Source: Verrucomicrobiaceae bacterium (GTDB lineage Bacteria; Verrucomicrobiota; Verrucomicrobiia; Verrucomicrobiales; Akkermansiaceae). From it: 64,000 nucleotides of DNA. Positions within the stretch are counted from its first letter, which is position 1; each line of letters opens with the position of its first letter. Of this stretch, positions 1 to 64,000 are shown piece after piece. Made by a program: the position numbers and the translations under genes. The stretch is taken from contig JAIXWR010000030.1 of NCBI GenBank assembly GCA_027491155.1, positions 1 to 64,000 of the forward strand. Reading direction: 5' to 3'. Below the pieces are notes generated by a model that saw nothing but the letters and a program-made list of their open reading frames with translations, was not told the DNA's origin and made no database searches.

Positions 1-78
1 AGATTGGGAGATTGGGAGATTGGGAGATTGGGAGATTGGGAGATTGGGAGATTGGGAGATTGGGAGATTGGGAGATTC
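1..78. repeat. 8-bp tandem repeat (AGATTGGG)n, ~9 copies, probably continuing upstream of the window
   Basis: Direct reading: agattggg repeated without interruption up to about position 76. Confidence 0.95.
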
Positions 79-162
79 GGGTTTGGATTTTTAAGGGAGA
101 TGGGGACCGGAGGATTGACGATTTTTGATTGTCGATTGTTGATTTTGGATTGCGATGCGGAG

Positions 163-1032
163 GTGATCTGGAAGTTGCCTGCGCGAGTGATCGAGTTTCC
201 CCGGCGGACGCTGGTGATGGGGATCGTGAACGTGAACGACGATTCGTTTTCGGGCGACGGGACGCTGGAGATCGATGTGGCGCTGGAGCAGGCGCGGCGG
301 CAGGCGGAGGAGGGGGCGGACGTGATCGATGTCGGCGCGGAGAGCGCGCGGACCAACCGGGCGGCGGTGGCGGTGGGGGAGGAAACGCGGCGCTTCCGGG
401 AGTTCCTGGCGCGCTGGCCGGAGGTGATCGCGGCGGCGGTGCCGAAGGACGCGGAGCAGGTTTGGCCGCCGGTGCTATCGGCGAACACCTGGCGGCCGGA
501 GGTGGTGGAAGCGGTGCTGCCCTGCGGCGTGGAGCTGGTGAACGACATGGGCGGCCTGCCCGACGACCGCAACGCGCGGCTGTGCGCGGCGGCGGGGGCG
601 TCGCTGCTGGTCATGCACTCGGTGGGGGAACCGAAGGTGCCGCACTTTCACCAGCAGTGGGAGGACGTGATGGGGGCGATGGAGGCGTTCTTCGAGGAGA
701 AGATCGGCCTCGCGCTGGCGGCGGGATTGCCGCGCGAGGCCTTGTGGTTGGATCCGGGGATCGATTTCGCGAAGCAGCGCGATGACAACCTGAGGGTGTA
801 TCGGGAGCTCGGGCGTTTGCGGCGTTTCGGGCTGCCGGTGATGGTGCCGGTCAGCCGCAAGACGGTGATCGGGGAAGTGCTGGGGATCGCGGATCCGCGG
901 CAGCGCGACGCCGGCACGGTGGCCTGCATTTCGGCGGCGGTGCTGCGGGGCGCGGAGATGGTGCGGGTGCACGATGTCCGCGCGGCGTGGCAGGCGGTGA
1001 AGGTGCTGTCGGCGATGGAGGCGGGAGGCTGA
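163..1032 (+). CDS. folP: Dihydropteroate synthase
   Basis: MGIVNVNDDSFSGDG, DVGAESAR, LVNDMGG, LWLDPGIDFAKQRDDNL and PVSRKTVIGEVLG motifs typical of DHPS. The ORF start at 4 lies in the tandem repeat; GTG at 163 (or TTG at 175) is a more plausible start. Confidence 0.85.
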   Translation: MIWKLPARVIEFPRRTLVMGIVNVNDDSFSGDGTLEIDVALEQARRQAEEGADVIDVGAESARTNRAAVAVGEETRRFREFLARWPEVIAAAVPKDAEQVWPPVLSANTWRPEVVEAVLPCGVELVNDMGGLPDDRNARLCAAAGASLLVMHSVGEPKVPHFHQQWEDVMGAMEAFFEEKIGLALAAGLPREALWLDPGIDFAKQRDDNLRVYRELGRLRRFGLPVMVPVSRKTVIGEVLGIADPRQRDAGTVACISAAVLRGAEMVRVHDVRAAWQAVKVLSAMEAGG

Positions 1033-1108
1033 GTCCGGCGACTCAGCGCGGCGGCGGGTGTTGGGGGAATGCTCTGCGAACCGGTGTCACGCGGGCCCAG
1101 GGGGGCAC

Positions 1109-1264
1109 CGGGAGCGCCGGTCTGCGACCGGCTGAACGGTCCCGTGAAGCACGGCTGTTGGTGCGCTTTGTCGTTGTCCAAGCAAGCGCCGGATTTGATT
1201 CGGCTGACGAGGCGGGGTTGGCTGCCGGGGACCATTCTGCCGGTCGCAGACCGGCGCTCCCGGG
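1109..1264. repeat. ~156-bp repeat element A with inverted palindromic ends (GGAGCGCCGGTCTGCGACCGGC ... GCCGGTCGCAGACCGGCGCTCC)
   Basis: Perfect terminal inverted repeats; internal sequence conserved with the reverse complement of 13876-14035. Confidence 0.9.
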
Positions 1265-1357
1265 GTGGTGCTTCGGCGATGCGGGAGGGAATGGGCGGCG
1301 GACGTCGGATGCCCGTTCTGCGCGCCGGTGGCACGCGGTCCCAGGGCCATCCGCAGA

Positions 1358-2056
1358 TCAGCGCTGCGCGGGGTCTTCGGGAGCTTCCGGGGCCTCGTCC
1401 TCGGCTTCTGCTTCTGCTTCTGCTTCTGCTTCTGCTTCTGCTTCTGCTTCTGCTTCTGCTTCTGCTTCTGCTTCTGCTTCTGCTTCGGCGGTTTCCGCGG
1501 GAGCTTCTTCACCAGTCGGGATTTCTTCGGCTTCCTGCGGGCGGCCGCCGGATTCGAGGAGTTCGAAGATTTCCTGCTGCACCTGGTCGATCTGGTCGAG
1601 CGGCAGGTCGGGGTCGCGGACGATGAAAACGTCGCCGAGTTTGCGGTGTTCGTAAACGCGGAGGATGCCGGACGGGGTGCGTTGGGTGTCGGTCTCGCGG
1701 AGGACCTTTTTCCGCTCAAGCATCACCGCCAGGATGTAACGGACGTTTTCGGTGTGTTCCTCCTCCTCCTCGACAAGGCGGCGGAGCAGGTCTTCGGGGT
1801 TTTCCTTCTTGAAGGCGTCGGGCTTTTCCTCGGCGGGAGCGGCGTGGAAGACCGCCTTCCAGAACGAGAAGGGGCGTTCCGCGTCCTCGTCCCGGGCCTG
1901 CCAGGCATCGACCGCGAAATCCTTCCTCAGGTAGCCGGAGGATTCGGGATCGGGGAAGAGGGCCGTGACGATCGTCTCGCCGTCCTCGAAGGGCCGCTCG
2001 GTGGCGGCGCAACTGCGGGCGCGTGATCGGATGTGCCAGGATTCGTGGAGGGCCAT
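1358..2056 (-). CDS. Hypothetical protein with C-terminal (Ala-Glu)n low-complexity tail
   Basis: MALHESWHIRSRARSC...; tail encoded by a (GCTTCT)n hexanucleotide repeat. ATG complement at 2054-2056; the longer ORF to 3289 runs antisense or out of frame into the neighbouring gene. Confidence 0.7.
   Translation of the reverse strand: MALHESWHIRSRARSCAATERPFEDGETIVTALFPDPESSGYLRKDFAVDAWQARDEDAERPFSFWKAVFHAAPAEEKPDAFKKENPEDLLRRLVEEEEEHTENVRYILAVMLERKKVLRETDTQRTPSGILRVYEHRKLGDVFIVRDPDLPLDQIDQVQQEIFELLESGGRPQEAEEIPTGEEAPAETAEAEAEAEAEAEAEAEAEAEAEAEAEAEAEDEAPEAPEDPAQR
1404..1486. repeat. Hexanucleotide microsatellite (GCTTCT)~14 inside a coding sequence
   Basis: Direct reading. Confidence 0.97.
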
Positions 2057-2060
2057 TTTT

Positions 2061-2092
2061 GAAATGCTGAAATGCTGAAATGCTGAAAATGC
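2061..2092. repeat. 8-bp tandem repeat (GAAATGCT)x3 plus one imperfect copy
   Basis: Direct reading; lies immediately 5' of the minus-strand start codon at 2056. Confidence 0.9.
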
Positions 2093-2103
2093 GGAGTCGG
2101 GAC

Positions 2104-3450
2104 TCAGGCGGCGCCCGGCATGAACTTGCGGAGCGTCTGGTAGATCGGTCGGCCGGCCAGTCGGCGCTGGAAGAGGTAGATGGCGAGCACGCCGAAGACC
2201 GCGTTCGGCAGCCAGGCGGCGAGGACCGGTCGCAGGTGGCCGGAGTCGCCGAGGCTGAGGAAGACGTTCGAGAGGAACATCATGCCGGCGGAGAGGAAGA
2301 CGGCCATCGCGACGCCTCCGCTGGTGCCGCGGCGGGAGAAAACGATGCCGAGCGGGGTGGCGAGCAGCACGACGATCAGGCAATTCACCGGCTGGGCCCA
2401 GCGGTGGTGCCACTGCGTCAGGTGGCCGCCGCGGCTGGCCCAGGTGCCGGGCGGGTTGGCCTGCAGCCAGTCGTTCAGGTCGGGGATGCCGAGCTGGGTG
2501 GCGGGCAGGCCGGGGCGGATGATCTCGGCGGGGGTTTCGTCCCAGCCTTGGACGATCAGGGGGTCGGGCAGGTTTTGCTCGAAGACCGGCGGCATGTTCT
2601 TCTCGCAGATCCGCCGTCGCGGCTGGGTGAAGGACCAGGTGCGGGTCATCGGCGCCCACGCCGCGGTGCGGGCGGTGAGGATGGTGTCGAGGCTGCCGTC
2701 GGGCTTTTCCTGGATGACCGTCACGCCGCGCAGCGGGACGCCTTTCTGGTAGTCCGGCGGGAAGGCGCCGACCATCCACAGCCGGCGGGCCGGGGGATTG
2801 CGGAAGCGGACGTATTCGGCCTCCATCCGGTCGAGCCCCTTCGCCTCGCCGATGATCGATTCCTCCGCCGCGACCGCCCGCGGGGCCCATTGGTAGTTCA
2901 GGCCGGCGCAGAGCAGGGCGGACAGCAGGCCGGCGATCAGGAAGGGCGTGGTGAGCCGGGCGAGCCCGCGGCCGGTCTGGATCATCGCCACGATCTCGCG
3001 CGACCGCGAGAGGCGGCCGAGGCAGTAGAGGATGGAAAGCAGCAGCGAGTAGGGCAGCAGCATCACCACGATCTCCGGCAGGCGGGCGACGTAGAGTTTC
3101 ACCGCGTAGGCGGCGGTTTTCCCGCTGTGCTTCAGGTCGTCGAGGTTGTCGCCGAGGTCGGCCATCAGCCAGATCGCGAACAGCCCGGCGAGGCAGATGA
3201 AGAAAATCGGCAGGAACTGCCGCGCGACGTAGCGGGCCAGGGTGCTGCCCGAGGCGTAGAACAGGCCGCCGAGGGCGGGGAGGAAGCACAGCGCGATCGC
3301 GATCACGGGTCGCAGCATGTGGGCGCCCGCCTGGGTGTCGGGGAAGTTGTCGAGCTGCCGGCGGACCGCCTCCTGCTCCGCGGGGCCGATCCGGAGGGCC
3401 AGCAGGGCGCCGCCGAGGGCGAGGAGCAGAGGAACGAGAATGCGCGGCAT
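2104..3450 (-). CDS. LptF/LptG (YjgP/YjgQ) family LPS export permease
   Basis: N-terminal hydrophobic helices, LARYVARQFLPIFF, LPYSLLLSILYCLGRLSRSREIVAM, C-terminal permease helices (PLGIVFSRRGTSGGVAMAVFLSAGMMF); start at 3450. Confidence 0.85.
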   Translation of the reverse strand: MPRILVPLLLALGGALLALRIGPAEQEAVRRQLDNFPDTQAGAHMLRPVIAIALCFLPALGGLFYASGSTLARYVARQFLPIFFICLAGLFAIWLMADLGDNLDDLKHSGKTAAYAVKLYVARLPEIVVMLLPYSLLLSILYCLGRLSRSREIVAMIQTGRGLARLTTPFLIAGLLSALLCAGLNYQWAPRAVAAEESIIGEAKGLDRMEAEYVRFRNPPARRLWMVGAFPPDYQKGVPLRGVTVIQEKPDGSLDTILTARTAAWAPMTRTWSFTQPRRRICEKNMPPVFEQNLPDPLIVQGWDETPAEIIRPGLPATQLGIPDLNDWLQANPPGTWASRGGHLTQWHHRWAQPVNCLIVVLLATPLGIVFSRRGTSGGVAMAVFLSAGMMFLSNVFLSLGDSGHLRPVLAAWLPNAVFGVLAIYLFQRRLAGRPIYQTLRKFMPGAA

Positions 3451-3549
3451 GGCTGGCTTGGCGGGGAGCATGCGGCGGACGGCGGGTTTGTAAAGATCGC
3501 CGGTTTGGTGCTTGGCAGTGGGAGGGCGCGGCGGCGGAATGCGCTCCGC

Positions 3550-5562
3550 ATGATTTCCGCCTTGGAAGGACAGCCGCTGCCCGACGCCTTCGTCGAGGAG
3601 ATCGGCCTCGCGTTCTCGAACGCGGGCAGCCTGGCCAAGTCGCGCGACTTCGAATTCCGCGCCGAACAGCAGCAGCTCGCGGTGGCCGTGGCGCAGGCGC
3701 TGGTCGACAAGCGCTGCCTGGTCGCCGAAGCCGGCACCGGCGTCGGGAAATCCCTCGCCTACCTGATTCCCGCGGCCCGCTTCGCGCTCGAAACCGGCCG
3801 CAAAGCGATCATTTCCACCCACACGATCAACCTCCAGGAGCAGTTGATCCGGAAGGACATCCCGATCGTCCGCAAGTTGCTGGGCGAGGAGCTGCCGGCG
3901 GTGCTCTTGAAGGGCCGCCAGAACTACCTGTGCCCGTCGCGCCTCAGCCGCGCCTTCGAGCAGTCCGGCGACCTGTTCACCTCGACCGAAAACGAGGAGC
4001 TCGAGCAGATCCGCCGCTGGGCCGAGGGGACGCGCGACGGCACGCTGAGCGACCTCGAGTTCCAGCCGTCGATGAAAGTCTGGCTGCAAGTCTGCTCCGA
4101 GGCCCATATCTGCACCGCCCGCCACTGCGGGCCGCGGGGGAACTGCTTCTTCCAGGAAGCCCGCAAGGCGGCGGCCGATGCCAAGCTGATCGTGGTCAAC
4201 CACACGCTGTTCTTCGCGCTGATGGACACCGGCGAGAACCCGGAGGAAAAGCCCTCGGGTTTCCTCTATCCGAACGATTTCGCGGTGCTCGACGAAGCCC
4301 ACACCATCGAGCAGGTCGCTGCCGTCCAGCTCGGCCTGCGGGTCAGCCAGTCGGGCATGCGCTTCGACCTCCAGCGGCTCTACAACCCGCGCACCAAGAA
4401 GGGCCTGCTGCGGCCCTTTCGCAAGTCGTCGGTGCTGTTCGCGGTCGAGGAGGCGCTCAAAGCGGCCGACGAGTTCTTCGGCGACCTCGGCCATGCCGCG
4501 AACTTCGGCGAATACTCCAAGGAATGGCGCGTCCGCCAGCCGGAGCTGGTCCCGAACCGCGCCGCGGAACCGCTGCGCAAGCTGTGGCAGGAGATCGACG
4601 CGCTGGCCGCCGACGTGGAAAGCGAGGTCACGCGCTCCGAGCTCCAGGACGCCTCCCGCAAGCTGCGCGAGGCCCACGGCGCGATCGGCTGCTTCCTCGA
4701 CCAGAGCGGCGAGGACACGGTGCACTGGATCGAGCGCTCGGGCCGCGACGAGAGCCTCTTTTCGCTGCACGCCGCGCCGATCCACGTCGCCGACAAGCTG
4801 CGGCCGCTGCTTTTCGCCGAAGGCAAGAGCTGCATCCTGACCAGCGCGACCCTCGGCGTCGGCGATCCCGGCCTCGGCTGGTTCCGCGGCCGGGTGGGGG
4901 CGGAGGAGGTGCCGGCGCTGTGCATCGGCAGCCCCTTCGACTTCAAGCGCCAGATGAAGATCCGCATCTGGAAGAACATGCCGGAGCCCAACACGCCGCC
5001 CTACGCCAAGGCGCTGGTCGATGCCATCCGCGCGGCGGTCGAGGCCAGCGAGGGCAAGGCTTTCGTGCTCTTCACGAGTTATCGCACGATGCGCGATGCC
5101 GCGGACAAGTTGCGCCGTCATTTCGAAGAGCGCGGCTGGCGCTTGTTCGTGCAGGGCGACGGCATGGCGCGGCACCGGATGGTCGAGGAATTCCGCCGGG
5201 ACACCCACAGCGTGCTGTTCGGCACCGACAGTTTCTGGACCGGCGTCGATGTCCCTGGCGAGACGCTTTCGAACGTGGTCGTCACCCGCTTGCCCTTCGC
5301 CGTGCCGGACCATCCGCTCACCCAGTCGCGGCTGGAAGCGCTGGAAGCGGAAGGCGGGAATCCCTTCATGGACTACTCGGTGCCGGAGGCCATCCTCAAG
5401 CTCCGCCAGGGCGTCGGCCGCCTGATCCGCACCGCGAAGGACAGCGGGCTGGTCTGCATCCTCGACAACCGGATCCTCACCAAGCGCTACGGCCGGCTTT
5501 TCCTCGACGCGCTGCCGGGAGCCCCGGTCGAGATCGTGACCGGCTCAGCGGGCGAACGTTGA
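3550..5562 (+). CDS. dinG: DinG-family ATP-dependent helicase (XPD-like, Fe-S)
   Basis: EAGTGVGKSLAYLIPA Walker A, FeS-type cysteines (CPSR..CSEAHICTARHCGPRGNCFF), VLDEAHTI DEAH box, SFWTGVDVPGETL and RQGVGRLIRT helicase motifs. Confidence 0.92.
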   Translation: MISALEGQPLPDAFVEEIGLAFSNAGSLAKSRDFEFRAEQQQLAVAVAQALVDKRCLVAEAGTGVGKSLAYLIPAARFALETGRKAIISTHTINLQEQLIRKDIPIVRKLLGEELPAVLLKGRQNYLCPSRLSRAFEQSGDLFTSTENEELEQIRRWAEGTRDGTLSDLEFQPSMKVWLQVCSEAHICTARHCGPRGNCFFQEARKAAADAKLIVVNHTLFFALMDTGENPEEKPSGFLYPNDFAVLDEAHTIEQVAAVQLGLRVSQSGMRFDLQRLYNPRTKKGLLRPFRKSSVLFAVEEALKAADEFFGDLGHAANFGEYSKEWRVRQPELVPNRAAEPLRKLWQEIDALAADVESEVTRSELQDASRKLREAHGAIGCFLDQSGEDTVHWIERSGRDESLFSLHAAPIHVADKLRPLLFAEGKSCILTSATLGVGDPGLGWFRGRVGAEEVPALCIGSPFDFKRQMKIRIWKNMPEPNTPPYAKALVDAIRAAVEASEGKAFVLFTSYRTMRDAADKLRRHFEERGWRLFVQGDGMARHRMVEEFRRDTHSVLFGTDSFWTGVDVPGETLSNVVVTRLPFAVPDHPLTQSRLEALEAEGGNPFMDYSVPEAILKLRQGVGRLIRTAKDSGLVCILDNRILTKRYGRLFLDALPGAPVEIVTGSAGER

Positions 5563-6255
5563 AAGGCCCGCCTTCAACTCGGCCGCACTGCACTGGCCCG
5601 GGGCGGTCGGCGCATCTCCGAGATATCCGTAGTTCAACACCGATCCCGCCGCGGCGCACTTCAGCCGCGACTCCTTGGCCAGCGGCCCCATGCCCATCAG
5701 CGAAAGCGGCAGGGCGTCCACCTTGGAAAAGAGTTCCGTCAGCCGGTCCAGGTCCGCGGCTTCGTGAAGACGGACCGCCGCCTTGAAGCAAGCGGCACCC
5801 AGCCGGGCCGCCTCCCCGGCCATCGCGGGGATCCGGGCGAACGAATCCGCCCGGCCTTCGAAATCGTGCCACGAGGCGATCCACGGGATGGCGCGCTCCT
5901 TCAGCGCCGCCAGCACGCCCGCCATTTCGCCTGCCGAGACCAGCTCGACATCGACCAGCGAGGCCTCGTCCAGCACCGGTTCCAGCAGCTCCATCCGCTT
6001 CGCGGCGCCCAGGTCCCCCGCGCCGCCCTCGTCGCCGCGGCGGGCGGTGAAGAGCAGCGGGAATCCCGCCAGGTGCGCCCAGGGACGGCCGCCGGCGAGG
6101 GCGCCTTCCGCCTCCAACAGATCCAGCCGGATCTCGGCCACGTCGCAGGCCCGCGAAAGCTCCGGCAGCCCGGAAACTGAAAGGCTCTTCGCATTCCCGA
6201 AACTCCCCACCACCCGCGGAAGGGCGGGTTCCAGAACGACTTGCGGCCGGCTCAC
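5545..6255 (-). CDS. aroD: Type I 3-dehydroquinate dehydratase
   Basis: AEIRLDLLE, PLLFTARR, DVELVSA, ACFKAAVRL, LSLMGMGPLAKESRL motifs. Start uncertain (GTG at 6255 suggested); 3' end overlaps dinG by 18 nt. Confidence 0.8.
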   Translation of the reverse strand: MSRPQVVLEPALPRVVGSFGNAKSLSVSGLPELSRACDVAEIRLDLLEAEGALAGGRPWAHLAGFPLLFTARRGDEGGAGDLGAAKRMELLEPVLDEASLVDVELVSAGEMAGVLAALKERAIPWIASWHDFEGRADSFARIPAMAGEAARLGAACFKAAVRLHEAADLDRLTELFSKVDALPLSLMGMGPLAKESRLKCAAAGSVLNYGYLGDAPTAPGQCSAAELKAGLSTFAR

Positions 6256-6415
6256 CGGCGCAGCAGAAACGCCCCCTTGCCGCCCTGTCAACCCCGGTGG
6301 TCGATGCACCGCGCCTCCGATGTAAATACCGCGGGGATTTTTCTCCGGCGATGCGTGGATTTCTCTGGCCAATCCGGGGAGCCATTCCCTAGTTCTCGAA
6401 AAACCGAAACCCGCC

Positions 6416-7051
6416 ATGAAACATCCCATCCGTCCCCTTCGTAGGTCGGCGCTCGCCGCCATCGCCGTCGCTTCCGCCGCCCTGGCCTTCATTGCCGCCC
6501 CGGCCCATGCCCAGGGCAAGGCCGACGTGGGCAACCTGACTTTCGACGACATCCCGTCCCCGGACGTCCAGACCGGCAAGAGCAAGTCCTTCAAGCCGAA
6601 GGATTGGCTGGAAGTCGAAGCCGGCATCAAGATCCCGGCCACCAACGCCGAGCAGAAAAAGGCCGGCTTCATCGACCAGGTGACCGTCAAGTGGTATGTC
6701 GCCTTCAAGAACCCGGACGGCAAGGGCTTCGTGAAGCTCAGCAAGACGATCAACCACATCAACGTGCCGATCGAAGAGGAAATCTTCAGCTCGGTTTACA
6801 TGTCGCCCAGCATGCTCAAGCGCGTCACCGGCAAGGACAAGGCTGGCAAGGGCGATGTCGAGGCCGTCGGCCTCGAGGTCCTCGTCAACGGCGAAAAGGT
6901 CGGCCTGGCCGCCCAGAAGAAGCCCGAGAAGTGGTGGGAAGCCGGCAGCCTTTCCGACCAGAGCGACAAGTTCCCGCTCCTCAACAAGGACGAGACCCCC
7001 TTCGCGATGCTCTGGTGGGACCGCTACGCCGAAATCCAGAAGGAGCGTTGA
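6416..7051 (+). CDS. Exported protein, Amuc_1102-like, first gene of pilus/secretin operon
   Basis: Signal-peptide-like N-terminus (ALAAIAVASAALAFIAAPAHAQ) and position directly upstream of PilM-like and secretin genes in Amuc_1102-1098 order. Confidence 0.65.
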   Translation: MKHPIRPLRRSALAAIAVASAALAFIAAPAHAQGKADVGNLTFDDIPSPDVQTGKSKSFKPKDWLEVEAGIKIPATNAEQKKAGFIDQVTVKWYVAFKNPDGKGFVKLSKTINHINVPIEEEIFSSVYMSPSMLKRVTGKDKAGKGDVEAVGLEVLVNGEKVGLAAQKKPEKWWEAGSLSDQSDKFPLLNKDETPFAMLWWDRYAEIQKER

Positions 7052-7108
7052 TTTCTCCCCCAGGCCGGCCCCCATCGTCCATCCATTCGTTTTTTCCCAA
7101 AGCCCGTC

Positions 7109-8974
7109 ATGGCTGACACACAGTCCTCAATCGCACTCAACATCGGCTCCCAGCGGGTCAGCATGGCCGTGTTCGAACCGTCGAAATCCGGCGGCGTCGT
7201 CCTCAAGGCCTACGACAGCGAGACCCTCCTCGCCGACCCCGCCACGGAAGCCTCCCGCCCGGCCCAGATCGGCTATGCCATCGGGCAGCTGACCCAACGT
7301 CTCAAGGCCGGCCGCTCCAAGGTCCGCTACGCGATCTCCGGCCAGTCCGTCTTCACCCGCTTCGTCAAGCTGCCGCCGCTCGATGACGACAACATCGAGC
7401 AGCTCGTCACCTTCGAAGCCCAGCAGCACGTGCCCTTCCCGCTGGAAGAGGTCGTCTGGGACTACGAGATCCTCGAAAGCGCCGGCGAAAAGGAAGTGCT
7501 GATCGTCGCCATCAAGGGCGAGGCGCTCGACGAGCTGAACGAATCCGTCACCTCGACCGGCCTCACCACCTCCGAGGTCGATGTCGCGCCGATGGCCCTC
7601 TACAACGCCTTCCGCGCCGCCTATCCGGGCGTCAACGAGCCGGTCCTGCTGATCGACATCGGCGCCAAGGCGACCGACCTGCTCTACATCGAAGGCAAGC
7701 GCTTCTTCACCCGCAGCGTGAACCGCGGCGGCGTGTCGATCACCTCCGCCATCGCCAAGGAATACGGCATCCCCTTCGCCGAGGCGGAAGCCCACAAGAC
7801 CCAGACCGGCCTGGTCGCCCTCGGCGGCGGCCACACCGAGCAGCTGGATGAAACCACGGCCGCCCTGGCCACCACCATCCGCAACGCCCTCGGCCAGCTT
7901 CCCGCGGAAATCTCCCGCACCACGAACTACTACCGCAGCCAGCACGGCGGCAACGCGCCGAAGCGCATCGTGCTCGCCGGCGGCGGTGCCAACCTGCCCT
8001 ACACCAAGGAGTTCTTCGAAGAGAAGCTCCACCTGCCGGTCGAATACTTCAATCCGGTCAGCGCGATCTCCGTCGGCAAGGGTGTCGATACCGACAAGCT
8101 GGGCCGTGAGGCCCACCTGATGGGCGAACTCATCGGCCTCGGCCTCCGCGGAGCCGGCAAGTCGTCGATCAACATCGACCTCGTCCCGACCAAGGTCCAG
8201 GCCGCCCGCACCGCGGACAAGCAGAAGCCCTTCTTCATCGGCGCCGCCGCGCTCTTCCTCGCCGGCATCGCCGCCTGGGGCGTGATGAACACCCTCGCCG
8301 CCGGCAAGGCTGCCGATGAGCTGAAAGGTCTCGCCGAACAGCAGGCCGAGCTCGAAGGCTTCGACCGGCCGATCAAGGCGGAGTTCAAGAAGCAGGCCCA
8401 GCTCGCCGCCCTCGCCGCCGAATACACCAAGGCCGAGGACGACCGCACCTTCTGGCTCGACGCCCTGCAGGAACTGCGGGCCGGCTTCGCCAGTGATGCC
8501 GTGTGGATCTACGACTTCGAGCCGCTCCACAACTACGATCCCTTCGGCGGTGCCGAGAAGTCCAAGGCCGGCCGCGCCGTGGTCCGCAGCGAATTCGCTT
8601 CGGCCCAGTACGGCACCTCCGGACTCGAGGCGATCAAGGTGGATGTCCCGCCGCCCGCCCGCGGGTCCCGCGCCAAGCCTCCGGTCGCCGAGCCCGTCCC
8701 CACGGCCAATGCCATCCGGATCAAGGGCTTCTGGCGCGCCAACGACCGCAACAGCAACATCGTCCTCGATCTCCTGAAGCGCCTCCGCGCCAAGCCCGAG
8801 CACTTCTCCTTCACCGGCTATCCGGTCGACGAGCAGGGCAAGAAGGCCAAGGAGCCGGTCGAGTTGCAGGAGAAGGAGATCGTCAAGGCGCTCCAGGCGG
8901 ACCCGGCGGAGGAAGACTTCGCCGCCCCCTTCGAACTCGTCATCCCGCTTTCCCGCGAGGTCCCCATCAAGTGA
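7109..8974 (+). CDS. PilM-like actin-fold ATPase fused to TM plus PilN-like periplasmic domain (Amuc_1101-like)
   Basis: SSIALNIGSQRVSMAVFE, VKLPPLDDDNIEQLVTFEAQQHVPFPLEEVVWDYEIL, LLIDIGAKATDLLYIEGKRFFTRSV (PilM motifs); TM PFFIGAAALFLAGIAAWGVMNTLAA near residue 380. Confidence 0.85.
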   Translation: MADTQSSIALNIGSQRVSMAVFEPSKSGGVVLKAYDSETLLADPATEASRPAQIGYAIGQLTQRLKAGRSKVRYAISGQSVFTRFVKLPPLDDDNIEQLVTFEAQQHVPFPLEEVVWDYEILESAGEKEVLIVAIKGEALDELNESVTSTGLTTSEVDVAPMALYNAFRAAYPGVNEPVLLIDIGAKATDLLYIEGKRFFTRSVNRGGVSITSAIAKEYGIPFAEAEAHKTQTGLVALGGGHTEQLDETTAALATTIRNALGQLPAEISRTTNYYRSQHGGNAPKRIVLAGGGANLPYTKEFFEEKLHLPVEYFNPVSAISVGKGVDTDKLGREAHLMGELIGLGLRGAGKSSINIDLVPTKVQAARTADKQKPFFIGAAALFLAGIAAWGVMNTLAAGKAADELKGLAEQQAELEGFDRPIKAEFKKQAQLAALAAEYTKAEDDRTFWLDALQELRAGFASDAVWIYDFEPLHNYDPFGGAEKSKAGRAVVRSEFASAQYGTSGLEAIKVDVPPPARGSRAKPPVAEPVPTANAIRIKGFWRANDRNSNIVLDLLKRLRAKPEHFSFTGYPVDEQGKKAKEPVELQEKEIVKALQADPAEEDFAAPFELVIPLSREVPIK

Positions 8975-9005
8975 TTCCACCAACCCTTTCCCAAGAACCT
9001 CGACC

Positions 9006-10007
9006 ATGAGCTGGATCCAGGAAAACCGTTTCGCCGCCGGTCTCGGCGGCATCACCGCCGTCGCCGCCGCGGGCCTTGTCGCCTGGGGCCTCTCGGCCGG
9101 TAAGAAGTACAACCAGGCCAAGGAGGAATACGCGACCGCCGCGGCCGCCGTTTCCTCGATGAAGGGCGGCAGCCTCTACCCTGACGACGACAACCGTGCC
9201 GGCAAGAAGAAGGCGGTCCAGGAGTTCGAGGAATCCGTCCAGGAACTCCAGGGCCTCTTCAAGCCCTTCGCCGCGCCGACCCCGCCGAACATCGAGCCCG
9301 ACGCCTTCACCGAGAACCTCGCCAAGGGCAAGGAAGAGATCGCCAAGGCCTTTGCCGACGCCGGTACCGAAGTCCCGGGGGAATTCTTCCTCGGCTACGA
9401 GACCTTCACGAACTCGCCCGCGCGCAAGGAAGCCACCGGCATCCTGACCTACCAGATGGAGGCCGCCCGCGAGCTGATGACCAAGCTTGCCGCCGCGGCC
9501 CCCGCCAAGCTGCTCAACATCCACCGCCCGCCCCTGGAAGAGGAAAGCGGCAAGACCTTCGACCCGAAGGGCAAGACCTACCGCGCCCTGCCGCTGGAGA
9601 TCTCGTTCTACGGCAACGAGGCCTCGCTCCGCAGCTTCCTTTCGTCGCTCGACGACTCCGGGAAGTATTACTTCGTCGTCCGCTCGATCCGCGTGACCAA
9701 CGAGAAGCAGACGGCCCCGACCGCGGCCGACGGAAACTTCAAGAAGGAAGAGGAAGCCGCCCCGGAAGGTGGCGGTGGCGGCGATCCCTTCGGCGGTGCC
9801 GGCGGGTTCGTCCTGCCCGGCGAGGAAGAAGCCCCGGCCGAAGGCGACAAGCCGGCCGAAGGCGAGGCTCCCGCCGATGAGGCTCCCGCGGAGGAACCCG
9901 AGGCGGCCAGCGACGAGAAGATCCTCCAGGACGTCCTCGGCGCGGAAAAGATCAACGTCTTCCTCCGCATCGACGTTCTCCAGTTCCTCGAGCCCGAAAC
10001 CAAGTAG
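9006..10007 (+). CDS. Single-TM pilus-associated protein, Amuc_1100-like (PilO-like position)
   Basis: N-terminal TM AGLGGITAVAAAGLVAWGLSAGKKY followed by coiled-coil and globular domain; synteny. Confidence 0.75.
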   Translation: MSWIQENRFAAGLGGITAVAAAGLVAWGLSAGKKYNQAKEEYATAAAAVSSMKGGSLYPDDDNRAGKKKAVQEFEESVQELQGLFKPFAAPTPPNIEPDAFTENLAKGKEEIAKAFADAGTEVPGEFFLGYETFTNSPARKEATGILTYQMEAARELMTKLAAAAPAKLLNIHRPPLEEESGKTFDPKGKTYRALPLEISFYGNEASLRSFLSSLDDSGKYYFVVRSIRVTNEKQTAPTAADGNFKKEEEAAPEGGGGGDPFGGAGGFVLPGEEEAPAEGDKPAEGEAPADEAPAEEPEAASDEKILQDVLGAEKINVFLRIDVLQFLEPETK

Positions 10008-10045
10008 GCTCCCTGATCCCGGAAGGTGCCCAACCCGATACCACC

Positions 10046-11101
10046 ATGTCCAAGCTTCCCAAGAACTTTGAAAAGACCCTGCTCGGCGTCGCCGGCGTCG
10101 CTGCCGTCGGATTCGCCGCCCTGGGCTTCATGAAATCCAGCGGCGTCGCCGAGGATTTCCCGCCCCCCCCCGCGGGCTCTCCGAAGAACGACGTCGGCGT
10201 CCCCGAGGCCGAGGCCACCGCCGCCGCCATCAGCTCGCTGAAGTTGAACCGCGTCCTCGAGCCTTCGCCCGATGCCAACGGCAACCCGATCGACCAGTTC
10301 GTCGGCATCCGCCTGTTCGCGGACAAGAACAATCCGAACGAGCCGGTCGACATCCGGGGCGGTGATCCCGTGCATCCCCCGATCCCCAACAAATGGTGGA
10401 TCGAGACCGGTGCGGATCCAACCTACGCCAACTCGCCCGCGCGCGATGATGACAAGGACGGCTTCTCCAATCTCGAGGAATTCGAAGCCAAGACCAGCCC
10501 GACCAATGCCAAGAGCGTTCCGGCGCTCATCAACAAGCTGGCTTACCTCAAGGATGAATCCGTCCAGTGGTATGTCCAGTTCGGCTTCGAATCCGAGGGC
10601 AAGTGGGCTCCCAAGCTCCTCGGGCGCGACCCCGCAAAGAAGGACTTCGACAACAAGATCTCGGCACTCGAGATGATCCAGCCCGGGGACACCTTCTTCA
10701 AGGACGGTGCCATGGCGGGACGTTTCAAGTTCACCGGCATCATCGAGAAGGAGGTCACCAGCGAGCGGACCAAGCTGACCCAGATGGTGCGTTTTGCCCA
10801 GTATGAGGACCTCAAGGAGAACAAGAAGGGTGAGAAGTACGAGTCCCAGTACGGTCTTCCGAACGCCCAGATCGACGCTTCCTCCTACTACGACCGCACC
10901 GCGGTGCTCGAACTCCAGGCCATCGGTTACGAGGGTCAGGAATTCAAGGTCGAGGAGCGCACCGCCTTCGCCATCCCGCCGGATGCCCCCGAGAAGAACT
11001 ACATGCTGAAGAAAGTCACCCCCGAATCGATCGAGGTCGAATACAAGGACGCCAGCGGCGCGACCCAGACCCAGGAGATCAAGAAGGGCGGCACACCCTA
11101 A
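10046..11101 (+). CDS. Single-TM protein, Amuc_1099-like
   Basis: N-terminal TM LLGVAGVAAVGFAALGFM; synteny between Amuc_1100-like and secretin genes. Confidence 0.7.
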   Translation: MSKLPKNFEKTLLGVAGVAAVGFAALGFMKSSGVAEDFPPPPAGSPKNDVGVPEAEATAAAISSLKLNRVLEPSPDANGNPIDQFVGIRLFADKNNPNEPVDIRGGDPVHPPIPNKWWIETGADPTYANSPARDDDKDGFSNLEEFEAKTSPTNAKSVPALINKLAYLKDESVQWYVQFGFESEGKWAPKLLGRDPAKKDFDNKISALEMIQPGDTFFKDGAMAGRFKFTGIIEKEVTSERTKLTQMVRFAQYEDLKENKKGEKYESQYGLPNAQIDASSYYDRTAVLELQAIGYEGQEFKVEERTAFAIPPDAPEKNYMLKKVTPESIEVEYKDASGATQTQEIKKGGTP

Positions 11102-11173
11102 CCCGAAATCAAACCGTTCTTGAAAAAATCGCTTCCCAACCGCCGGTCCGCCCGGCAGAACACAGCCCCAACC

Positions 11174-13798
11174 ATGCAAAAAACGCCAACGCATCGTACC
11201 CGCAGCACCGTCGCGACCCTCCTGGCCGTGGCCGCCGTGATGCCGGTCACCCTGACAGTCGCCAACGCCGGTGAAGGAGTTTCCGGCGGCGGCAGCTACA
11301 GCGGCCTCGCCCAGAAGGAAATGCTCCGCCGTCAGAACGCGGTTGCCCAATCCGATTCGCTCCGCGACGAAGGCCGCGAAGCCTACGCCAAGGGCGACTA
11401 CAAGAAGGCCGTGGACAAGTACAAGGAGGCCCTTCAGGTGCTCCCCGATGCGCCGATGGTCCAGGACCGCCGCACCTACCTGACCCAGGTGCTGGCCGAT
11501 GCCTCGACCGCCCTTGGTGAAAGCTACCGCAAGGTCGGCAAGTACGAGGAAGCACGCGCCCTCGCCGCCGACGTGCTGGCCGTCGATGCCAACAACGCCG
11601 ATGCGAACCGCCTCAACGAATACCTCGACGATCCGATCCGCACCAACCCCGCGCTGACCTTCGAGCACACCCAGAACGTCGACGAGGTCCGCCGCAAGCT
11701 CTACACCGCCGAAGGCCACTACAACCTCGGCAAATACGACGAAGCGAACCGCGTTTACGAGGAAGTCCTCCGGATCGACCCCTACAACAAGGCCGCCCGC
11801 CGCGGTATGGAACAGGTCGCCCAGGCCCGTGCCGATTACTACCGCGCCGCCTACGACCACACCCGCGCCCACCTCCTCGCCGAAGTGGACCGCGCCTGGG
11901 AAATGTCCGTCCCGCCGCTCATCACCGATGAGATCGGCCCTGACACCCAGCCCGAAGGAATCCAGGGCGGTGCCACCTACATCCTCAACAAGCTGAAGAC
12001 GATCGTCATCCCGGTGATCGACTTCGAGGACACCTCGGTCGAAGAAGCCGTGGACTTCCTCCGCCTCCGCTCCATCGAACTGGATGTCGGCGAGCTGGAT
12101 CCCAACCGCAAGGGCATCAACTTCGTGATCCGCAAGCCCCGCACCGGCGGTGGCGGCGATGCCGGCCTCGATGCCGACGCCGCGGGTGGCCTCGGTGCCG
12201 CCCAGGATCCCGGCGCGCTCCGCATCAAGGAGCTCCGCCTGCGCAACGTGCCGCTGGCCGAGGCGCTCAAGTACATCTGCGAGCAGACCAAGCTCCGCTA
12301 CAAGGTCGACGAGTTCGCCGTGACCCTGGTCCCCGCGACCGAGACCGACGAAGACCTCTTCACCCGCAGCTTCCGCGTCCCGCCGGACTTCCTCAGCAAG
12401 CTGGGCGGCGGCGGCGGTGGCGGCGGCGATGAAGGCGGCGACGACCCCTTCGCCGAAGACGCCGGCGGCGGCGGCGGTGCCCTTGCTCCCCGCAAGAACG
12501 AGACCGAGCTCCTCAAGGACAACGGCGTGAAGTTCCCGGAAGGGGCCTCGGCCAAGTTCTTCGCCGGCAGCTCGACCCTTCTGGTGCGCAACACCCCGAC
12601 CAACCTCGACCTGATCGAGCAGATCGTCGAGAACGTCACGGGTGACTCGCCGAAGCAGGTCAAGATCTCGACCAAGTTCGTCGAAATCTCCCAGGAGAAC
12701 ACCGACGAGCTCGGCTTCGACTGGATCGTTTCGCCCTTCGGTCTTTCCGCCAACCAGGTCTTCCTCGGCGGCGGCACGGTCGGCAGCGGCCAGGTCCGCA
12801 CGAATGCCGACTTCATCGGCACCGTGGCCGGGGTGAACCTGCCCGGGGTTCCGGCGGCCCCCGCCGTCCCCGTGACCGACATCGTCACCGCCGGCACCCG
12901 CAGCGGCGACGGTGCCATCAACCGCAACAACATCGATGCGGTCCTTAACAATCCGTCCCGCACCGCCCAGAGGGCCAATCCGGCACCGGGCATCGCGGCC
13001 CTCACCGGTCTGTTCTCCGACGGCCAGGTGCAGATGATCATGCGCGGACTCGCCCAGAAGAAGGGCACCGACCTCATGACCGCGCCCAGCATCACCGCCC
13101 GTTCCGGTGAAAAGGCGCTGATCGAGATCATCCGCGAATTCATCTACCCGACCGAATACGAGCCCCCCGAACTGCCGAACTCGATCGGCGGCGGTCAGGG
13201 AGGCGGCCTCGACGGCGGCCTCGGCGGCAACGCGGGGATCTTCCCCGTGACCCCGGCGACCCCGACCTCGTTCGAGACCCGCAACACGGGTGTCACCCTC
13301 GAGATCGAGCCGACCATCGGTGGCAACGACTTCGTCATCGACCTCCGTTTCGCGCCCGACATCGTCGAGTTCGAAGGCTTCGTGAACTACGGCAGCCCGA
13401 TCCAATCGCCTGCCACCGACTTCCTCGGCAACCCGACGACCGTGACCATCACGGAAAACCGGATCGAGATGCCGGTGTTCTCCAGCCGCCGCGTGACCAC
13501 GGCACTGACCATCTACGACGGCTACACCGTCGCGGTCGGTGGCCTGATGCGCGAGGACGTGCAGACGGTCGAAGACAAGGTGCCGGTCCTCGGGGACATC
13601 CCGATCGTCGGCCGCCTTTTCCAGACCAAGGCCGAGAACCGGATCAAGAGCAACCTGATCATCTTCGTCACCGCCCAGATCATCGACGCCACGGGTCGCC
13701 CGCTCCGCGGGGCGGATTCGATGCCTGCCGTCGACGGAGTCGGCGATGCCGGAGCGCTCCCCACCGGTGACGTGCTCCCGCCGCCTCCCGCCGAGTAA
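11174..13798 (+). CDS. TPR-containing type II/IV secretin (PilQ/GspD-like), Amuc_1098-like
   Basis: Signal peptide, TPR-like N-terminus (GREAYAKGDYKKAVDKYKEALQVLP), secretin domain (VKISTKFVEISQENTDELGFDW, DLMTAPSITARSGEKA, VPVLGDIPIVGRLFQTK). Confidence 0.93.
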   Translation: MQKTPTHRTRSTVATLLAVAAVMPVTLTVANAGEGVSGGGSYSGLAQKEMLRRQNAVAQSDSLRDEGREAYAKGDYKKAVDKYKEALQVLPDAPMVQDRRTYLTQVLADASTALGESYRKVGKYEEARALAADVLAVDANNADANRLNEYLDDPIRTNPALTFEHTQNVDEVRRKLYTAEGHYNLGKYDEANRVYEEVLRIDPYNKAARRGMEQVAQARADYYRAAYDHTRAHLLAEVDRAWEMSVPPLITDEIGPDTQPEGIQGGATYILNKLKTIVIPVIDFEDTSVEEAVDFLRLRSIELDVGELDPNRKGINFVIRKPRTGGGGDAGLDADAAGGLGAAQDPGALRIKELRLRNVPLAEALKYICEQTKLRYKVDEFAVTLVPATETDEDLFTRSFRVPPDFLSKLGGGGGGGGDEGGDDPFAEDAGGGGGALAPRKNETELLKDNGVKFPEGASAKFFAGSSTLLVRNTPTNLDLIEQIVENVTGDSPKQVKISTKFVEISQENTDELGFDWIVSPFGLSANQVFLGGGTVGSGQVRTNADFIGTVAGVNLPGVPAAPAVPVTDIVTAGTRSGDGAINRNNIDAVLNNPSRTAQRANPAPGIAALTGLFSDGQVQMIMRGLAQKKGTDLMTAPSITARSGEKALIEIIREFIYPTEYEPPELPNSIGGGQGGGLDGGLGGNAGIFPVTPATPTSFETRNTGVTLEIEPTIGGNDFVIDLRFAPDIVEFEGFVNYGSPIQSPATDFLGNPTTVTITENRIEMPVFSSRRVTTALTIYDGYTVAVGGLMREDVQTVEDKVPVLGDIPIVGRLFQTKAENRIKSNLIIFVTAQIIDATGRPLRGADSMPAVDGVGDAGALPTGDVLPPPPAE

Positions 13799-13826
13799 TC
13801 GGCAGCGCGCTGCTTCAAGATTCATC

Positions 13827-13857
13827 GCGGGCGGAAGGGCAACCTTCCGCCCGCTTT
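13827..13857 (+). terminator. Rho-independent terminator of the secretin operon
   Basis: Perfect 12-bp stem GCGGGCGGAAGG-GCAA-CCTTCCGCCCGC followed by TTTGTTT. Confidence 0.9.
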
Positions 13858-13875
13858 GTTTGGATACGGCAGCCC

Positions 13876-14035
13876 CCCGGACCGCCGGTCTGCGACCGGC
13901 CGAATGGTCGCCGGCAGCTGACCTCACCCCGTCGGCCCGAACCCGATGCGGCGCCTGCTTGAACAACGGCCAAGTGCACGAACAAGCCAGTCTCAAGTGA
14001 CCGTTCAGCCGGTCGCAGACCGGCGCTCCCGGGGG
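13876..14035. repeat. ~156-bp repeat element B (inverted copy of element A)
   Basis: Ends CGCCGGTCTGCGACCGGC / GCCGGTCGCAGACCGGCGCTCCCGG; reverse complement aligns along its length with 1109-1264. Confidence 0.88.
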
Positions 14036-14107
14036 GGGCTTTCTCGCCCGCCCTGTCCTCGATTTTCAAGGTTGCGGGCCGAGGAATCCGCGTCCCAAGC
14101 TCGGGCC

Positions 14108-16027
14108 ATGCGCGTCTTCGGTCTCAGTGGCGGCATTGCCAGCGGCAAATCGACGGCCTGCGCGATCCTCCGTCGGATCGCCCGCGGGGTGGTGATCTTC
14201 GACGCCGATGCCTGCGTCCACCGTTTGCTCGCCACGTCTCCGGAAGTCGCGGCGGCGGTGGCGGACCGTTTCGGCCCCGGGGTGATCGATGCCGCCGGCG
14301 GGGTCGACCGCGCGCTGCTCCGCGGACGGGTGTTCGGGGACGATGCCGCGCGCCGGGATCTGGAGGCCATTCTCCATCCCCGGGTCCGCGAGGAATGTCT
14401 TGAATCTTTGGCCTCCGCCCGCACACTGCCGGTGTCCTTGTTCGTGGCGGACATCCCGCTCCTCTTCGAAAACGATTTCGACTTCGGGCAGGAAGGCAAT
14501 CTCCTGGTTGCCGCCGGACTCCCCACCCGCCGCAAGCGTCTCCTCGACCGGAGCGGCATGGACGCCACCACCGCCGGGGCCATCCTCGCGGCCCAGATGC
14601 CCCAGGAAGAGAAAATCCGCCGGGCCGACCATGTCTTTTGGAACGAAGGACCGACCACCGTTCTCGAAGCGCAGTTGCAGCGCTTCCTCCATTCCCACGC
14701 CATCATGAGCGAACACGCCGACCTCCCTGAAACCCCTGCCGCCAACGCCGTGCAGGAAGCCGCACCCGTGCCGCAGACCATCGACATCAACGCCTTCCGC
14801 CTCAAGCCGCTGGCGGAACTCCTTTCGATGGCCGAGGCCGTCCCCGCCCGGATCAGCGCCGGGGTGCCGAAGTCCCAGCTGGTCTTCGAACTCCTGAGCT
14901 TCTACGCCAACGAGGGCGCGGTGCTGGTGGGCGAGGGGATCCTCGAGCAGGCCAAGGAGAACTACGCCATGCTGCGCGACCCCGCCCGCAGCTTCCGGAC
15001 TTCCCCCGACGACCTCTACCTGAACGGCCACCTGCTCCGCGACCACGGCCTGCGCGCCGGGCACCGCGTGAAAGTGCGGATCCGTGCACCGCGCGACCGG
15101 GACAAATACCTTTCCGCCGTCGAGATCCTCGAGATCGAAGGCGTGCCCGCTGCCGAGTTCAAGGCACCCAAGGATTTCGACAAGTTGACCCCGCTTTTCC
15201 CCGACCGCCGGATCGTGCTGGAAGGGGAGGGGCCCGACGCCGTGCCGGTGCGGGTGCTGGATCTGGTCGCGCCGCTCGGCAAGGGCCAGCGCGGCCTGAT
15301 CGTCGCCCCGCCGCGGGGTGGCAAGACCATCCTGCTCAAGCAGATCGCCAAGGCGATCCGCCGCAATCATCCGGAGGTCGAATTGATCGTGGTGCTGCTC
15401 GACGAGCGGCCCGAGGAAGTCACCGACTTCGAGGAAACCGTCGGCACGACGGTGTATGCTTCCACTTTCGACGAGGCGCCGAAGCGCCATGCCCAGGTCG
15501 CGGATCTGGTCATCGAACGCGCCCGGCGGCTGGTCGAGCAGGGCAAGGACGTGGTGCTGCTGCTGGACAGCCTGACCCGTCTGGCCCGCGGCCACAACTC
15601 GGCGTCGCAGGGCGGCCCGATCGGCAGCGGCGGCGTCAGCCCGGTGGCTCTGCAGAAGTCGCGCAAGTTCTTCGGCAATGCCCGCAACGTCGAGGAAGGC
15701 GGCAGCCTGACCATCCTCGCCACGGCGCTGATCGAGACCGAAAGCCGCATGGACGACGTGATTTTCGAGGAGTTCAAGGGCACCGGCAACATGGAAGTCC
15801 GGCTCGACCGCGAGCTCGCCGAGCGGCGCGTTTTCCCGGCGATCCACATTCCCCAGAGCGGCACCCGCAACGACGAGCGTCTGTACCACCCCGACGAGTT
15901 CGTCAAGGTCCTGGACCTCCGCCGCCAGCTCGCGCAGTTGCCGGTCGGCGACGCGATCGAGACCCTCCTGAAGAACCTCCGTTCGACCAAGACCAACGCG
16001 GAATTGCTGCTTCGCGGACTGCGTTGA
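14108..16027 (+). CDS. coaE-rho: Fused dephospho-CoA kinase - transcription termination factor Rho
   Basis: One ORF without internal stop: MRVFGLSGGIASGKSTAC...DADACVHRLL...HPRVR (CoaE, ~199 aa), then MSEHADLPE...YLNGHLLRDHGLRAGHRVKV...LIVAPPRGGKTILLKQIA...DSLTRLARGHN (Rho). Internal in-frame ATG at 14705. Confidence 0.9.
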   Translation: MRVFGLSGGIASGKSTACAILRRIARGVVIFDADACVHRLLATSPEVAAAVADRFGPGVIDAAGGVDRALLRGRVFGDDAARRDLEAILHPRVREECLESLASARTLPVSLFVADIPLLFENDFDFGQEGNLLVAAGLPTRRKRLLDRSGMDATTAGAILAAQMPQEEKIRRADHVFWNEGPTTVLEAQLQRFLHSHAIMSEHADLPETPAANAVQEAAPVPQTIDINAFRLKPLAELLSMAEAVPARISAGVPKSQLVFELLSFYANEGAVLVGEGILEQAKENYAMLRDPARSFRTSPDDLYLNGHLLRDHGLRAGHRVKVRIRAPRDRDKYLSAVEILEIEGVPAAEFKAPKDFDKLTPLFPDRRIVLEGEGPDAVPVRVLDLVAPLGKGQRGLIVAPPRGGKTILLKQIAKAIRRNHPEVELIVVLLDERPEEVTDFEETVGTTVYASTFDEAPKRHAQVADLVIERARRLVEQGKDVVLLLDSLTRLARGHNSASQGGPIGSGGVSPVALQKSRKFFGNARNVEEGGSLTILATALIETESRMDDVIFEEFKGTGNMEVRLDRELAERRVFPAIHIPQSGTRNDERLYHPDEFVKVLDLRRQLAQLPVGDAIETLLKNLRSTKTNAELLLRGLR

Positions 16028-16158
16028 AATTCATTGTATGGACCTTGTAGCGCCTTGGATTCCGGGGAGCCGGGCGCGCCGCTGAAAACATCCCGCGGAG
16101 CTTGTGACAGCGGAGAAATCTGCTTGTCAAACCGGGGGGCAGGCGGAAGGGTTCGGCC

Positions 16159-18075
16159 ATGGAAACCCACCGAATTGCTGCGACGGTCGCCTCCCTTCTC
16201 ACGTTGGCCACGGCCCAGGCGCAGGAAATCTTCATGACGCTCTCCGTGGACAAGCGCTTTTACCAGCGCAGCGCGTTCCGTCTGGATTTCGACGCCGGCC
16301 AACTCAATCTCCTTCTCAGCGACGGCCAGGTTTATCTCGACGGTGCCTGCGTGGTCGATCCCCAGCCTGTCTTCTTTCCTCCCAGCGATCTGCCGCCTTG
16401 CCCGCTCGGGGCGACCGGCTTCATCGCCCAGGGCGACGTGGACCGCGACGGGATCCGCGATGATAACCAATACTGGTCCGTCGTGAGTGTCGTCCCAGCC
16501 GCCGTGGTCGAGCCGTCCCGGCCCGATCTCGTCCAGCTGTTCTCGGCCCCGGCTTCCAAGCTTCCTCGTCCGCTCTCGAACTTCCGCGACGACTCGATCG
16601 TGACGTTCTACAACATCTCCACCCCGGCGGTCACCCAGTATGACTGGTCGCGCTACGAGCTGACCCTGCCCTACGGTTCCATCGCCCAGGTGGAAACCGC
16701 CGTCGTGCAGGCGCTCATCCAGACCGGCGGTGATCTCAACGTGGTGGTGACGGGAGCCGATATCGTGGGCTCGCCGCTGGCCATCCCGGTCCCCGTTCTG
16801 GCCGGCGATTTCGGGGTGGATCTCGTCGACAAGATCCGCGAGGAACTCGCGGCCGTCCCGGAGATCACGGATTTCTACGCGGTGGGAGGCGGCGGCGTGA
16901 ACATCGTCCTCACGGAGCTCGAGCCGAACGGCAACGACCCGACCCTCAGCATCAGTGTCCAGGCCGGAACCGCCATCGGGTTCGGCCTGCCCGCCCCGAT
17001 CAGCAGCGATACCGTGCCCGGATCGGTTGCAGCCCCCGCGGCCGCGGCGAAGAAGATGCGGGAAGAACTGGTCAACGGCCAATACATCTTCACCTTCCCG
17101 CGCCTCAATAACCCGGAGCTGACCCCCGTGGCCATCCCGGTGACCCTCACGCCCATCGTGGAGGCTCTCGACGGCGCCAGCCGGAGCAATGCCGGTTTCC
17201 GTTTCACCAGCGGCACTTGGAATGGTGAATACTACCAGCTCGACCCCCGCCTCATCAACCAGATTACCTGGACCGGCAACGACCGTTCGAACATCCGCCC
17301 CAACGACCGGATGTTCTTTTCGATCCTCAGCGCGGAGGAAGACACCATCATTTTCCCGCCGACCGTTCCTCTGACGCGGGTGCTGCTGGCCGATGCCACC
17401 GTGCAGGAATACACCCTGCCTCCCTACTTTTTCGACGTCGGCGTCGAGGGCGTGATGAGCGTCGATTACCAGCGCTTCCTGCCGAGCAACGGCGTTGCCT
17501 TCGATACCTCCACCCGCCAGTTCCGCGCCAACGTGCGGATGGTGGACAGCTACAACGGCTTCGCCCAGATCACCTTCCCGATCGGCAGCACCAAGGAAGA
17601 TCTCAAGCCGTCCTCCGATGTGGACCGCGACGGGATGACGAACGTCGACGAGTTTGCCTTCGAGTGGCCCACCCGCGAGCTGCTTGTCGCCGAAGGCTTC
17701 GTGCCGGAAGAGCTCGGCTTTGGAACCCCGGCCGCCAACAATCCTGCGATCAAGCCGCTCCTTCCCGTGGTGAGTCTTGATGCGAACAATCACATCGTGG
17801 TCAGGGCCTCCCGTCGTTCCTTGAGCGGCACCAGCCTGCGCTACGTGTTCGCGATCCTCGACACCTCGAAGAGCAAGCCCAAGTACCGTGCGATCAAGCC
17901 GGGCTCCCAATGGACGATCACCGAGACGCAGGAAATCGAGCAGGTCAGCCTGGGCGGCCAGTTGCTGGACCTCCCGCACGACTATGTCGTTCTCCGGAGC
18001 GTCAACCCGGTGGCCAATCCGGCGGATCCGCTTCCTTCGATCCGCGTGCTGGTGACCGCGCTTACCTTGAAGTGA
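16159..18075 (+). CDS. Exported protein with EF-hand/dockerin-like DxDxDG motifs
   Basis: Signal peptide; GDVDRDGIRDDN near the N-terminus and SDVDRDGMTNVDEFAF near the C-terminus. Confidence 0.65.
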   Translation: METHRIAATVASLLTLATAQAQEIFMTLSVDKRFYQRSAFRLDFDAGQLNLLLSDGQVYLDGACVVDPQPVFFPPSDLPPCPLGATGFIAQGDVDRDGIRDDNQYWSVVSVVPAAVVEPSRPDLVQLFSAPASKLPRPLSNFRDDSIVTFYNISTPAVTQYDWSRYELTLPYGSIAQVETAVVQALIQTGGDLNVVVTGADIVGSPLAIPVPVLAGDFGVDLVDKIREELAAVPEITDFYAVGGGGVNIVLTELEPNGNDPTLSISVQAGTAIGFGLPAPISSDTVPGSVAAPAAAAKKMREELVNGQYIFTFPRLNNPELTPVAIPVTLTPIVEALDGASRSNAGFRFTSGTWNGEYYQLDPRLINQITWTGNDRSNIRPNDRMFFSILSAEEDTIIFPPTVPLTRVLLADATVQEYTLPPYFFDVGVEGVMSVDYQRFLPSNGVAFDTSTRQFRANVRMVDSYNGFAQITFPIGSTKEDLKPSSDVDRDGMTNVDEFAFEWPTRELLVAEGFVPEELGFGTPAANNPAIKPLLPVVSLDANNHIVVRASRRSLSGTSLRYVFAILDTSKSKPKYRAIKPGSQWTITETQEIEQVSLGGQLLDLPHDYVVLRSVNPVANPADPLPSIRVLVTALTLK

Positions 18076-18097
18076 TGAAGGCCTAGCCCGCGCGGCG

Positions 18098-18128
18098 GCG
18101 CACCGGCCGGAGCTTCCTTCCGGTGCGC
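18098..18128 (+). terminator. Possible terminator/attenuator hairpin
   Basis: GCGCACCGG ... CCGGTGCGC 9-bp arms 3' of the preceding CDS, followed by GATTTCTT. Confidence 0.5.
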
Positions 18129-18199
18129 GATTTCTTCCGACCCATTCTTTCCACTCCCGCCGCCGGCCTACCTCGGTCTACCAGGCCACCTTCAGGACG

Positions 18200-19267
18200 A
18201 TGTCATCCCCCTCTCTGGTCCGAAGTTCGCAAGAACTCGTTTCCTTGCTTTCCCGTCCGGCTGCGGGGTCGGTTTGTGCCATCGATACCGAGGCGGACAG
18301 CCTGCACCGCTACCGCGAGTCCCTTTGCCTCGTGCAGTTCTCCTGCGAGGAGGAGAACGTCCTGATCGATCCGCTGGAGATCGGGGATCTGGCACCTCTG
18401 GGCGAGTTCCTCGGGTCGCGACCGGTTTGGATGCATGGTGCGGATTACGACATGACGATGCTGCGCCGCAGTTTCGGCGCCCTGCCGCCGGCCGTCTTCG
18501 ACACCCAGATCGGGGCGCGCCTGCTCGGCGTGAGGCGCTTCGGCCTGGCGGACCTCGTCGAACTCTATTTCGGCGTCGTGCTTTCGAAGACCTCCCAGAA
18601 GGCGGATTGGGGCAAGCGGCCCCTTTCGCCGAAGATGATGGAGTATGCCCTCAACGACGTCCGCTACCTGCTGCCGATGGGCGAGCGGATCTCCGAGGAA
18701 TTGCGGGCCAAGGATCGCTACGATTGGTTCATCGAGAGTTGCGAAGCGGCCCGGACCAAGGTGCTGGACCGCGACGAGACGCGCGGAGAACCGTGGCGGA
18801 TCCAGGGTTCCGGCCGCCTCGACCGGCAAGGTCTGAACTACCTCAAGTGTCTGTGGGAATGGCGGGATGCCGAAGCGGCTTCCTGGGACAGGCCCTCGTT
18901 CATGGTGGTCACGAACCGCCAGTTGATCGACTGGAGTTTGTCCCTTGCCGCCGGGAAGCGGATCGAGATCCCGCCGCACTACCGGCCGGAGCGCCGCAAG
19001 CGGCTGACCGAAGTCCTCGAAGCCGCCCGCGCCCTTCCGCCGGAGTCCTGGCCCGAGAAACCAAGGGGACTGCGCCGCCGCCGGGATTCGGAATTCGATG
19101 CCAGGGTCGCCCGCTTGATCTCGGTTCGGGACACCACCGCGGCACGGCTTGATATCGACGCTTCGTTGATTGCCCCGCGCTCGATCATCGAGTCGATCGC
19201 CGACGGCGAGGTGAATCCCGCCGATGTTCTCCTGGGTTGGCAAAGGACCTGTCTGGCCCTCGATTGA
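18200..19267 (+). CDS. rnd: Ribonuclease D (3'-5' exonuclease with HRDC domain)
   Basis: AIDTEADSLHRYRESLCLVQFS (DEDD motif I), HGADYDMTMLRR, YALNDVRYLLPM; HRDC-like C-terminus. Confidence 0.9.
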   Translation: MSSPSLVRSSQELVSLLSRPAAGSVCAIDTEADSLHRYRESLCLVQFSCEEENVLIDPLEIGDLAPLGEFLGSRPVWMHGADYDMTMLRRSFGALPPAVFDTQIGARLLGVRRFGLADLVELYFGVVLSKTSQKADWGKRPLSPKMMEYALNDVRYLLPMGERISEELRAKDRYDWFIESCEAARTKVLDRDETRGEPWRIQGSGRLDRQGLNYLKCLWEWRDAEAASWDRPSFMVVTNRQLIDWSLSLAAGKRIEIPPHYRPERRKRLTEVLEAARALPPESWPEKPRGLRRRRDSEFDARVARLISVRDTTAARLDIDASLIAPRSIIESIADGEVNPADVLLGWQRTCLALD

Positions 19268-19325
19268 GCGGTTTTTCGGGTTTTCTTCAATTGACTGGAG
19301 ATCAGTGGATTGCGCGGGTGCCTGA

Positions 19326-21944
<2,619 letters not shown>

Positions 21945-21996
21945 TCCTTCCCGGATCGCCCATGATCGCGTCTGATCACTGATCCCATCCCTTTCC

Positions 21997-24729
21997 ATGT
22001 CCCAGGATTCCATCAAGCCCATCAACGTCGCCGAGGAACTGTCGAACTCCTTCCTGGAGTACTCGATGTCGGTCATCATCTCGCGTGCCCTGCCCGACGT
22101 CCGCGACGGGCTCAAGCCCTCCCAGCGCCGCGTGCTCTACGCGATGCGCCAGCTCGGCGTGACGCCCGGCAAGGCCCACGTGAAGTGCGCCAAGATCGTC
22201 GGTGAAACGATGGGCAACTACCACCCGCACGGCGACCAATCGATCTACACGACCCTCGTCAACATGGGCCAGCCCTGGTCGATGCGCGAGATGCTGGTCG
22301 ACGGCCAGGGCAACTTTGGCTCGGTCGAAGGCGACGCCGCGGCGTCGATGCGTTACACCGAGGCCCGCCTGCACCACCTCGGCATGGCGATGATGGAAGA
22401 CCTCGACAAGGACACCGTCGACTTCCAGCCGAACTACGACGGCTCGCAGGAGGAACCCTCCGTGCTGCCTTCCGCCTTCCCGAACTTCCTGGTCAACGGC
22501 GGCACCGGCATCGCGGTCGGCATGGCCACCAACCTCGCGCCGCACAACCTGGGCGAAGTCATCGACGGCATCTGCGCGCAGATCGACAACCCGGAGATCA
22601 CGCTTCCCCAGCTGATGCAGCACATCAAGGGCCCGGACTTCCCGGTGTCCTGCGAGATCCGCGGCATCCGCGGGATCGAGGAGTATTTCCGCACCGGCCG
22701 TGGCTCGATGCGCCTCCGCGGCAAGGTCGAGATCGAGGAGAACGAAGGCGGCAAATCGCTCATCGTCATCCGCGAGGTGCCCTACGGCGTGAACCGCGCC
22801 GTGCTCCAGGAGCGCATCGCCGAACTGGTCAACGAGAAGACCCTGACCGGCATTTCCGGCATGCGCGACCTCTCCGACGAAGAGACCCGCATTGAAATCG
22901 AGCTCAAGCGCGACGCCCGCCCGCAGGTCGTGGTCGCCCAGCTCTTCAAGCTCACCGCGCTGGAGACCTCGTTCAGCGTGAACATGCTGGCGATCCACAA
23001 GAACCGGCCGAAGCAGCTTTCGCTCAAGGAGGCGATCGACGCCTACATCGAGCACCGCCGCGAGGTCGTCATCCGGCGCACGCGTTTCCTGCTCGGCAAG
23101 GCCGAGGAGCGTGCCGAACTGCTCGAGGCCTTCCTGCTCGCGCTCGGCCACCTCGACGACTTCATCAAGATCATCCGCGACTCGAAGAACCGCGACGAGG
23201 CCCGCGAACGGCTGGCCGCCTACCAGTTTTCCACCGCCACCGCGGAAGGACTCGGCATCCTGATCCGCTCGCAGGCGGCGGTGCAGGGCGACCGTTATGT
23301 TTTCAGCGAGCGCCAGGTCAACGCGATCCTGGAACTCCGCCTCTACCAGCTCACCGGTCTCGAACGCGACAAGGTGAAGGGCGAGTACGACGAGATCCTG
23401 GAGACCATCAAGGACTTGCTCGACATCCTGGCCCGCGAGGAACGGGTGCTCACCATCATCAAGGACGAGCTCCGCGCCCTGAAGGAAAAGCACGCGACCC
23501 CGCGCAAGTGCCCGATCCTCGCCGAGGCCGGCGAGATCGCGATGGAGGAACTCATCGCCAACGACGCGATGATCGTGACGCTTTCCCACCGCGGCTACAT
23601 CAAGCGCACTCCGGCCAGCGAATACCGCCTGCAAGGCCGCGGCGGCAAGGGCCTGAAAGGCATGGAGACCAAGGCGAGCGGCAAGGACCAGGCCGACGAC
23701 TTCGTCGAGCACCTGTTCTCCGTCCAGGCCCACGACTACCTGATGTTCTTCACCAACACCGGGCGCGTTTACGTCGAGCGGGTGTACGAGCTGCCCGAAG
23801 GCTCCCGCACTTCGACCGGGCGCAGCATCAAGAACGTGCTCGACCTTAAGCCCGACGAGAAGATCGCCGCCTTGCTCCGCCTCGAGCGCAGCACCGACGA
23901 GAATGGCAACGACAACACCTTCCGCGAGGGGGCAGGCTACGTGTTCTTCGCCACCCGCAACGGCAAGGTGAAGAAGACCGACCTCAACGAATTCCGCAAC
24001 TACCGCAAGGCCGGCCTGACCGCCATCAACCTGGAGGAAGGCAACGACCTGATCGGCGTGAACCTCACCAGCGGTGAGGACGAGATCGTCCTCGTCACCC
24101 GCGATGGCATGAGCATCAAGTTCACCGAAGGCGTTTACAAGAAGCCCCAGGGCGAACCTGCCGAAGGCGAGGAGCCCGTCGAAGAAGATTCCGGCGAGGA
24201 AGATGCCGCCGAGGATGAAGGCAAGCCGCAGATCCGCCCGCAAGGCCGCGCGACCGCCGGGGTCACCGGCATCCGGATGCGCAAGGACGACTACGTGGTC
24301 GGCATGGCGATCGTCTCGGAAGAATCGATGCTGCTCGTAGCCTCGGAGAACGGTCTCGGCAAACGCACGGCATTCTCCAGCTACCGTGCCCTCCGCCGCG
24401 GCGGCCGCGGGGTGAAGACCCTCAATGTCACCGAGAAGACCGGCAAGGTCGTCAACGCCGTCGCCGTCACCGAGCAGGACGAGCTGATGCTCATGACCTC
24501 CACCGGCCAAAGCATCCGCATCCGCGTCAGCGAGATCCGCGAGACCGGCCGCGTGGCGCAGGGGGTGAAGCTGCTGACCTTGAAGGAAGGCGAGAAGCTG
24601 CAGGACATCTCGCTGGTGATTCCGGATGGGGAGGATGCGGGTGGCGATGCGCCTGATGGAGCGCCTTCCGATGGAGCGCCGGCTTCAGCCGGCTTGGAAG
24701 AATCGGGAAGCGAGGAAGATGCCGGCTAA
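21997..24729 (+). CDS. gyrA: DNA gyrase subunit A
   Basis: [58 protein letters not shown]; GyrA C-terminal repeats. Last ~17 codons and the stop lie in a REPIN. Confidence 0.98.
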
Positions 24730-24741
24730 AGCCGGCGCTCC
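24673..24741. repeat. REPIN 1: two REP palindromes in inverted orientation
   Basis: GGAGCGCCGGCTTCAGCCGGC (24673-24693) and GCCGGCTAAAGCCGGCGCTCC (24721-24741). Confidence 0.92.
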
Positions 24742-24757
24742 CTGAGAAAGGAGTCCC

Positions 24758-25393
24758 ATGGGAAAGGGAATCTACACCCGAGGTTACCTGCCCCATTGGG
24801 ATTTCGAGGGCTCCGTTCAAGCGGTAACCTTCCGCTTGGGTGACTCGGTGCCCGGGAGACTGATCGAGGCCTGGAGGAAGGAATTGGAAATCGAAGTGGA
24901 TGAGCTCGCCAGGCAGAAGGAGATTCATCGCAGGATCTCAAAATACGAAGATGCCGGGCACGGTGAATCCCATTTGAAGCGTGCCGACTGCGCCGTGATC
25001 GTTCAAGGGAAGCTGATCGCCGGGCACGCTTCCAGCTATCGACTGATCGACTGGTGCATCATGCCGAACCACGTGCATGTGTTGTTCCGCTTGGAAGGGG
25101 AGGCGGTGCTGGCCGACATCGTCCAGTCGTGGAAAGGAACGAGCGCGTTCGAGATCAACCGCTTGATCGGCAGATCCGGCCCATTCTGGCAACGGGACTA
25201 CTACGACCGCTTCGTTCGTGACATGGATCACTTTCACGATTGCCGGATCTACATTCGCGAGAACCCGGTGAAAGCAGGACTCTGCGCCAAGCCTGAGGAT
25301 TGGAGCTTCTCTTCCGCCGGTTGCGGATGGGATCCAAACGGAGCGCCGGCTTCAGCCGGCTTGGAAGAATCCGCGAACGAAGATGCCGGCTAA
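24758..25393 (+). mobile_element. REP-associated tyrosine transposase (RAYT; Y1/HUH transposase family) CDS
   Basis: TRGYLPHWDFEGSVQAVTFRL, IMPNHVHVLFRL (HUH), GRSGPFWQRDYYDRFVRD, YIRENPVKAGLCAKPEDWSFSSA; flanked by REPINs. Confidence 0.92.
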
Positions 25394-25405
25394 AGCCAGC
25401 GCTCC
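25340..25405. repeat. REPIN 2: inverted pair of REP palindromes
   Basis: GGAGCGCCGGCTTCAGCCGGC (25340-25360) and GCCGGCTAAAGCCAGCGCTCC (25385-25405). Confidence 0.92.
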
Positions 25406-25414
25406 ATCCAGAAT

Positions 25415-25435
25415 GCCGGCTGAAGCCGGCGCTCC
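25415..25435. repeat. Single REP palindrome just upstream of jetA-like start
   Basis: GCCGGCTGAAGCCGGCGCTCC. Confidence 0.9.
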
Positions 25436-25445
25436 CTTCCCGAAG

Positions 25446-26894
25446 ATGCCTGCCGACCTCCTCTCCACCGCCTTGTTCCGCGAAACGCGGGGCCCCGGAT
25501 TCTTCCGGGTGCTGGCGGGGAGGAACGCGCCATTCTACGTCGACGTGCTCGACTCGCTCGAGCGCGAGTCGACCGACCGCCCGGACGGGATCGCCCGCGA
25601 CGAAGCGCTGGCGATCATCGTGGAAACCCTGGAGCGCCATCCGGGCTTCGAGTTCGACGAGGAGGCCGATGCGGAATCGCTGCCGGCCGACCTCCGGGAG
25701 CGGGCGCGGCTGCTGTTGGAATTCCTGCTCAGGAACCACTGGCTTGAAGAACCGCCGCGGCGCGACTGGCGGCGGATGATCCATTTCGACGCCCACGGCG
25801 CGACCCTGCTGGCCGCGTTGCGCAAGATCGCGTGGCCGGACGCGGCGGTCTTCACCGACAAGCTGACCGGCGTGTGCTCGATGCTCGCGAACGAGGTCGA
25901 ACTTTCCGAGCGCCCGTGGCAGACGGTGGAGAACTGCCTGTCGAATGTCCGCGAGGGCATCAACGAGCTGCGTTCCATGCAGAAATCGGTGCAGCGCTTC
26001 ACCCGCAAGCAGCTCGAGGAGGAAACGCTGCAGGGGAACCTTTCGGTGGTCTTCGACGACTACGCCGAGCAGATGTCGCATTCCTGCTACGCCGCGCTGG
26101 TGCGGGCGCGCTTGCCGATGCGGCTGCCGGACGCGGTCCGCCGGATCACCGAGCGCTTGGCGGACGACCCCGCGGCGCTGGCCGACATGCAGACCGAGGT
26201 GCTGCTTCGCCACCCGGATCTTTCCGCCGAAAGCGCGCGGGCACGGGTGGCAGCTGCCTTGGAGGAGTTGATTGACCTGTTAGAGCGGGTGCTGCCGATG
26301 GCCGACGAGATCGACCGCCGCACCGCCGATTTCACGCGGCGGTCGCTGGCGCGCTTCCGCTACTTGCAGGATGTCACCGGCGAGCGCCGCACCGAACTGA
26401 GGGCCTTCTTCGAGACCGCCAACCGCCTGCTCGCCGGCCGCCGGATCCAGCGGACGAATGCCACGCTGCCGGAGTTGCCGGACCTGCTGCTGCCGGCGGT
26501 GAAGCTGCCCGGCGGGCTCGACTCGCTCTACTCGCCACCGAACCGCCGGCCGGCCATGGAGCAGGACGCCTTCGACGACACGGTGTCCGACGGCGACCGC
26601 GACGCCGGTCTCCACGACATGCAGCGGACCATCCGCGAGACGCTGTCGGTGGCGCGAGCGAACCGCTTCATCCAGTCGCTGCCCGGCGGCAAGGGCGAGC
26701 GCATCGAAAGCCACGCGCTCGATCTCGGCGGCGGGCATTCCGCGGCGGATCTGATCGCGCTGCTGCTCCACGCCGAAGCTCCCGACGCGCGCTACCGGAT
26801 CGAGGCGCGCCGCGTCGCCGACGAATCCGTCCCGCCGCCGACCGACACGCTTCACCAAGTCCGCGTCGAGCGGTTCGCCATCATCAAGAAATGA
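25446..26894 (+). CDS. jetA: JetA/MksF-like (kleisin-type) subunit of Wadjet/Mks SMC complex
   Basis: LLSTALFRETRGPGFFRVLAGRNAPFYVDVLDSLERES N-terminus, long helical protein, 4-nt overlapping operon with JetB/JetC-like genes. Confidence 0.75.
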   Translation: MPADLLSTALFRETRGPGFFRVLAGRNAPFYVDVLDSLERESTDRPDGIARDEALAIIVETLERHPGFEFDEEADAESLPADLRERARLLLEFLLRNHWLEEPPRRDWRRMIHFDAHGATLLAALRKIAWPDAAVFTDKLTGVCSMLANEVELSERPWQTVENCLSNVREGINELRSMQKSVQRFTRKQLEEETLQGNLSVVFDDYAEQMSHSCYAALVRARLPMRLPDAVRRITERLADDPAALADMQTEVLLRHPDLSAESARARVAAALEELIDLLERVLPMADEIDRRTADFTRRSLARFRYLQDVTGERRTELRAFFETANRLLAGRRIQRTNATLPELPDLLLPAVKLPGGLDSLYSPPNRRPAMEQDAFDDTVSDGDRDAGLHDMQRTIRETLSVARANRFIQSLPGGKGERIESHALDLGGGHSAADLIALLLHAEAPDARYRIEARRVADESVPPPTDTLHQVRVERFAIIKK

Positions 26895-27550
26895 GCACCG
26901 AAGAACCCAGCGCCTTTGTCACGGAGACCGCGCCGACCTTGCTCGCGCTTTCGGAAAGCGACCGCGACCGCCTGTCGGAAGCGCTCCAGGAATTGCTTTC
27001 GACCGGTTCGATCAACGGCCTCGATGCCCCCCGCGCCGCGCTCTACCACTGGGCGCGCCAGCACGACGACTGGCTGCGCGAGATCGCCGCGCTCAACGGC
27101 CTGGACGTCGCGGTGCACCACGAGGAGCGCCTGATCCAGGCCATCCCGCGCGCCGCCGGCCTGCGTCTGCGGTTGAAACAGGACGAGACCCTGGTCTGGC
27201 TCGCGCTGTGGTATGCCGGCGACATCCGCTGGCGCGACGAGGGTGCCGACCAGGCCTTCCTTTCGGTCGCCGAGTTGGGCGACCTGCTGCGCGACCAGTT
27301 GCTGCCCGACGCCGCCGCGCCGATCCCGAAGGGCCGCCTGCGCGAGATCCTGCGGCAGGCCGCGCGGCTGAACCTGATCCGCCTGACCCACGCCGAGCCC
27401 TTCGAGGAAACGGGGATCGAAGTCATGCCCGCCATCCGCCGCGTGCTGCCCTTCCGCGAACTTGCGGCGTGGCAGGAAGCCGCCGCGAATTTCCGGCCCG
27501 ACGCGCTCGAAGAAACCGAGGACGAACCCGAAGAAGACGAACCGTCATGA
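26891..27550 (+). CDS. jetB: JetB/MksE-like (DUF4194-type) subunit
   Basis: Winged-helix-like DETLVWLALWYAGDIRWRDEGADQAFLSVAELGDLL; ATGA overlaps with both neighbours. Confidence 0.78.
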   Translation: MSTEEPSAFVTETAPTLLALSESDRDRLSEALQELLSTGSINGLDAPRAALYHWARQHDDWLREIAALNGLDVAVHHEERLIQAIPRAAGLRLRLKQDETLVWLALWYAGDIRWRDEGADQAFLSVAELGDLLRDQLLPDAAAPIPKGRLREILRQAARLNLIRLTHAEPFEETGIEVMPAIRRVLPFRELAAWQEAAANFRPDALEETEDEPEEDEPS

Positions 27551-30500
27551 GCCGTGCCATCCGCCTCACCCAACTCCACGCGCTGAACTGGTACGGCTAC
27601 CGCGATTCGCTGCCCGTGCAGGGCAACCTCGTGCTCGCCGGGGTCACCGGCTCCGGCAAGTCGATCCTGATGGACCTGCTCATGCTCGTGCTGGTCGGCC
27701 CGGAGCGCGCCCACCATCACTTCAACCGCTCCGCCACCGGCAGCAAGAGCGACCGGACGATCAAGGGCTACTGCCTGTTAGATACGAAACGCGAGGAGAA
27801 CGGGCAGACACAGTACTTCCACGACAAGGGCGTCACCACCTACATCGCCGCCGAGTTCACCTGGCCGGACGGCAAGCGGGTCGAGACCTGGGGCCTGCGC
27901 TTCGAGTTCCGCTCCGCCGCGGAGAACGACGGCACGACGACGCCGTTCTTCTGCCCCGCCTCGCTGGCGAAGTCCGACTTCCTGACAGAATCCGAGGACG
28001 GCAAGCCGCGGATGAGCCCGCTGGGCGCGTTCAAGAAGCTGATCGATGCGAAGGGCGGCCGCCTCTTCAGCTCGCCGCGCGAATACCTGCGCGACATGGC
28101 GAACCCGAGCCACCTGAACTTCAACAAGGACGTGCTCCAGCGCCTGCTGCCGAGCGCGATGTCGTTCACCAACCTCAAGAGCTTCGACGACTTCTGCCGC
28201 CAGTTCGTGCTGCCCGCCGAGGCGGTGCCGGTCGAGGACGTCGTGTCGTCCTTCCGCGACTTCCAGTCCTACGAGCGCGAGCTTGCCAGCCTCAGGGCTC
28301 AGCTCGACCGCCTGACCCGGATCCGAGATCACGCCGCGAAGCTGCGCGAGGCCGAGCGCGATCATGCGGTGGCGACGTATCTCGCGGCGGAGTTCGGACA
28401 CGTCCATGCCTCGGCAGAAGCGGAGCAAACGCGCGAACGCCTGGAGCGGCTGAAGGTCGACAACCAGGCCGACGAGGCGCGGCTGGCCGAGATCGCGGAG
28501 CTGACGGAAAGCGGCACGCGCAAGCGCGAGGGCTTGCAAGCCTTGCTCAACGAGTCCGCCGACGGCCGGCTCTACAACAAGCTCGTGGCCGATCTCACGA
28601 AGCTGGAAGCCGAGATCGAGCAGCTCCGCGACCGCGCGAGCAAGCTCGACGGCGGCCTTGGCAAGCGGCTGAAGTCCGCCCGCGCGTGGATGGAACAGGT
28701 CGGCAAGGCGCCGCTCCAGCCGGTCGTCGACACCACCCGTCTGAAGAACGCGATCGGCTTCCTCGAAAGCTGCGAGCGCGAGCAGACCGCGTCGTCGCTG
28801 TCCCTGCTGGCCGAAGCCGCGAACGAAACGGTGAAGACGATCCGCAGCCGCTTCGACGGCGACCGCGAGGAGCTGCGCCGCCTGCGCACGGAGAAGTCCG
28901 AGCTCCAGGCGCAGATCGATTTGCTCCAGCGCGGCGTTTCGCCCGGCCCGCAGCCCTTGCTCGCCGCGCTGAAGTCCCAATTGTCCTTGCTGCCGAACCA
29001 GACGCCGCCGCGCGCCTTGCGCGAGGTCTGCGAGGTGATGGACGAATCGTGGCGCGCCGCCGCGGAGGTGGTGTTCGAGGAGAAGTTCGCCGTGCTCGTC
29101 GCGGAGACTCACTACGCGGAGGCGTCGGCCATTTTGAAGAAGCTGCCCCTTTCCGATCTGACCAGTGCCGGGGCGCAGCGCTTGATCGACATCGCTGCGG
29201 TCCGAGCCGCGAAGCCCGCGGCGAAGAAGGGCTCGCTGGCGGAGTTGCTGCTAACGACCGATGACGACTCGCGGGCCTGCATCGACGAGCTGTTCGGCGA
29301 CATGGTCCGGGTGAGCGATCCGGCCCAGCTCGACCGCCATCACTCCGCCATCGCGGCCGACGGCTTGCACAAGCGCGCCGGGACCTTGGTACGGCCCGCG
29401 CCGTACAACGGGACGCCCTTCATCGGGAAGGAAGGCCTCAAGCGTCAGCTCGAAATCAAGCGGCAGCGGCTCGACGAGATTGAGGCCTCGCTGCGGCGGC
29501 TGGAGCCGGTCGAGCAGGAGGTCGAGCGCCTGATCCGCGAACGGGCCAGCGCCATCCCGGAGCACGAGGACGTGATCAAGGAGCTGATCCGCATCGAGGA
29601 CCTTCCGGGAAAGCAGGAGCAGCACGCCGAGCTGATGGAGCAGCTCGATGCCATCGCCACCGACGAGTTCGACCGCATCCGCGACGACATCGAGGCGCTG
29701 GCCGAGCGGCTCGCGTCGTACGATGCCGAGCGTACGTCGATCCTGCGCAAGGGCCGGATCCGCGAGATCCAGGACACCGAGAAGCTGCTGGCCCAGCTGG
29801 TGGAGACCGCCAGCCGGCGCGAGGACGAGTTCTCGAAGGTGCAACTCCGCATCGACATCCACCGGCATCACGAGCGCTACGTTTCCTGGAAGAAGGAGGC
29901 CTCCGACTACACGCCCGCGCCGGACGTGCTGGCCAACGAGTTCCGCAAGGCCGCCGCGGCGGCGGAGATCGCGGCGAAGGAGGCGACCGGCGATCTCAAG
30001 GTGGCGATGCTCGATTTCAAGAAGACGTTCGCGCCGAAGTTCGACGACCTGCCCGAGGACGGCGCGGACAGCACGCCCTACGAGACGCGGCTCCAGCAGA
30101 TCGAACACGCCAACATCCCCGAGTACGAGAAGAAGTCGGTGACCGAGCGCAAGCGCTGGGAATCGCTGTTCCGGACCCAGGTGCTCAGCCGGATGCAGCA
30201 GGCGCTGAAGAACGTCGAGAACATCATCTCGCTGCTCAACCACCAGCTCAAGCGGCCGATCGGGCACGACCGTTACAAGATCGAGCGCCGGCCGAATCCG
30301 GAGTACAAGATCTACCGCGACCTGATCGACCTCAACGCGCTGCATCACGAGGACGAGCTGTTTTTCGCCAGCATGGGCGGCGAGCTGCAGGACGCCCTCA
30401 AGGGCTTCCTCAATCTCCTCGTGCAGAATGCCAGCAGCCCGGAGGCGGCCCGGCTGTTGGACTACCGCCAGTACTTCGACTACGACCTCACCGTGACCGA

Positions 30501-30939
30501 CATCCGCGATCCGGACGGCAAGTCGATCAGCGTCGACAAGCAGGGCGGCAAGATGAGCGGCGGCGAGAACCAGAGCCCGTACTTCGTCGCCATTCTCGCC
30601 AGCTACCTGCACGCCTACAACCGGCACGAGAACCGCCGCAAGGAGCCGTCGCTGGCGCTGGTTCCGATCGACGAGGCCTTCTCGAAGCTGTCCGGCGAGC
30701 GCATCCAGAACTGCATCGAGGCGATGGCGGAGCTCGACCTGCAGGGCATGTTCTCGATGTCGAGCGGCAACATCCCGTATGCTTTCAGCCAGTGCGACGA
30801 GTTGATCGTGATCTCGCGCAAGGAGGAGCGGCGCGGCAACCGGGTCGGGGTGCGCAACGTGCCGGTGGTGCTTTTCCGCGATTCGCCGGAAGGGCGGAAG
30901 TGGATCGCGGAAAGCGAAGAGGAGAAGCAGGCCGGTTGA
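27547..30939 (+). CDS. jetC: JetC/MksB-like SMC ATPase
   Basis: Walker A LAGVTGSGKSILMDLLMLVLVG, long coiled coil, signature KMSGGENQSPYFVAILASYLHAY, Walker B SLALVPIDEAFSKLSGERIQNCIEAM. Confidence 0.9.
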   Translation: MSRAIRLTQLHALNWYGYRDSLPVQGNLVLAGVTGSGKSILMDLLMLVLVGPERAHHHFNRSATGSKSDRTIKGYCLLDTKREENGQTQYFHDKGVTTYIAAEFTWPDGKRVETWGLRFEFRSAAENDGTTTPFFCPASLAKSDFLTESEDGKPRMSPLGAFKKLIDAKGGRLFSSPREYLRDMANPSHLNFNKDVLQRLLPSAMSFTNLKSFDDFCRQFVLPAEAVPVEDVVSSFRDFQSYERELASLRAQLDRLTRIRDHAAKLREAERDHAVATYLAAEFGHVHASAEAEQTRERLERLKVDNQADEARLAEIAELTESGTRKREGLQALLNESADGRLYNKLVADLTKLEAEIEQLRDRASKLDGGLGKRLKSARAWMEQVGKAPLQPVVDTTRLKNAIGFLESCEREQTASSLSLLAEAANETVKTIRSRFDGDREELRRLRTEKSELQAQIDLLQRGVSPGPQPLLAALKSQLSLLPNQTPPRALREVCEVMDESWRAAAEVVFEEKFAVLVAETHYAEASAILKKLPLSDLTSAGAQRLIDIAAVRAAKPAAKKGSLAELLLTTDDDSRACIDELFGDMVRVSDPAQLDRHHSAIAADGLHKRAGTLVRPAPYNGTPFIGKEGLKRQLEIKRQRLDEIEASLRRLEPVEQEVERLIRERASAIPEHEDVIKELIRIEDLPGKQEQHAELMEQLDAIATDEFDRIRDDIEALAERLASYDAERTSILRKGRIREIQDTEKLLAQLVETASRREDEFSKVQLRIDIHRHHERYVSWKKEASDYTPAPDVLANEFRKAAAAAEIAAKEATGDLKVAMLDFKKTFAPKFDDLPEDGADSTPYETRLQQIEHANIPEYEKKSVTERKRWESLFRTQVLSRMQQALKNVENIISLLNHQLKRPIGHDRYKIERRPNPEYKIYRDLIDLNALHHEDELFFASMGGELQDALKGFLNLLVQNASSPEAARLLDYRQYFDYDLTVTDIRDPDGKSISVDKQGGKMSGGENQSPYFVAILASYLHAYNRHENRRKEPSLALVPIDEAFSKLSGERIQNCIEAMAELDLQGMFSMSSGNIPYAFSQCDELIVISRKEERRGNRVGVRNVPVVLFRDSPEGRKWIAESEEEKQAG

Positions 30940-30951
30940 AGCCGGCGCTCC
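30931..30951. repeat. REP palindrome containing the jetC stop codon
   Basis: GCCGGTTGAAGCCGGCGCTCC; TGA at 30937-30939. Confidence 0.88.
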
Positions 30952-30965
30952 ACGAGAAGCACGCC

Positions 30966-33407
<2,442 letters not shown>

Positions 33408-33566
33408 GCCGGGATTTCCCGCGGCAGCATCCTCTCCAGGGGCCGGAGGGGCAAGATTGATTTCAAAGCCCGGAAAATCGGGAAATCCTTAGCTTCGGCC
33501 CCTTCGGACGGTAATTTGTCGCAGCCGGGACTTCCGCTTTCCGCGTCGCCGGGCATCGTTCGGCGC

Positions 33567-34496
33567 GTGCAGCCCATCGTTTTCGAGCCCCATTACCATC
33601 CCCGGGTCTGGGGCGGCCGCGAGCTGGAGTGGCAATACCGTCGGGTCCTGCCGGATGACGCGCCCTACGGGGAGTCCTGGGAGATCGTCGACCGCGAAGG
33701 GGAGCAGTCGGTGGTGCGCGGCGGCCCTTGGGCGGGCAAGACGCTGCACGAGCTGTGGGCCCGGCACCGGGAAGAGGTGTTCGGTGCCGGTCTGCCGGAC
33801 AGCGATCGCTTTCCGCTGCTGATCAAGGTGCTGGACGCGCGGGAGGACCTTTCGATCCAGGTGCATCCGCCGACGCACCGTGCCGCGGAGCTGGGAGGCG
33901 AGCCGAAGACCGAGATGTGGTACATCGCCGCGGCGGAGCCGGGGGCGAAGCTGCATGTCGGCTTGAAGCGGGGCGTGACGCGGGCGGATTTCGAGCGGGC
34001 GGTCCAAGACGGCACGGTGGCCGACTGCGTGCATGCGATCGAACCGCGGGCCGGCGAATCGATTTTCATTCCCTCCGGGCGCTTGCATGCGATCGGCGCG
34101 GGATTGCTGATCCACGAGATCCAGCAGAACAGCGATACGACCTACCGGGTCTTCGACTGGAACCGGCTCGGCCTGGATGGCAAGCCGCGCGAGCTGCATG
34201 TGGAGGAATCGCTGGCGAGCATCGATTTCAGCGACTTCGAGCCGGGGATGGATGTGCCGGTCGGTGCGGTGATCGCGGAGTGCGAGCACTTCCGGGTGGA
34301 GAAGCTGTTGCTGGGCGAGGGCGAAAGCACGGGCAACCGGGAGGCGGGGAGGTTTTCGATCTTCTCGGTGGTGGAAGGGGAGGTGGCGTGCGCGGACGCG
34401 AAGTTCGGGAAGGGGGATTTCTTTTTGATGCCGCAGGACGGATGCCCGATGATCGCATTCACGGATGCGGTCGTGCTGCGGACCACCCTTCCCTGA
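33567..34496 (+). CDS. manA: Type I mannose-6-phosphate isomerase
   Basis: HPRVWGGRELEW, PYGESWEIVDRE, LLIKVLDAREDLSIQVHP, KTEMWYIA, FIPSGRLHAIGAGLLIHEIQQNSDTTYRVFDW. Confidence 0.93.
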   Translation: MQPIVFEPHYHPRVWGGRELEWQYRRVLPDDAPYGESWEIVDREGEQSVVRGGPWAGKTLHELWARHREEVFGAGLPDSDRFPLLIKVLDAREDLSIQVHPPTHRAAELGGEPKTEMWYIAAAEPGAKLHVGLKRGVTRADFERAVQDGTVADCVHAIEPRAGESIFIPSGRLHAIGAGLLIHEIQQNSDTTYRVFDWNRLGLDGKPRELHVEESLASIDFSDFEPGMDVPVGAVIAECEHFRVEKLLLGEGESTGNREAGRFSIFSVVEGEVACADAKFGKGDFFLMPQDGCPMIAFTDAVVLRTTLP

Positions 34497-34508
34497 TTTT
34501 TCCGGGGG

Positions 34509-34892
34509 GCGCCGGCTTCAGCCCAATGCCTTTAAGGATTGGCGGGCTGGATCCATGGAGCTTCAAGGAAGCAGTGGTTCCCTTTCGCGGCTCCATGTCA
34601 TTGGGCCCGCTTGCACGGGTGATTCCATGGACTGCTGCGGCACGACGCAGCTTTCACTCGGTGCACGTGCACTTTGGTCTGCTGGCCACGGATCGCCCCG
34701 CAGCCGGTCCGCGGTCGAGCAGGTTTGACGGCCATCACCCCAAGCCAAAGCGATGTCATGCCATCGCACTCCACGGGGCCGCTCCGGTCGCCACGGCTGT
34801 CAAGCCGCAGACTCCCTGAGCGGTGCAGGCCGGCTCTCGGTAAGGGCCTTGAATTCGAATCCTTAAAGGCATTGGGCTGAAGCCGGCGCTCC
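34509..34892. repeat. ~384-bp non-coding element with perfect 32-bp terminal inverted repeats carrying REP halves
   Basis: GCGCCGGCTTCAGCCCAATGCCTTTAAGGATT and its exact reverse complement; two internal hairpins at 34634-34651 and 34750-34767. Confidence 0.9.
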
Positions 34893-34894
34893 GT

Positions 34895-35767
34895 TCAACC
34901 GAGCTGCCGCGCGGCCTGCAGGGTGTTCTTCATCAGCAGCGCGATGGTCATCGGGCCGACGCCGCCGGGGACGGGGGTGATGGCGGAACACTTCGGTGCG
35001 ACTTCGTCGTAGGCGACGTCGCCGACGAGGCGGTAGCCGCTCTTCTTGGAAGCGTCCTCGATGCGGTTGATCCCGACGTCGATCACCACGGCACCGTCTT
35101 TCACCCAGTCGGCCTTGACCATTTCCGGTCGGCCGACGGCGGCGATCACGATGTCGGCGCGGCGGCAGATGGCGGGCAGGTCCTTGCTGCGGGAATGGGC
35201 GACGGTGACGGTGGCGTCGGAGCCCTTCGCCATGAGGAGCAGGGCCATCGGCTTGCCGACGATCATGCTGCGGCCGATGACCACGGCTTCGGCGCCGGCG
35301 GTCTTCACGCCGGCGGCGGCGAGAAGGCGCATGCAGCCGGCGGGGGTGCAGGGGACGAAGCCGGTCTTGTCCTCGAGGGCGAGTTTGGCGACGTTCTCCG
35401 GGTGGAAGCCGTCGACATCCTTGCGAGGATCGATGGCGCGGATCACCGCTTCCTCGTCGATGTGCTTCGGCGGCGGGCTCTGGACCAGGATGCCATGGAT
35501 GGCGGGGTCGGCGTTGAGTTCGCGGACGATGGCGATGAGTTCTTCCTGGGTGGTGGCGGCGGGCAGCTCGATCTTGCGCGAGTAAATGCCGAGGTCGGTG
35601 CAGGTGCGGGCTTTCGAGCCGACATAAACCTGGGACGCCGGGTCCTCGCCCACCAGCACCACGGCGAGGCCGGGCGTGATGCCGCGGGCTTTCAGCTCGA
35701 CCACTTCGGCGCGGCATTCTTCCAGCACGGCGGCGGCCACGGATTTGCCATCAATTACGGAACTCAT
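34895..35767 (-). CDS. folD: Bifunctional methylenetetrahydrofolate dehydrogenase/cyclohydrolase
   Basis: [93 protein letters not shown]. Confidence 0.96.
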
Positions 35768-35773
35768 CGTAGG

Positions 35774-36445
35774 TCAGAAAGGTTCGGCGGCACCGCGGAT
35801 CATCGTTTCTTCCAGGCGGCGGCGCCAAGTTTCGAAGTCATCCTCGGAAAGCCCGGCGGGCACGGCAAGCGCCTCGTCGAAGATGACGCGGACCTTGCTG
35901 CCGGGGGCGGGAATGGCGAAGCGGTCCCAGGATCTCACCTTTCGGAATGAGGCGTAATCGACGTGGATCGGAACAATCAGCGCGCCGGAGGTTTCCGCCA
36001 GCTTGATGATACCCTGTTGCACGACATGGCGCGGACCACGCGGTCCGTCCGGAGTGATGCAGGTGTCGAAGTTTTCCCGCAATGCCTTTCTCAGGCCGAT
36101 CAAGGCGGCGACGCCGCGGCGTGAGGACGAGCCCCGGATCGCACCGATGCCGAAGATGCTGACGGCCCGCGCCAGGGTCGCACCGTCGTGGCTGGCGCTG
36201 GCAAGCACAACGGCCCGGCGGTGCTTGCCGCAGGCACGGCTCCACGCGGCGGGCAGTGTGAAAACGTTGCCATGCCAAAGGCTATAGATCACCGGACGGG
36301 GGATTCCGCCAGCGGTGGTGATGCCGCAGCGGTCGATGATTTCGAACCGGAGCGTCGAGCACCAGACCTGGATCAGGCGGCCGGCGAGAGTGCCGAGCAG
36401 TGTCGCCTTGCCGCTCTCGCGGATCTCGCTGCGGTTGCCGGACAT
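35774..36445 (-). CDS. DUF374-type lysophospholipid acyltransferase family protein
   Basis: IYSLWHGNVFTLP, VLASASHDGATLARAVSIFGIGAIRGSSSRRGVAALIGL, CITPDGPRGPRHVVQQGIIKLAETSGALIVPIHVDY. Confidence 0.88.
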   Translation of the reverse strand: MSGNRSEIRESGKATLLGTLAGRLIQVWCSTLRFEIIDRCGITTAGGIPRPVIYSLWHGNVFTLPAAWSRACGKHRRAVVLASASHDGATLARAVSIFGIGAIRGSSSRRGVAALIGLRKALRENFDTCITPDGPRGPRHVVQQGIIKLAETSGALIVPIHVDYASFRKVRSWDRFAIPAPGSKVRVIFDEALAVPAGLSEDDFETWRRRLEETMIRGAAEPF

Positions 36446-37938
36446 CACAGGAAGCCTCCCGCGTGGAGGGTCTCGACGAGGTACTGCTGGCGGGCGAGCA
36501 GGTCCTGATAGAAGTCGTGGCGCTGCGGGTCGGGGTCGCGGCGGGTCGAGCTGTCCACGGTCACGATGTAGCCGGCGATCTCGTCGAAGCCGAGGGACTC
36601 GCCGTTGAGCCGGAAATAGACGACGGCGGCCTGCATCGCCGCGCCTAACAGAGGGCCGCCGGTGCCGGCGACGGCGACCACGGGCACGCCGAAGACGTCG
36701 GCGAGGAGCTGCTGGAAAGCGGGGCCGGCATCGCGGGCGACGCGGACGCCGGCGGGTTCGAAGCCGAGGTCGCGCAGGCGGCTGAAGCCGTAGCCGAAGC
36801 CGAGGGCCAGGCCTTCCGCGGCGGCGCGGGCGAGGTTGCCCGGGGTGAAATTGTCGAGGGTGATGCCGTGGAGGACGCCGGTGGCATCGGGCAGCCGCGG
36901 GGTGGCTTCGCCGCGGAGGTAGGGGAGGAAGAGCAGGCCGTTGGCGCCGGCTTCGGTGGTTTCGAGCGCTTTCTCGAACTCCGCGGCGGACCACCCGTAG
37001 TGGCGGCGGATCAGCTCTAGGGCGGCGACGGCGTTCGACATGCCGAGCCGCGACAGCCAGCGGCCGGAGGCGTCGCAGAGGGTGGCGGCCTCGCCGCGGA
37101 AATCGACGCAGGGTTTGTCGGAGACGGCGGACAGGCAGCCGTCCGCCGAGAGGTCGGCGACCACCGCGCCATCGGAGGCCGCGCCGACCGCGAGGGCGGA
37201 AAGGGCGGCGGCGCCGGAGCCGGGCGCGACGATGACGCCTTCGGGCAAGCCCCAGGCCTGGCACAGGGCCGGGCGGAGCTGGCCGCGGGGCTGGGCCGGG
37301 GAAATCCCGGGCGGCAGCATGTCGTAAAGCCGGCCGTCGATGAACTCCAGCAGCTCCGCGCTCCAGCGGCGTTGAGGGACATTGAAGAGTCCGGTGGTGG
37401 CGGCGGAGCCGGCCTCGATGCCCGCCTCGCCGGTCAGCCAGTAGCCGATGAAATCCTGCGGCGTCATCAGCCGCGCGGCGCGTTGGAAATGATAGGGCTC
37501 GTGCTGTTTCAGCCACAGGCACTGGGCGGCGAGGGAACCGGCGTCGACCGGATTGCCGGAAAGCTCGATCAAGCCGGGCGCACCGCCGAAAGCGCGGGCG
37601 ATCTCGTCGGCTTGGCGCTGGGCGGAGCGGTCGATGCCGAGCTTGGCGGGGCGGACGATGCGGTTGTTTTCATCGAGCACCACCAGCCCTCCGGTCGGCG
37701 CGGTGATGCCGATGCCGGCGACCCCGCCGCGGGCATCGCCGAGGCTGGCGAGGCACTGGCGCATCGCGTGATCGGCCGCGGCGATCCACGACGCCGGGTC
37801 TTGCTCGCGGTAGCCGTCGGGCAGGCCCTCCACCCAGGCATGGGCGGCCACGGCCTCGGCGGCGACGGTGGCCGCTTCGAGGTCCAGCGCCACCACGCGG
37901 GTGGCGGCATGGCCGATTTCGATTCCCAGGAAATGCAT
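36445..37938 (-). CDS. FGGY-family carbohydrate kinase (xylulokinase-like)
   Basis: MHFLGIEIGHAATRVVALD, GIGITAPTGGLVVLDENNRIVRPAKLGIDRSA, FLPYLRGEATPRLPDATGVLHGI, VAGTGGPLLGAAMQAAV. Confidence 0.85.
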   Translation of the reverse strand: MHFLGIEIGHAATRVVALDLEAATVAAEAVAAHAWVEGLPDGYREQDPASWIAAADHAMRQCLASLGDARGGVAGIGITAPTGGLVVLDENNRIVRPAKLGIDRSAQRQADEIARAFGGAPGLIELSGNPVDAGSLAAQCLWLKQHEPYHFQRAARLMTPQDFIGYWLTGEAGIEAGSAATTGLFNVPQRRWSAELLEFIDGRLYDMLPPGISPAQPRGQLRPALCQAWGLPEGVIVAPGSGAAALSALAVGAASDGAVVADLSADGCLSAVSDKPCVDFRGEAATLCDASGRWLSRLGMSNAVAALELIRRHYGWSAAEFEKALETTEAGANGLLFLPYLRGEATPRLPDATGVLHGITLDNFTPGNLARAAAEGLALGFGYGFSRLRDLGFEPAGVRVARDAGPAFQQLLADVFGVPVVAVAGTGGPLLGAAMQAAVVYFRLNGESLGFDEIAGYIVTVDSSTRRDPDPQRHDFYQDLLARQQYLVETLHAGGFL

Positions 37939-38069
37939 GCCGCGAGGGGGTGCCCGGACGGGCGGCGTCAGACTTTCCGGGCGGGCGGGGCTTGGCAAGC
38001 TTGGGCTTGGGGAGGGAGCTTCCCTTTTCCGATGCTTGAAACCTCGCCCGCCTGCCGCATCCTCGGGGC

Positions 38070-38528
38070 GTGAGCGATTTCGAAGAAAAGGTCCGCGAGG
38101 CGCTGGCCTCCCCGAAGAATCAGGGCGAGCTCGCCGATGCCGATGCGGTCGGCACGGTCGGTTCGCCGGACTGCGGCGACATGCTGCGCATGTGGCTGAA
38201 GTTCACCGAGAAGGACGGCAAGCGGGTGATCGACCGGGCGTCGTTCCAGTCCTTCGGCTGCCAGACGGCGATCGCCGTGGCCTCGATGGCGACCGAGCTG
38301 CTGAAGGGCAAGACGGCGGAGGAGGCGCGGGAGCTTTCCGCCAACGACCTGACCGGCGGGCTGGGGCCGCTGCCGCCGATGAAGATCCACTGCGGGCAGC
38401 TGGTCGAGGGGGCCCTGAAGAGCGCGCTCGACCAGACCCCGGCGACTCCCGCGGCACCGGTCGGCACGACCTTGTCGGATGCGATGAAAAAGCCGGCCGG
38501 AACGATCCGGATCGTGCCGCTGGAGTGA
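38070..38528 (+). CDS. IscU/NifU-type Fe-S scaffold domain protein
   Basis: Three spaced conserved Cys contexts: VGSPDCGDMLRMWLKF, FQSFGCQTAIAVASMATELLKGK, KIHCGQLVEGALKSAL. GTG start. Confidence 0.8.
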   Translation: MSDFEEKVREALASPKNQGELADADAVGTVGSPDCGDMLRMWLKFTEKDGKRVIDRASFQSFGCQTAIAVASMATELLKGKTAEEARELSANDLTGGLGPLPPMKIHCGQLVEGALKSALDQTPATPAAPVGTTLSDAMKKPAGTIRIVPLE

Positions 38529-38597
38529 ACGTTTCTTGCTCGCATTCGCAGGATTTCGCCGCTTTCCTCCGTAGCCACCCGATTCACCCATCCCGCC

Positions 38598-40358
38598 GTG
38601 CTCGAACTCCAGGAAGTCTGTTTCACCATCCAGAAAGACGGCGAGGCCGTGAACCTCGTCGACAAGGTCAGCCTCAAGATCCCCCGCGGGCACTTCATGG
38701 CCATCGTCGGACCCTCCGGCTGCGGCAAGACCACGCTGCTCAAGACCATCGCGGGCCTGAACCCGGAGTCCGACGGCGCACTGTTCTGGGACGGGCGGAA
38801 TCTTTCGGAAGAAGGCGACCTCGACCCGTCGGAGATCGGCTACGTGCCGCAGTTCTCGATCGCCTATGACCCGCTGACCGTCGACGAGTCGGTGGAGGCC
38901 TCGACCCGGCTGCGGGTCAAGACCCGCGACCTGGAGGATCTGGACCAGCGGATCGACCGGGTGCTGGAGGAAACCGGGCTGGCGGCGATCGCCGACCGGC
39001 AAGTGAAGGTGCTTTCCGGCGGCCAGAAGCGGCGGCTGGGGTTGGCGATGGAGCTGGTGTCGGATCCCAAGCTGTTGCTGTGCGACGAGGTGACCAGCGG
39101 CCTCGACCCGCGTTCGGAGCGGGAGATCGTCCGGTTGCTGCACGACCTGTCCCGCCGCGAAGGCCGGATCGTGCTGTCGGTGACGCACTCGCTGGCGCAC
39201 CTCGAGCTCTACGATTCCATCCTGGTGCTCCACGAGGGCCGGGTCGCCTACCACGGCCCCCCGGACCAGATGACGCACTACTTCTCGGTCCACGACACGG
39301 AAGAGGTCTATCCCAAGCTGGCGACCCAGACTTCCGAGCGCTGGCAGGGTTCCTGGATGAAGCACCGGGAGTCCTACTACTCGAAGCTGGAGAAGAACCG
39401 GAACAAGCTGCTGGAGTCCGGCGGCCTGCACCTTCCGGCCCCGGCGGAGGCCGAAGTGGCCGAGGGCGAAGACGCACCGCCCGCGGTGGAGAAGATCCGG
39501 ACGCCCGGGTTTTTCGCCCAGTTCACCACGCTGCTGTCCCGACGCTGGCGGATTTTCTTCCGGGACCGCGGCCAGGTCTTTCTGCAATTGGCCATCCTTT
39601 TATGCTTTCCGGTGCTGGTGACGCTTTTCTCTGAGAATGCGAAAGGCCAGATCGCTAATCTTTCCGACACCAAGCAGGGCGAGAGGGAAGAAGTTCAGGA
39701 GCAAACCACGGTGAAGCAGGATCAGATCAAGGTGGGTTCGTCGGTATCCGGGATCATCATGATCCAGGTCATCCTGCTGTCGCTGATGGCTTCGAACAAT
39801 TCGGCCCGCGAGATCGCCGGCGAGCGGCAGATTTTCGAGAAGGAGAAGTTCGGCGGGCTGCGGCCGTCGGCCTACCTGGCCAGCAAGGTTTGCTTCCTCG
39901 CCTGCCTGGTGCTCGCCCAGTCGCTGTGGATGGCGGTTTTCGTCAATATCTTCGCACCCTTCCGCGGCGGGCCGGGGGGCTTCGAGAGCCACGTCCTGTT
40001 CCTGCTGATGATCAACGGCGGGATGACCGCGATCTGCCTCGGCATTTCCTCCCTGATGCGGACCGCCGAGCAGGCCTCGCTGCTGTCGATCTACCTGGTC
40101 GGCTTCCAGCTCCCGCTTTCCGGCGCGGTGCTGGCCCTGCCGGAGGCGGTCGCAGCGTTCACCCGGCCCTTCATTTCCGCCTACTGGGCGTGGTCGGGCA
40201 GCGTCAGCATGCTCGAGCCGAAGGTGCTCTACGCCGTGAAGGCGGTGATCGACACCTCCCTTTCGGCCCGCGAGACCTGCATCTACGTGCTGACCTTCCA
40301 CGTCGCCGTCGGCCTGATCGCCGCCTGGATCGGCGCCCGCCGCCACCAGTGGGACTAG
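38598..40358 (+). CDS. ABC transporter, ATPase fused to ABC-2 type permease (ABCG-like half transporter)
   Basis: GPSGCGKTTLLKTIAGL, LSGGQKRRLGLAMELVSDPKLLLCDEVTSGLDP, then C-terminal TM region. GTG start. Confidence 0.9.
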   Translation: MLELQEVCFTIQKDGEAVNLVDKVSLKIPRGHFMAIVGPSGCGKTTLLKTIAGLNPESDGALFWDGRNLSEEGDLDPSEIGYVPQFSIAYDPLTVDESVEASTRLRVKTRDLEDLDQRIDRVLEETGLAAIADRQVKVLSGGQKRRLGLAMELVSDPKLLLCDEVTSGLDPRSEREIVRLLHDLSRREGRIVLSVTHSLAHLELYDSILVLHEGRVAYHGPPDQMTHYFSVHDTEEVYPKLATQTSERWQGSWMKHRESYYSKLEKNRNKLLESGGLHLPAPAEAEVAEGEDAPPAVEKIRTPGFFAQFTTLLSRRWRIFFRDRGQVFLQLAILLCFPVLVTLFSENAKGQIANLSDTKQGEREEVQEQTTVKQDQIKVGSSVSGIIMIQVILLSLMASNNSAREIAGERQIFEKEKFGGLRPSAYLASKVCFLACLVLAQSLWMAVFVNIFAPFRGGPGGFESHVLFLLMINGGMTAICLGISSLMRTAEQASLLSIYLVGFQLPLSGAVLALPEAVAAFTRPFISAYWAWSGSVSMLEPKVLYAVKAVIDTSLSARETCIYVLTFHVAVGLIAAWIGARRHQWD

Positions 40359-40451
40359 CCGAGAAAAGGCGTGAAACTCCCCTGAAATCGTGGAAACTTA
40401 CCCCGCTGCCTGACGTTTAACGTTCCACCGCCTCACCCATTCTTTCAACCC

Positions 40452-40850
40452 ATGGCACGTCGCGCCAGTTCTGGAATCAATCCGGGCCTCCTCATCGGGG
40501 TGGCCGTTTTCGTCGTGATCGCCTTCTTCGGCGGCAAGCTCTTCCTCAACCGCAAGCCGGACAAGATTTCCGGGGCCCAGATCAACATGGAGGACGTGAA
40601 GGACGGGGTCTCCCTGCGGGACAACGAGTACGTGGTCGAGGGCACGGTGGACGAGAAGTTCTACCGCGACGGCAACCCGAACCAGGTGGTCAGCCTCAAG
40701 GTGTCGGCACCGACCGGCGAGGAGTTCCTCGGGGTGGAAATCCCGGCCAACCTCACGACCTTCAACATCGAGCGCGAGCAGCGCTACTCGATCAAAGTCA
40801 GAATCCGCGAAGGAGGCATCGCGGTCGCCACCGCCATCAACCGCCTCTGA
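40452..40850 (+). CDS. Hypothetical single-TM protein
   Basis: N-terminal TM PGLLIGVAVFVVIAFFGGKLFL; 10-nt gap to next gene. Confidence 0.6.
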   Translation: MARRASSGINPGLLIGVAVFVVIAFFGGKLFLNRKPDKISGAQINMEDVKDGVSLRDNEYVVEGTVDEKFYRDGNPNQVVSLKVSAPTGEEFLGVEIPANLTTFNIEREQRYSIKVRIREGGIAVATAINRL

Positions 40851-40860
40851 TCATCCCGCC

Positions 40861-42828
40861 ATGAAACCGCTTCTTCCCATCGCCCTGCTGGCCACCCTGT
40901 CGATCGCGCCGGGCCAGGTGCTCCATCCGGACGCACGGAACCGCGTGACCAATCCGGAGCCCGCGCCGTCGAACGGCGACACGGTGATCCAGCGCCAGCC
41001 GGAGCAAAAGCCGGCCGCTTCGCCGATGGGCAACGAGCTGCCCTTCATGGATCCCTCCGCGGAGACCGTCTCGTGGAACGGCCACACCTGGGCGGCGACC
41101 GACAACCGCCTGCTGGCCGCCCGTTTCGAGCGCTACCTCAACGAGCCGGAGGACAACTCGGAAGAGGCCCTCGAATACCGCCAGACCATCGACACGATCC
41201 TCGATCTGGTCTCCCCGCATCACCCGGGCGGACCGGATTTCCCGGCGGCGCTCAAGCTGCTGCCCCGCGCGTCTTCCTTTCCCGGCGATGCCAAGCTCTG
41301 CGATTCCCTGACCCAGGCGATCTATGCCGCCGTGCTGGCGAAGAAGGACGTCGCCTCGACCCGCGCGCTCAGCGACGCGATGGAGGAGGAGAAGCAGCGC
41401 CTGATCCGCAAGTCCGACTGGAAGGCGGCCCACGAGACCGATCCGACGCTCAACCAGACCGGCAGCACCGGCGGGGGAGCGGGCGGCAACCAGCAGGGCG
41501 GAGGCGGTGGCGCCAACCAGCCCGGCCAGTCCCGCCAACCGGCCCAGAATCCCGGGCGCGGCACGGTGTCCCTCGAGTATGTCGATTCGGTCCGCCGCAT
41601 CACCGAGATCGAGGTGATGAAGAAGGCCAACGCGGCCAAGACCGAGATCCAGATCACCCAGGCCAAGATGCAGTATCAGGCACTGATGCTCCAGTTCTTC
41701 GTCCAGCGCCGCTTCGAGCACGTGGTGATGGCCTCGCGCTTCTACCACCAGATCTGGCGCGACGGGGACAACAAGCTGGACATCAACAAGAAGTCGGAGG
41801 TTTACAAACTGTTCACCGAGAGCCTCGGCAGCAGCCCCACCGTGGCGGCGCTCGACGCCCTCGCCAGCGAGGCCATCCGCGACGTGAACCAGGGGGTGGA
41901 GGCCTACAATTTCCTCGCCGAGAAGAGCGAGTTGCAGAGCGCCGCCAAGCGCCTGAGCGAGGCCTACGCGGTGGGCGAGTTCATGCCGTCGATCCGCACC
42001 CTGCCGCGCGACAAGAAGCGCAAGGTGCTCGAGTTCGTCCGCGAGTCCTACAAGCTGATCGCGGCGCTCGACGTGAAGGACTACACCCGGGCCAAGGAGA
42101 TCAACGACAAGCTGAAGGCGACGTCGGGCGACTTCGATCCGACCAAGGCGGAGGCGGCGATCGCCACCTACACCCGGGTCAGCGACATGCACATCAACGC
42201 CGCCAAGCTGGCCGCCTCGCAGGGCGACAACGAGAAGGCGGCCACCGAGATCAAGGCGGCGATGGAAGTGTGGCCGCAGAACCCGAAGCTCGCCGAGTTC
42301 GACAAACTCGTGGAAGCCGGCGGTGGCATGGCGGTGGCGAAGAACGACTTCGACCGCCTGCTGAGCGAACAGAACTACCGCGAGATCTTCCGGCGCCAGT
42401 ATGAGATCGCGCCGTCGATCGCCGGCGATGCGGCCCGCGAGGACGCGTTCAAGCAGATCATCACCAACCTGACCCGGATCGAAGGTGCGCTCGGCAAGGC
42501 GAAGGAGTTCAGCAAGATGGGCCAGGACTACGCGGCCTGGGAGCAGCTCGCCGCCCTGCGCAAGGAGTTCCCGGACGATCCGAAACTCGGCGCCGAGCTG
42601 GAGCGGCTGGCACCGGATGTGGCCGATTTCACGAAGGCCCTGAACCGCGCCCGCGAGTTCGAGGAGCGGAAGGACAAGCAGGTCGGATCGGCGCTGTCGT
42701 GGTACCTGAAGGCCCGCTCGATCTACCCGCGCAGCGACATGGCGGAAGCCGGCATCCAGCGGATGCTGGAAGACATCCTGCCGGACCGCGAGGCGAAGGC
42801 GGAAGCGAAGGAAGAGGACGAGGAGTAA
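40861..42828 (+). CDS. Hypothetical exported repeat-type helical protein with Gly/Gln-rich linker
   Basis: Signal-peptide-like N-terminus; GGGAGGNQQGGGGGANQPGQSRQPAQNPGRG linker; TPR-like C-terminal helices. Confidence 0.65.
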   Translation: MKPLLPIALLATLSIAPGQVLHPDARNRVTNPEPAPSNGDTVIQRQPEQKPAASPMGNELPFMDPSAETVSWNGHTWAATDNRLLAARFERYLNEPEDNSEEALEYRQTIDTILDLVSPHHPGGPDFPAALKLLPRASSFPGDAKLCDSLTQAIYAAVLAKKDVASTRALSDAMEEEKQRLIRKSDWKAAHETDPTLNQTGSTGGGAGGNQQGGGGGANQPGQSRQPAQNPGRGTVSLEYVDSVRRITEIEVMKKANAAKTEIQITQAKMQYQALMLQFFVQRRFEHVVMASRFYHQIWRDGDNKLDINKKSEVYKLFTESLGSSPTVAALDALASEAIRDVNQGVEAYNFLAEKSELQSAAKRLSEAYAVGEFMPSIRTLPRDKKRKVLEFVRESYKLIAALDVKDYTRAKEINDKLKATSGDFDPTKAEAAIATYTRVSDMHINAAKLAASQGDNEKAATEIKAAMEVWPQNPKLAEFDKLVEAGGGMAVAKNDFDRLLSEQNYREIFRRQYEIAPSIAGDAAREDAFKQIITNLTRIEGALGKAKEFSKMGQDYAAWEQLAALRKEFPDDPKLGAELERLAPDVADFTKALNRAREFEERKDKQVGSALSWYLKARSIYPRSDMAEAGIQRMLEDILPDREAKAEAKEEDEE

Positions 42829-42940
42829 GGTGGGCGATCCTCCTCGTTGAAGCTACGGAGGACAGGTTGCTGCCGGGAGACGTGCAGGTCTGCGGGCTCT
42901 TCGGGAGCTCTTCTCGACTCGCGACTCTCAACCTCCCCGG

Positions 42941-44398
42941 CTACTCCGTGAGGCAGACTAACAGCTCGTCGAGTTCCACGCTGACGATTGCGGTCGCGGT
43001 GTCGCTCATCGCGTAGGGCAGGATCAGCCGCCCGGCGTGGACCAGCGCGCCGCAGCTGTAAACGACGTTCGGCACGTAGCCTTCGCGCTCGTTGCCTTCC
43101 GGCGCGATCAACGGCTTGCGCAGCCGGCCGATGACGCGGGACGGGTCCTCGAGGTCGAGCAAGGCGGCGCCGATGCAGTACTTCCGCATCGGCCCGACGC
43201 CGTGGGTGATGACCAGCCAGCCGGCCGCCGTTTCGATCGGCGAGCCGCAGTTGCCGATCTTCACCGACTCCCACATCTCGGCCGGCCGCAGCAGCAGTTC
43301 GGGGTTTTCCCAGTGGTGGGGATTGTCGGAGCGCATCAGGAACAGGTTCTCGTCGTCCTGGCGGGACAGCATCAGGTACTGGCCACCGACCTTGCGGGGG
43401 AAGAAGGCCATGCCCTTGTTCTGCACCGCGCGGCCGTTAAGCGTGAGGATCCGGAAGTCGAGGAAGTCGGTCGTTTCGATCAACTGCGGCAGGATCGAGT
43501 GGCCGTTGTAGGCGGTGTAGGTCGCGTAGTAGATGACCGAGCCGTCGTCCTCGGTGAAACGGACGAAGCGCGCGTCCTCGATGCCGTTGCGCTCGTTGGC
43601 GGAAACCGGGAAGATGATCCGCTCGCTCATCGCGAGTGTCGGTGAAAAGCGCAGCTCGTAGTTCGACTCCGCGAGCCATTTGACGCGCTCCAGGGTGCGC
43701 TTGAGTTCGGCGGTGTTCGGCTGGATCTCGCGCCGGACGCGGGAGATCGACTTGGTGAGGTCTTGCAAGGTGAAGGAATCCCCGAGCGGGTCCATCACCG
43801 CCGAGCAGTAGTCGCTTTCCTCGAACATCTCGCGGAGCTTGGCGAAGAACAGGTGCTTGCGGTAGCGCGGGTTCGGCAGGATTTCCGGCGCGGTGACGAA
43901 GCGCGAGACCGGGTCGAGCGCGATGCCGCCATCGGCGGCGATCCGGCCGGAGCGGAACTCGATCGACGAGATGTGTCCCTCGCCGGTCGCTCGCAGGCTC
44001 ATGATGAAGCGCAGCGTGCCTTCGTTCAGGTCCGACTGGTCGGGGTGGGGGACGATCGACGGATTGAACAGCGCGGCGGACTCGAGGGCGTATTCGCCGG
44101 AGAACAGCGCGCCGATGAGAAGCTGGCGTTCCCGGGTGAGCGGTCGCTGGGTGAAGACATGGCGCTGCACCTTCTCGAAGTGGCAGAGCAGCACGTCTTC
44201 GATGTCAAAATGGCGTGCGTCGAACTCTTTCAGCAGCGCCCCGAGTTCCGCGACCGCTTCCTCCTCGGTCAAGGCGAGGGCGCGGCCGATGACGGTGGTG
44301 ATGCGATGGGGGTCGGACGGAATGAAGGGGCGGATGATGACCCGGGAACTCGCCGGGGCGAGTGTCAGGTCGTGACGGCAAACCAGGAGGGGTCTCAT
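42941..44398 (-). CDS. GH130-type glycosidase/phosphorylase
   Basis: ALFNPSIVPHPDQ, SSIEFRSG, SANERNGIEDARFVRF, YYATYTAYNGHSILPQL, RKVGGQYLMLSRQDDENLFLM, CGSPIETAAGWLVITHGVGPMRKYCIGAALLDLEDPSRVIGRLRKPLIAPE. Confidence 0.87.
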   Translation of the reverse strand: MRPLLVCRHDLTLAPASSRVIIRPFIPSDPHRITTVIGRALALTEEEAVAELGALLKEFDARHFDIEDVLLCHFEKVQRHVFTQRPLTRERQLLIGALFSGEYALESAALFNPSIVPHPDQSDLNEGTLRFIMSLRATGEGHISSIEFRSGRIAADGGIALDPVSRFVTAPEILPNPRYRKHLFFAKLREMFEESDYCSAVMDPLGDSFTLQDLTKSISRVRREIQPNTAELKRTLERVKWLAESNYELRFSPTLAMSERIIFPVSANERNGIEDARFVRFTEDDGSVIYYATYTAYNGHSILPQLIETTDFLDFRILTLNGRAVQNKGMAFFPRKVGGQYLMLSRQDDENLFLMRSDNPHHWENPELLLRPAEMWESVKIGNCGSPIETAAGWLVITHGVGPMRKYCIGAALLDLEDPSRVIGRLRKPLIAPEGNEREGYVPNVVYSCGALVHAGRLILPYAMSDTATAIVSVELDELLVCLTE

Positions 44399-46680
44399 GA
44401 AGCGGAGCGGAGCGGGTGGGTCAGGGCGTGTTCCTCGGCGGTCAGTTCGGCGAGCGCCAACTGGAACGCGAGGGTCGACTCCGCGCCTTGGTTTTCGTTC
44501 GGGCGGTCGTGATGCAGGCCGTCGCGGCAGCCGCCGGAAGTGGAATCGTGCAAGGGGATGCCGAGGTCGTTGCGGCCGAGGAACCACTCGAAGGCGCGGC
44601 GCGCCTCGCGCCACCAGAAGCCGTCGTGGGTGGCGCGGAAGGCCTCCAGGCAGGCGGCGACCATCGCCTGGGCTTCGACCGGTTGCTGGTCGAACACCGC
44701 GCGCTCGCCGTCCTTCTCGTGGAAGCCATTGCTGCCGATCGGGCGGAAATGACCGGCCGGCGCGTGCTGGTGGCCGGCCAGCCAGCGCAGGCTTTTCAGT
44801 CCCGCCTCGAGCGCCCGCGGGTGGTTGCGTCCGCTGAGGATCAGGGCCTGGCTGAGCCGGGCGTTGTCGTAGGTGACGCAGCTCTCGAACCAGGGCCAGG
44901 TGTCGTCGGCGCAGTCGTTCCAGCGGGCGAGCAGCCGTTCCACCAGCTCGTCGCGGATCGCGCGGTTCTCCGGATGGCGCGGCCGCGCTTTCTCGAATTC
45001 ATGGCTGCCGAGCAGGGCGAAGGCCCACGACCGCGGCGAGGTGAAGGACAGGACGGCGGGCAGGCCGCGTTCGAACAACTGCGCGGAAAGCCGGCGATGG
45101 CCTTCGTTGCGGGAGCGGGCGGCACCGGAGCCGACCGCCCACAAGGCGCGGCCGTGGCTGTCCTCGCTGCCGAAGTCTTCGAGCCAGCGTCGCTCGTGGT
45201 TCATGAAATTGCGGAAGCGACCGGTGGAGCCGTGGAAGGCCGCGGCGAGGAAGGCAAGGTAGCGGGTGGCGAGCAGGTCGAGGTTCGCTTTCTGGGCGGG
45301 CACCGGCACCGCGGCCTCGTCGAGCAAGTGGCAGAGGATGAAAGCGCGCGCGTTGTCGTCGGTGCAGTAGCCTTCGTGGAAGTTCGGCACGTTGAAGATG
45401 GCGTGCTGGTAGATCCCGGTGCCGTCGGTCATCCGGTTCAGGTGCTCCAGCCGGACCGGCGGCAGTTTTCCGGGCTCCGGGGCCTGCGGCCAGGTCGAGT
45501 GGAAGTTCGAAGGCCGGTCGCGGCGCGAGGTTTTCGCGCGGTCGAAGGACTCCAGATAACTTCGCGCCACCGCCGGCCAAAGCGTTTCCCGGCTGGCTTC
45601 GTAGGCGCGGCGTGAGGTTCGCTCCAAGGCCGCGGGATCATCGAGCAGGCCGTTCACCGCCGCGGCGATCGCGGCGGGATCGCGGAAGGGGACCAGCACG
45701 CCGAGGTCGTCCGCAAGCAGCTCCCGGGCATGCCAGTAGGGCGTGGAGACCACCGCACGGCCCGCGCCGAAGACCTGGGCCAGCGCGCCGGAGGTGATCT
45801 GCGCTTCATTGAGATAGGGCGTGAGATAAATGTCCGTCGCGCCGATGAATTCGCGCAAATCGTCGGCCGTGGCATAGCGGTCGTGGAAGATCACGCGGTC
45901 CGCGACGCCGAGGTCCGCGGCGAGCTGCTCCAGGCTTGCCCGGTATTTCTCGCCTTCGCGGGCGATCAGATGGGGATGGGTGGCGCCGAGCACCACGTAG
46001 GTCGCCTCCGGGTGGCGGGCGACGATTTCCGGCATCGCGCGGATGGCGTGCTCGATGCCCTTGCCCGGTCCGATCAGGCCGAAGGTCAGCAGCACGCGCT
46101 GGCCCGCCAGGCCGAGACGTTGCTTGAAGTCCCGCGTGCCGGAGAAGGGCACCTCGGGGATGCCGTGGGGAATCACGTCGATCATCGAAGCGGGGATGCC
46201 GTAGGTATCCTTGAGGATTTGCGCGCCTTGGGCGGCCATCACCACCAGCCGGTCGCTGAGCCGCGCGAGCTCGTCCATCACATGGCGCTGCGCCGCATCG
46301 GGCTCGCGCAGGACGGTGTGCAAGGTGGTCACCACCGGCATCCGCACTTCCTTGAGCAGGGCGATCAGATGGCTGCCGGCCGGTCCACCGTAGATGCCGA
46401 ATTCATGCTGCACGCAGAGCACGTCCGGCTGACACCGGGCCAGCTCGCGGCCCGCGGCGCGGTAGGAGTCGAGGTCCGGCTGCTGGAACTCGATCCGGAC
46501 CTGCGGCGGGTAGTCGTAGCTCTCGGGACGATCGCTGACGGCAGCGACCGTGCATTCCGCATCGGGATGCCCGGCGGCCACCGCCTCGAACAGGCTGTGG
46601 GTGAAGGTGGCGATTCCGCAGCGGCGTGGCACGTAATCACCCAGGAAGGTGATTCTCCGTGATAAAGGTTTGGTTTTCAC
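44395..46680 (-). CDS. GT4-type glycosyltransferase with C-terminal helical-barrel domain
   Basis: RRITFLGDYVPRRCGIATFTHSLFEAV, CVQHEFGIYGGPAGSHL, TFGLIGPGKGIEHAIRAMPEIV, LTPYLNEAQITSGALAQVFGAGRAVVSTPYWHARE; then ~350-aa domain (GYCTDDNARAFI, NENQGAESTLAF). 4-nt overlap with the GH130 gene. Confidence 0.88.
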   Translation of the reverse strand: MKTKPLSRRITFLGDYVPRRCGIATFTHSLFEAVAAGHPDAECTVAAVSDRPESYDYPPQVRIEFQQPDLDSYRAAGRELARCQPDVLCVQHEFGIYGGPAGSHLIALLKEVRMPVVTTLHTVLREPDAAQRHVMDELARLSDRLVVMAAQGAQILKDTYGIPASMIDVIPHGIPEVPFSGTRDFKQRLGLAGQRVLLTFGLIGPGKGIEHAIRAMPEIVARHPEATYVVLGATHPHLIAREGEKYRASLEQLAADLGVADRVIFHDRYATADDLREFIGATDIYLTPYLNEAQITSGALAQVFGAGRAVVSTPYWHARELLADDLGVLVPFRDPAAIAAAVNGLLDDPAALERTSRRAYEASRETLWPAVARSYLESFDRAKTSRRDRPSNFHSTWPQAPEPGKLPPVRLEHLNRMTDGTGIYQHAIFNVPNFHEGYCTDDNARAFILCHLLDEAAVPVPAQKANLDLLATRYLAFLAAAFHGSTGRFRNFMNHERRWLEDFGSEDSHGRALWAVGSGAARSRNEGHRRLSAQLFERGLPAVLSFTSPRSWAFALLGSHEFEKARPRHPENRAIRDELVERLLARWNDCADDTWPWFESCVTYDNARLSQALILSGRNHPRALEAGLKSLRWLAGHQHAPAGHFRPIGSNGFHEKDGERAVFDQQPVEAQAMVAACLEAFRATHDGFWWREARRAFEWFLGRNDLGIPLHDSTSGGCRDGLHHDRPNENQGAESTLAFQLALAELTAEEHALTHPLRSAS

Positions 46681-46717
46681 GGTTCTGCCACCCTACGCCG
46701 GGTTGTCGGGATGGATA

Positions 46718-46738
46718 GGAAAAGAATTATTCTTTTCC
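46718..46738. promoter_or_regulatory. 21-bp AT-rich palindrome between response-regulator and GT4 genes; possible operator or hairpin
   Basis: GGAAAAGAAT-T-ATTCTTTTCC, perfect 10-bp arms in a GC-rich window. Confidence 0.55.
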
Positions 46739-46758
46739 CCGATTGGCCCCGGGCCCTT

Positions 46759-47442
46759 TCAGCGGCTGGCTTCGAAGCGGTAGCCGATGCCGCGGACCGT
46801 GGCGATGATCCGCGGGTTCGCGGGGTCCCGTTCGATCTTCTTGCGCAGCATCAGCACGTGCTGGTCCAGCGTCCGGGAGTCCGGGAAGTAGTCGAGGCCC
46901 CAGCATTCGTCGAGAAAACGGTCGCGCGCCACCGGCAGGCCGGCATTCTTGTGGAGCAGTTCGAGCATCAGGACTTCGCGGCGGGTGAGTTCGATGGACT
47001 TGTCTTCGCGGCGGGCCAGCAGCGCGTCGGGGTGGACGGTCAGGTCGTCCATCGTGAAGCGGCGGCCCTTGTCGTCGGCGGGGTGGGCACGACGCAGCGC
47101 GGCGCGGATGCGGGCGATGACCTCGGCGCGGGTGAAGGGCTTGCGGATGAAATCATCGGCCCCGAGGCCGAGACCGACCACCACGTCGATCTCCTCGTTC
47201 TTCGCGGAGAGGAAGAGGATCGGCACGGCGGAGTCGGTGGCGCGGACGCGGCGGCAGACATCGAAGCCGTCGATTTCCGGCATCATGATGTCGAGGCACA
47301 GCAACTGCGGGCGGTGCTCGCGCCACAGGTCAATGGCCTGCTTGCCATCGGCGGCGGAGAGCGTCTGGAAGCCTTCGTCCGCGATGCAGGCGGCGAGGGC
47401 TTCGAGGGTGAGCGGATCGTCGTCGGCGATGAGGATGGTCAT
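46759..47442 (-). CDS. OmpR/PhoB-family response regulator
   Basis: MTILIADDDPLTLEALAACI, LLCLDIMMPEIDGFDVC, GADDFIRKPFTRAEVIARIRA; winged-helix C-terminus ELTRREVLMLELL...SRTLDQHVLMLRKKI. Confidence 0.95.
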   Translation of the reverse strand: MTILIADDDPLTLEALAACIADEGFQTLSAADGKQAIDLWREHRPQLLCLDIMMPEIDGFDVCRRVRATDSAVPILFLSAKNEEIDVVVGLGLGADDFIRKPFTRAEVIARIRAALRRAHPADDKGRRFTMDDLTVHPDALLARREDKSIELTRREVLMLELLHKNAGLPVARDRFLDECWGLDYFPDSRTLDQHVLMLRKKIERDPANPRIIATVRGIGYRFEASR

Positions 47443-49013
47443 GCGGCGGGTTCGTCGGCGACCACCGCGAGATGCGGCGGTGCGGGGAGATCGAGTTGGA
47501 AGACGGCGCCGTTCTCCGATGAGTCTAGTACCAGATCGCCGCCCATCCGGCGTGCGAGGTCGCGGGCGATCGAGAGGCCGAGTCCGGTGCCGCTGGAGCC
47601 TTCGCTGACGCCGCGGTGGACGCGCTCGAAGGCTTCGAAGATCCGTTCCTTCTGTCGCGGCGGGATGCCCGGGCCGCGGTCGCGGACGCGGAGCTGGAAG
47701 CGGCCGTCTTCCATCGTGGTTTCGATCCCGAGCCAGCCGCCGGCGCTGGCGTATTTCTCGACGTTGGAGATCAGGTTGCCGGTGATCTGGGCGAGGGCGT
47801 CGGGATCGAGGCGGGTGCCGGAAGTCGCGCCGCGCTGCCATTCGACGGTGACCTTGCGGCGCTCGAGCGAGGGCTGGAACTGGGCGAGCACGGCTTCCAC
47901 CGCCTCATCCGGGATGCAGGCGGCGGGGCGGAGTTCGAGGGTCTTGCGTTCGCCGCGGGAGAAGGTGAGGACGTTCGAGACGAGACGGGCGAGGCGCTGG
48001 ACCTCCTCGTTGACCAGCGACAGCCGGCGGCGGGTCTCGGCCGGGCGGTCGTTCAGCGAGCGGAGCGAGAGGTCGAGATTGAGCAGGATGTTGGTGAGCG
48101 GCGAACCGAGTTCGTGGGAGACGCGGTTGACGAAGGAGACGCGCTCCTCGGCGAGGCGCAGAGCGCGGCGTTGCTGGAGGAAGAGGAAGGCACCGAGCAG
48201 GAGTAGCGCGGCCGCGATGCCGCAGGCGAGGATCAGGGTGGCGGTGTCGTGGGTGGTTGCGACCTGACGGCGGTCCCAGGCCTGCACCTGCCATTCGCCG
48301 AGTCGGGTCCGGTGCGGCATGACGAGCGCGGCGGGTCCGGCATCGGTATCCGCTTGCAAGGTGACCAAGGCGACGTCGCCGGGGCCTGTGAGAGAAACGA
48401 GTTCGCCGGACTCGCGGAGCGGGGCGAAGGGGCCGGCGAGCCACTCGCGGAGGTGGGTATCAACCCGCTGGCGCAATTCGGCGGGATCGACGGTGAAGGC
48501 GACGAGGTGTTCGAGACTCGGCCGGAACCAGCGGATTTCATGATCGCCGCCGGGTTCGCGGATGATCCCGCTGGCACCGAGGTTTCCGGCTTCCAGCAGT
48601 TCGGCAGGGAGGATGACGGAGCGTCGGGCGTTGAGCGGCCGCTTGCCGCCGGCGATTTCAACTTCAGGAAGTCGCACCGAGTCATCGGGAGGCCGGGTGC
48701 CGCTGACCGCATAGGATTTTCCTTTGCCTTGAAAGACGTGGCACTCGCGGGTGCCGGCGATGTCGGAGCAGGCTTTCGCGGTCACTTCCGGCACGGCGAA
48801 CGGGGCCTTGCCGGCGATCCGGGCGAGGTGCTCGTGATGCATGTCATCGAGCCGGTCGAGTTCCGCACGGAGGGCGTCTGCGAAATCGTGGAGCCGCTCG
48901 CGGTCGGCGGATGTGCGGGTCTCCACCTCGCGCCGCGCCAGCCGCTCGCCGCCCCACAAGGCGAGGGTGGCGGCGACCAGCAGGGGCAGGAAGGTGAGCC
49001 AAATCCCACGCAT
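47439..49013 (-). CDS. Membrane sensor histidine kinase
   Basis: Two TM segments; H-box FVNRVSHELGSPLTNILLNLDL; N-box NLISNVEKYA; RDRGPGIPPRQKERIFEAF; SSGTGLGLSIARDLARRMGGD. Confidence 0.93.
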   Translation of the reverse strand: MRGIWLTFLPLLVAATLALWGGERLARREVETRTSADRERLHDFADALRAELDRLDDMHHEHLARIAGKAPFAVPEVTAKACSDIAGTRECHVFQGKGKSYAVSGTRPPDDSVRLPEVEIAGGKRPLNARRSVILPAELLEAGNLGASGIIREPGGDHEIRWFRPSLEHLVAFTVDPAELRQRVDTHLREWLAGPFAPLRESGELVSLTGPGDVALVTLQADTDAGPAALVMPHRTRLGEWQVQAWDRRQVATTHDTATLILACGIAAALLLLGAFLFLQQRRALRLAEERVSFVNRVSHELGSPLTNILLNLDLSLRSLNDRPAETRRRLSLVNEEVQRLARLVSNVLTFSRGERKTLELRPAACIPDEAVEAVLAQFQPSLERRKVTVEWQRGATSGTRLDPDALAQITGNLISNVEKYASAGGWLGIETTMEDGRFQLRVRDRGPGIPPRQKERIFEAFERVHRGVSEGSSGTGLGLSIARDLARRMGGDLVLDSSENGAVFQLDLPAPPHLAVVADEPAA

Positions 49014-49852
49014 CAGGGTTTCACTGTGTCCACGGTGACGAAAGCGAACCAGATCCGGTTGGCGGAGTCAGCATCGACTTTCGAAACCGGCGGCCGGTTC
49101 ATGGTGCCGAGGAGAAAGGGCTTGCCGGGAGTGACGGTGGCGGAACCCATCAGCTTCTGAACCTCGAATTCAGGCATGGTGGTTTTCGACAAGCCGGTGC
49201 CCTGTTCCGTAACTCCCACGTGGCGCACGTTGTCGAAGGAACTGATCAACTGGACCTTGCCCGTATCAGGATCGACGCTCGCCTCCATTTCGATGGTGAT
49301 GCCGGTGTTGCGGGTTTGGTAGGCGGTCGGCGTCGCCGGTGTTTGGATGCCGTTGAACACCGAAAGCGAGGGCGCGTTTTCAAGCTTGGTGGTGTCGGGA
49401 AGGGTCGCCGGATTGTCGGTGGCGGTGGGGCTCTTCGGTGGCTGGATGCTCACCCCCACGGTTTGCGGGAGCTCCGGGGGCTCGTATTCGGTCGCGTAGA
49501 TCAATTCTGCGGTGTTCTCCGACATCGACTTCTGTCCCTGCACGCAGCGGATGACGTGCATCGACTCCTGGATCGCTTCCTTCTTTTCCACCATGGCGAC
49601 GAGGCGGAGGTAGAGGGTGGCGTCGCCGGGGTTTTCCCGCTGCAGAGCCGCGGCGGTCGCGAGATCGAGCGAGAAGACCTCGTAGCGCACCGACAAGTTC
49701 TGGTTGGGCTGCGCTTCGGGAGCTTCCGGAGTCGGGACGCCCATGGCCGACGGATCGGCGAAGGGATCCGGACCGGTCGGGGCGGCGGGGGCTTGGGCGT
49801 GGATCCTGGAGAACGCGACGATACCGGCGACGAGACAAATGGTGGCTTTCAT
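49013..49852 (-). CDS. Exported stand-alone secretin-domain-like protein
   Basis: LIYATEYEPPELPQTVG and TPATPTAYQTRNTGITIEM match the secretin at 11174-13798 (FIYPTEYEPPELPNSIG, TPATPTSFETRNTGVTLEI); signal peptide. Confidence 0.7.
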   Translation of the reverse strand: MKATICLVAGIVAFSRIHAQAPAAPTGPDPFADPSAMGVPTPEAPEAQPNQNLSVRYEVFSLDLATAAALQRENPGDATLYLRLVAMVEKKEAIQESMHVIRCVQGQKSMSENTAELIYATEYEPPELPQTVGVSIQPPKSPTATDNPATLPDTTKLENAPSLSVFNGIQTPATPTAYQTRNTGITIEMEASVDPDTGKVQLISSFDNVRHVGVTEQGTGLSKTTMPEFEVQKLMGSATVTPGKPFLLGTMNRPPVSKVDADSANRIWFAFVTVDTVKP

Positions 49853-49951
49853 ACCCGGCCACTTTGGCAAGGCGGCGGGTGGTCCCGTGTCAAAAGGAGG
49901 TCAAAAGATCGGAGCTGCAGGGGTTTCCAACCGGCAAGCGGGGAACCCTTC

Positions 49952-49979
49952 GGGCCGGTCCAAGACCGGCGCTCCCGGG
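49952..49979. repeat. Half-copy of the element A/B palindromic end
   Basis: GGGCCGGTCCAAGACCGGCGCTCCCGGG. Confidence 0.7.
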
Positions 49980-50005
49980 AGTTGTCGACGGCACGTCGAG
50001 ACGCC

Positions 50006-50704
50006 TTATCCCGCAATCACGAACTTCGGATCGTAGAACGAGATCGCCTTGGTCTGGCCGTCGGGGTCGTCGTAGAGCACGACCACGTAGTTGCCCGGGC
50101 TGTCGGGGCGGAAGAAGGCGAGCGGCTCCTCCTGGTTGCGGAGGTAGATGCTGATGTCGCCGGCGTTGCGGCCGAGGTCGATGGTGGTGGTCATCAGCCG
50201 CTTCACGCTCTGCGGTTGCTTGGCATCGGAGCCTTCGCGCAGCGTGGCGAAAAGGGTTTCCGGCTCCTGGCACACGCTGAGCACGGTGAAGCGGAAGCCG
50301 CCTTCGACGTCGCGCTGCTTGAGGCGGAGGATGCGGATTTCCCACTGCTCGGGCTTGTCGTCCTTGGCCGGAACCTTTTCGGCGAAGGCGACGAGGCTGA
50401 CGGTTTCCCCGACGCCGAGGGTGACGTTGGTGCTGCCCTCCACGGTGCCTTCGCGGCTCACGGTGATCTTCTTCACGCCGGCGCTGCGGCCGATGCCGCC
50501 GGTGCGCTGGCCGAGCTTGTAGCCCTTGGGGAACATGTCCTCGCCGTCGATCTTCAGCTGCACGTTGCCGGTGCCGGGGGCCACGGCATTGACCAGGCGG
50601 ATGAAGCCGATCTTGGGCGGTGCTTCTTCCTGGGCGAAGGCGGGAAGCGCCAGAAGGCAGAGGGCAGCGAGGAAATGGCGGCGCTTGTTAGAAGTCGTTT
50701 TCAT
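50006..50704 (-). CDS. Exported hypothetical protein in pseudopilin operon
   Basis: Signal peptide HFLAALCLLALPAFAQ; 17-nt overlap with upstream gene. Confidence 0.65.
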   Translation of the reverse strand: MKTTSNKRRHFLAALCLLALPAFAQEEAPPKIGFIRLVNAVAPGTGNVQLKIDGEDMFPKGYKLGQRTGGIGRSAGVKKITVSREGTVEGSTNVTLGVGETVSLVAFAEKVPAKDDKPEQWEIRILRLKQRDVEGGFRFTVLSVCQEPETLFATLREGSDAKQPQSVKRLMTTTIDLGRNAGDISIYLRNQEEPLAFFRPDSPGNYVVVLYDDPDGQTKAISFYDPKFVIAG

Positions 50705-53678
50705 GGATGACGCGGGGGCGGTAGGTGGCGGGGTCGATGCGGCCTTCGGCGTCCCTCTCGCCGGGATCGGCGAAGACGGTGAAGACCTTCCGGGATTCGG
50801 AGAGCACCCGGGGGGCGATGGTGGAGCCTTCGGGCACGGGGGCGAGGGCCTGGCCGATGACCCAGATGCGGAAGTTCCGGGAGCGCAGCGTGGAGGCGTC
50901 GTAAACGCGGGCGAAGACTTCCTCGGCGGCGGAGTCGGTCCACTGGATGCGGGTGTTCTGGGAATACATGTCGCGGTTGCCGAAGACCGGGCGGTCGTCG
51001 CGGTCGCGGGCGGAGGCGATGTCGGCGGCGCTGGCGAAGGGGCGTGAAAGCAGCAGGGCCTCGGCGATGCGGTCGGCGATCTTCGCGCGGGCCGGGGCGC
51101 CGAGCTTGATCGGCGCGGTGGGCAGGGCCATCAGCGAGGTGGTCTGGTGGCTGTTGGAAGTGGTCTGGCAGAGCAGCGGGTCCTGTTTCAGGAAGCCGGC
51201 GGCGAGGGCGCGCAGGGCGTCTTCGCTGGCGGTGTTGAGGTTGACGTGGCCGGCGATGTTGACGACGTCGCCTTCGCGGAGGGCGGTATCGGTCGAGGTC
51301 GATTCCCCGGCGTGGAAGAGATCGAGCAGGTGGGCGGCGTGTTGGCCGGGGCGTTCGAAGCGGTCGTGCTCGAAGCGGCCGATGCGCAGGGTGTTTCCGC
51401 CGCCGTAGGCATTGGAAGGGGAGGAGGCCAGTTCGACATCCGGCCAGGAGGCGCGGCTGGTCGGGAGGATGGGTCTGGGCGGTCCCACGAGGAATGTCGC
51501 GGTGTCTTCCTCTCCGGAACCAGGATTGCCGGGCAGGTCGCCGTAGGCGTAAGTCCACATGACCGGATCGTAGGTACGGCCGAGTTCGGTGGCGCTGAAG
51601 AAGCGGCCGCGGTTGGAGAGGCGCATCGGCGCTTGTTCCAGCCGAGGCGTGGGGAGGCCCGTGAAGAAACGCGGGTCGTCGGGGTTGACCAGCGGGTCGG
51701 TGGTGAAGAAGGAATTCGAGCCGTAGGGCGGATTGTGGCCGCCGTCGGGCCACTCGGCGGGGAGCACGCGGCCGAAGTGCCGGCGTTTGGTTGCGGAGTC
51801 GCCCGAGTAGATGGTCTCCCAGCGAATCGTGCGCCGGTTGGGACTGTAGTTTCCCGGATACTGGTTCGAGGCCTGGCGGGTGCCGAGGTAGGCGGACATC
51901 CGGGGGTCGCCCATGTTGTTCTGGAAGGGGCCCTGGTTTGCGGGCGTTAGAGCGTGGCTGTGGGCGGGAATGTTGGCCCGGGTGACCTGGCGGGGCTTTT
52001 GGGACCCGCCAGGGTAGTGAACGGTGGCACCGCCCTTCCAGACGTTGGAGCGCGACTGGTCGACCATCACGCCGTTCCAGCGGAAGCGGTAGCCGCTTTC
52101 GCCGTCCGGCTCGTTGTTGTTGAACTGGATGGGGCTCTCGACGAAGCCGGAGGCGCTGCCGGCGTCGATCTTGAAGCGGATCTTCGAGGTGAAGACGCGG
52201 AACTCGTTCGGCTGGAGGGTGACCTTGAAAGGAGGATACCACTTGTAGCCGTCCTGTTCGACCGTGACCGGGCTGGCCACCGCGGGGTCGGTCGATTCCT
52301 CCTCGAAGGAAATCTCGGGGTTGGCGCCGATGGGGAAAGTGAACTTCGACTCGAGGGTGACCTGGCCTTCGCCGTCGACCGGCTGGTCGGTCATGTTCCA
52401 GAGCTCGACGAAGGTGGAGACGTCCATGATGACGAAGAGGCGGCCGTTCTCGCGGACGACGTCCTCCCAGCGGAAGGTCATGAGGAACTCGCTGACCAGC
52501 GGGTAGCCGTCGAGACCGCGATGGCTGCCGGCCTGGACGGTCGGGTCGTTGTCGCTGTCGGCGTAGTCGAAGGCGTTGGCGGCGAGGGTCTTCAGGTAGT
52601 CGTCGGGGAAGCCGCCCTTGCGCTGGACGAAGTCGGGCAGGGCCTCGTCGATCCAGTCCGCGAACTCGGTGATCGCGCTCTCACGAGGCTTGCCGAGCAG
52701 GGCGTTGAGGTTGCGTTTCGGCTGGCCGGCGGCGTCGGCGGAAATGCCGGCGGCGAAGGGGACGGTGGGGCGCTCCTCGTAGTGGCGGATCACCGGGCTG
52801 GCGCTCTTTTCCAAGGCCGCGGCGAGCGGGTCTTCGAGCAGGCCCTTGTCATCCCGTTCCAGCGGTGCCTGCGAGCCGGTGGCGGCGACGATCGAGTCGG
52901 GCGTGAGCATCAGCGGCCGGCCTTCCTCCACCTTGGCGAGCAGCTTGCCATCGCCATCCTCGGTGGCGGCGACGATGGCGGGATCGAGGGCATGGAGGGC
53001 CACGCGGTCGAGCTTCGGTTCCTCGTCGGACGGCGGCTCGGGATTGATGCCCGGCGCGGGAAAGGGCCATTCGTTGCGCGAGTGGACGTCGCCCTCGCCG
53101 TCGTTGTTGCCGGCGGTCTTCGCGTCGATCTTTCCCTGCAAATCTTCCACCCAGTAGGCGTAGCGGGCGACGACATCGCCCTTGGAATCGGTGACCGGGA
53201 TCCACGCGACGCGCGGTTTTTCGAGCCAGGGCGGCCCTTCGATGGCGGCGAAACCCTCGCCTTCGCCGGCTTCGATTTCCGGGGCTTTCAGGTCGTTGCC
53301 GGCGGGCGGCAGGTCGGTGGTGCTGAAGAGCGGGAGGTAGCGGTATTTCACGCTCTCGCCGCCGCCTTCGCCGCGGGCGATGAAGAGGTGCGACGGTGCC
53401 TCGAGGCCGGATGGCGGGGTGCCGGTCGGGGTGCCGCCGATGACCAGGAAGTCGTCGTTCGCGGTCTCCGTGCGGAGGATGGCGCGGAATTCCTCCAGTC
53501 CGGCGCGGGCGGCGAGTTCGGCGCGCTTGGAATCGGCGAAAGAACGCGCGGTCTTCTGCTCGATGTTCATCAAGGCGAGCAGGCCGATGGCGAGGATCAG
53601 CATGGCCGCGGCGACGACCAGCACGGCCGGCAGCGTGAAGCCGGCGGAGCGGGAACGGGATGGAGGGCGTTCAGTCAT
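50688..53678 (-). CDS. Verru_Chthon cassette protein A-like (large pseudopilin-like protein)
   Basis: SAGFTLPAVLVVAAAMLILAIGLLALMNIEQKTARSFADSKRAELAARAGLEEFRAIL N-terminus; ~1000 aa; position in D-B-C-A gene order. Confidence 0.82.
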   Translation of the reverse strand: MTERPPSRSRSAGFTLPAVLVVAAAMLILAIGLLALMNIEQKTARSFADSKRAELAARAGLEEFRAILRTETANDDFLVIGGTPTGTPPSGLEAPSHLFIARGEGGGESVKYRYLPLFSTTDLPPAGNDLKAPEIEAGEGEGFAAIEGPPWLEKPRVAWIPVTDSKGDVVARYAYWVEDLQGKIDAKTAGNNDGEGDVHSRNEWPFPAPGINPEPPSDEEPKLDRVALHALDPAIVAATEDGDGKLLAKVEEGRPLMLTPDSIVAATGSQAPLERDDKGLLEDPLAAALEKSASPVIRHYEERPTVPFAAGISADAAGQPKRNLNALLGKPRESAITEFADWIDEALPDFVQRKGGFPDDYLKTLAANAFDYADSDNDPTVQAGSHRGLDGYPLVSEFLMTFRWEDVVRENGRLFVIMDVSTFVELWNMTDQPVDGEGQVTLESKFTFPIGANPEISFEEESTDPAVASPVTVEQDGYKWYPPFKVTLQPNEFRVFTSKIRFKIDAGSASGFVESPIQFNNNEPDGESGYRFRWNGVMVDQSRSNVWKGGATVHYPGGSQKPRQVTRANIPAHSHALTPANQGPFQNNMGDPRMSAYLGTRQASNQYPGNYSPNRRTIRWETIYSGDSATKRRHFGRVLPAEWPDGGHNPPYGSNSFFTTDPLVNPDDPRFFTGLPTPRLEQAPMRLSNRGRFFSATELGRTYDPVMWTYAYGDLPGNPGSGEEDTATFLVGPPRPILPTSRASWPDVELASSPSNAYGGGNTLRIGRFEHDRFERPGQHAAHLLDLFHAGESTSTDTALREGDVVNIAGHVNLNTASEDALRALAAGFLKQDPLLCQTTSNSHQTTSLMALPTAPIKLGAPARAKIADRIAEALLLSRPFASAADIASARDRDDRPVFGNRDMYSQNTRIQWTDSAAEEVFARVYDASTLRSRNFRIWVIGQALAPVPEGSTIAPRVLSESRKVFTVFADPGERDAEGRIDPATYRPRVIHENDF

Positions 53679-54423
53679 CGTTGCCGAATCGCTGGAGCAC
53701 CTCGTAGGTTTCGAGGTTGCGGTTGTCGGAGGCTTTCAAAGGGTCGCCGCGCAGCGGGCTGGAGTCCCAGTCGGTGGAGGTCGCCAGCTTGCCGAGGAGT
53801 TCGCGGCGGGCGACGACCAGGCGGAGGCGGAGGAAGTCGGGGCTTTCGGTGAGCTGGTTGCCGTTGCGGGTCCACTCGACCAGCGCGCCGGTGCCGGCCT
53901 CGCGCCGCAGCGGGGTGGCCTCGAAGGCCAGCACGCCGAAGGCGACGGGTTCGTCGGTTTCCTCCTCGGCGAAGAGGGGCTCGATGGGGCCGGCCTTGAG
54001 CGCGGGGAAGACCTCGCCGCTTTCCCGGAAGCCGCGCATCAGGCAGCGGACGGTGGTGCCGCCGACCTCGATGTCTTTCACGTAGTAGTGGACCGCGCAG
54101 AGGTCGCCGGTGCGGCCGTCGTCGGACTGGGCGTCCTCGGGTTGCAGGCAGAGGAAGCCGGTGCGGGCGCGCTGCCAGCCTTCGCCGGCGCTTTCGAACA
54201 CGGTGTCCGGGTGCCAGACGGCCTTGCCGAGGTCCTCGCCGATCTGGGTCAGCACCGCGCGGGCCTCGCGCTCGGCGGCCACGCTGCCGCTGCCCTGGCC
54301 GTAGCTGTCCCCCGCGCGGCCGAGCAGGGCGGCGGCCATCAGCAAGAGCACCGACCCGATGGCCATGGTGACCAGCAGCTCCAGCAGCGTGAACCCGCCG
54401 CGATGTCCGGTCGGGCGGGTCAT
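53671..54423 (-). CDS. Verru_Chthon cassette protein C-like pseudopilin
   Basis: Prepilin motif GGFTLLELLVTMAIGSVLLLMAAALL; synteny. Confidence 0.82.
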   Translation of the reverse strand: MTRPTGHRGGFTLLELLVTMAIGSVLLLMAAALLGRAGDSYGQGSGSVAAEREARAVLTQIGEDLGKAVWHPDTVFESAGEGWQRARTGFLCLQPEDAQSDDGRTGDLCAVHYYVKDIEVGGTTVRCLMRGFRESGEVFPALKAGPIEPLFAEEETDEPVAFGVLAFEATPLRREAGTGALVEWTRNGNQLTESPDFLRLRLVVARRELLGKLATSTDWDSSPLRGDPLKASDNRNLETYEVLQRFGNDD

Positions 54424-54929
54424 GGCAGCTTGGTGAGGAATTCCATCCGCTTGCGCTTCAGCTTTCCGGCGACGGCGGGATGTTCGACGCTGATCTTCAC
54501 GGCCAGCAGCGGGGGAAAGCCGGGGCGCTCGGTCTCCAGCGTGCCTTCGAGGCGGGCCAGGTAGGCGGCATCCTGCTCGGCCACGCGGAGGATGCCGGAT
54601 TCGTAGGTCGAAGCCGCCACGGGGCCGAGCAGGACACCATCGCGGCGGAAGGCGAGGCAAAGCACCTCGCCGGTCCCGAAGGCCTCGCCGGGGACCAGGG
54701 CGGGCAGGTTCTTCGAGGTCCCTTCCCGGGCCGCCGCGATCTCGGCCAGGCAGGCTTCGACGATCACCGGGGCGCGGGTTTCCGCCCGGGCGGCGCTGCC
54801 TCCTTCGCCGCCGCGCAACAGGGCGGCGATGGCCAGCGGGGCGACGACCGCGAGCACGCCGATCGAGACCATCGTCTCGACCAGCGACACGCCGCGGCGG
54901 AAGGCCGGTCTGGGGGAGGGGATTCTCAT
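54420..54929 (-). CDS. Verru_Chthon cassette protein B-like pseudopilin
   Basis: RRGVSLVETMVSIGVLAVVAPLAIAALLRGG; synteny, 4-nt overlaps on both sides. Confidence 0.82.
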   Translation of the reverse strand: MRIPSPRPAFRRGVSLVETMVSIGVLAVVAPLAIAALLRGGEGGSAARAETRAPVIVEACLAEIAAAREGTSKNLPALVPGEAFGTGEVLCLAFRRDGVLLGPVAASTYESGILRVAEQDAAYLARLEGTLETERPGFPPLLAVKISVEHPAVAGKLKRKRMEFLTKLP

Positions 54930-55558
54930 CCGTCGAGCCTCCAGGGTCGTGCGACGACGCGGCCGATCCGCAGGGAATTGCGGCCGCCGTCGGAAGTGGG
55001 AATGGCCCGGCCGTCGCGGAGGACGCCGGTGCCGAGGGTGACCGCCACCGGTTCCGAACCGGCGGGCAGTGCGAGGCCGCCGCGGGGATTGAAGGCGAGG
55101 AGGTGGACGCGCGCCTGGTTTTCGCCGTCCTTCCAGCTGAGCTCGACATCCTCCGCGTCGAGCGGGTTGTCGAGGCCTTCGACCGCGCCGTCGAAAAAGA
55201 CCACGCCGGTCGGCAGGATGCTCCAGCGCTGGAGCTGGCGGGCGGCGATGGCGGCGCCGCGCTCCGGCAGTTCGTCGACTTCGAAGAGGCCGACGCGGTA
55301 GTTGCTGTCGGCCCCGCCCGGGACCGGGGCGGCGATGGCGAGGATGACCGGCTTGCGGCGGGTGATCGCGGCGGTGCGGGCCTGCTCGACGGTGGCGGCG
55401 AACTGGTCCGTGGCGGTCCGGCGGGCGCTGGCGGCCGTCTTTCCGAAAACCCCGAGGCCGAGGGTCACCAGGACGCCCAGCAGGATCATGACGACCAGCA
55501 ATTCGACCAGACTGAATCCGGGCGGCGGGGCGCTGCGTTGCGGGGCGGAGGGATTCAC
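54926..55558 (-). CDS. Verru_Chthon cassette protein D-like pseudopilin
   Basis: Prepilin motif PGFSLVELLVVMILLGVLVTLGLGVFGKTAASARR; start uncertain (GTG at 55558 suggested; ORF extends to 55645). Confidence 0.8.
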   Translation of the reverse strand: MNPSAPQRSAPPPGFSLVELLVVMILLGVLVTLGLGVFGKTAASARRTATDQFAATVEQARTAAITRRKPVILAIAAPVPGGADSNYRVGLFEVDELPERGAAIAARQLQRWSILPTGVVFFDGAVEGLDNPLDAEDVELSWKDGENQARVHLLAFNPRGGLALPAGSEPVAVTLGTGVLRDGRAIPTSDGGRNSLRIGRVVARPWRLDG

Positions 55559-55722
55559 GGGCGAAGGTTCACTCTGGATCGGGACGGAAAACCGCCGCGA
55601 CGGAAGATGGGCGGCCAAGGCCTCCTCCGCAACCGGCAAGGCCACAAATCCCGGATTGCAACGATCCTGTCAAATTCACGTTCTTTGCGGCGGGTTCATG
55701 CCATCCCACCGTTGCAGGAAGC

Positions 55723-57447
55723 ATGCCGCCCGGGATCTTTCTCATCGACGCGATCGGCCCGTTCTTCCGCGGGTCCAAGGGAAAGAGGATCAACTGGTCG
55801 AAGATCCCCTACACCCGGCTGATCAGCGAGGGGGAAGGGCGCGGGCCGGCGTGGGAGGCGATCCGGGCGGACCTGCGCCGCTTCATCGGCGAGGCGTCAG
55901 CGGCGGGCTTCAACGCGGCGACCCTGGACGACCTGGCCCACCTGGCGGCACACCGCTTTCACGAAGAGGAGACCGCCGCGCGGATCGCGGTCTTCCGGGA
56001 GGAGTTCCGGCTGCTGTTCGGGATCGTGCGGGAGGCGGGGATGGCGCTTTACCTGACCTCCGATGTGCTGCCGGTGACCGCCGCGGTGGAGGCGGCGACC
56101 GGCGGCGACCGGGGGAAACTGGAAGACTACTACCTGGAGCTGGTCGACGGCCTGCTGCGGGATTTCCCGGAGATCGAAGGGCTGGTGCTGAGGATCGGCG
56201 AGAGCGACGGGGTGGACGTCAAGGACCCGATCCGGACCCGGCTGCACGTCCGCAGCGCGAAGGAGGTCAACCGGCTGCTGCGTCGGCTCCTGCCGCTTTT
56301 TGAAAAGCACGGGCGCACCCTGATCCTGCGGACCTGGACGGTGGGGGCGCACCGGGTGGGCGACCTGATCTGGCACCGCGGCACCCTGGCGGCGGCGCTG
56401 GAGGGGATCGACTCGGAGCGCTTCATCCTCTCGATGAAACACGGCGAGAGCGATTTCTTCCGCTACCTGCCGCTGAACCGCGCCTTCTTCCGCACGCCGC
56501 ACCGCAAGATCCTGGAACTCCAGGCCCGGCGGGAATACGAGGGCGCGGGCGAGTTCCCGAGCTTCATCGGCTGGGACTGCGAGCGGCACGCGCGGGAGCT
56601 GGCCGGCGACGGCAAGCTGGCGGGCGTATCGGTGTGGTGCCAGACCGGCGGGTGGCACCGCTTCCGGCGGCTGGCATTCCTGGAGGACGACGGCCGCGAC
56701 TTCTGGCTGAGGCTCAACTCGGTGGTCGCGCTGCGGGTGTTCCGCCACGGCGAGACCGCGGAGCAGGCGGTCGGGGCGCTGACGGGCGCGGAGAAAGCGC
56801 CGGCGGTGCTGGAACTACTACGGATGTCGGAGACGGTGGTGCGCGAGCTCCATTACATCCGGGGCTTCGCGGAGCAGAAGCTGTTCTTCCGCCGGGTGAG
56901 GATCCCGCCGCTGCTGCACGTCTACTGGGACTGCCTGTTCATCAACCACGCGGTGCGCAAGGTGCTGCGGCATTTCGTGGCGGACCCCGAGCAGGCGCTG
57001 CGCGAGGGGGAGGCGGCCTACGCGCTCTTTCCCCGGATGATCGAGCTGGCGCGGGAAGCGGAGCTGCCGGTGGAGGACATCGAGCACTGGCGCGATTTCT
57101 GCCACCTGCTCCGGCTGGCGCGGCGCTACTACTTCCTGCCCTACGATCCCGAACTCGGCGCGCGGATCCGGGCGTCGAAGAAGGCCTACAAGAAAGCCTG
57201 GCCGGCGGAGCGGCGCGACCGCTACCGGATCAAGGTGTCGTTCGAGCCCTTCCGGCTGAAACGGCAGACGATCGGCTGGCTGTCCACGCTCTTCCTGCGC
57301 CGGCAGCGGGGCTACCGGGTGATCGACCACATCCTCACGCTGAACCTGTTGGGCCTGGTGTTCCGGCTGTTCCGGCCGGGCAAGAGCAAGCTGGTGCCGA
57401 AGTTCCTGCGGAAGTCCGCGATGGGGGTGGAGGCCTTGTTCCGCTGA
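55723..57447 (+). CDS. Hypothetical protein, possibly TIM-barrel glycoside-hydrolase-like
   Basis: LYLTSDVLPVT...DFPEIEGLVLRIGESDGVDVKDPI...RTLILRTWTVGAHRVGDLIW...FILSMKHGESDFFRY...PSFIGWDCERHARELAGDGKLAGVSVWCQTGGW resembles (alpha/beta)8 strands of GH67-like enzymes. Confidence 0.5.
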   Translation: MPPGIFLIDAIGPFFRGSKGKRINWSKIPYTRLISEGEGRGPAWEAIRADLRRFIGEASAAGFNAATLDDLAHLAAHRFHEEETAARIAVFREEFRLLFGIVREAGMALYLTSDVLPVTAAVEAATGGDRGKLEDYYLELVDGLLRDFPEIEGLVLRIGESDGVDVKDPIRTRLHVRSAKEVNRLLRRLLPLFEKHGRTLILRTWTVGAHRVGDLIWHRGTLAAALEGIDSERFILSMKHGESDFFRYLPLNRAFFRTPHRKILELQARREYEGAGEFPSFIGWDCERHARELAGDGKLAGVSVWCQTGGWHRFRRLAFLEDDGRDFWLRLNSVVALRVFRHGETAEQAVGALTGAEKAPAVLELLRMSETVVRELHYIRGFAEQKLFFRRVRIPPLLHVYWDCLFINHAVRKVLRHFVADPEQALREGEAAYALFPRMIELAREAELPVEDIEHWRDFCHLLRLARRYYFLPYDPELGARIRASKKAYKKAWPAERRDRYRIKVSFEPFRLKRQTIGWLSTLFLRRQRGYRVIDHILTLNLLGLVFRLFRPGKSKLVPKFLRKSAMGVEALFR

Positions 57448-57448
57448 G

Positions 57449-59407
57449 TCAGGGCTTCTGGAGGTAGTTCCAGATCGCTTCGTACTGCTTCAGCGCGTCG
57501 CCTTCCAACTCCGGCCGCTGCGACTGCCCGTCCTCGCTGTAGCGGGGCATCTTGGTGCTCGGGGTGATGGAGGCGGGATTGTCCATCCAGCGGATGAACC
57601 ACTCCTTGCGCAGGCGCTGGTGGGCGAGGGCGAAGTTGATGCCTTCCACCTCGAAGGCGGCGGTCGCTTTCATGTCGCCGACGCCGTGGCAGGTGGTGCA
57701 GCCGAAGCCTTCGCTGCCGGCCAGCTTCTTGCCGATCTCCGCCAAGGCGGCATCGGGCGCAGGGGCTTCCGGCTTGCCGGGTTCCACTCCGTGGAGGCGG
57801 GCGAGTCCGTTCGCCAGCGAAGCGGCGCGGGAGTGGAAAGCCGGCATCCGCATGTCGAGCCACGGCCGCGGGCGTGGCGTGGCGGCGCCGTTGATGATGC
57901 TTTCAAGATACGACGCGTGGAGCATCTCGCCGGCAAAGGTCAGGTGCGGGCGGGTCTGGTCGACCTTGTTGTGTTCGCCCTGGACGTGGGCGACGAGGTC
58001 CTTGGTTTCGAGGTGCACGCTGTCGAGCAGCGAGGCATGGCCGTCCATCGAGTGGCAGCTCGTGCATCGCATCGACTGGAGCTTCGCGGCGGCCGACTCC
58101 GCGGCGACGTGGCGGGTCAGGGGGGCGCTGCCTTTTTTCGAGAAGGCGATCAGCGCCTCGCGTTCGGCGTCGGTGAGGGCGAACTTCGGCACCTTGGGGC
58201 CGGGCTTGCCGGAGACGCAGCCGCCGGCCGACCAGTCTTTCGCGAAGATGGTGTCGGTGCCGGACAGGGTCGTGTTCTGGATGCCGGTGCCGGCGTGGCA
58301 GGCGGCGCAGTTCAGGGCGGTGGCGATTTCCATGCCCTTGGCCGGGTCGCCTTTCGGGAAAGCGGAAGGATTCCGGGCGGAATTGGCGGTGGCTTCCAAC
58401 AGGTAGGCGGCGATCTCGTTCGCCTCGGCATCGCTGAGCGCGAAGTCGGGCATGCCGATGTGGGCATACCAGGCGTCCGGCTTTTTCAGGAAGCCGGCCA
58501 GCGCGCCATGCTGGAACTTGAAGCCGACGTCGCTGAGCGACAGCCGTGCGGGATCGGCCGGTCCACCGGGCACCGAGTGGCAGGCGGCGCAGCCGAGGCG
58601 GTGGAAATGCTCGCCGCCTTTTTGCGCCAGCGCCTTGTCGGGTGCGGGCGGCACTTCGCCGATCTTCTGGGTCATCAGCCAGGCCGCGAGGTCGGCGGCC
58701 TGCTGCTTGCCGGCCGGGGTCGATTCGTCGATCAGGTCCGGCATCCGGGTGTCCGGCCGGAACGATGCGGGATTGGCGAGCCAGGCCGCCACCCACTCTT
58801 CCTGCAGCCGCGAACCGGTGGCCATCAGGATGGGGCCGAACTCGCTGAGCTCCTCCATGCCGCTGGCACCGATGTGGCACTTCGAGCAGTGGTTCTCGGC
58901 GAAGAGCAGCCGTCCGTGGCGGGCGGGGTCGGCCGGGACCTCCGCCTTGAAGACGGTGGGCGGCACGCTTTGCCGGGGGAACCCGCGTTCTTCCCAGAAC
59001 AGGCGGAAGCGGCCGGAGCCGTCGGGCTTGGAGCGGTAGGTGATCGCGATGTCGTGCTCGCCGCGGTTGAGGCGGGTGCTTTTGGAAGCGGCGGTGCCGA
59101 AGACTCCTTCCTCGGTCAGGACTTCCTTGCCACCGATGGTCAGCGTCGCCTTGCCCTCGCCCTCGAACGAGAAGACGAGGCGCAGGCGCTCGGTGAGCAC
59201 CAGCTTGCCGGTCCATGTCACGCCGAATTCACCGGGCGCGAGGAAGGGCGTCGGCGCTTCCCCGGCCTTGACCAGCAAGGCGGGGAGGCGGTCGGCGCGG
59301 GTGTCTTTCGCGCCGCCGGACTCGAAAGTCGCGGCGAGTTCGGCGCGGGCGATACCCGCGGCGAGCAATGCCGACAGGACGGATCCGGCGGATAGGACTG
59401 ATCTCAT
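57449..59407 (-). CDS. Exported multihaem c-type cytochrome (five CXXCH) with PA14-like N-terminal domain
   Basis: CSKCH, CAACH, CAACH, CTSCH, CTTCH motifs; signal peptide; N-terminal beta-rich region. Confidence 0.88.
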   Translation of the reverse strand: MRSVLSAGSVLSALLAAGIARAELAATFESGGAKDTRADRLPALLVKAGEAPTPFLAPGEFGVTWTGKLVLTERLRLVFSFEGEGKATLTIGGKEVLTEEGVFGTAASKSTRLNRGEHDIAITYRSKPDGSGRFRLFWEERGFPRQSVPPTVFKAEVPADPARHGRLLFAENHCSKCHIGASGMEELSEFGPILMATGSRLQEEWVAAWLANPASFRPDTRMPDLIDESTPAGKQQAADLAAWLMTQKIGEVPPAPDKALAQKGGEHFHRLGCAACHSVPGGPADPARLSLSDVGFKFQHGALAGFLKKPDAWYAHIGMPDFALSDAEANEIAAYLLEATANSARNPSAFPKGDPAKGMEIATALNCAACHAGTGIQNTTLSGTDTIFAKDWSAGGCVSGKPGPKVPKFALTDAEREALIAFSKKGSAPLTRHVAAESAAAKLQSMRCTSCHSMDGHASLLDSVHLETKDLVAHVQGEHNKVDQTRPHLTFAGEMLHASYLESIINGAATPRPRPWLDMRMPAFHSRAASLANGLARLHGVEPGKPEAPAPDAALAEIGKKLAGSEGFGCTTCHGVGDMKATAAFEVEGINFALAHQRLRKEWFIRWMDNPASITPSTKMPRYSEDGQSQRPELEGDALKQYEAIWNYLQKP

Positions 59408-59435
59408 GGCTGGCGAGGCTTGGCTGAGATGTGGA

Positions 59436-61688
59436 TCACTTCCCCATCGCGCGGACGGTGCCGTGAAGGTCGCCCTTCAGCACTTCGCCTTCGGTATCCT
59501 CGAGATCCCAGGAGACCTTGATCGACATGGAGGGCTTGTGGCCTTCGAGATCGAGCTCGACGGTCTTGCCGTCCTTCAGCAGGCGGGCCGCGGCGATCTT
59601 GATGTTGTCGCGCTTGCGGTGGCTCTGCGATTCCTTGTCGAGCGCCTGCTTGCGGGCTTCGGCGTCGATGTTGTCGACCGAGAATTCGCCGGAGCCGTAC
59701 TGCGGGCCGCGGACGTAGTCCCAGCGCTGGGCGGAGTAGCTTTCGGGATCGGTGGCGAGTTCCTCGTCGAGCTCGGTTTCGAAGTGCAGCCGGACGCCGG
59801 ACCCGGTGATCTCGAACTTGTCGGGCATCGGCACGGTGGCACCGGTGTAGCGGATGCGCTGGAAGGCGGACTCGCTGGCGGCATTGGTCTGCCAGCCGCG
59901 GAAGCCGGCGACGTAGAGCGAGCCGTCGGAGTGGAAACGGGCGCGCATCGCGGAGGAGCCGATCTTGACCGGCAGCTTCACCACGCCGCCCTGCAGGGTG
60001 TCGCCGACCGAGGCGTTCAGCACGCGGTAGATCGACGACTGGCCGTAGGAAAGATGGAGCATCTCGCCGGGCTTGAGGCCGAACTTCGTATTATCTTTCG
60101 GCACCCAGGCCTGGGAGCCGCTGGAATTGTCGACGTCCATCGGCAGGTAGCAGAGCGGCTCGGTGTAGGGCGCGCCGGTCAGGCCCTGGCGGGCGGCTTC
60201 GGTGCCGAAGAAGGCCGGGGCCTGGTCCTTGGTGATGAAGTTGATCTTGCAGCAGGGCTGGTTGGTGCCCTCGTTCTCGCCGGTGGTGATTTCACCGTTC
60301 GGGCCGATGCCGAGACCGCCGGGGGCGCGCAGGCCGGTCGCCATGATCTCGGATTTGGAGCCGTCCTTGGAGACCTTGATGACCGTGCCGTGGTGCGGGT
60401 AGATCGGGTCGAAGCCACGGCCGCCGCCGCGGACCGGCGAGCCCTTGGAGAAGTAGAAATTGCCGTCGCTGTCGGTCTGCAGGTCGAAGGCGAACTCGTG
60501 GAAGTTCGGCGACACCGAGACGTTGTTGAAGAAGCACTCGAAGCGGTCGGCCTCGCCGTCCTGGTTGAGGTCGTGCAGCTTGGTGATCTGGTCCCGGCCT
60601 TGGACATATATGATGCCGTCGACCACCTTCAGGCCCAGCGTTTCGAAAAGGCCGGCGGCGTGGCGCTTCCAGGTGAGCTTGCTCCAGTCGCCCTTCAGGC
60701 CCTTGACGATCCAGACATCGCCGTTCCAGCTGGCGATGGCCGCGCTGTCCTCGTCGATGAAATCGAATCCGGCGAAGCGGATGTTGGACTTCCAGGGGTT
60801 GTCGGTCGGGAGACCGATGGTGTCGGTGACCCAGGGCGATTTCTTGTCGGTGGAAAGCTCGCCCTTGGTGGTCAGGACTTCTTTCCACAGGCCCTCGCCG
60901 CCCTTGGTGGCGCCGGCGACGTTGAAGGGTTCGGCGGCCTTGGCGTCGCCGCCGCGGGCGTAGGAGAGGGTGAAGGAGACCGGCTTGTCGGACGGGGCGA
61001 GCGTGGCGACCAGGCGCTTCGCATTGCCGGAGGCGGCGCCGAGCGCCGCACCGCTGCCGCCGGTCGCGACGGACAGGCCGGAGGCGGATTTGGCGGAATT
61101 CCCGCTCGCGGTGAAGTCGGCGGAATCCTCCGCGGCCACCAGGGCGAGCGGCTTGGCGTGGGCCGCGACCTCGAAGTGGCGGACGAAGCCGCCGGGGCCG
61201 GCTTGCAGGTGCTCCAGCACGCGGGTGCCGTTGACGGTGTATTCGAAGACGATGCGGGTGCCGTGGCGGTAGAAGCCCTTGTATTGGGCGTGGGAAACAT
61301 TGCCGCCGAATTCCGCCGGGCGCTTGTCGTCGAAGCTGCCGGATTCGTCCGCCCAGCCGGGGCCGTTGGCGGTGTTGAAGATGAAGTCCTTCTCGTTGGC
61401 GACCCGGACCAGAGGACCGTGGGCACCGGTCCACGGGGTGCCGCCCCAGTGGACGCCGCCCTTGTAAACGGTGACGACCCGCAGGGTCTCGGTGTCGAAC
61501 AGGGCGCGCGATCCGTCTCCGAGATCGACCAGGATGCCTTTCACGGCGGCGGTTTTCTGCTGGCCGTCGAAGGTGCCGGCGAAAGTGTTGCTCCAGGCCG
61601 GGCCGATCTGCATTTCTTCAAACCACTTGGCGGCGGTGGCCGGCAAGGCGGCGGCGGCGAGGACGATGGGTGCAAGGTAGGAGCGCAT
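59436..61688 (-). CDS. Exported DUF6797/glucose-sorbosone-dehydrogenase-like beta-propeller protein
   Basis: MRSYLAPIVLAAAALPATAAKWFEEMQIGPAWSNTF; repeated blade-like segments (GDVWIVKGLKGDWSKLTWKRHAAGLFETLGLKVVDGIIYVQGRDQITKLHDLNQDGEADRFE). Confidence 0.75.
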   Translation of the reverse strand: MRSYLAPIVLAAAALPATAAKWFEEMQIGPAWSNTFAGTFDGQQKTAAVKGILVDLGDGSRALFDTETLRVVTVYKGGVHWGGTPWTGAHGPLVRVANEKDFIFNTANGPGWADESGSFDDKRPAEFGGNVSHAQYKGFYRHGTRIVFEYTVNGTRVLEHLQAGPGGFVRHFEVAAHAKPLALVAAEDSADFTASGNSAKSASGLSVATGGSGAALGAASGNAKRLVATLAPSDKPVSFTLSYARGGDAKAAEPFNVAGATKGGEGLWKEVLTTKGELSTDKKSPWVTDTIGLPTDNPWKSNIRFAGFDFIDEDSAAIASWNGDVWIVKGLKGDWSKLTWKRHAAGLFETLGLKVVDGIIYVQGRDQITKLHDLNQDGEADRFECFFNNVSVSPNFHEFAFDLQTDSDGNFYFSKGSPVRGGGRGFDPIYPHHGTVIKVSKDGSKSEIMATGLRAPGGLGIGPNGEITTGENEGTNQPCCKINFITKDQAPAFFGTEAARQGLTGAPYTEPLCYLPMDVDNSSGSQAWVPKDNTKFGLKPGEMLHLSYGQSSIYRVLNASVGDTLQGGVVKLPVKIGSSAMRARFHSDGSLYVAGFRGWQTNAASESAFQRIRYTGATVPMPDKFEITGSGVRLHFETELDEELATDPESYSAQRWDYVRGPQYGSGEFSVDNIDAEARKQALDKESQSHRKRDNIKIAAARLLKDGKTVELDLEGHKPSMSIKVSWDLEDTEGEVLKGDLHGTVRAMGK

Positions 61689-61895
61689 GAGTGCTTGGTA
61701 ACGTCGTGGGTTCGGATCGGGTTTACGCGGACCGGGCGGAAAGCATGCCGCGATGACAAATGCCTTCCTGCCCGGGCGCCGTTCGCCGTCGCCACTACGC
61801 CAGCTTTCCCTCCGCTTTAGCAAGCTCCCGGTTTCCCTAGGGAGGTTCGCGGGAATGCCTAGACCCGCAGCGGTCCGGGGCTATCCTCCGGCGCG

Positions 61896-62432
61896 ATGTG
61901 GGACACGATGATCCAATGGGGCGGCTGGGGCTCGGTCGGCACCGGCCTCGCGTGGCTGGTGACCGGGTGCCTGCTGGTGGCGGGCTTGATCGGGTGCATC
62001 ATCCCGATCCTGCCGGGTCATCTGATCCTGCTATTCGCCGCGATCGCCCACCGCCTGATGCTCGGCCGGGAGGGCTCCGGCATGGAATGGTGGAGCTTTG
62101 TCATCCTGACCGTCCTGCTCACCCTCTCGCAGGCCTTCGAGTTCGCCGCCGGTGCGGCCGGGACCCGGTGGTTCGGCGGCACCAAGTGGGGAGCGTGGGG
62201 TGCCTTGATCGGCGGGATCGTCGGCATGTTCTTCTTTCCCTTCGGCCTTATCCTCGGCCCGTTGATCGGGGCCTTCGCGCTGGAGAAGTGGGGGGCGAAA
62301 CAGGAGATGAAACCCGCCGCGGTGTCCGGGGTCGGCTCGGTGGTCGGCACCGTCGCCGGGATGGGGATGAAGCTCGCGATCGGGCTGGTGATGATCGCGT
62401 GGTTCTTCGTGGATTGTTTCTGGGTGGGGTGA
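61896..62432 (+). CDS. DUF456-family membrane protein
   Basis: LVAGLIGCIIPILPGHLILLFAAIAHRL, GGIVGMFFFPFGLILGPLIGAFALEK. Confidence 0.82.
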   Translation: MWDTMIQWGGWGSVGTGLAWLVTGCLLVAGLIGCIIPILPGHLILLFAAIAHRLMLGREGSGMEWWSFVILTVLLTLSQAFEFAAGAAGTRWFGGTKWGAWGALIGGIVGMFFFPFGLILGPLIGAFALEKWGAKQEMKPAAVSGVGSVVGTVAGMGMKLAIGLVMIAWFFVDCFWVG

Positions 62433-62471
62433 TGGGAAGTAACCCGGAGGCTGCCGGCCTCGCGACCTGGC

Positions 62472-63236
62472 TCAGGTTCCGGCGTCCCGGTAGAGTTCGC
62501 CCATGCGGGTCAGGGAGCCGTCGTTCTTGAACAGGCTGTGCTCCTTGCCCTTGCCGGGCTCGAAGTAGGCGTAGCGCTCGATGTCCTTGCTGCGTTCGAG
62601 GAAGCGCAGGGTCTTTCTCAGGAAGTCGTAGTTCTCCCGCTCGGGGCCGGACCAGCCGTTGAACTCGGTGATCCAGACCGGCAGGCGGTAGCTCTTGGCG
62701 AGGTCCTTGACGAAGCTTTCGAAGGCACCGGGATCGCGGCTGCGGTACCAGTGGATGGCGATGAAATCGACGCGCAGCTTGCGGCGCTTGGCCTCCTTCA
62801 TGAAGGCATCGAGCCACTGCATGCCCTTGTCGTCGGACGAGGGAGCCGGGGAGCCGAGGCGCAGGTTCTTCTTTTCGGCGAGGGCGACGAGTCTCGGCCA
62901 GAGTTCGAGGCCTTTTTCCAGCGTCGTGTTCCCCTGGTCGCCGCGCTCCGGTTCGTTGTAGCCGAGCAGGTGGTCGATGCCTTGCAAGCGCTCGACCTCG
63001 CCGAGCTTCCCGATGTCCGCGCCGCGTTTGATCATCGGGACGAAGGACGCCTCCTTCGAGCCGTTGCCGCCGGTCCACCACGTGTAGTACCAATGCGCGC
63101 CGAGGAGGCGGTGGTGGTTGGCATCGCCGCCGGCCCAGCCCTTTTTCGCCGAGGCCTGGCGGGTCTGGGCGAAAAGCGGGGCGGGTGCCAGGGCGGCCGA
63201 GCAGAGGGTCAGGAAGCGGCGGCGGTCCGGATGCAT
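62472..63236 (-). CDS. Asl1-like/GH128-type glycosyl hydrolase catalytic core protein
   Basis: RRRFLTLCSAALAPAPLFAQ signal; GAHWYYTWWTG, HLLGYNEPERGDQGN, FIAIHWYRSRDPGAFESFVKDLAKSYRLPVWITEFNGW. Confidence 0.85.
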   Translation of the reverse strand: MHPDRRRFLTLCSAALAPAPLFAQTRQASAKKGWAGGDANHHRLLGAHWYYTWWTGGNGSKEASFVPMIKRGADIGKLGEVERLQGIDHLLGYNEPERGDQGNTTLEKGLELWPRLVALAEKKNLRLGSPAPSSDDKGMQWLDAFMKEAKRRKLRVDFIAIHWYRSRDPGAFESFVKDLAKSYRLPVWITEFNGWSGPERENYDFLRKTLRFLERSKDIERYAYFEPGKGKEHSLFKNDGSLTRMGELYRDAGT

Positions 63237-63584
63237 GGCGGGATTCTGCGGTCGGAATCGCAAAGTCCAAGCGGATATCGCGGCCGCGTTGCTTCGCCTT
63301 CCCGGCCTGCTGCACCTTCTCCTTTTCACATGCCTCCTTGCGGGCCAGGTAGGGCTTCCCGAGCTCTGCGATCACGCGCTTCGCCTCCTCGATCCGCCGC
63401 GCCGCGGCCGCCGAGCCGGCGTCGTGGTTCCGTCCGGCGGAGCGCTGGCAGTCGGTGGCCGACGCCCGCTTCGAAGGGTTGCTCGTGAAGCGCGATGCCG
63501 CCTGGAAGATCCTGATGGAAAACCAGATCGGCCCGGTGGCCGAGGCGGAGCGGGACGCGCTCGGACGGCGCTGATCCGGCGGCC

Positions 63585-63884
63585 TCAGTCCAGCGGATAC
63601 TCGCCGTCCTCGCCGACGCCCACCCACTTCAGCCGGCCGAAGGCGCGGAGGATCGCGGGTGTCAGGCCTTCGCTTTCGTCTTCCGCGTGCTCGATGGTGG
63701 CGGAACTGGTGAGCCCGCGCATCGACTCGATGCTGATCACCGTGCGCTCGCCTTCGAAATGGATCCAGTCGCCCCAGTTCTTCGACTCGTGGCTGGGGAA
63801 AAGCTTCTCCTTGCGGAGCGCTTCAACGACTTCCTTGATGGTGCAGGGATCTTCGGATTCGGGGAGTTGCAGGACGGTTTCCAT
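63585..63884 (-). CDS. Hypothetical small protein
   Basis: METVLQLPESEDPCTIKEVVEALRKEKLFPSHESKNWGDWIHFEGERTVISIESMRGL...; compact acidic protein without TM. Confidence 0.6.
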   Translation of the reverse strand: METVLQLPESEDPCTIKEVVEALRKEKLFPSHESKNWGDWIHFEGERTVISIESMRGLTSSATIEHAEDESEGLTPAILRAFGRLKWVGVGEDGEYPLD

Positions 63885-63910
63885 GTGGCGGGTGGCGAAC
63901 GCGGACAGGT

Positions 63911-64000
63911 TTACACGCGGAGGGAAGCTTCGCACAACCGCGAATACAAGCCGCCGTTTTCTAACAGATTCTCATGGCGGCCGCTCTCGACCAGGCGGCC
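63911..64000 (-). CDS. ABC transporter ATPase C-terminus (partial, continues beyond window)
   Basis: Reverse complement reads GRLVESGRHENLLENGGLYSRLCEASLRV*, the post-H-loop end of an exporter-type ABC ATPase. Confidence 0.75.
   Translation of the reverse strand, partial: GRLVESGRHENLLENGGLYSRLCEASLRV

What the first reader, a model, noticed from the sequence alone, without database searches (positions are those of the whole stretch)
25446..30939. Wadjet/Mks-like JetABC operon without JetD nearby
Three genes with 4-nt ATGA overlaps encode JetA/MksF-, JetB/MksE- and JetC/MksB-like proteins (Walker A GVTGSGKS, signature MSGGENQ, Walker B PIDEAF). Canonical Wadjet systems add JetD, the Toprim-type nuclease that cleaves extruded plasmids. 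Here jetC is followed directly by convergent ftsK, and no JetD-like ORF is present in this window. It could be a nuclease-less condensin, a system using a trans-encoded or alternative nuclease, or a degraded defence system.
Basis: partly seen in the sequence, partly recalled or inferred. Interest (0 to 1): 0.75.

Follow-up and report, generated by a model that had tools for sequence, protein, structure and literature searches.

The report
Anti-plasmid motor that lost its nuclease
This bacterium carries an intact DNA-looping motor from a plasmid-destroying defence system (Wadjet) whose DNA-cutting gene was cleanly deleted, a fresh example of how a defence machine may turn into a chromosome-organising one.

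Summary
jetA, jetB and jetC (25446-30939) form a type I Wadjet core with 4-nt ATGA overlaps and intact ATPase motifs. No jetD is found in the window or in the genome (46 contigs, 99.67% complete), by Pfam or by a 22-sequence local profile. The nearest relative (JetC 95% identical) has the same locus order, gyrB-gyrA-jetABC-jetD-transposase-ftsK. The window keeps 50 bp where that relative has 2141 bp, and a single REP-type repeat sits at the scar. So jetD was probably deleted recently, perhaps by exchange between REP repeats. jetABC still evolves under purifying selection on the window lineage (N/S per site 0.09-0.19, about the same as in the jetD-bearing sister). Among 50 JetC-bearing family genomes, 13 lack a detectable jetD; on the tree the 'no jetD' state changed at least 7 times, and jetD is encoded in trans in at least five genomes. 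One JetD-less clade includes four genomes with no Smc-ScpAB. Best reading: a disarmed Wadjet core that cannot cleave plasmids, probably retained as an MksBEF-like accessory loop extruder. A remnant not yet decayed is the main rival. Loss of JetD as the origin of MksBEF was already proposed; this is a fresh example.

The parts
25446..26894 (+). jetA / mksF-like kleisin, 482 aa
   Evidence: PF18982 JetA 4.5e-40; PADLOC JetA1 1.1e-29; 90% identical to the homologue in L057
26891..27550 (+). jetB / mksE-like KITE subunit, 219 aa; N-terminus nearly the same as in the jetD-bearing sister
   Evidence: DUF4194 3.6e-14; PADLOC JetB1; alignment
27547..30939 (+). jetC / mksB-like SMC ATPase, 1130 aa, Walker A, signature and Walker B intact
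   Evidence: PADLOC JetC1 8e-153; motifs; JetC profile hits solved JetC 9qxt 2.7e-27 and 8as8 5.5e-26
30918..30967 (.). Deletion scar: 50 bp here against 2141 bp in L057, which hold jetD and a REP-associated transposase
   Evidence: blastn collinearity breaks at window 30917/30968 and L057 13371/15513
30932..30951 (+). Single REP-type repeat unit at the scar; it supplies the jetC stop codon
   Evidence: 1 mismatch to a REP found 7 times in the window, 0 expected
30966..33407 (-). ftsK, convergent, the other side of the scar
   Evidence: FtsK_SpoIIIE 7.4e-64 plus alpha, gamma and 4TM domains; 93% identical in L057
24758..25393 (+). REP-associated tyrosine transposase (RAYT) between gyrA and jetA; in L057 a relative lies between jetD and ftsK
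   Evidence: NF047646 4.6e-24, above cut-off
24673..24741 (.). REP inverted pair upstream of the RAYT
25340..25435 (.). REP units downstream of the RAYT, just before jetA
21997..24729 (+). gyrA; gyrBA lies directly upstream of jet operons in several relatives
   Evidence: TIGR01063 gyrA above cut-off; synteny in L051, L052, L054, L057
19404..21944 (+). gyrB
   Evidence: TIGR01059 above cut-off

Best explanation
This is a chromosomal type I Wadjet locus (gyrBA-jetABCD-ftsK) that lost jetD by deletion, possibly by exchange between REP repeats lying on both sides of jetD. Shown: the intact JetABC genes, the clean absence of jetD, and the sister locus that still has it. Inferred: JetABC is still made and still works as an ATP-driven loop extruder on DNA. 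Without the Toprim nuclease it cannot cut small circular DNA, so it no longer clears plasmids. It instead acts as an accessory MksBEF-like condensin beside the Smc-ScpAB of this genome.
For: Type I Wadjet core by PADLOC, Pfam and a PDB profile. No jetD in window or genome; a single JetC in the genome. Sister L057 is collinear except for jetD plus a transposase, with a REP unit at the scar. Purifying selection on the window branch is unchanged relative to the jetD-bearing branch: jetC N/S per site 0.089 vs 0.094, jetA 0.194 vs 0.203, jetB 0.169 vs 0.142; gyrA 0.092 vs 0.093. A second sister pair, G007/G011, shows the same clean loss with pairwise jetABC omega 0.05-0.07. A whole JetD-less JetC clade persists across genera with intact genes, and four of its genomes lack Smc, ScpA and ScpB. 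P. [quoted passage not shown] PMC7485682).
Against: The loss cannot be dated within the branch, so unchanged selection could mostly predate it. The window genome has a full Smc-ScpAB set, so JetABC is not needed as its only condensin. No expression, binding or phenotype data exist.
Confidence: 0.58

Rival explanations
1. Passive remnant: jetD was lost so recently that jetABC has not yet decayed; the three proteins now have no selected function.
For: The sister at 95% JetC identity still has jetD, so the loss is young. Broken or partial jetD copies occur in relatives: a fragment in G064, frame-split hits in G003 and L053. L056 holds a jetC with no jetA, jetB or jetD around it.
Against: All three genes are intact, with N/S no higher than in the jetD-bearing sister. 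Other JetD-less lineages keep jetABC intact over long times.
Confidence: 0.3
2. The core works with a nuclease encoded elsewhere: an undetected jetD in trans, or an unrelated nuclease, so plasmid cleavage still happens.
For: jetD is encoded away from jetABC in relatives, e.g. G125 (complete genome), G104, G095, G070 and G006, and those JetDs group with the JetD clade expected from their JetC.
Against: No JetD in this genome with PF09983 or with a profile that finds the trans JetDs of relatives. Genes downstream of JetD-less jetC loci show no shared candidate replacement.
Confidence: 0.08
3. Assembly artefact: jetD is present but was dropped when the assembler collapsed REP repeats.
For: A REP repeat lies exactly at the junction and the genome is in 46 contigs.
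Against: The repeat is only about 20 bp, short enough for reads to span; jetD appears on no other contig; the G007/G011 pair shows a like loss.
Confidence: 0.04

Closest known systems
Wadjet type I (JetABCD / MksBEFG / EptABCD)
   Same: JetA, JetB and JetC families, gene order, overlaps, ATPase motifs; close relatives carry jetD in the same place
   Different: JetD (Toprim nuclease), required for plasmid clearance, is absent from locus and genome
MksBEF of Pseudomonas aeruginosa PAO1
   Same: Three-gene SMC-kleisin-KITE set without the nuclease, beside a canonical Smc-ScpAB; thought to have arisen by loss of JetD (PMC10586767)
   Different: Separate and much more recent loss, in the Verrucomicrobiota; no evidence yet of a chromosomal role here; sequence distance to PAO1 MksB was not measured
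MukBEF of Escherichia coli
   Same: Same overall class of SMC-kleisin-KITE machine without a nuclease
   Different: MukBEF replaced Smc-ScpAB in its hosts; here Smc-ScpAB is present, and the proteins match the Jet type I families

Membership tests
Wadjet type I (complete defence system) | JetA kleisin (type I family) | tested here: met
   PF18982 4.5e-40 and PADLOC JetA1 1.1e-29
Wadjet type I (complete defence system) | JetB (DUF4194, type I family) | tested here: met
Wadjet type I (complete defence system) | JetC SMC ATPase with Walker A, signature and Walker B | tested here: met
   PADLOC JetC1 8e-153 and motif positions
Wadjet type I (complete defence system) | JetD Toprim nuclease | tested here: not met
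   absent from window and genome
Wadjet type I (complete defence system) | Excludes or cleaves small circular plasmids | not testable with these tools
   needs an assay; expected to fail without JetD
MksBEF-type nuclease-less condensin | SMC-kleisin-KITE operon with no MksG/JetD | tested here: met
MksBEF-type nuclease-less condensin | Retained under selection without the nuclease | tested here: inconclusive
   low N/S on the branch, but the loss is undated within it; supported in the long-lived JetD-less clade
MksBEF-type nuclease-less condensin | Contributes to chromosome organisation or segregation | not testable with these tools
   needs Hi-C, imaging or a deletion phenotype

The most novel reading that the evidence does not exclude
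In this bacterial order Wadjet cores repeatedly shed or relocate their nuclease and turn into condensins. In one JetD-less clade (G030, G045, G054, G083) such a core has taken over from Smc-ScpAB and is the only recognisable condensin. The window is a very young step on that path.
Probability: 0.35. Interest if true: 0.78.

Novelty: new variant of a known kind. Interest (0 to 1): 0.5.

Why it matters
How MukBEF and MksBEF condensins relate to the Wadjet defence system is unsettled; loss of JetD has been proposed as the step from defence to housekeeping (PMC10586767). Here close relatives differ at the same locus by little more than jetD, twice (window/L057 and G007/G011). That gives natural before-and-after pairs in which the step can be tested. 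The JetD-less clade without Smc-ScpAB could be the end point of the same path.

Tried and rejected
Looked for a jetD remnant by blastn and tblastn: none. Looked for a conserved replacement gene downstream of jetC in 19 loci without an adjacent full-length jetD (some of them the same locus fetched twice): no shared gene seen. Considered that JetABC had replaced Smc-ScpAB in this genome: rejected, Smc, ScpA and ScpB are present. Considered the upstream RAYT as the missing nuclease: rejected as a partner, because it is a REP-associated transposase whose position varies among relatives. Looked for a change in the JetB N-terminus, reported to contact JetD: nearly the same as in the jetD-bearing sister, so uninformative. 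Single-sequence searches of the PDB gave nothing; the profile gave JetC structures. Searches failed on coordinates or format. No structure prediction was run.

Full report
Observation. Profiles put all three in Wadjet type I: JetA1 1.1e-29, JetB1 3.7e-11, JetC1 8e-153; JetA PF18982 4.5e-40, DUF4194, SbcC_Walker_B. A profile of local JetCs finds the solved Wadjet JetC structures (9qxt, 8as8). The genome holds one JetC.

No JetD. The JetD_C model finds nothing in the genome, while it rings in the Corynebacterium glutamicum control. A profile built from 22 JetDs of related genomes, with the Toprim residues conserved, also finds nothing here, yet finds JetD in 43 of 145 relatives. tblastn of six JetDs against the window finds no remnant.

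How it was lost. L057, a genome with a 95% identical JetC, is collinear with the window: gyrB, gyrA, jetA, jetB, jetC, then jetD (13567-14775) and a REP-associated transposase, then convergent ftsK and a phosphomannose isomerase gene. The window has 50 bp (30918-30967) where L057 has 2141 bp. A single REP-type unit (30932-30951) sits at the join and supplies the jetC stop codon; this repeat occurs 7 times in the window and 0 times in shuffles. In L057, inverted repeats of other sequences lie on both sides of jetD. The simplest account is a deletion between two repeats; the absence is shown, the deletion is well supported, the REP mechanism is an inference. Direction: the nearest outgroups by JetC with known state (L047, L073, L074) have an adjacent jetD, so loss is more likely than gain. 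JetD of L057 is closer to that of L052 than the JetC tree predicts, which leaves room for a replacement of jetD in L057.

Is the core still kept? With L047 as outgroup, non-synonymous to synonymous changes per site on the window branch are 0.194 (jetA), 0.169 (jetB) and 0.089 (jetC), against 0.203, 0.142 and 0.094 on the branch that still has jetD; gyrA, with L052 as outgroup, gives 0.092 and 0.093. There is no sign of decay, but the loss is not dated within the branch.

The wider pattern. In the family sample of 180 genomes at least 90% complete, 50 have a JetC match and 37 have a JetD match; all 37 also have JetC, so 13 JetC genomes have no detectable JetD. Some of these 13 may be contig-end effects (G230, G231 were not inspected), and the JetD of G064 is only a fragment. 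On the JetC tree the 'none' state needs at least 7 changes, forced by strongly supported branches. A second close pair, G007 (none) and G011 (adjacent), is collinear apart from a clean loss of jetD, with jetABC omega 0.05-0.07. In G125, G104, G095, G070 and G006 the only JetD lies away from the only JetABC, and falls in the JetD clade expected from the JetC. Genes downstream of the JetD-less loci share nothing evident. JetD diverges faster than JetC (for example L047/L057: 52% against 83%).

A JetD-less clade without Smc. Six JetCs at 35-39% identity to the window's form one fully supported clade, all without JetD; a seventh, incomplete member, G076, has a JetD on another contig. Four of those genomes (G030, G045, G054, G083) have no ScpA, ScpB or SMC hinge match; G069, G092 and G076 have all three. 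In the family sample, ScpA is missing in 4 of 13 JetC genomes without JetD and in 0 of 37 with JetD. The four are one clade, so this is not an independent statistical test. Akkermansia-like genomes (g3) lack both JetC and ScpA; absence of known condensins in A. muciniphila has been published (PMC10197239).

Interpretation. JetABC is the DNA-sensing, loop-extruding part and JetD the cutter; all four are needed for plasmid suppression (PMC10586767). A core without JetD should therefore not clear plasmids. That MksBEF of P. aeruginosa likely came from JetABCD by losing JetD, and that it organises the chromosome, is stated in the literature. By anatomy the window locus works like an MksBEF. Whether it does so in the cell is not shown; the genome also has Smc-ScpAB. 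The main rival is a young remnant.

Verdict. Observation confirmed; interpretation supported and sharpened. As a complete Wadjet system it fails the JetD test; as a nuclease-less SMC core it passes. New variant of a known kind.

Noticed in passing
G030, G045, G054, G083 (jet loci L066, L062, L064, L065): JetD-less JetABC in genomes with no detectable Smc, ScpA or ScpB: a possible takeover of the canonical condensin's role.
   Followed up: partly
Genus g3 (e.g. G042, G060, G074, near-complete genomes): Akkermansia-like genomes lack ScpA and also JetC (three tested also lack ScpB and SMC hinge, among them G042 and G060); lack of known condensins in A. muciniphila is reported in PMC10197239.
   Followed up: partly
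G125 C1: jetABC near 2.78 Mb (L077), jetD near 5.29 Mb (L078): Complete genome with jetD encoded about 2.5 Mb from its jetABC; similar separation in G104, G095, G070 and G006.
   Followed up: partly
L056:9818-13381: A jetC 86% identical to the window's, standing alone with no jetA, jetB or jetD nearby.
   Followed up: no
L074 (G003) and L053, jetD: jetD matches split over two frames, suggesting frameshifted jetD or sequence error.
   Followed up: no
window 24673-25435; L051, L054, L057: A REP-associated tyrosine transposase (flanked by REP units in the window) sits beside jet operons in several genomes, at different positions; it may drive their rearrangement.
   Followed up: partly
window 19404-27550; L051, L052, L054, L057: gyrB-gyrA directly upstream of the jet operon in several genomes of the order.
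   Followed up: partly
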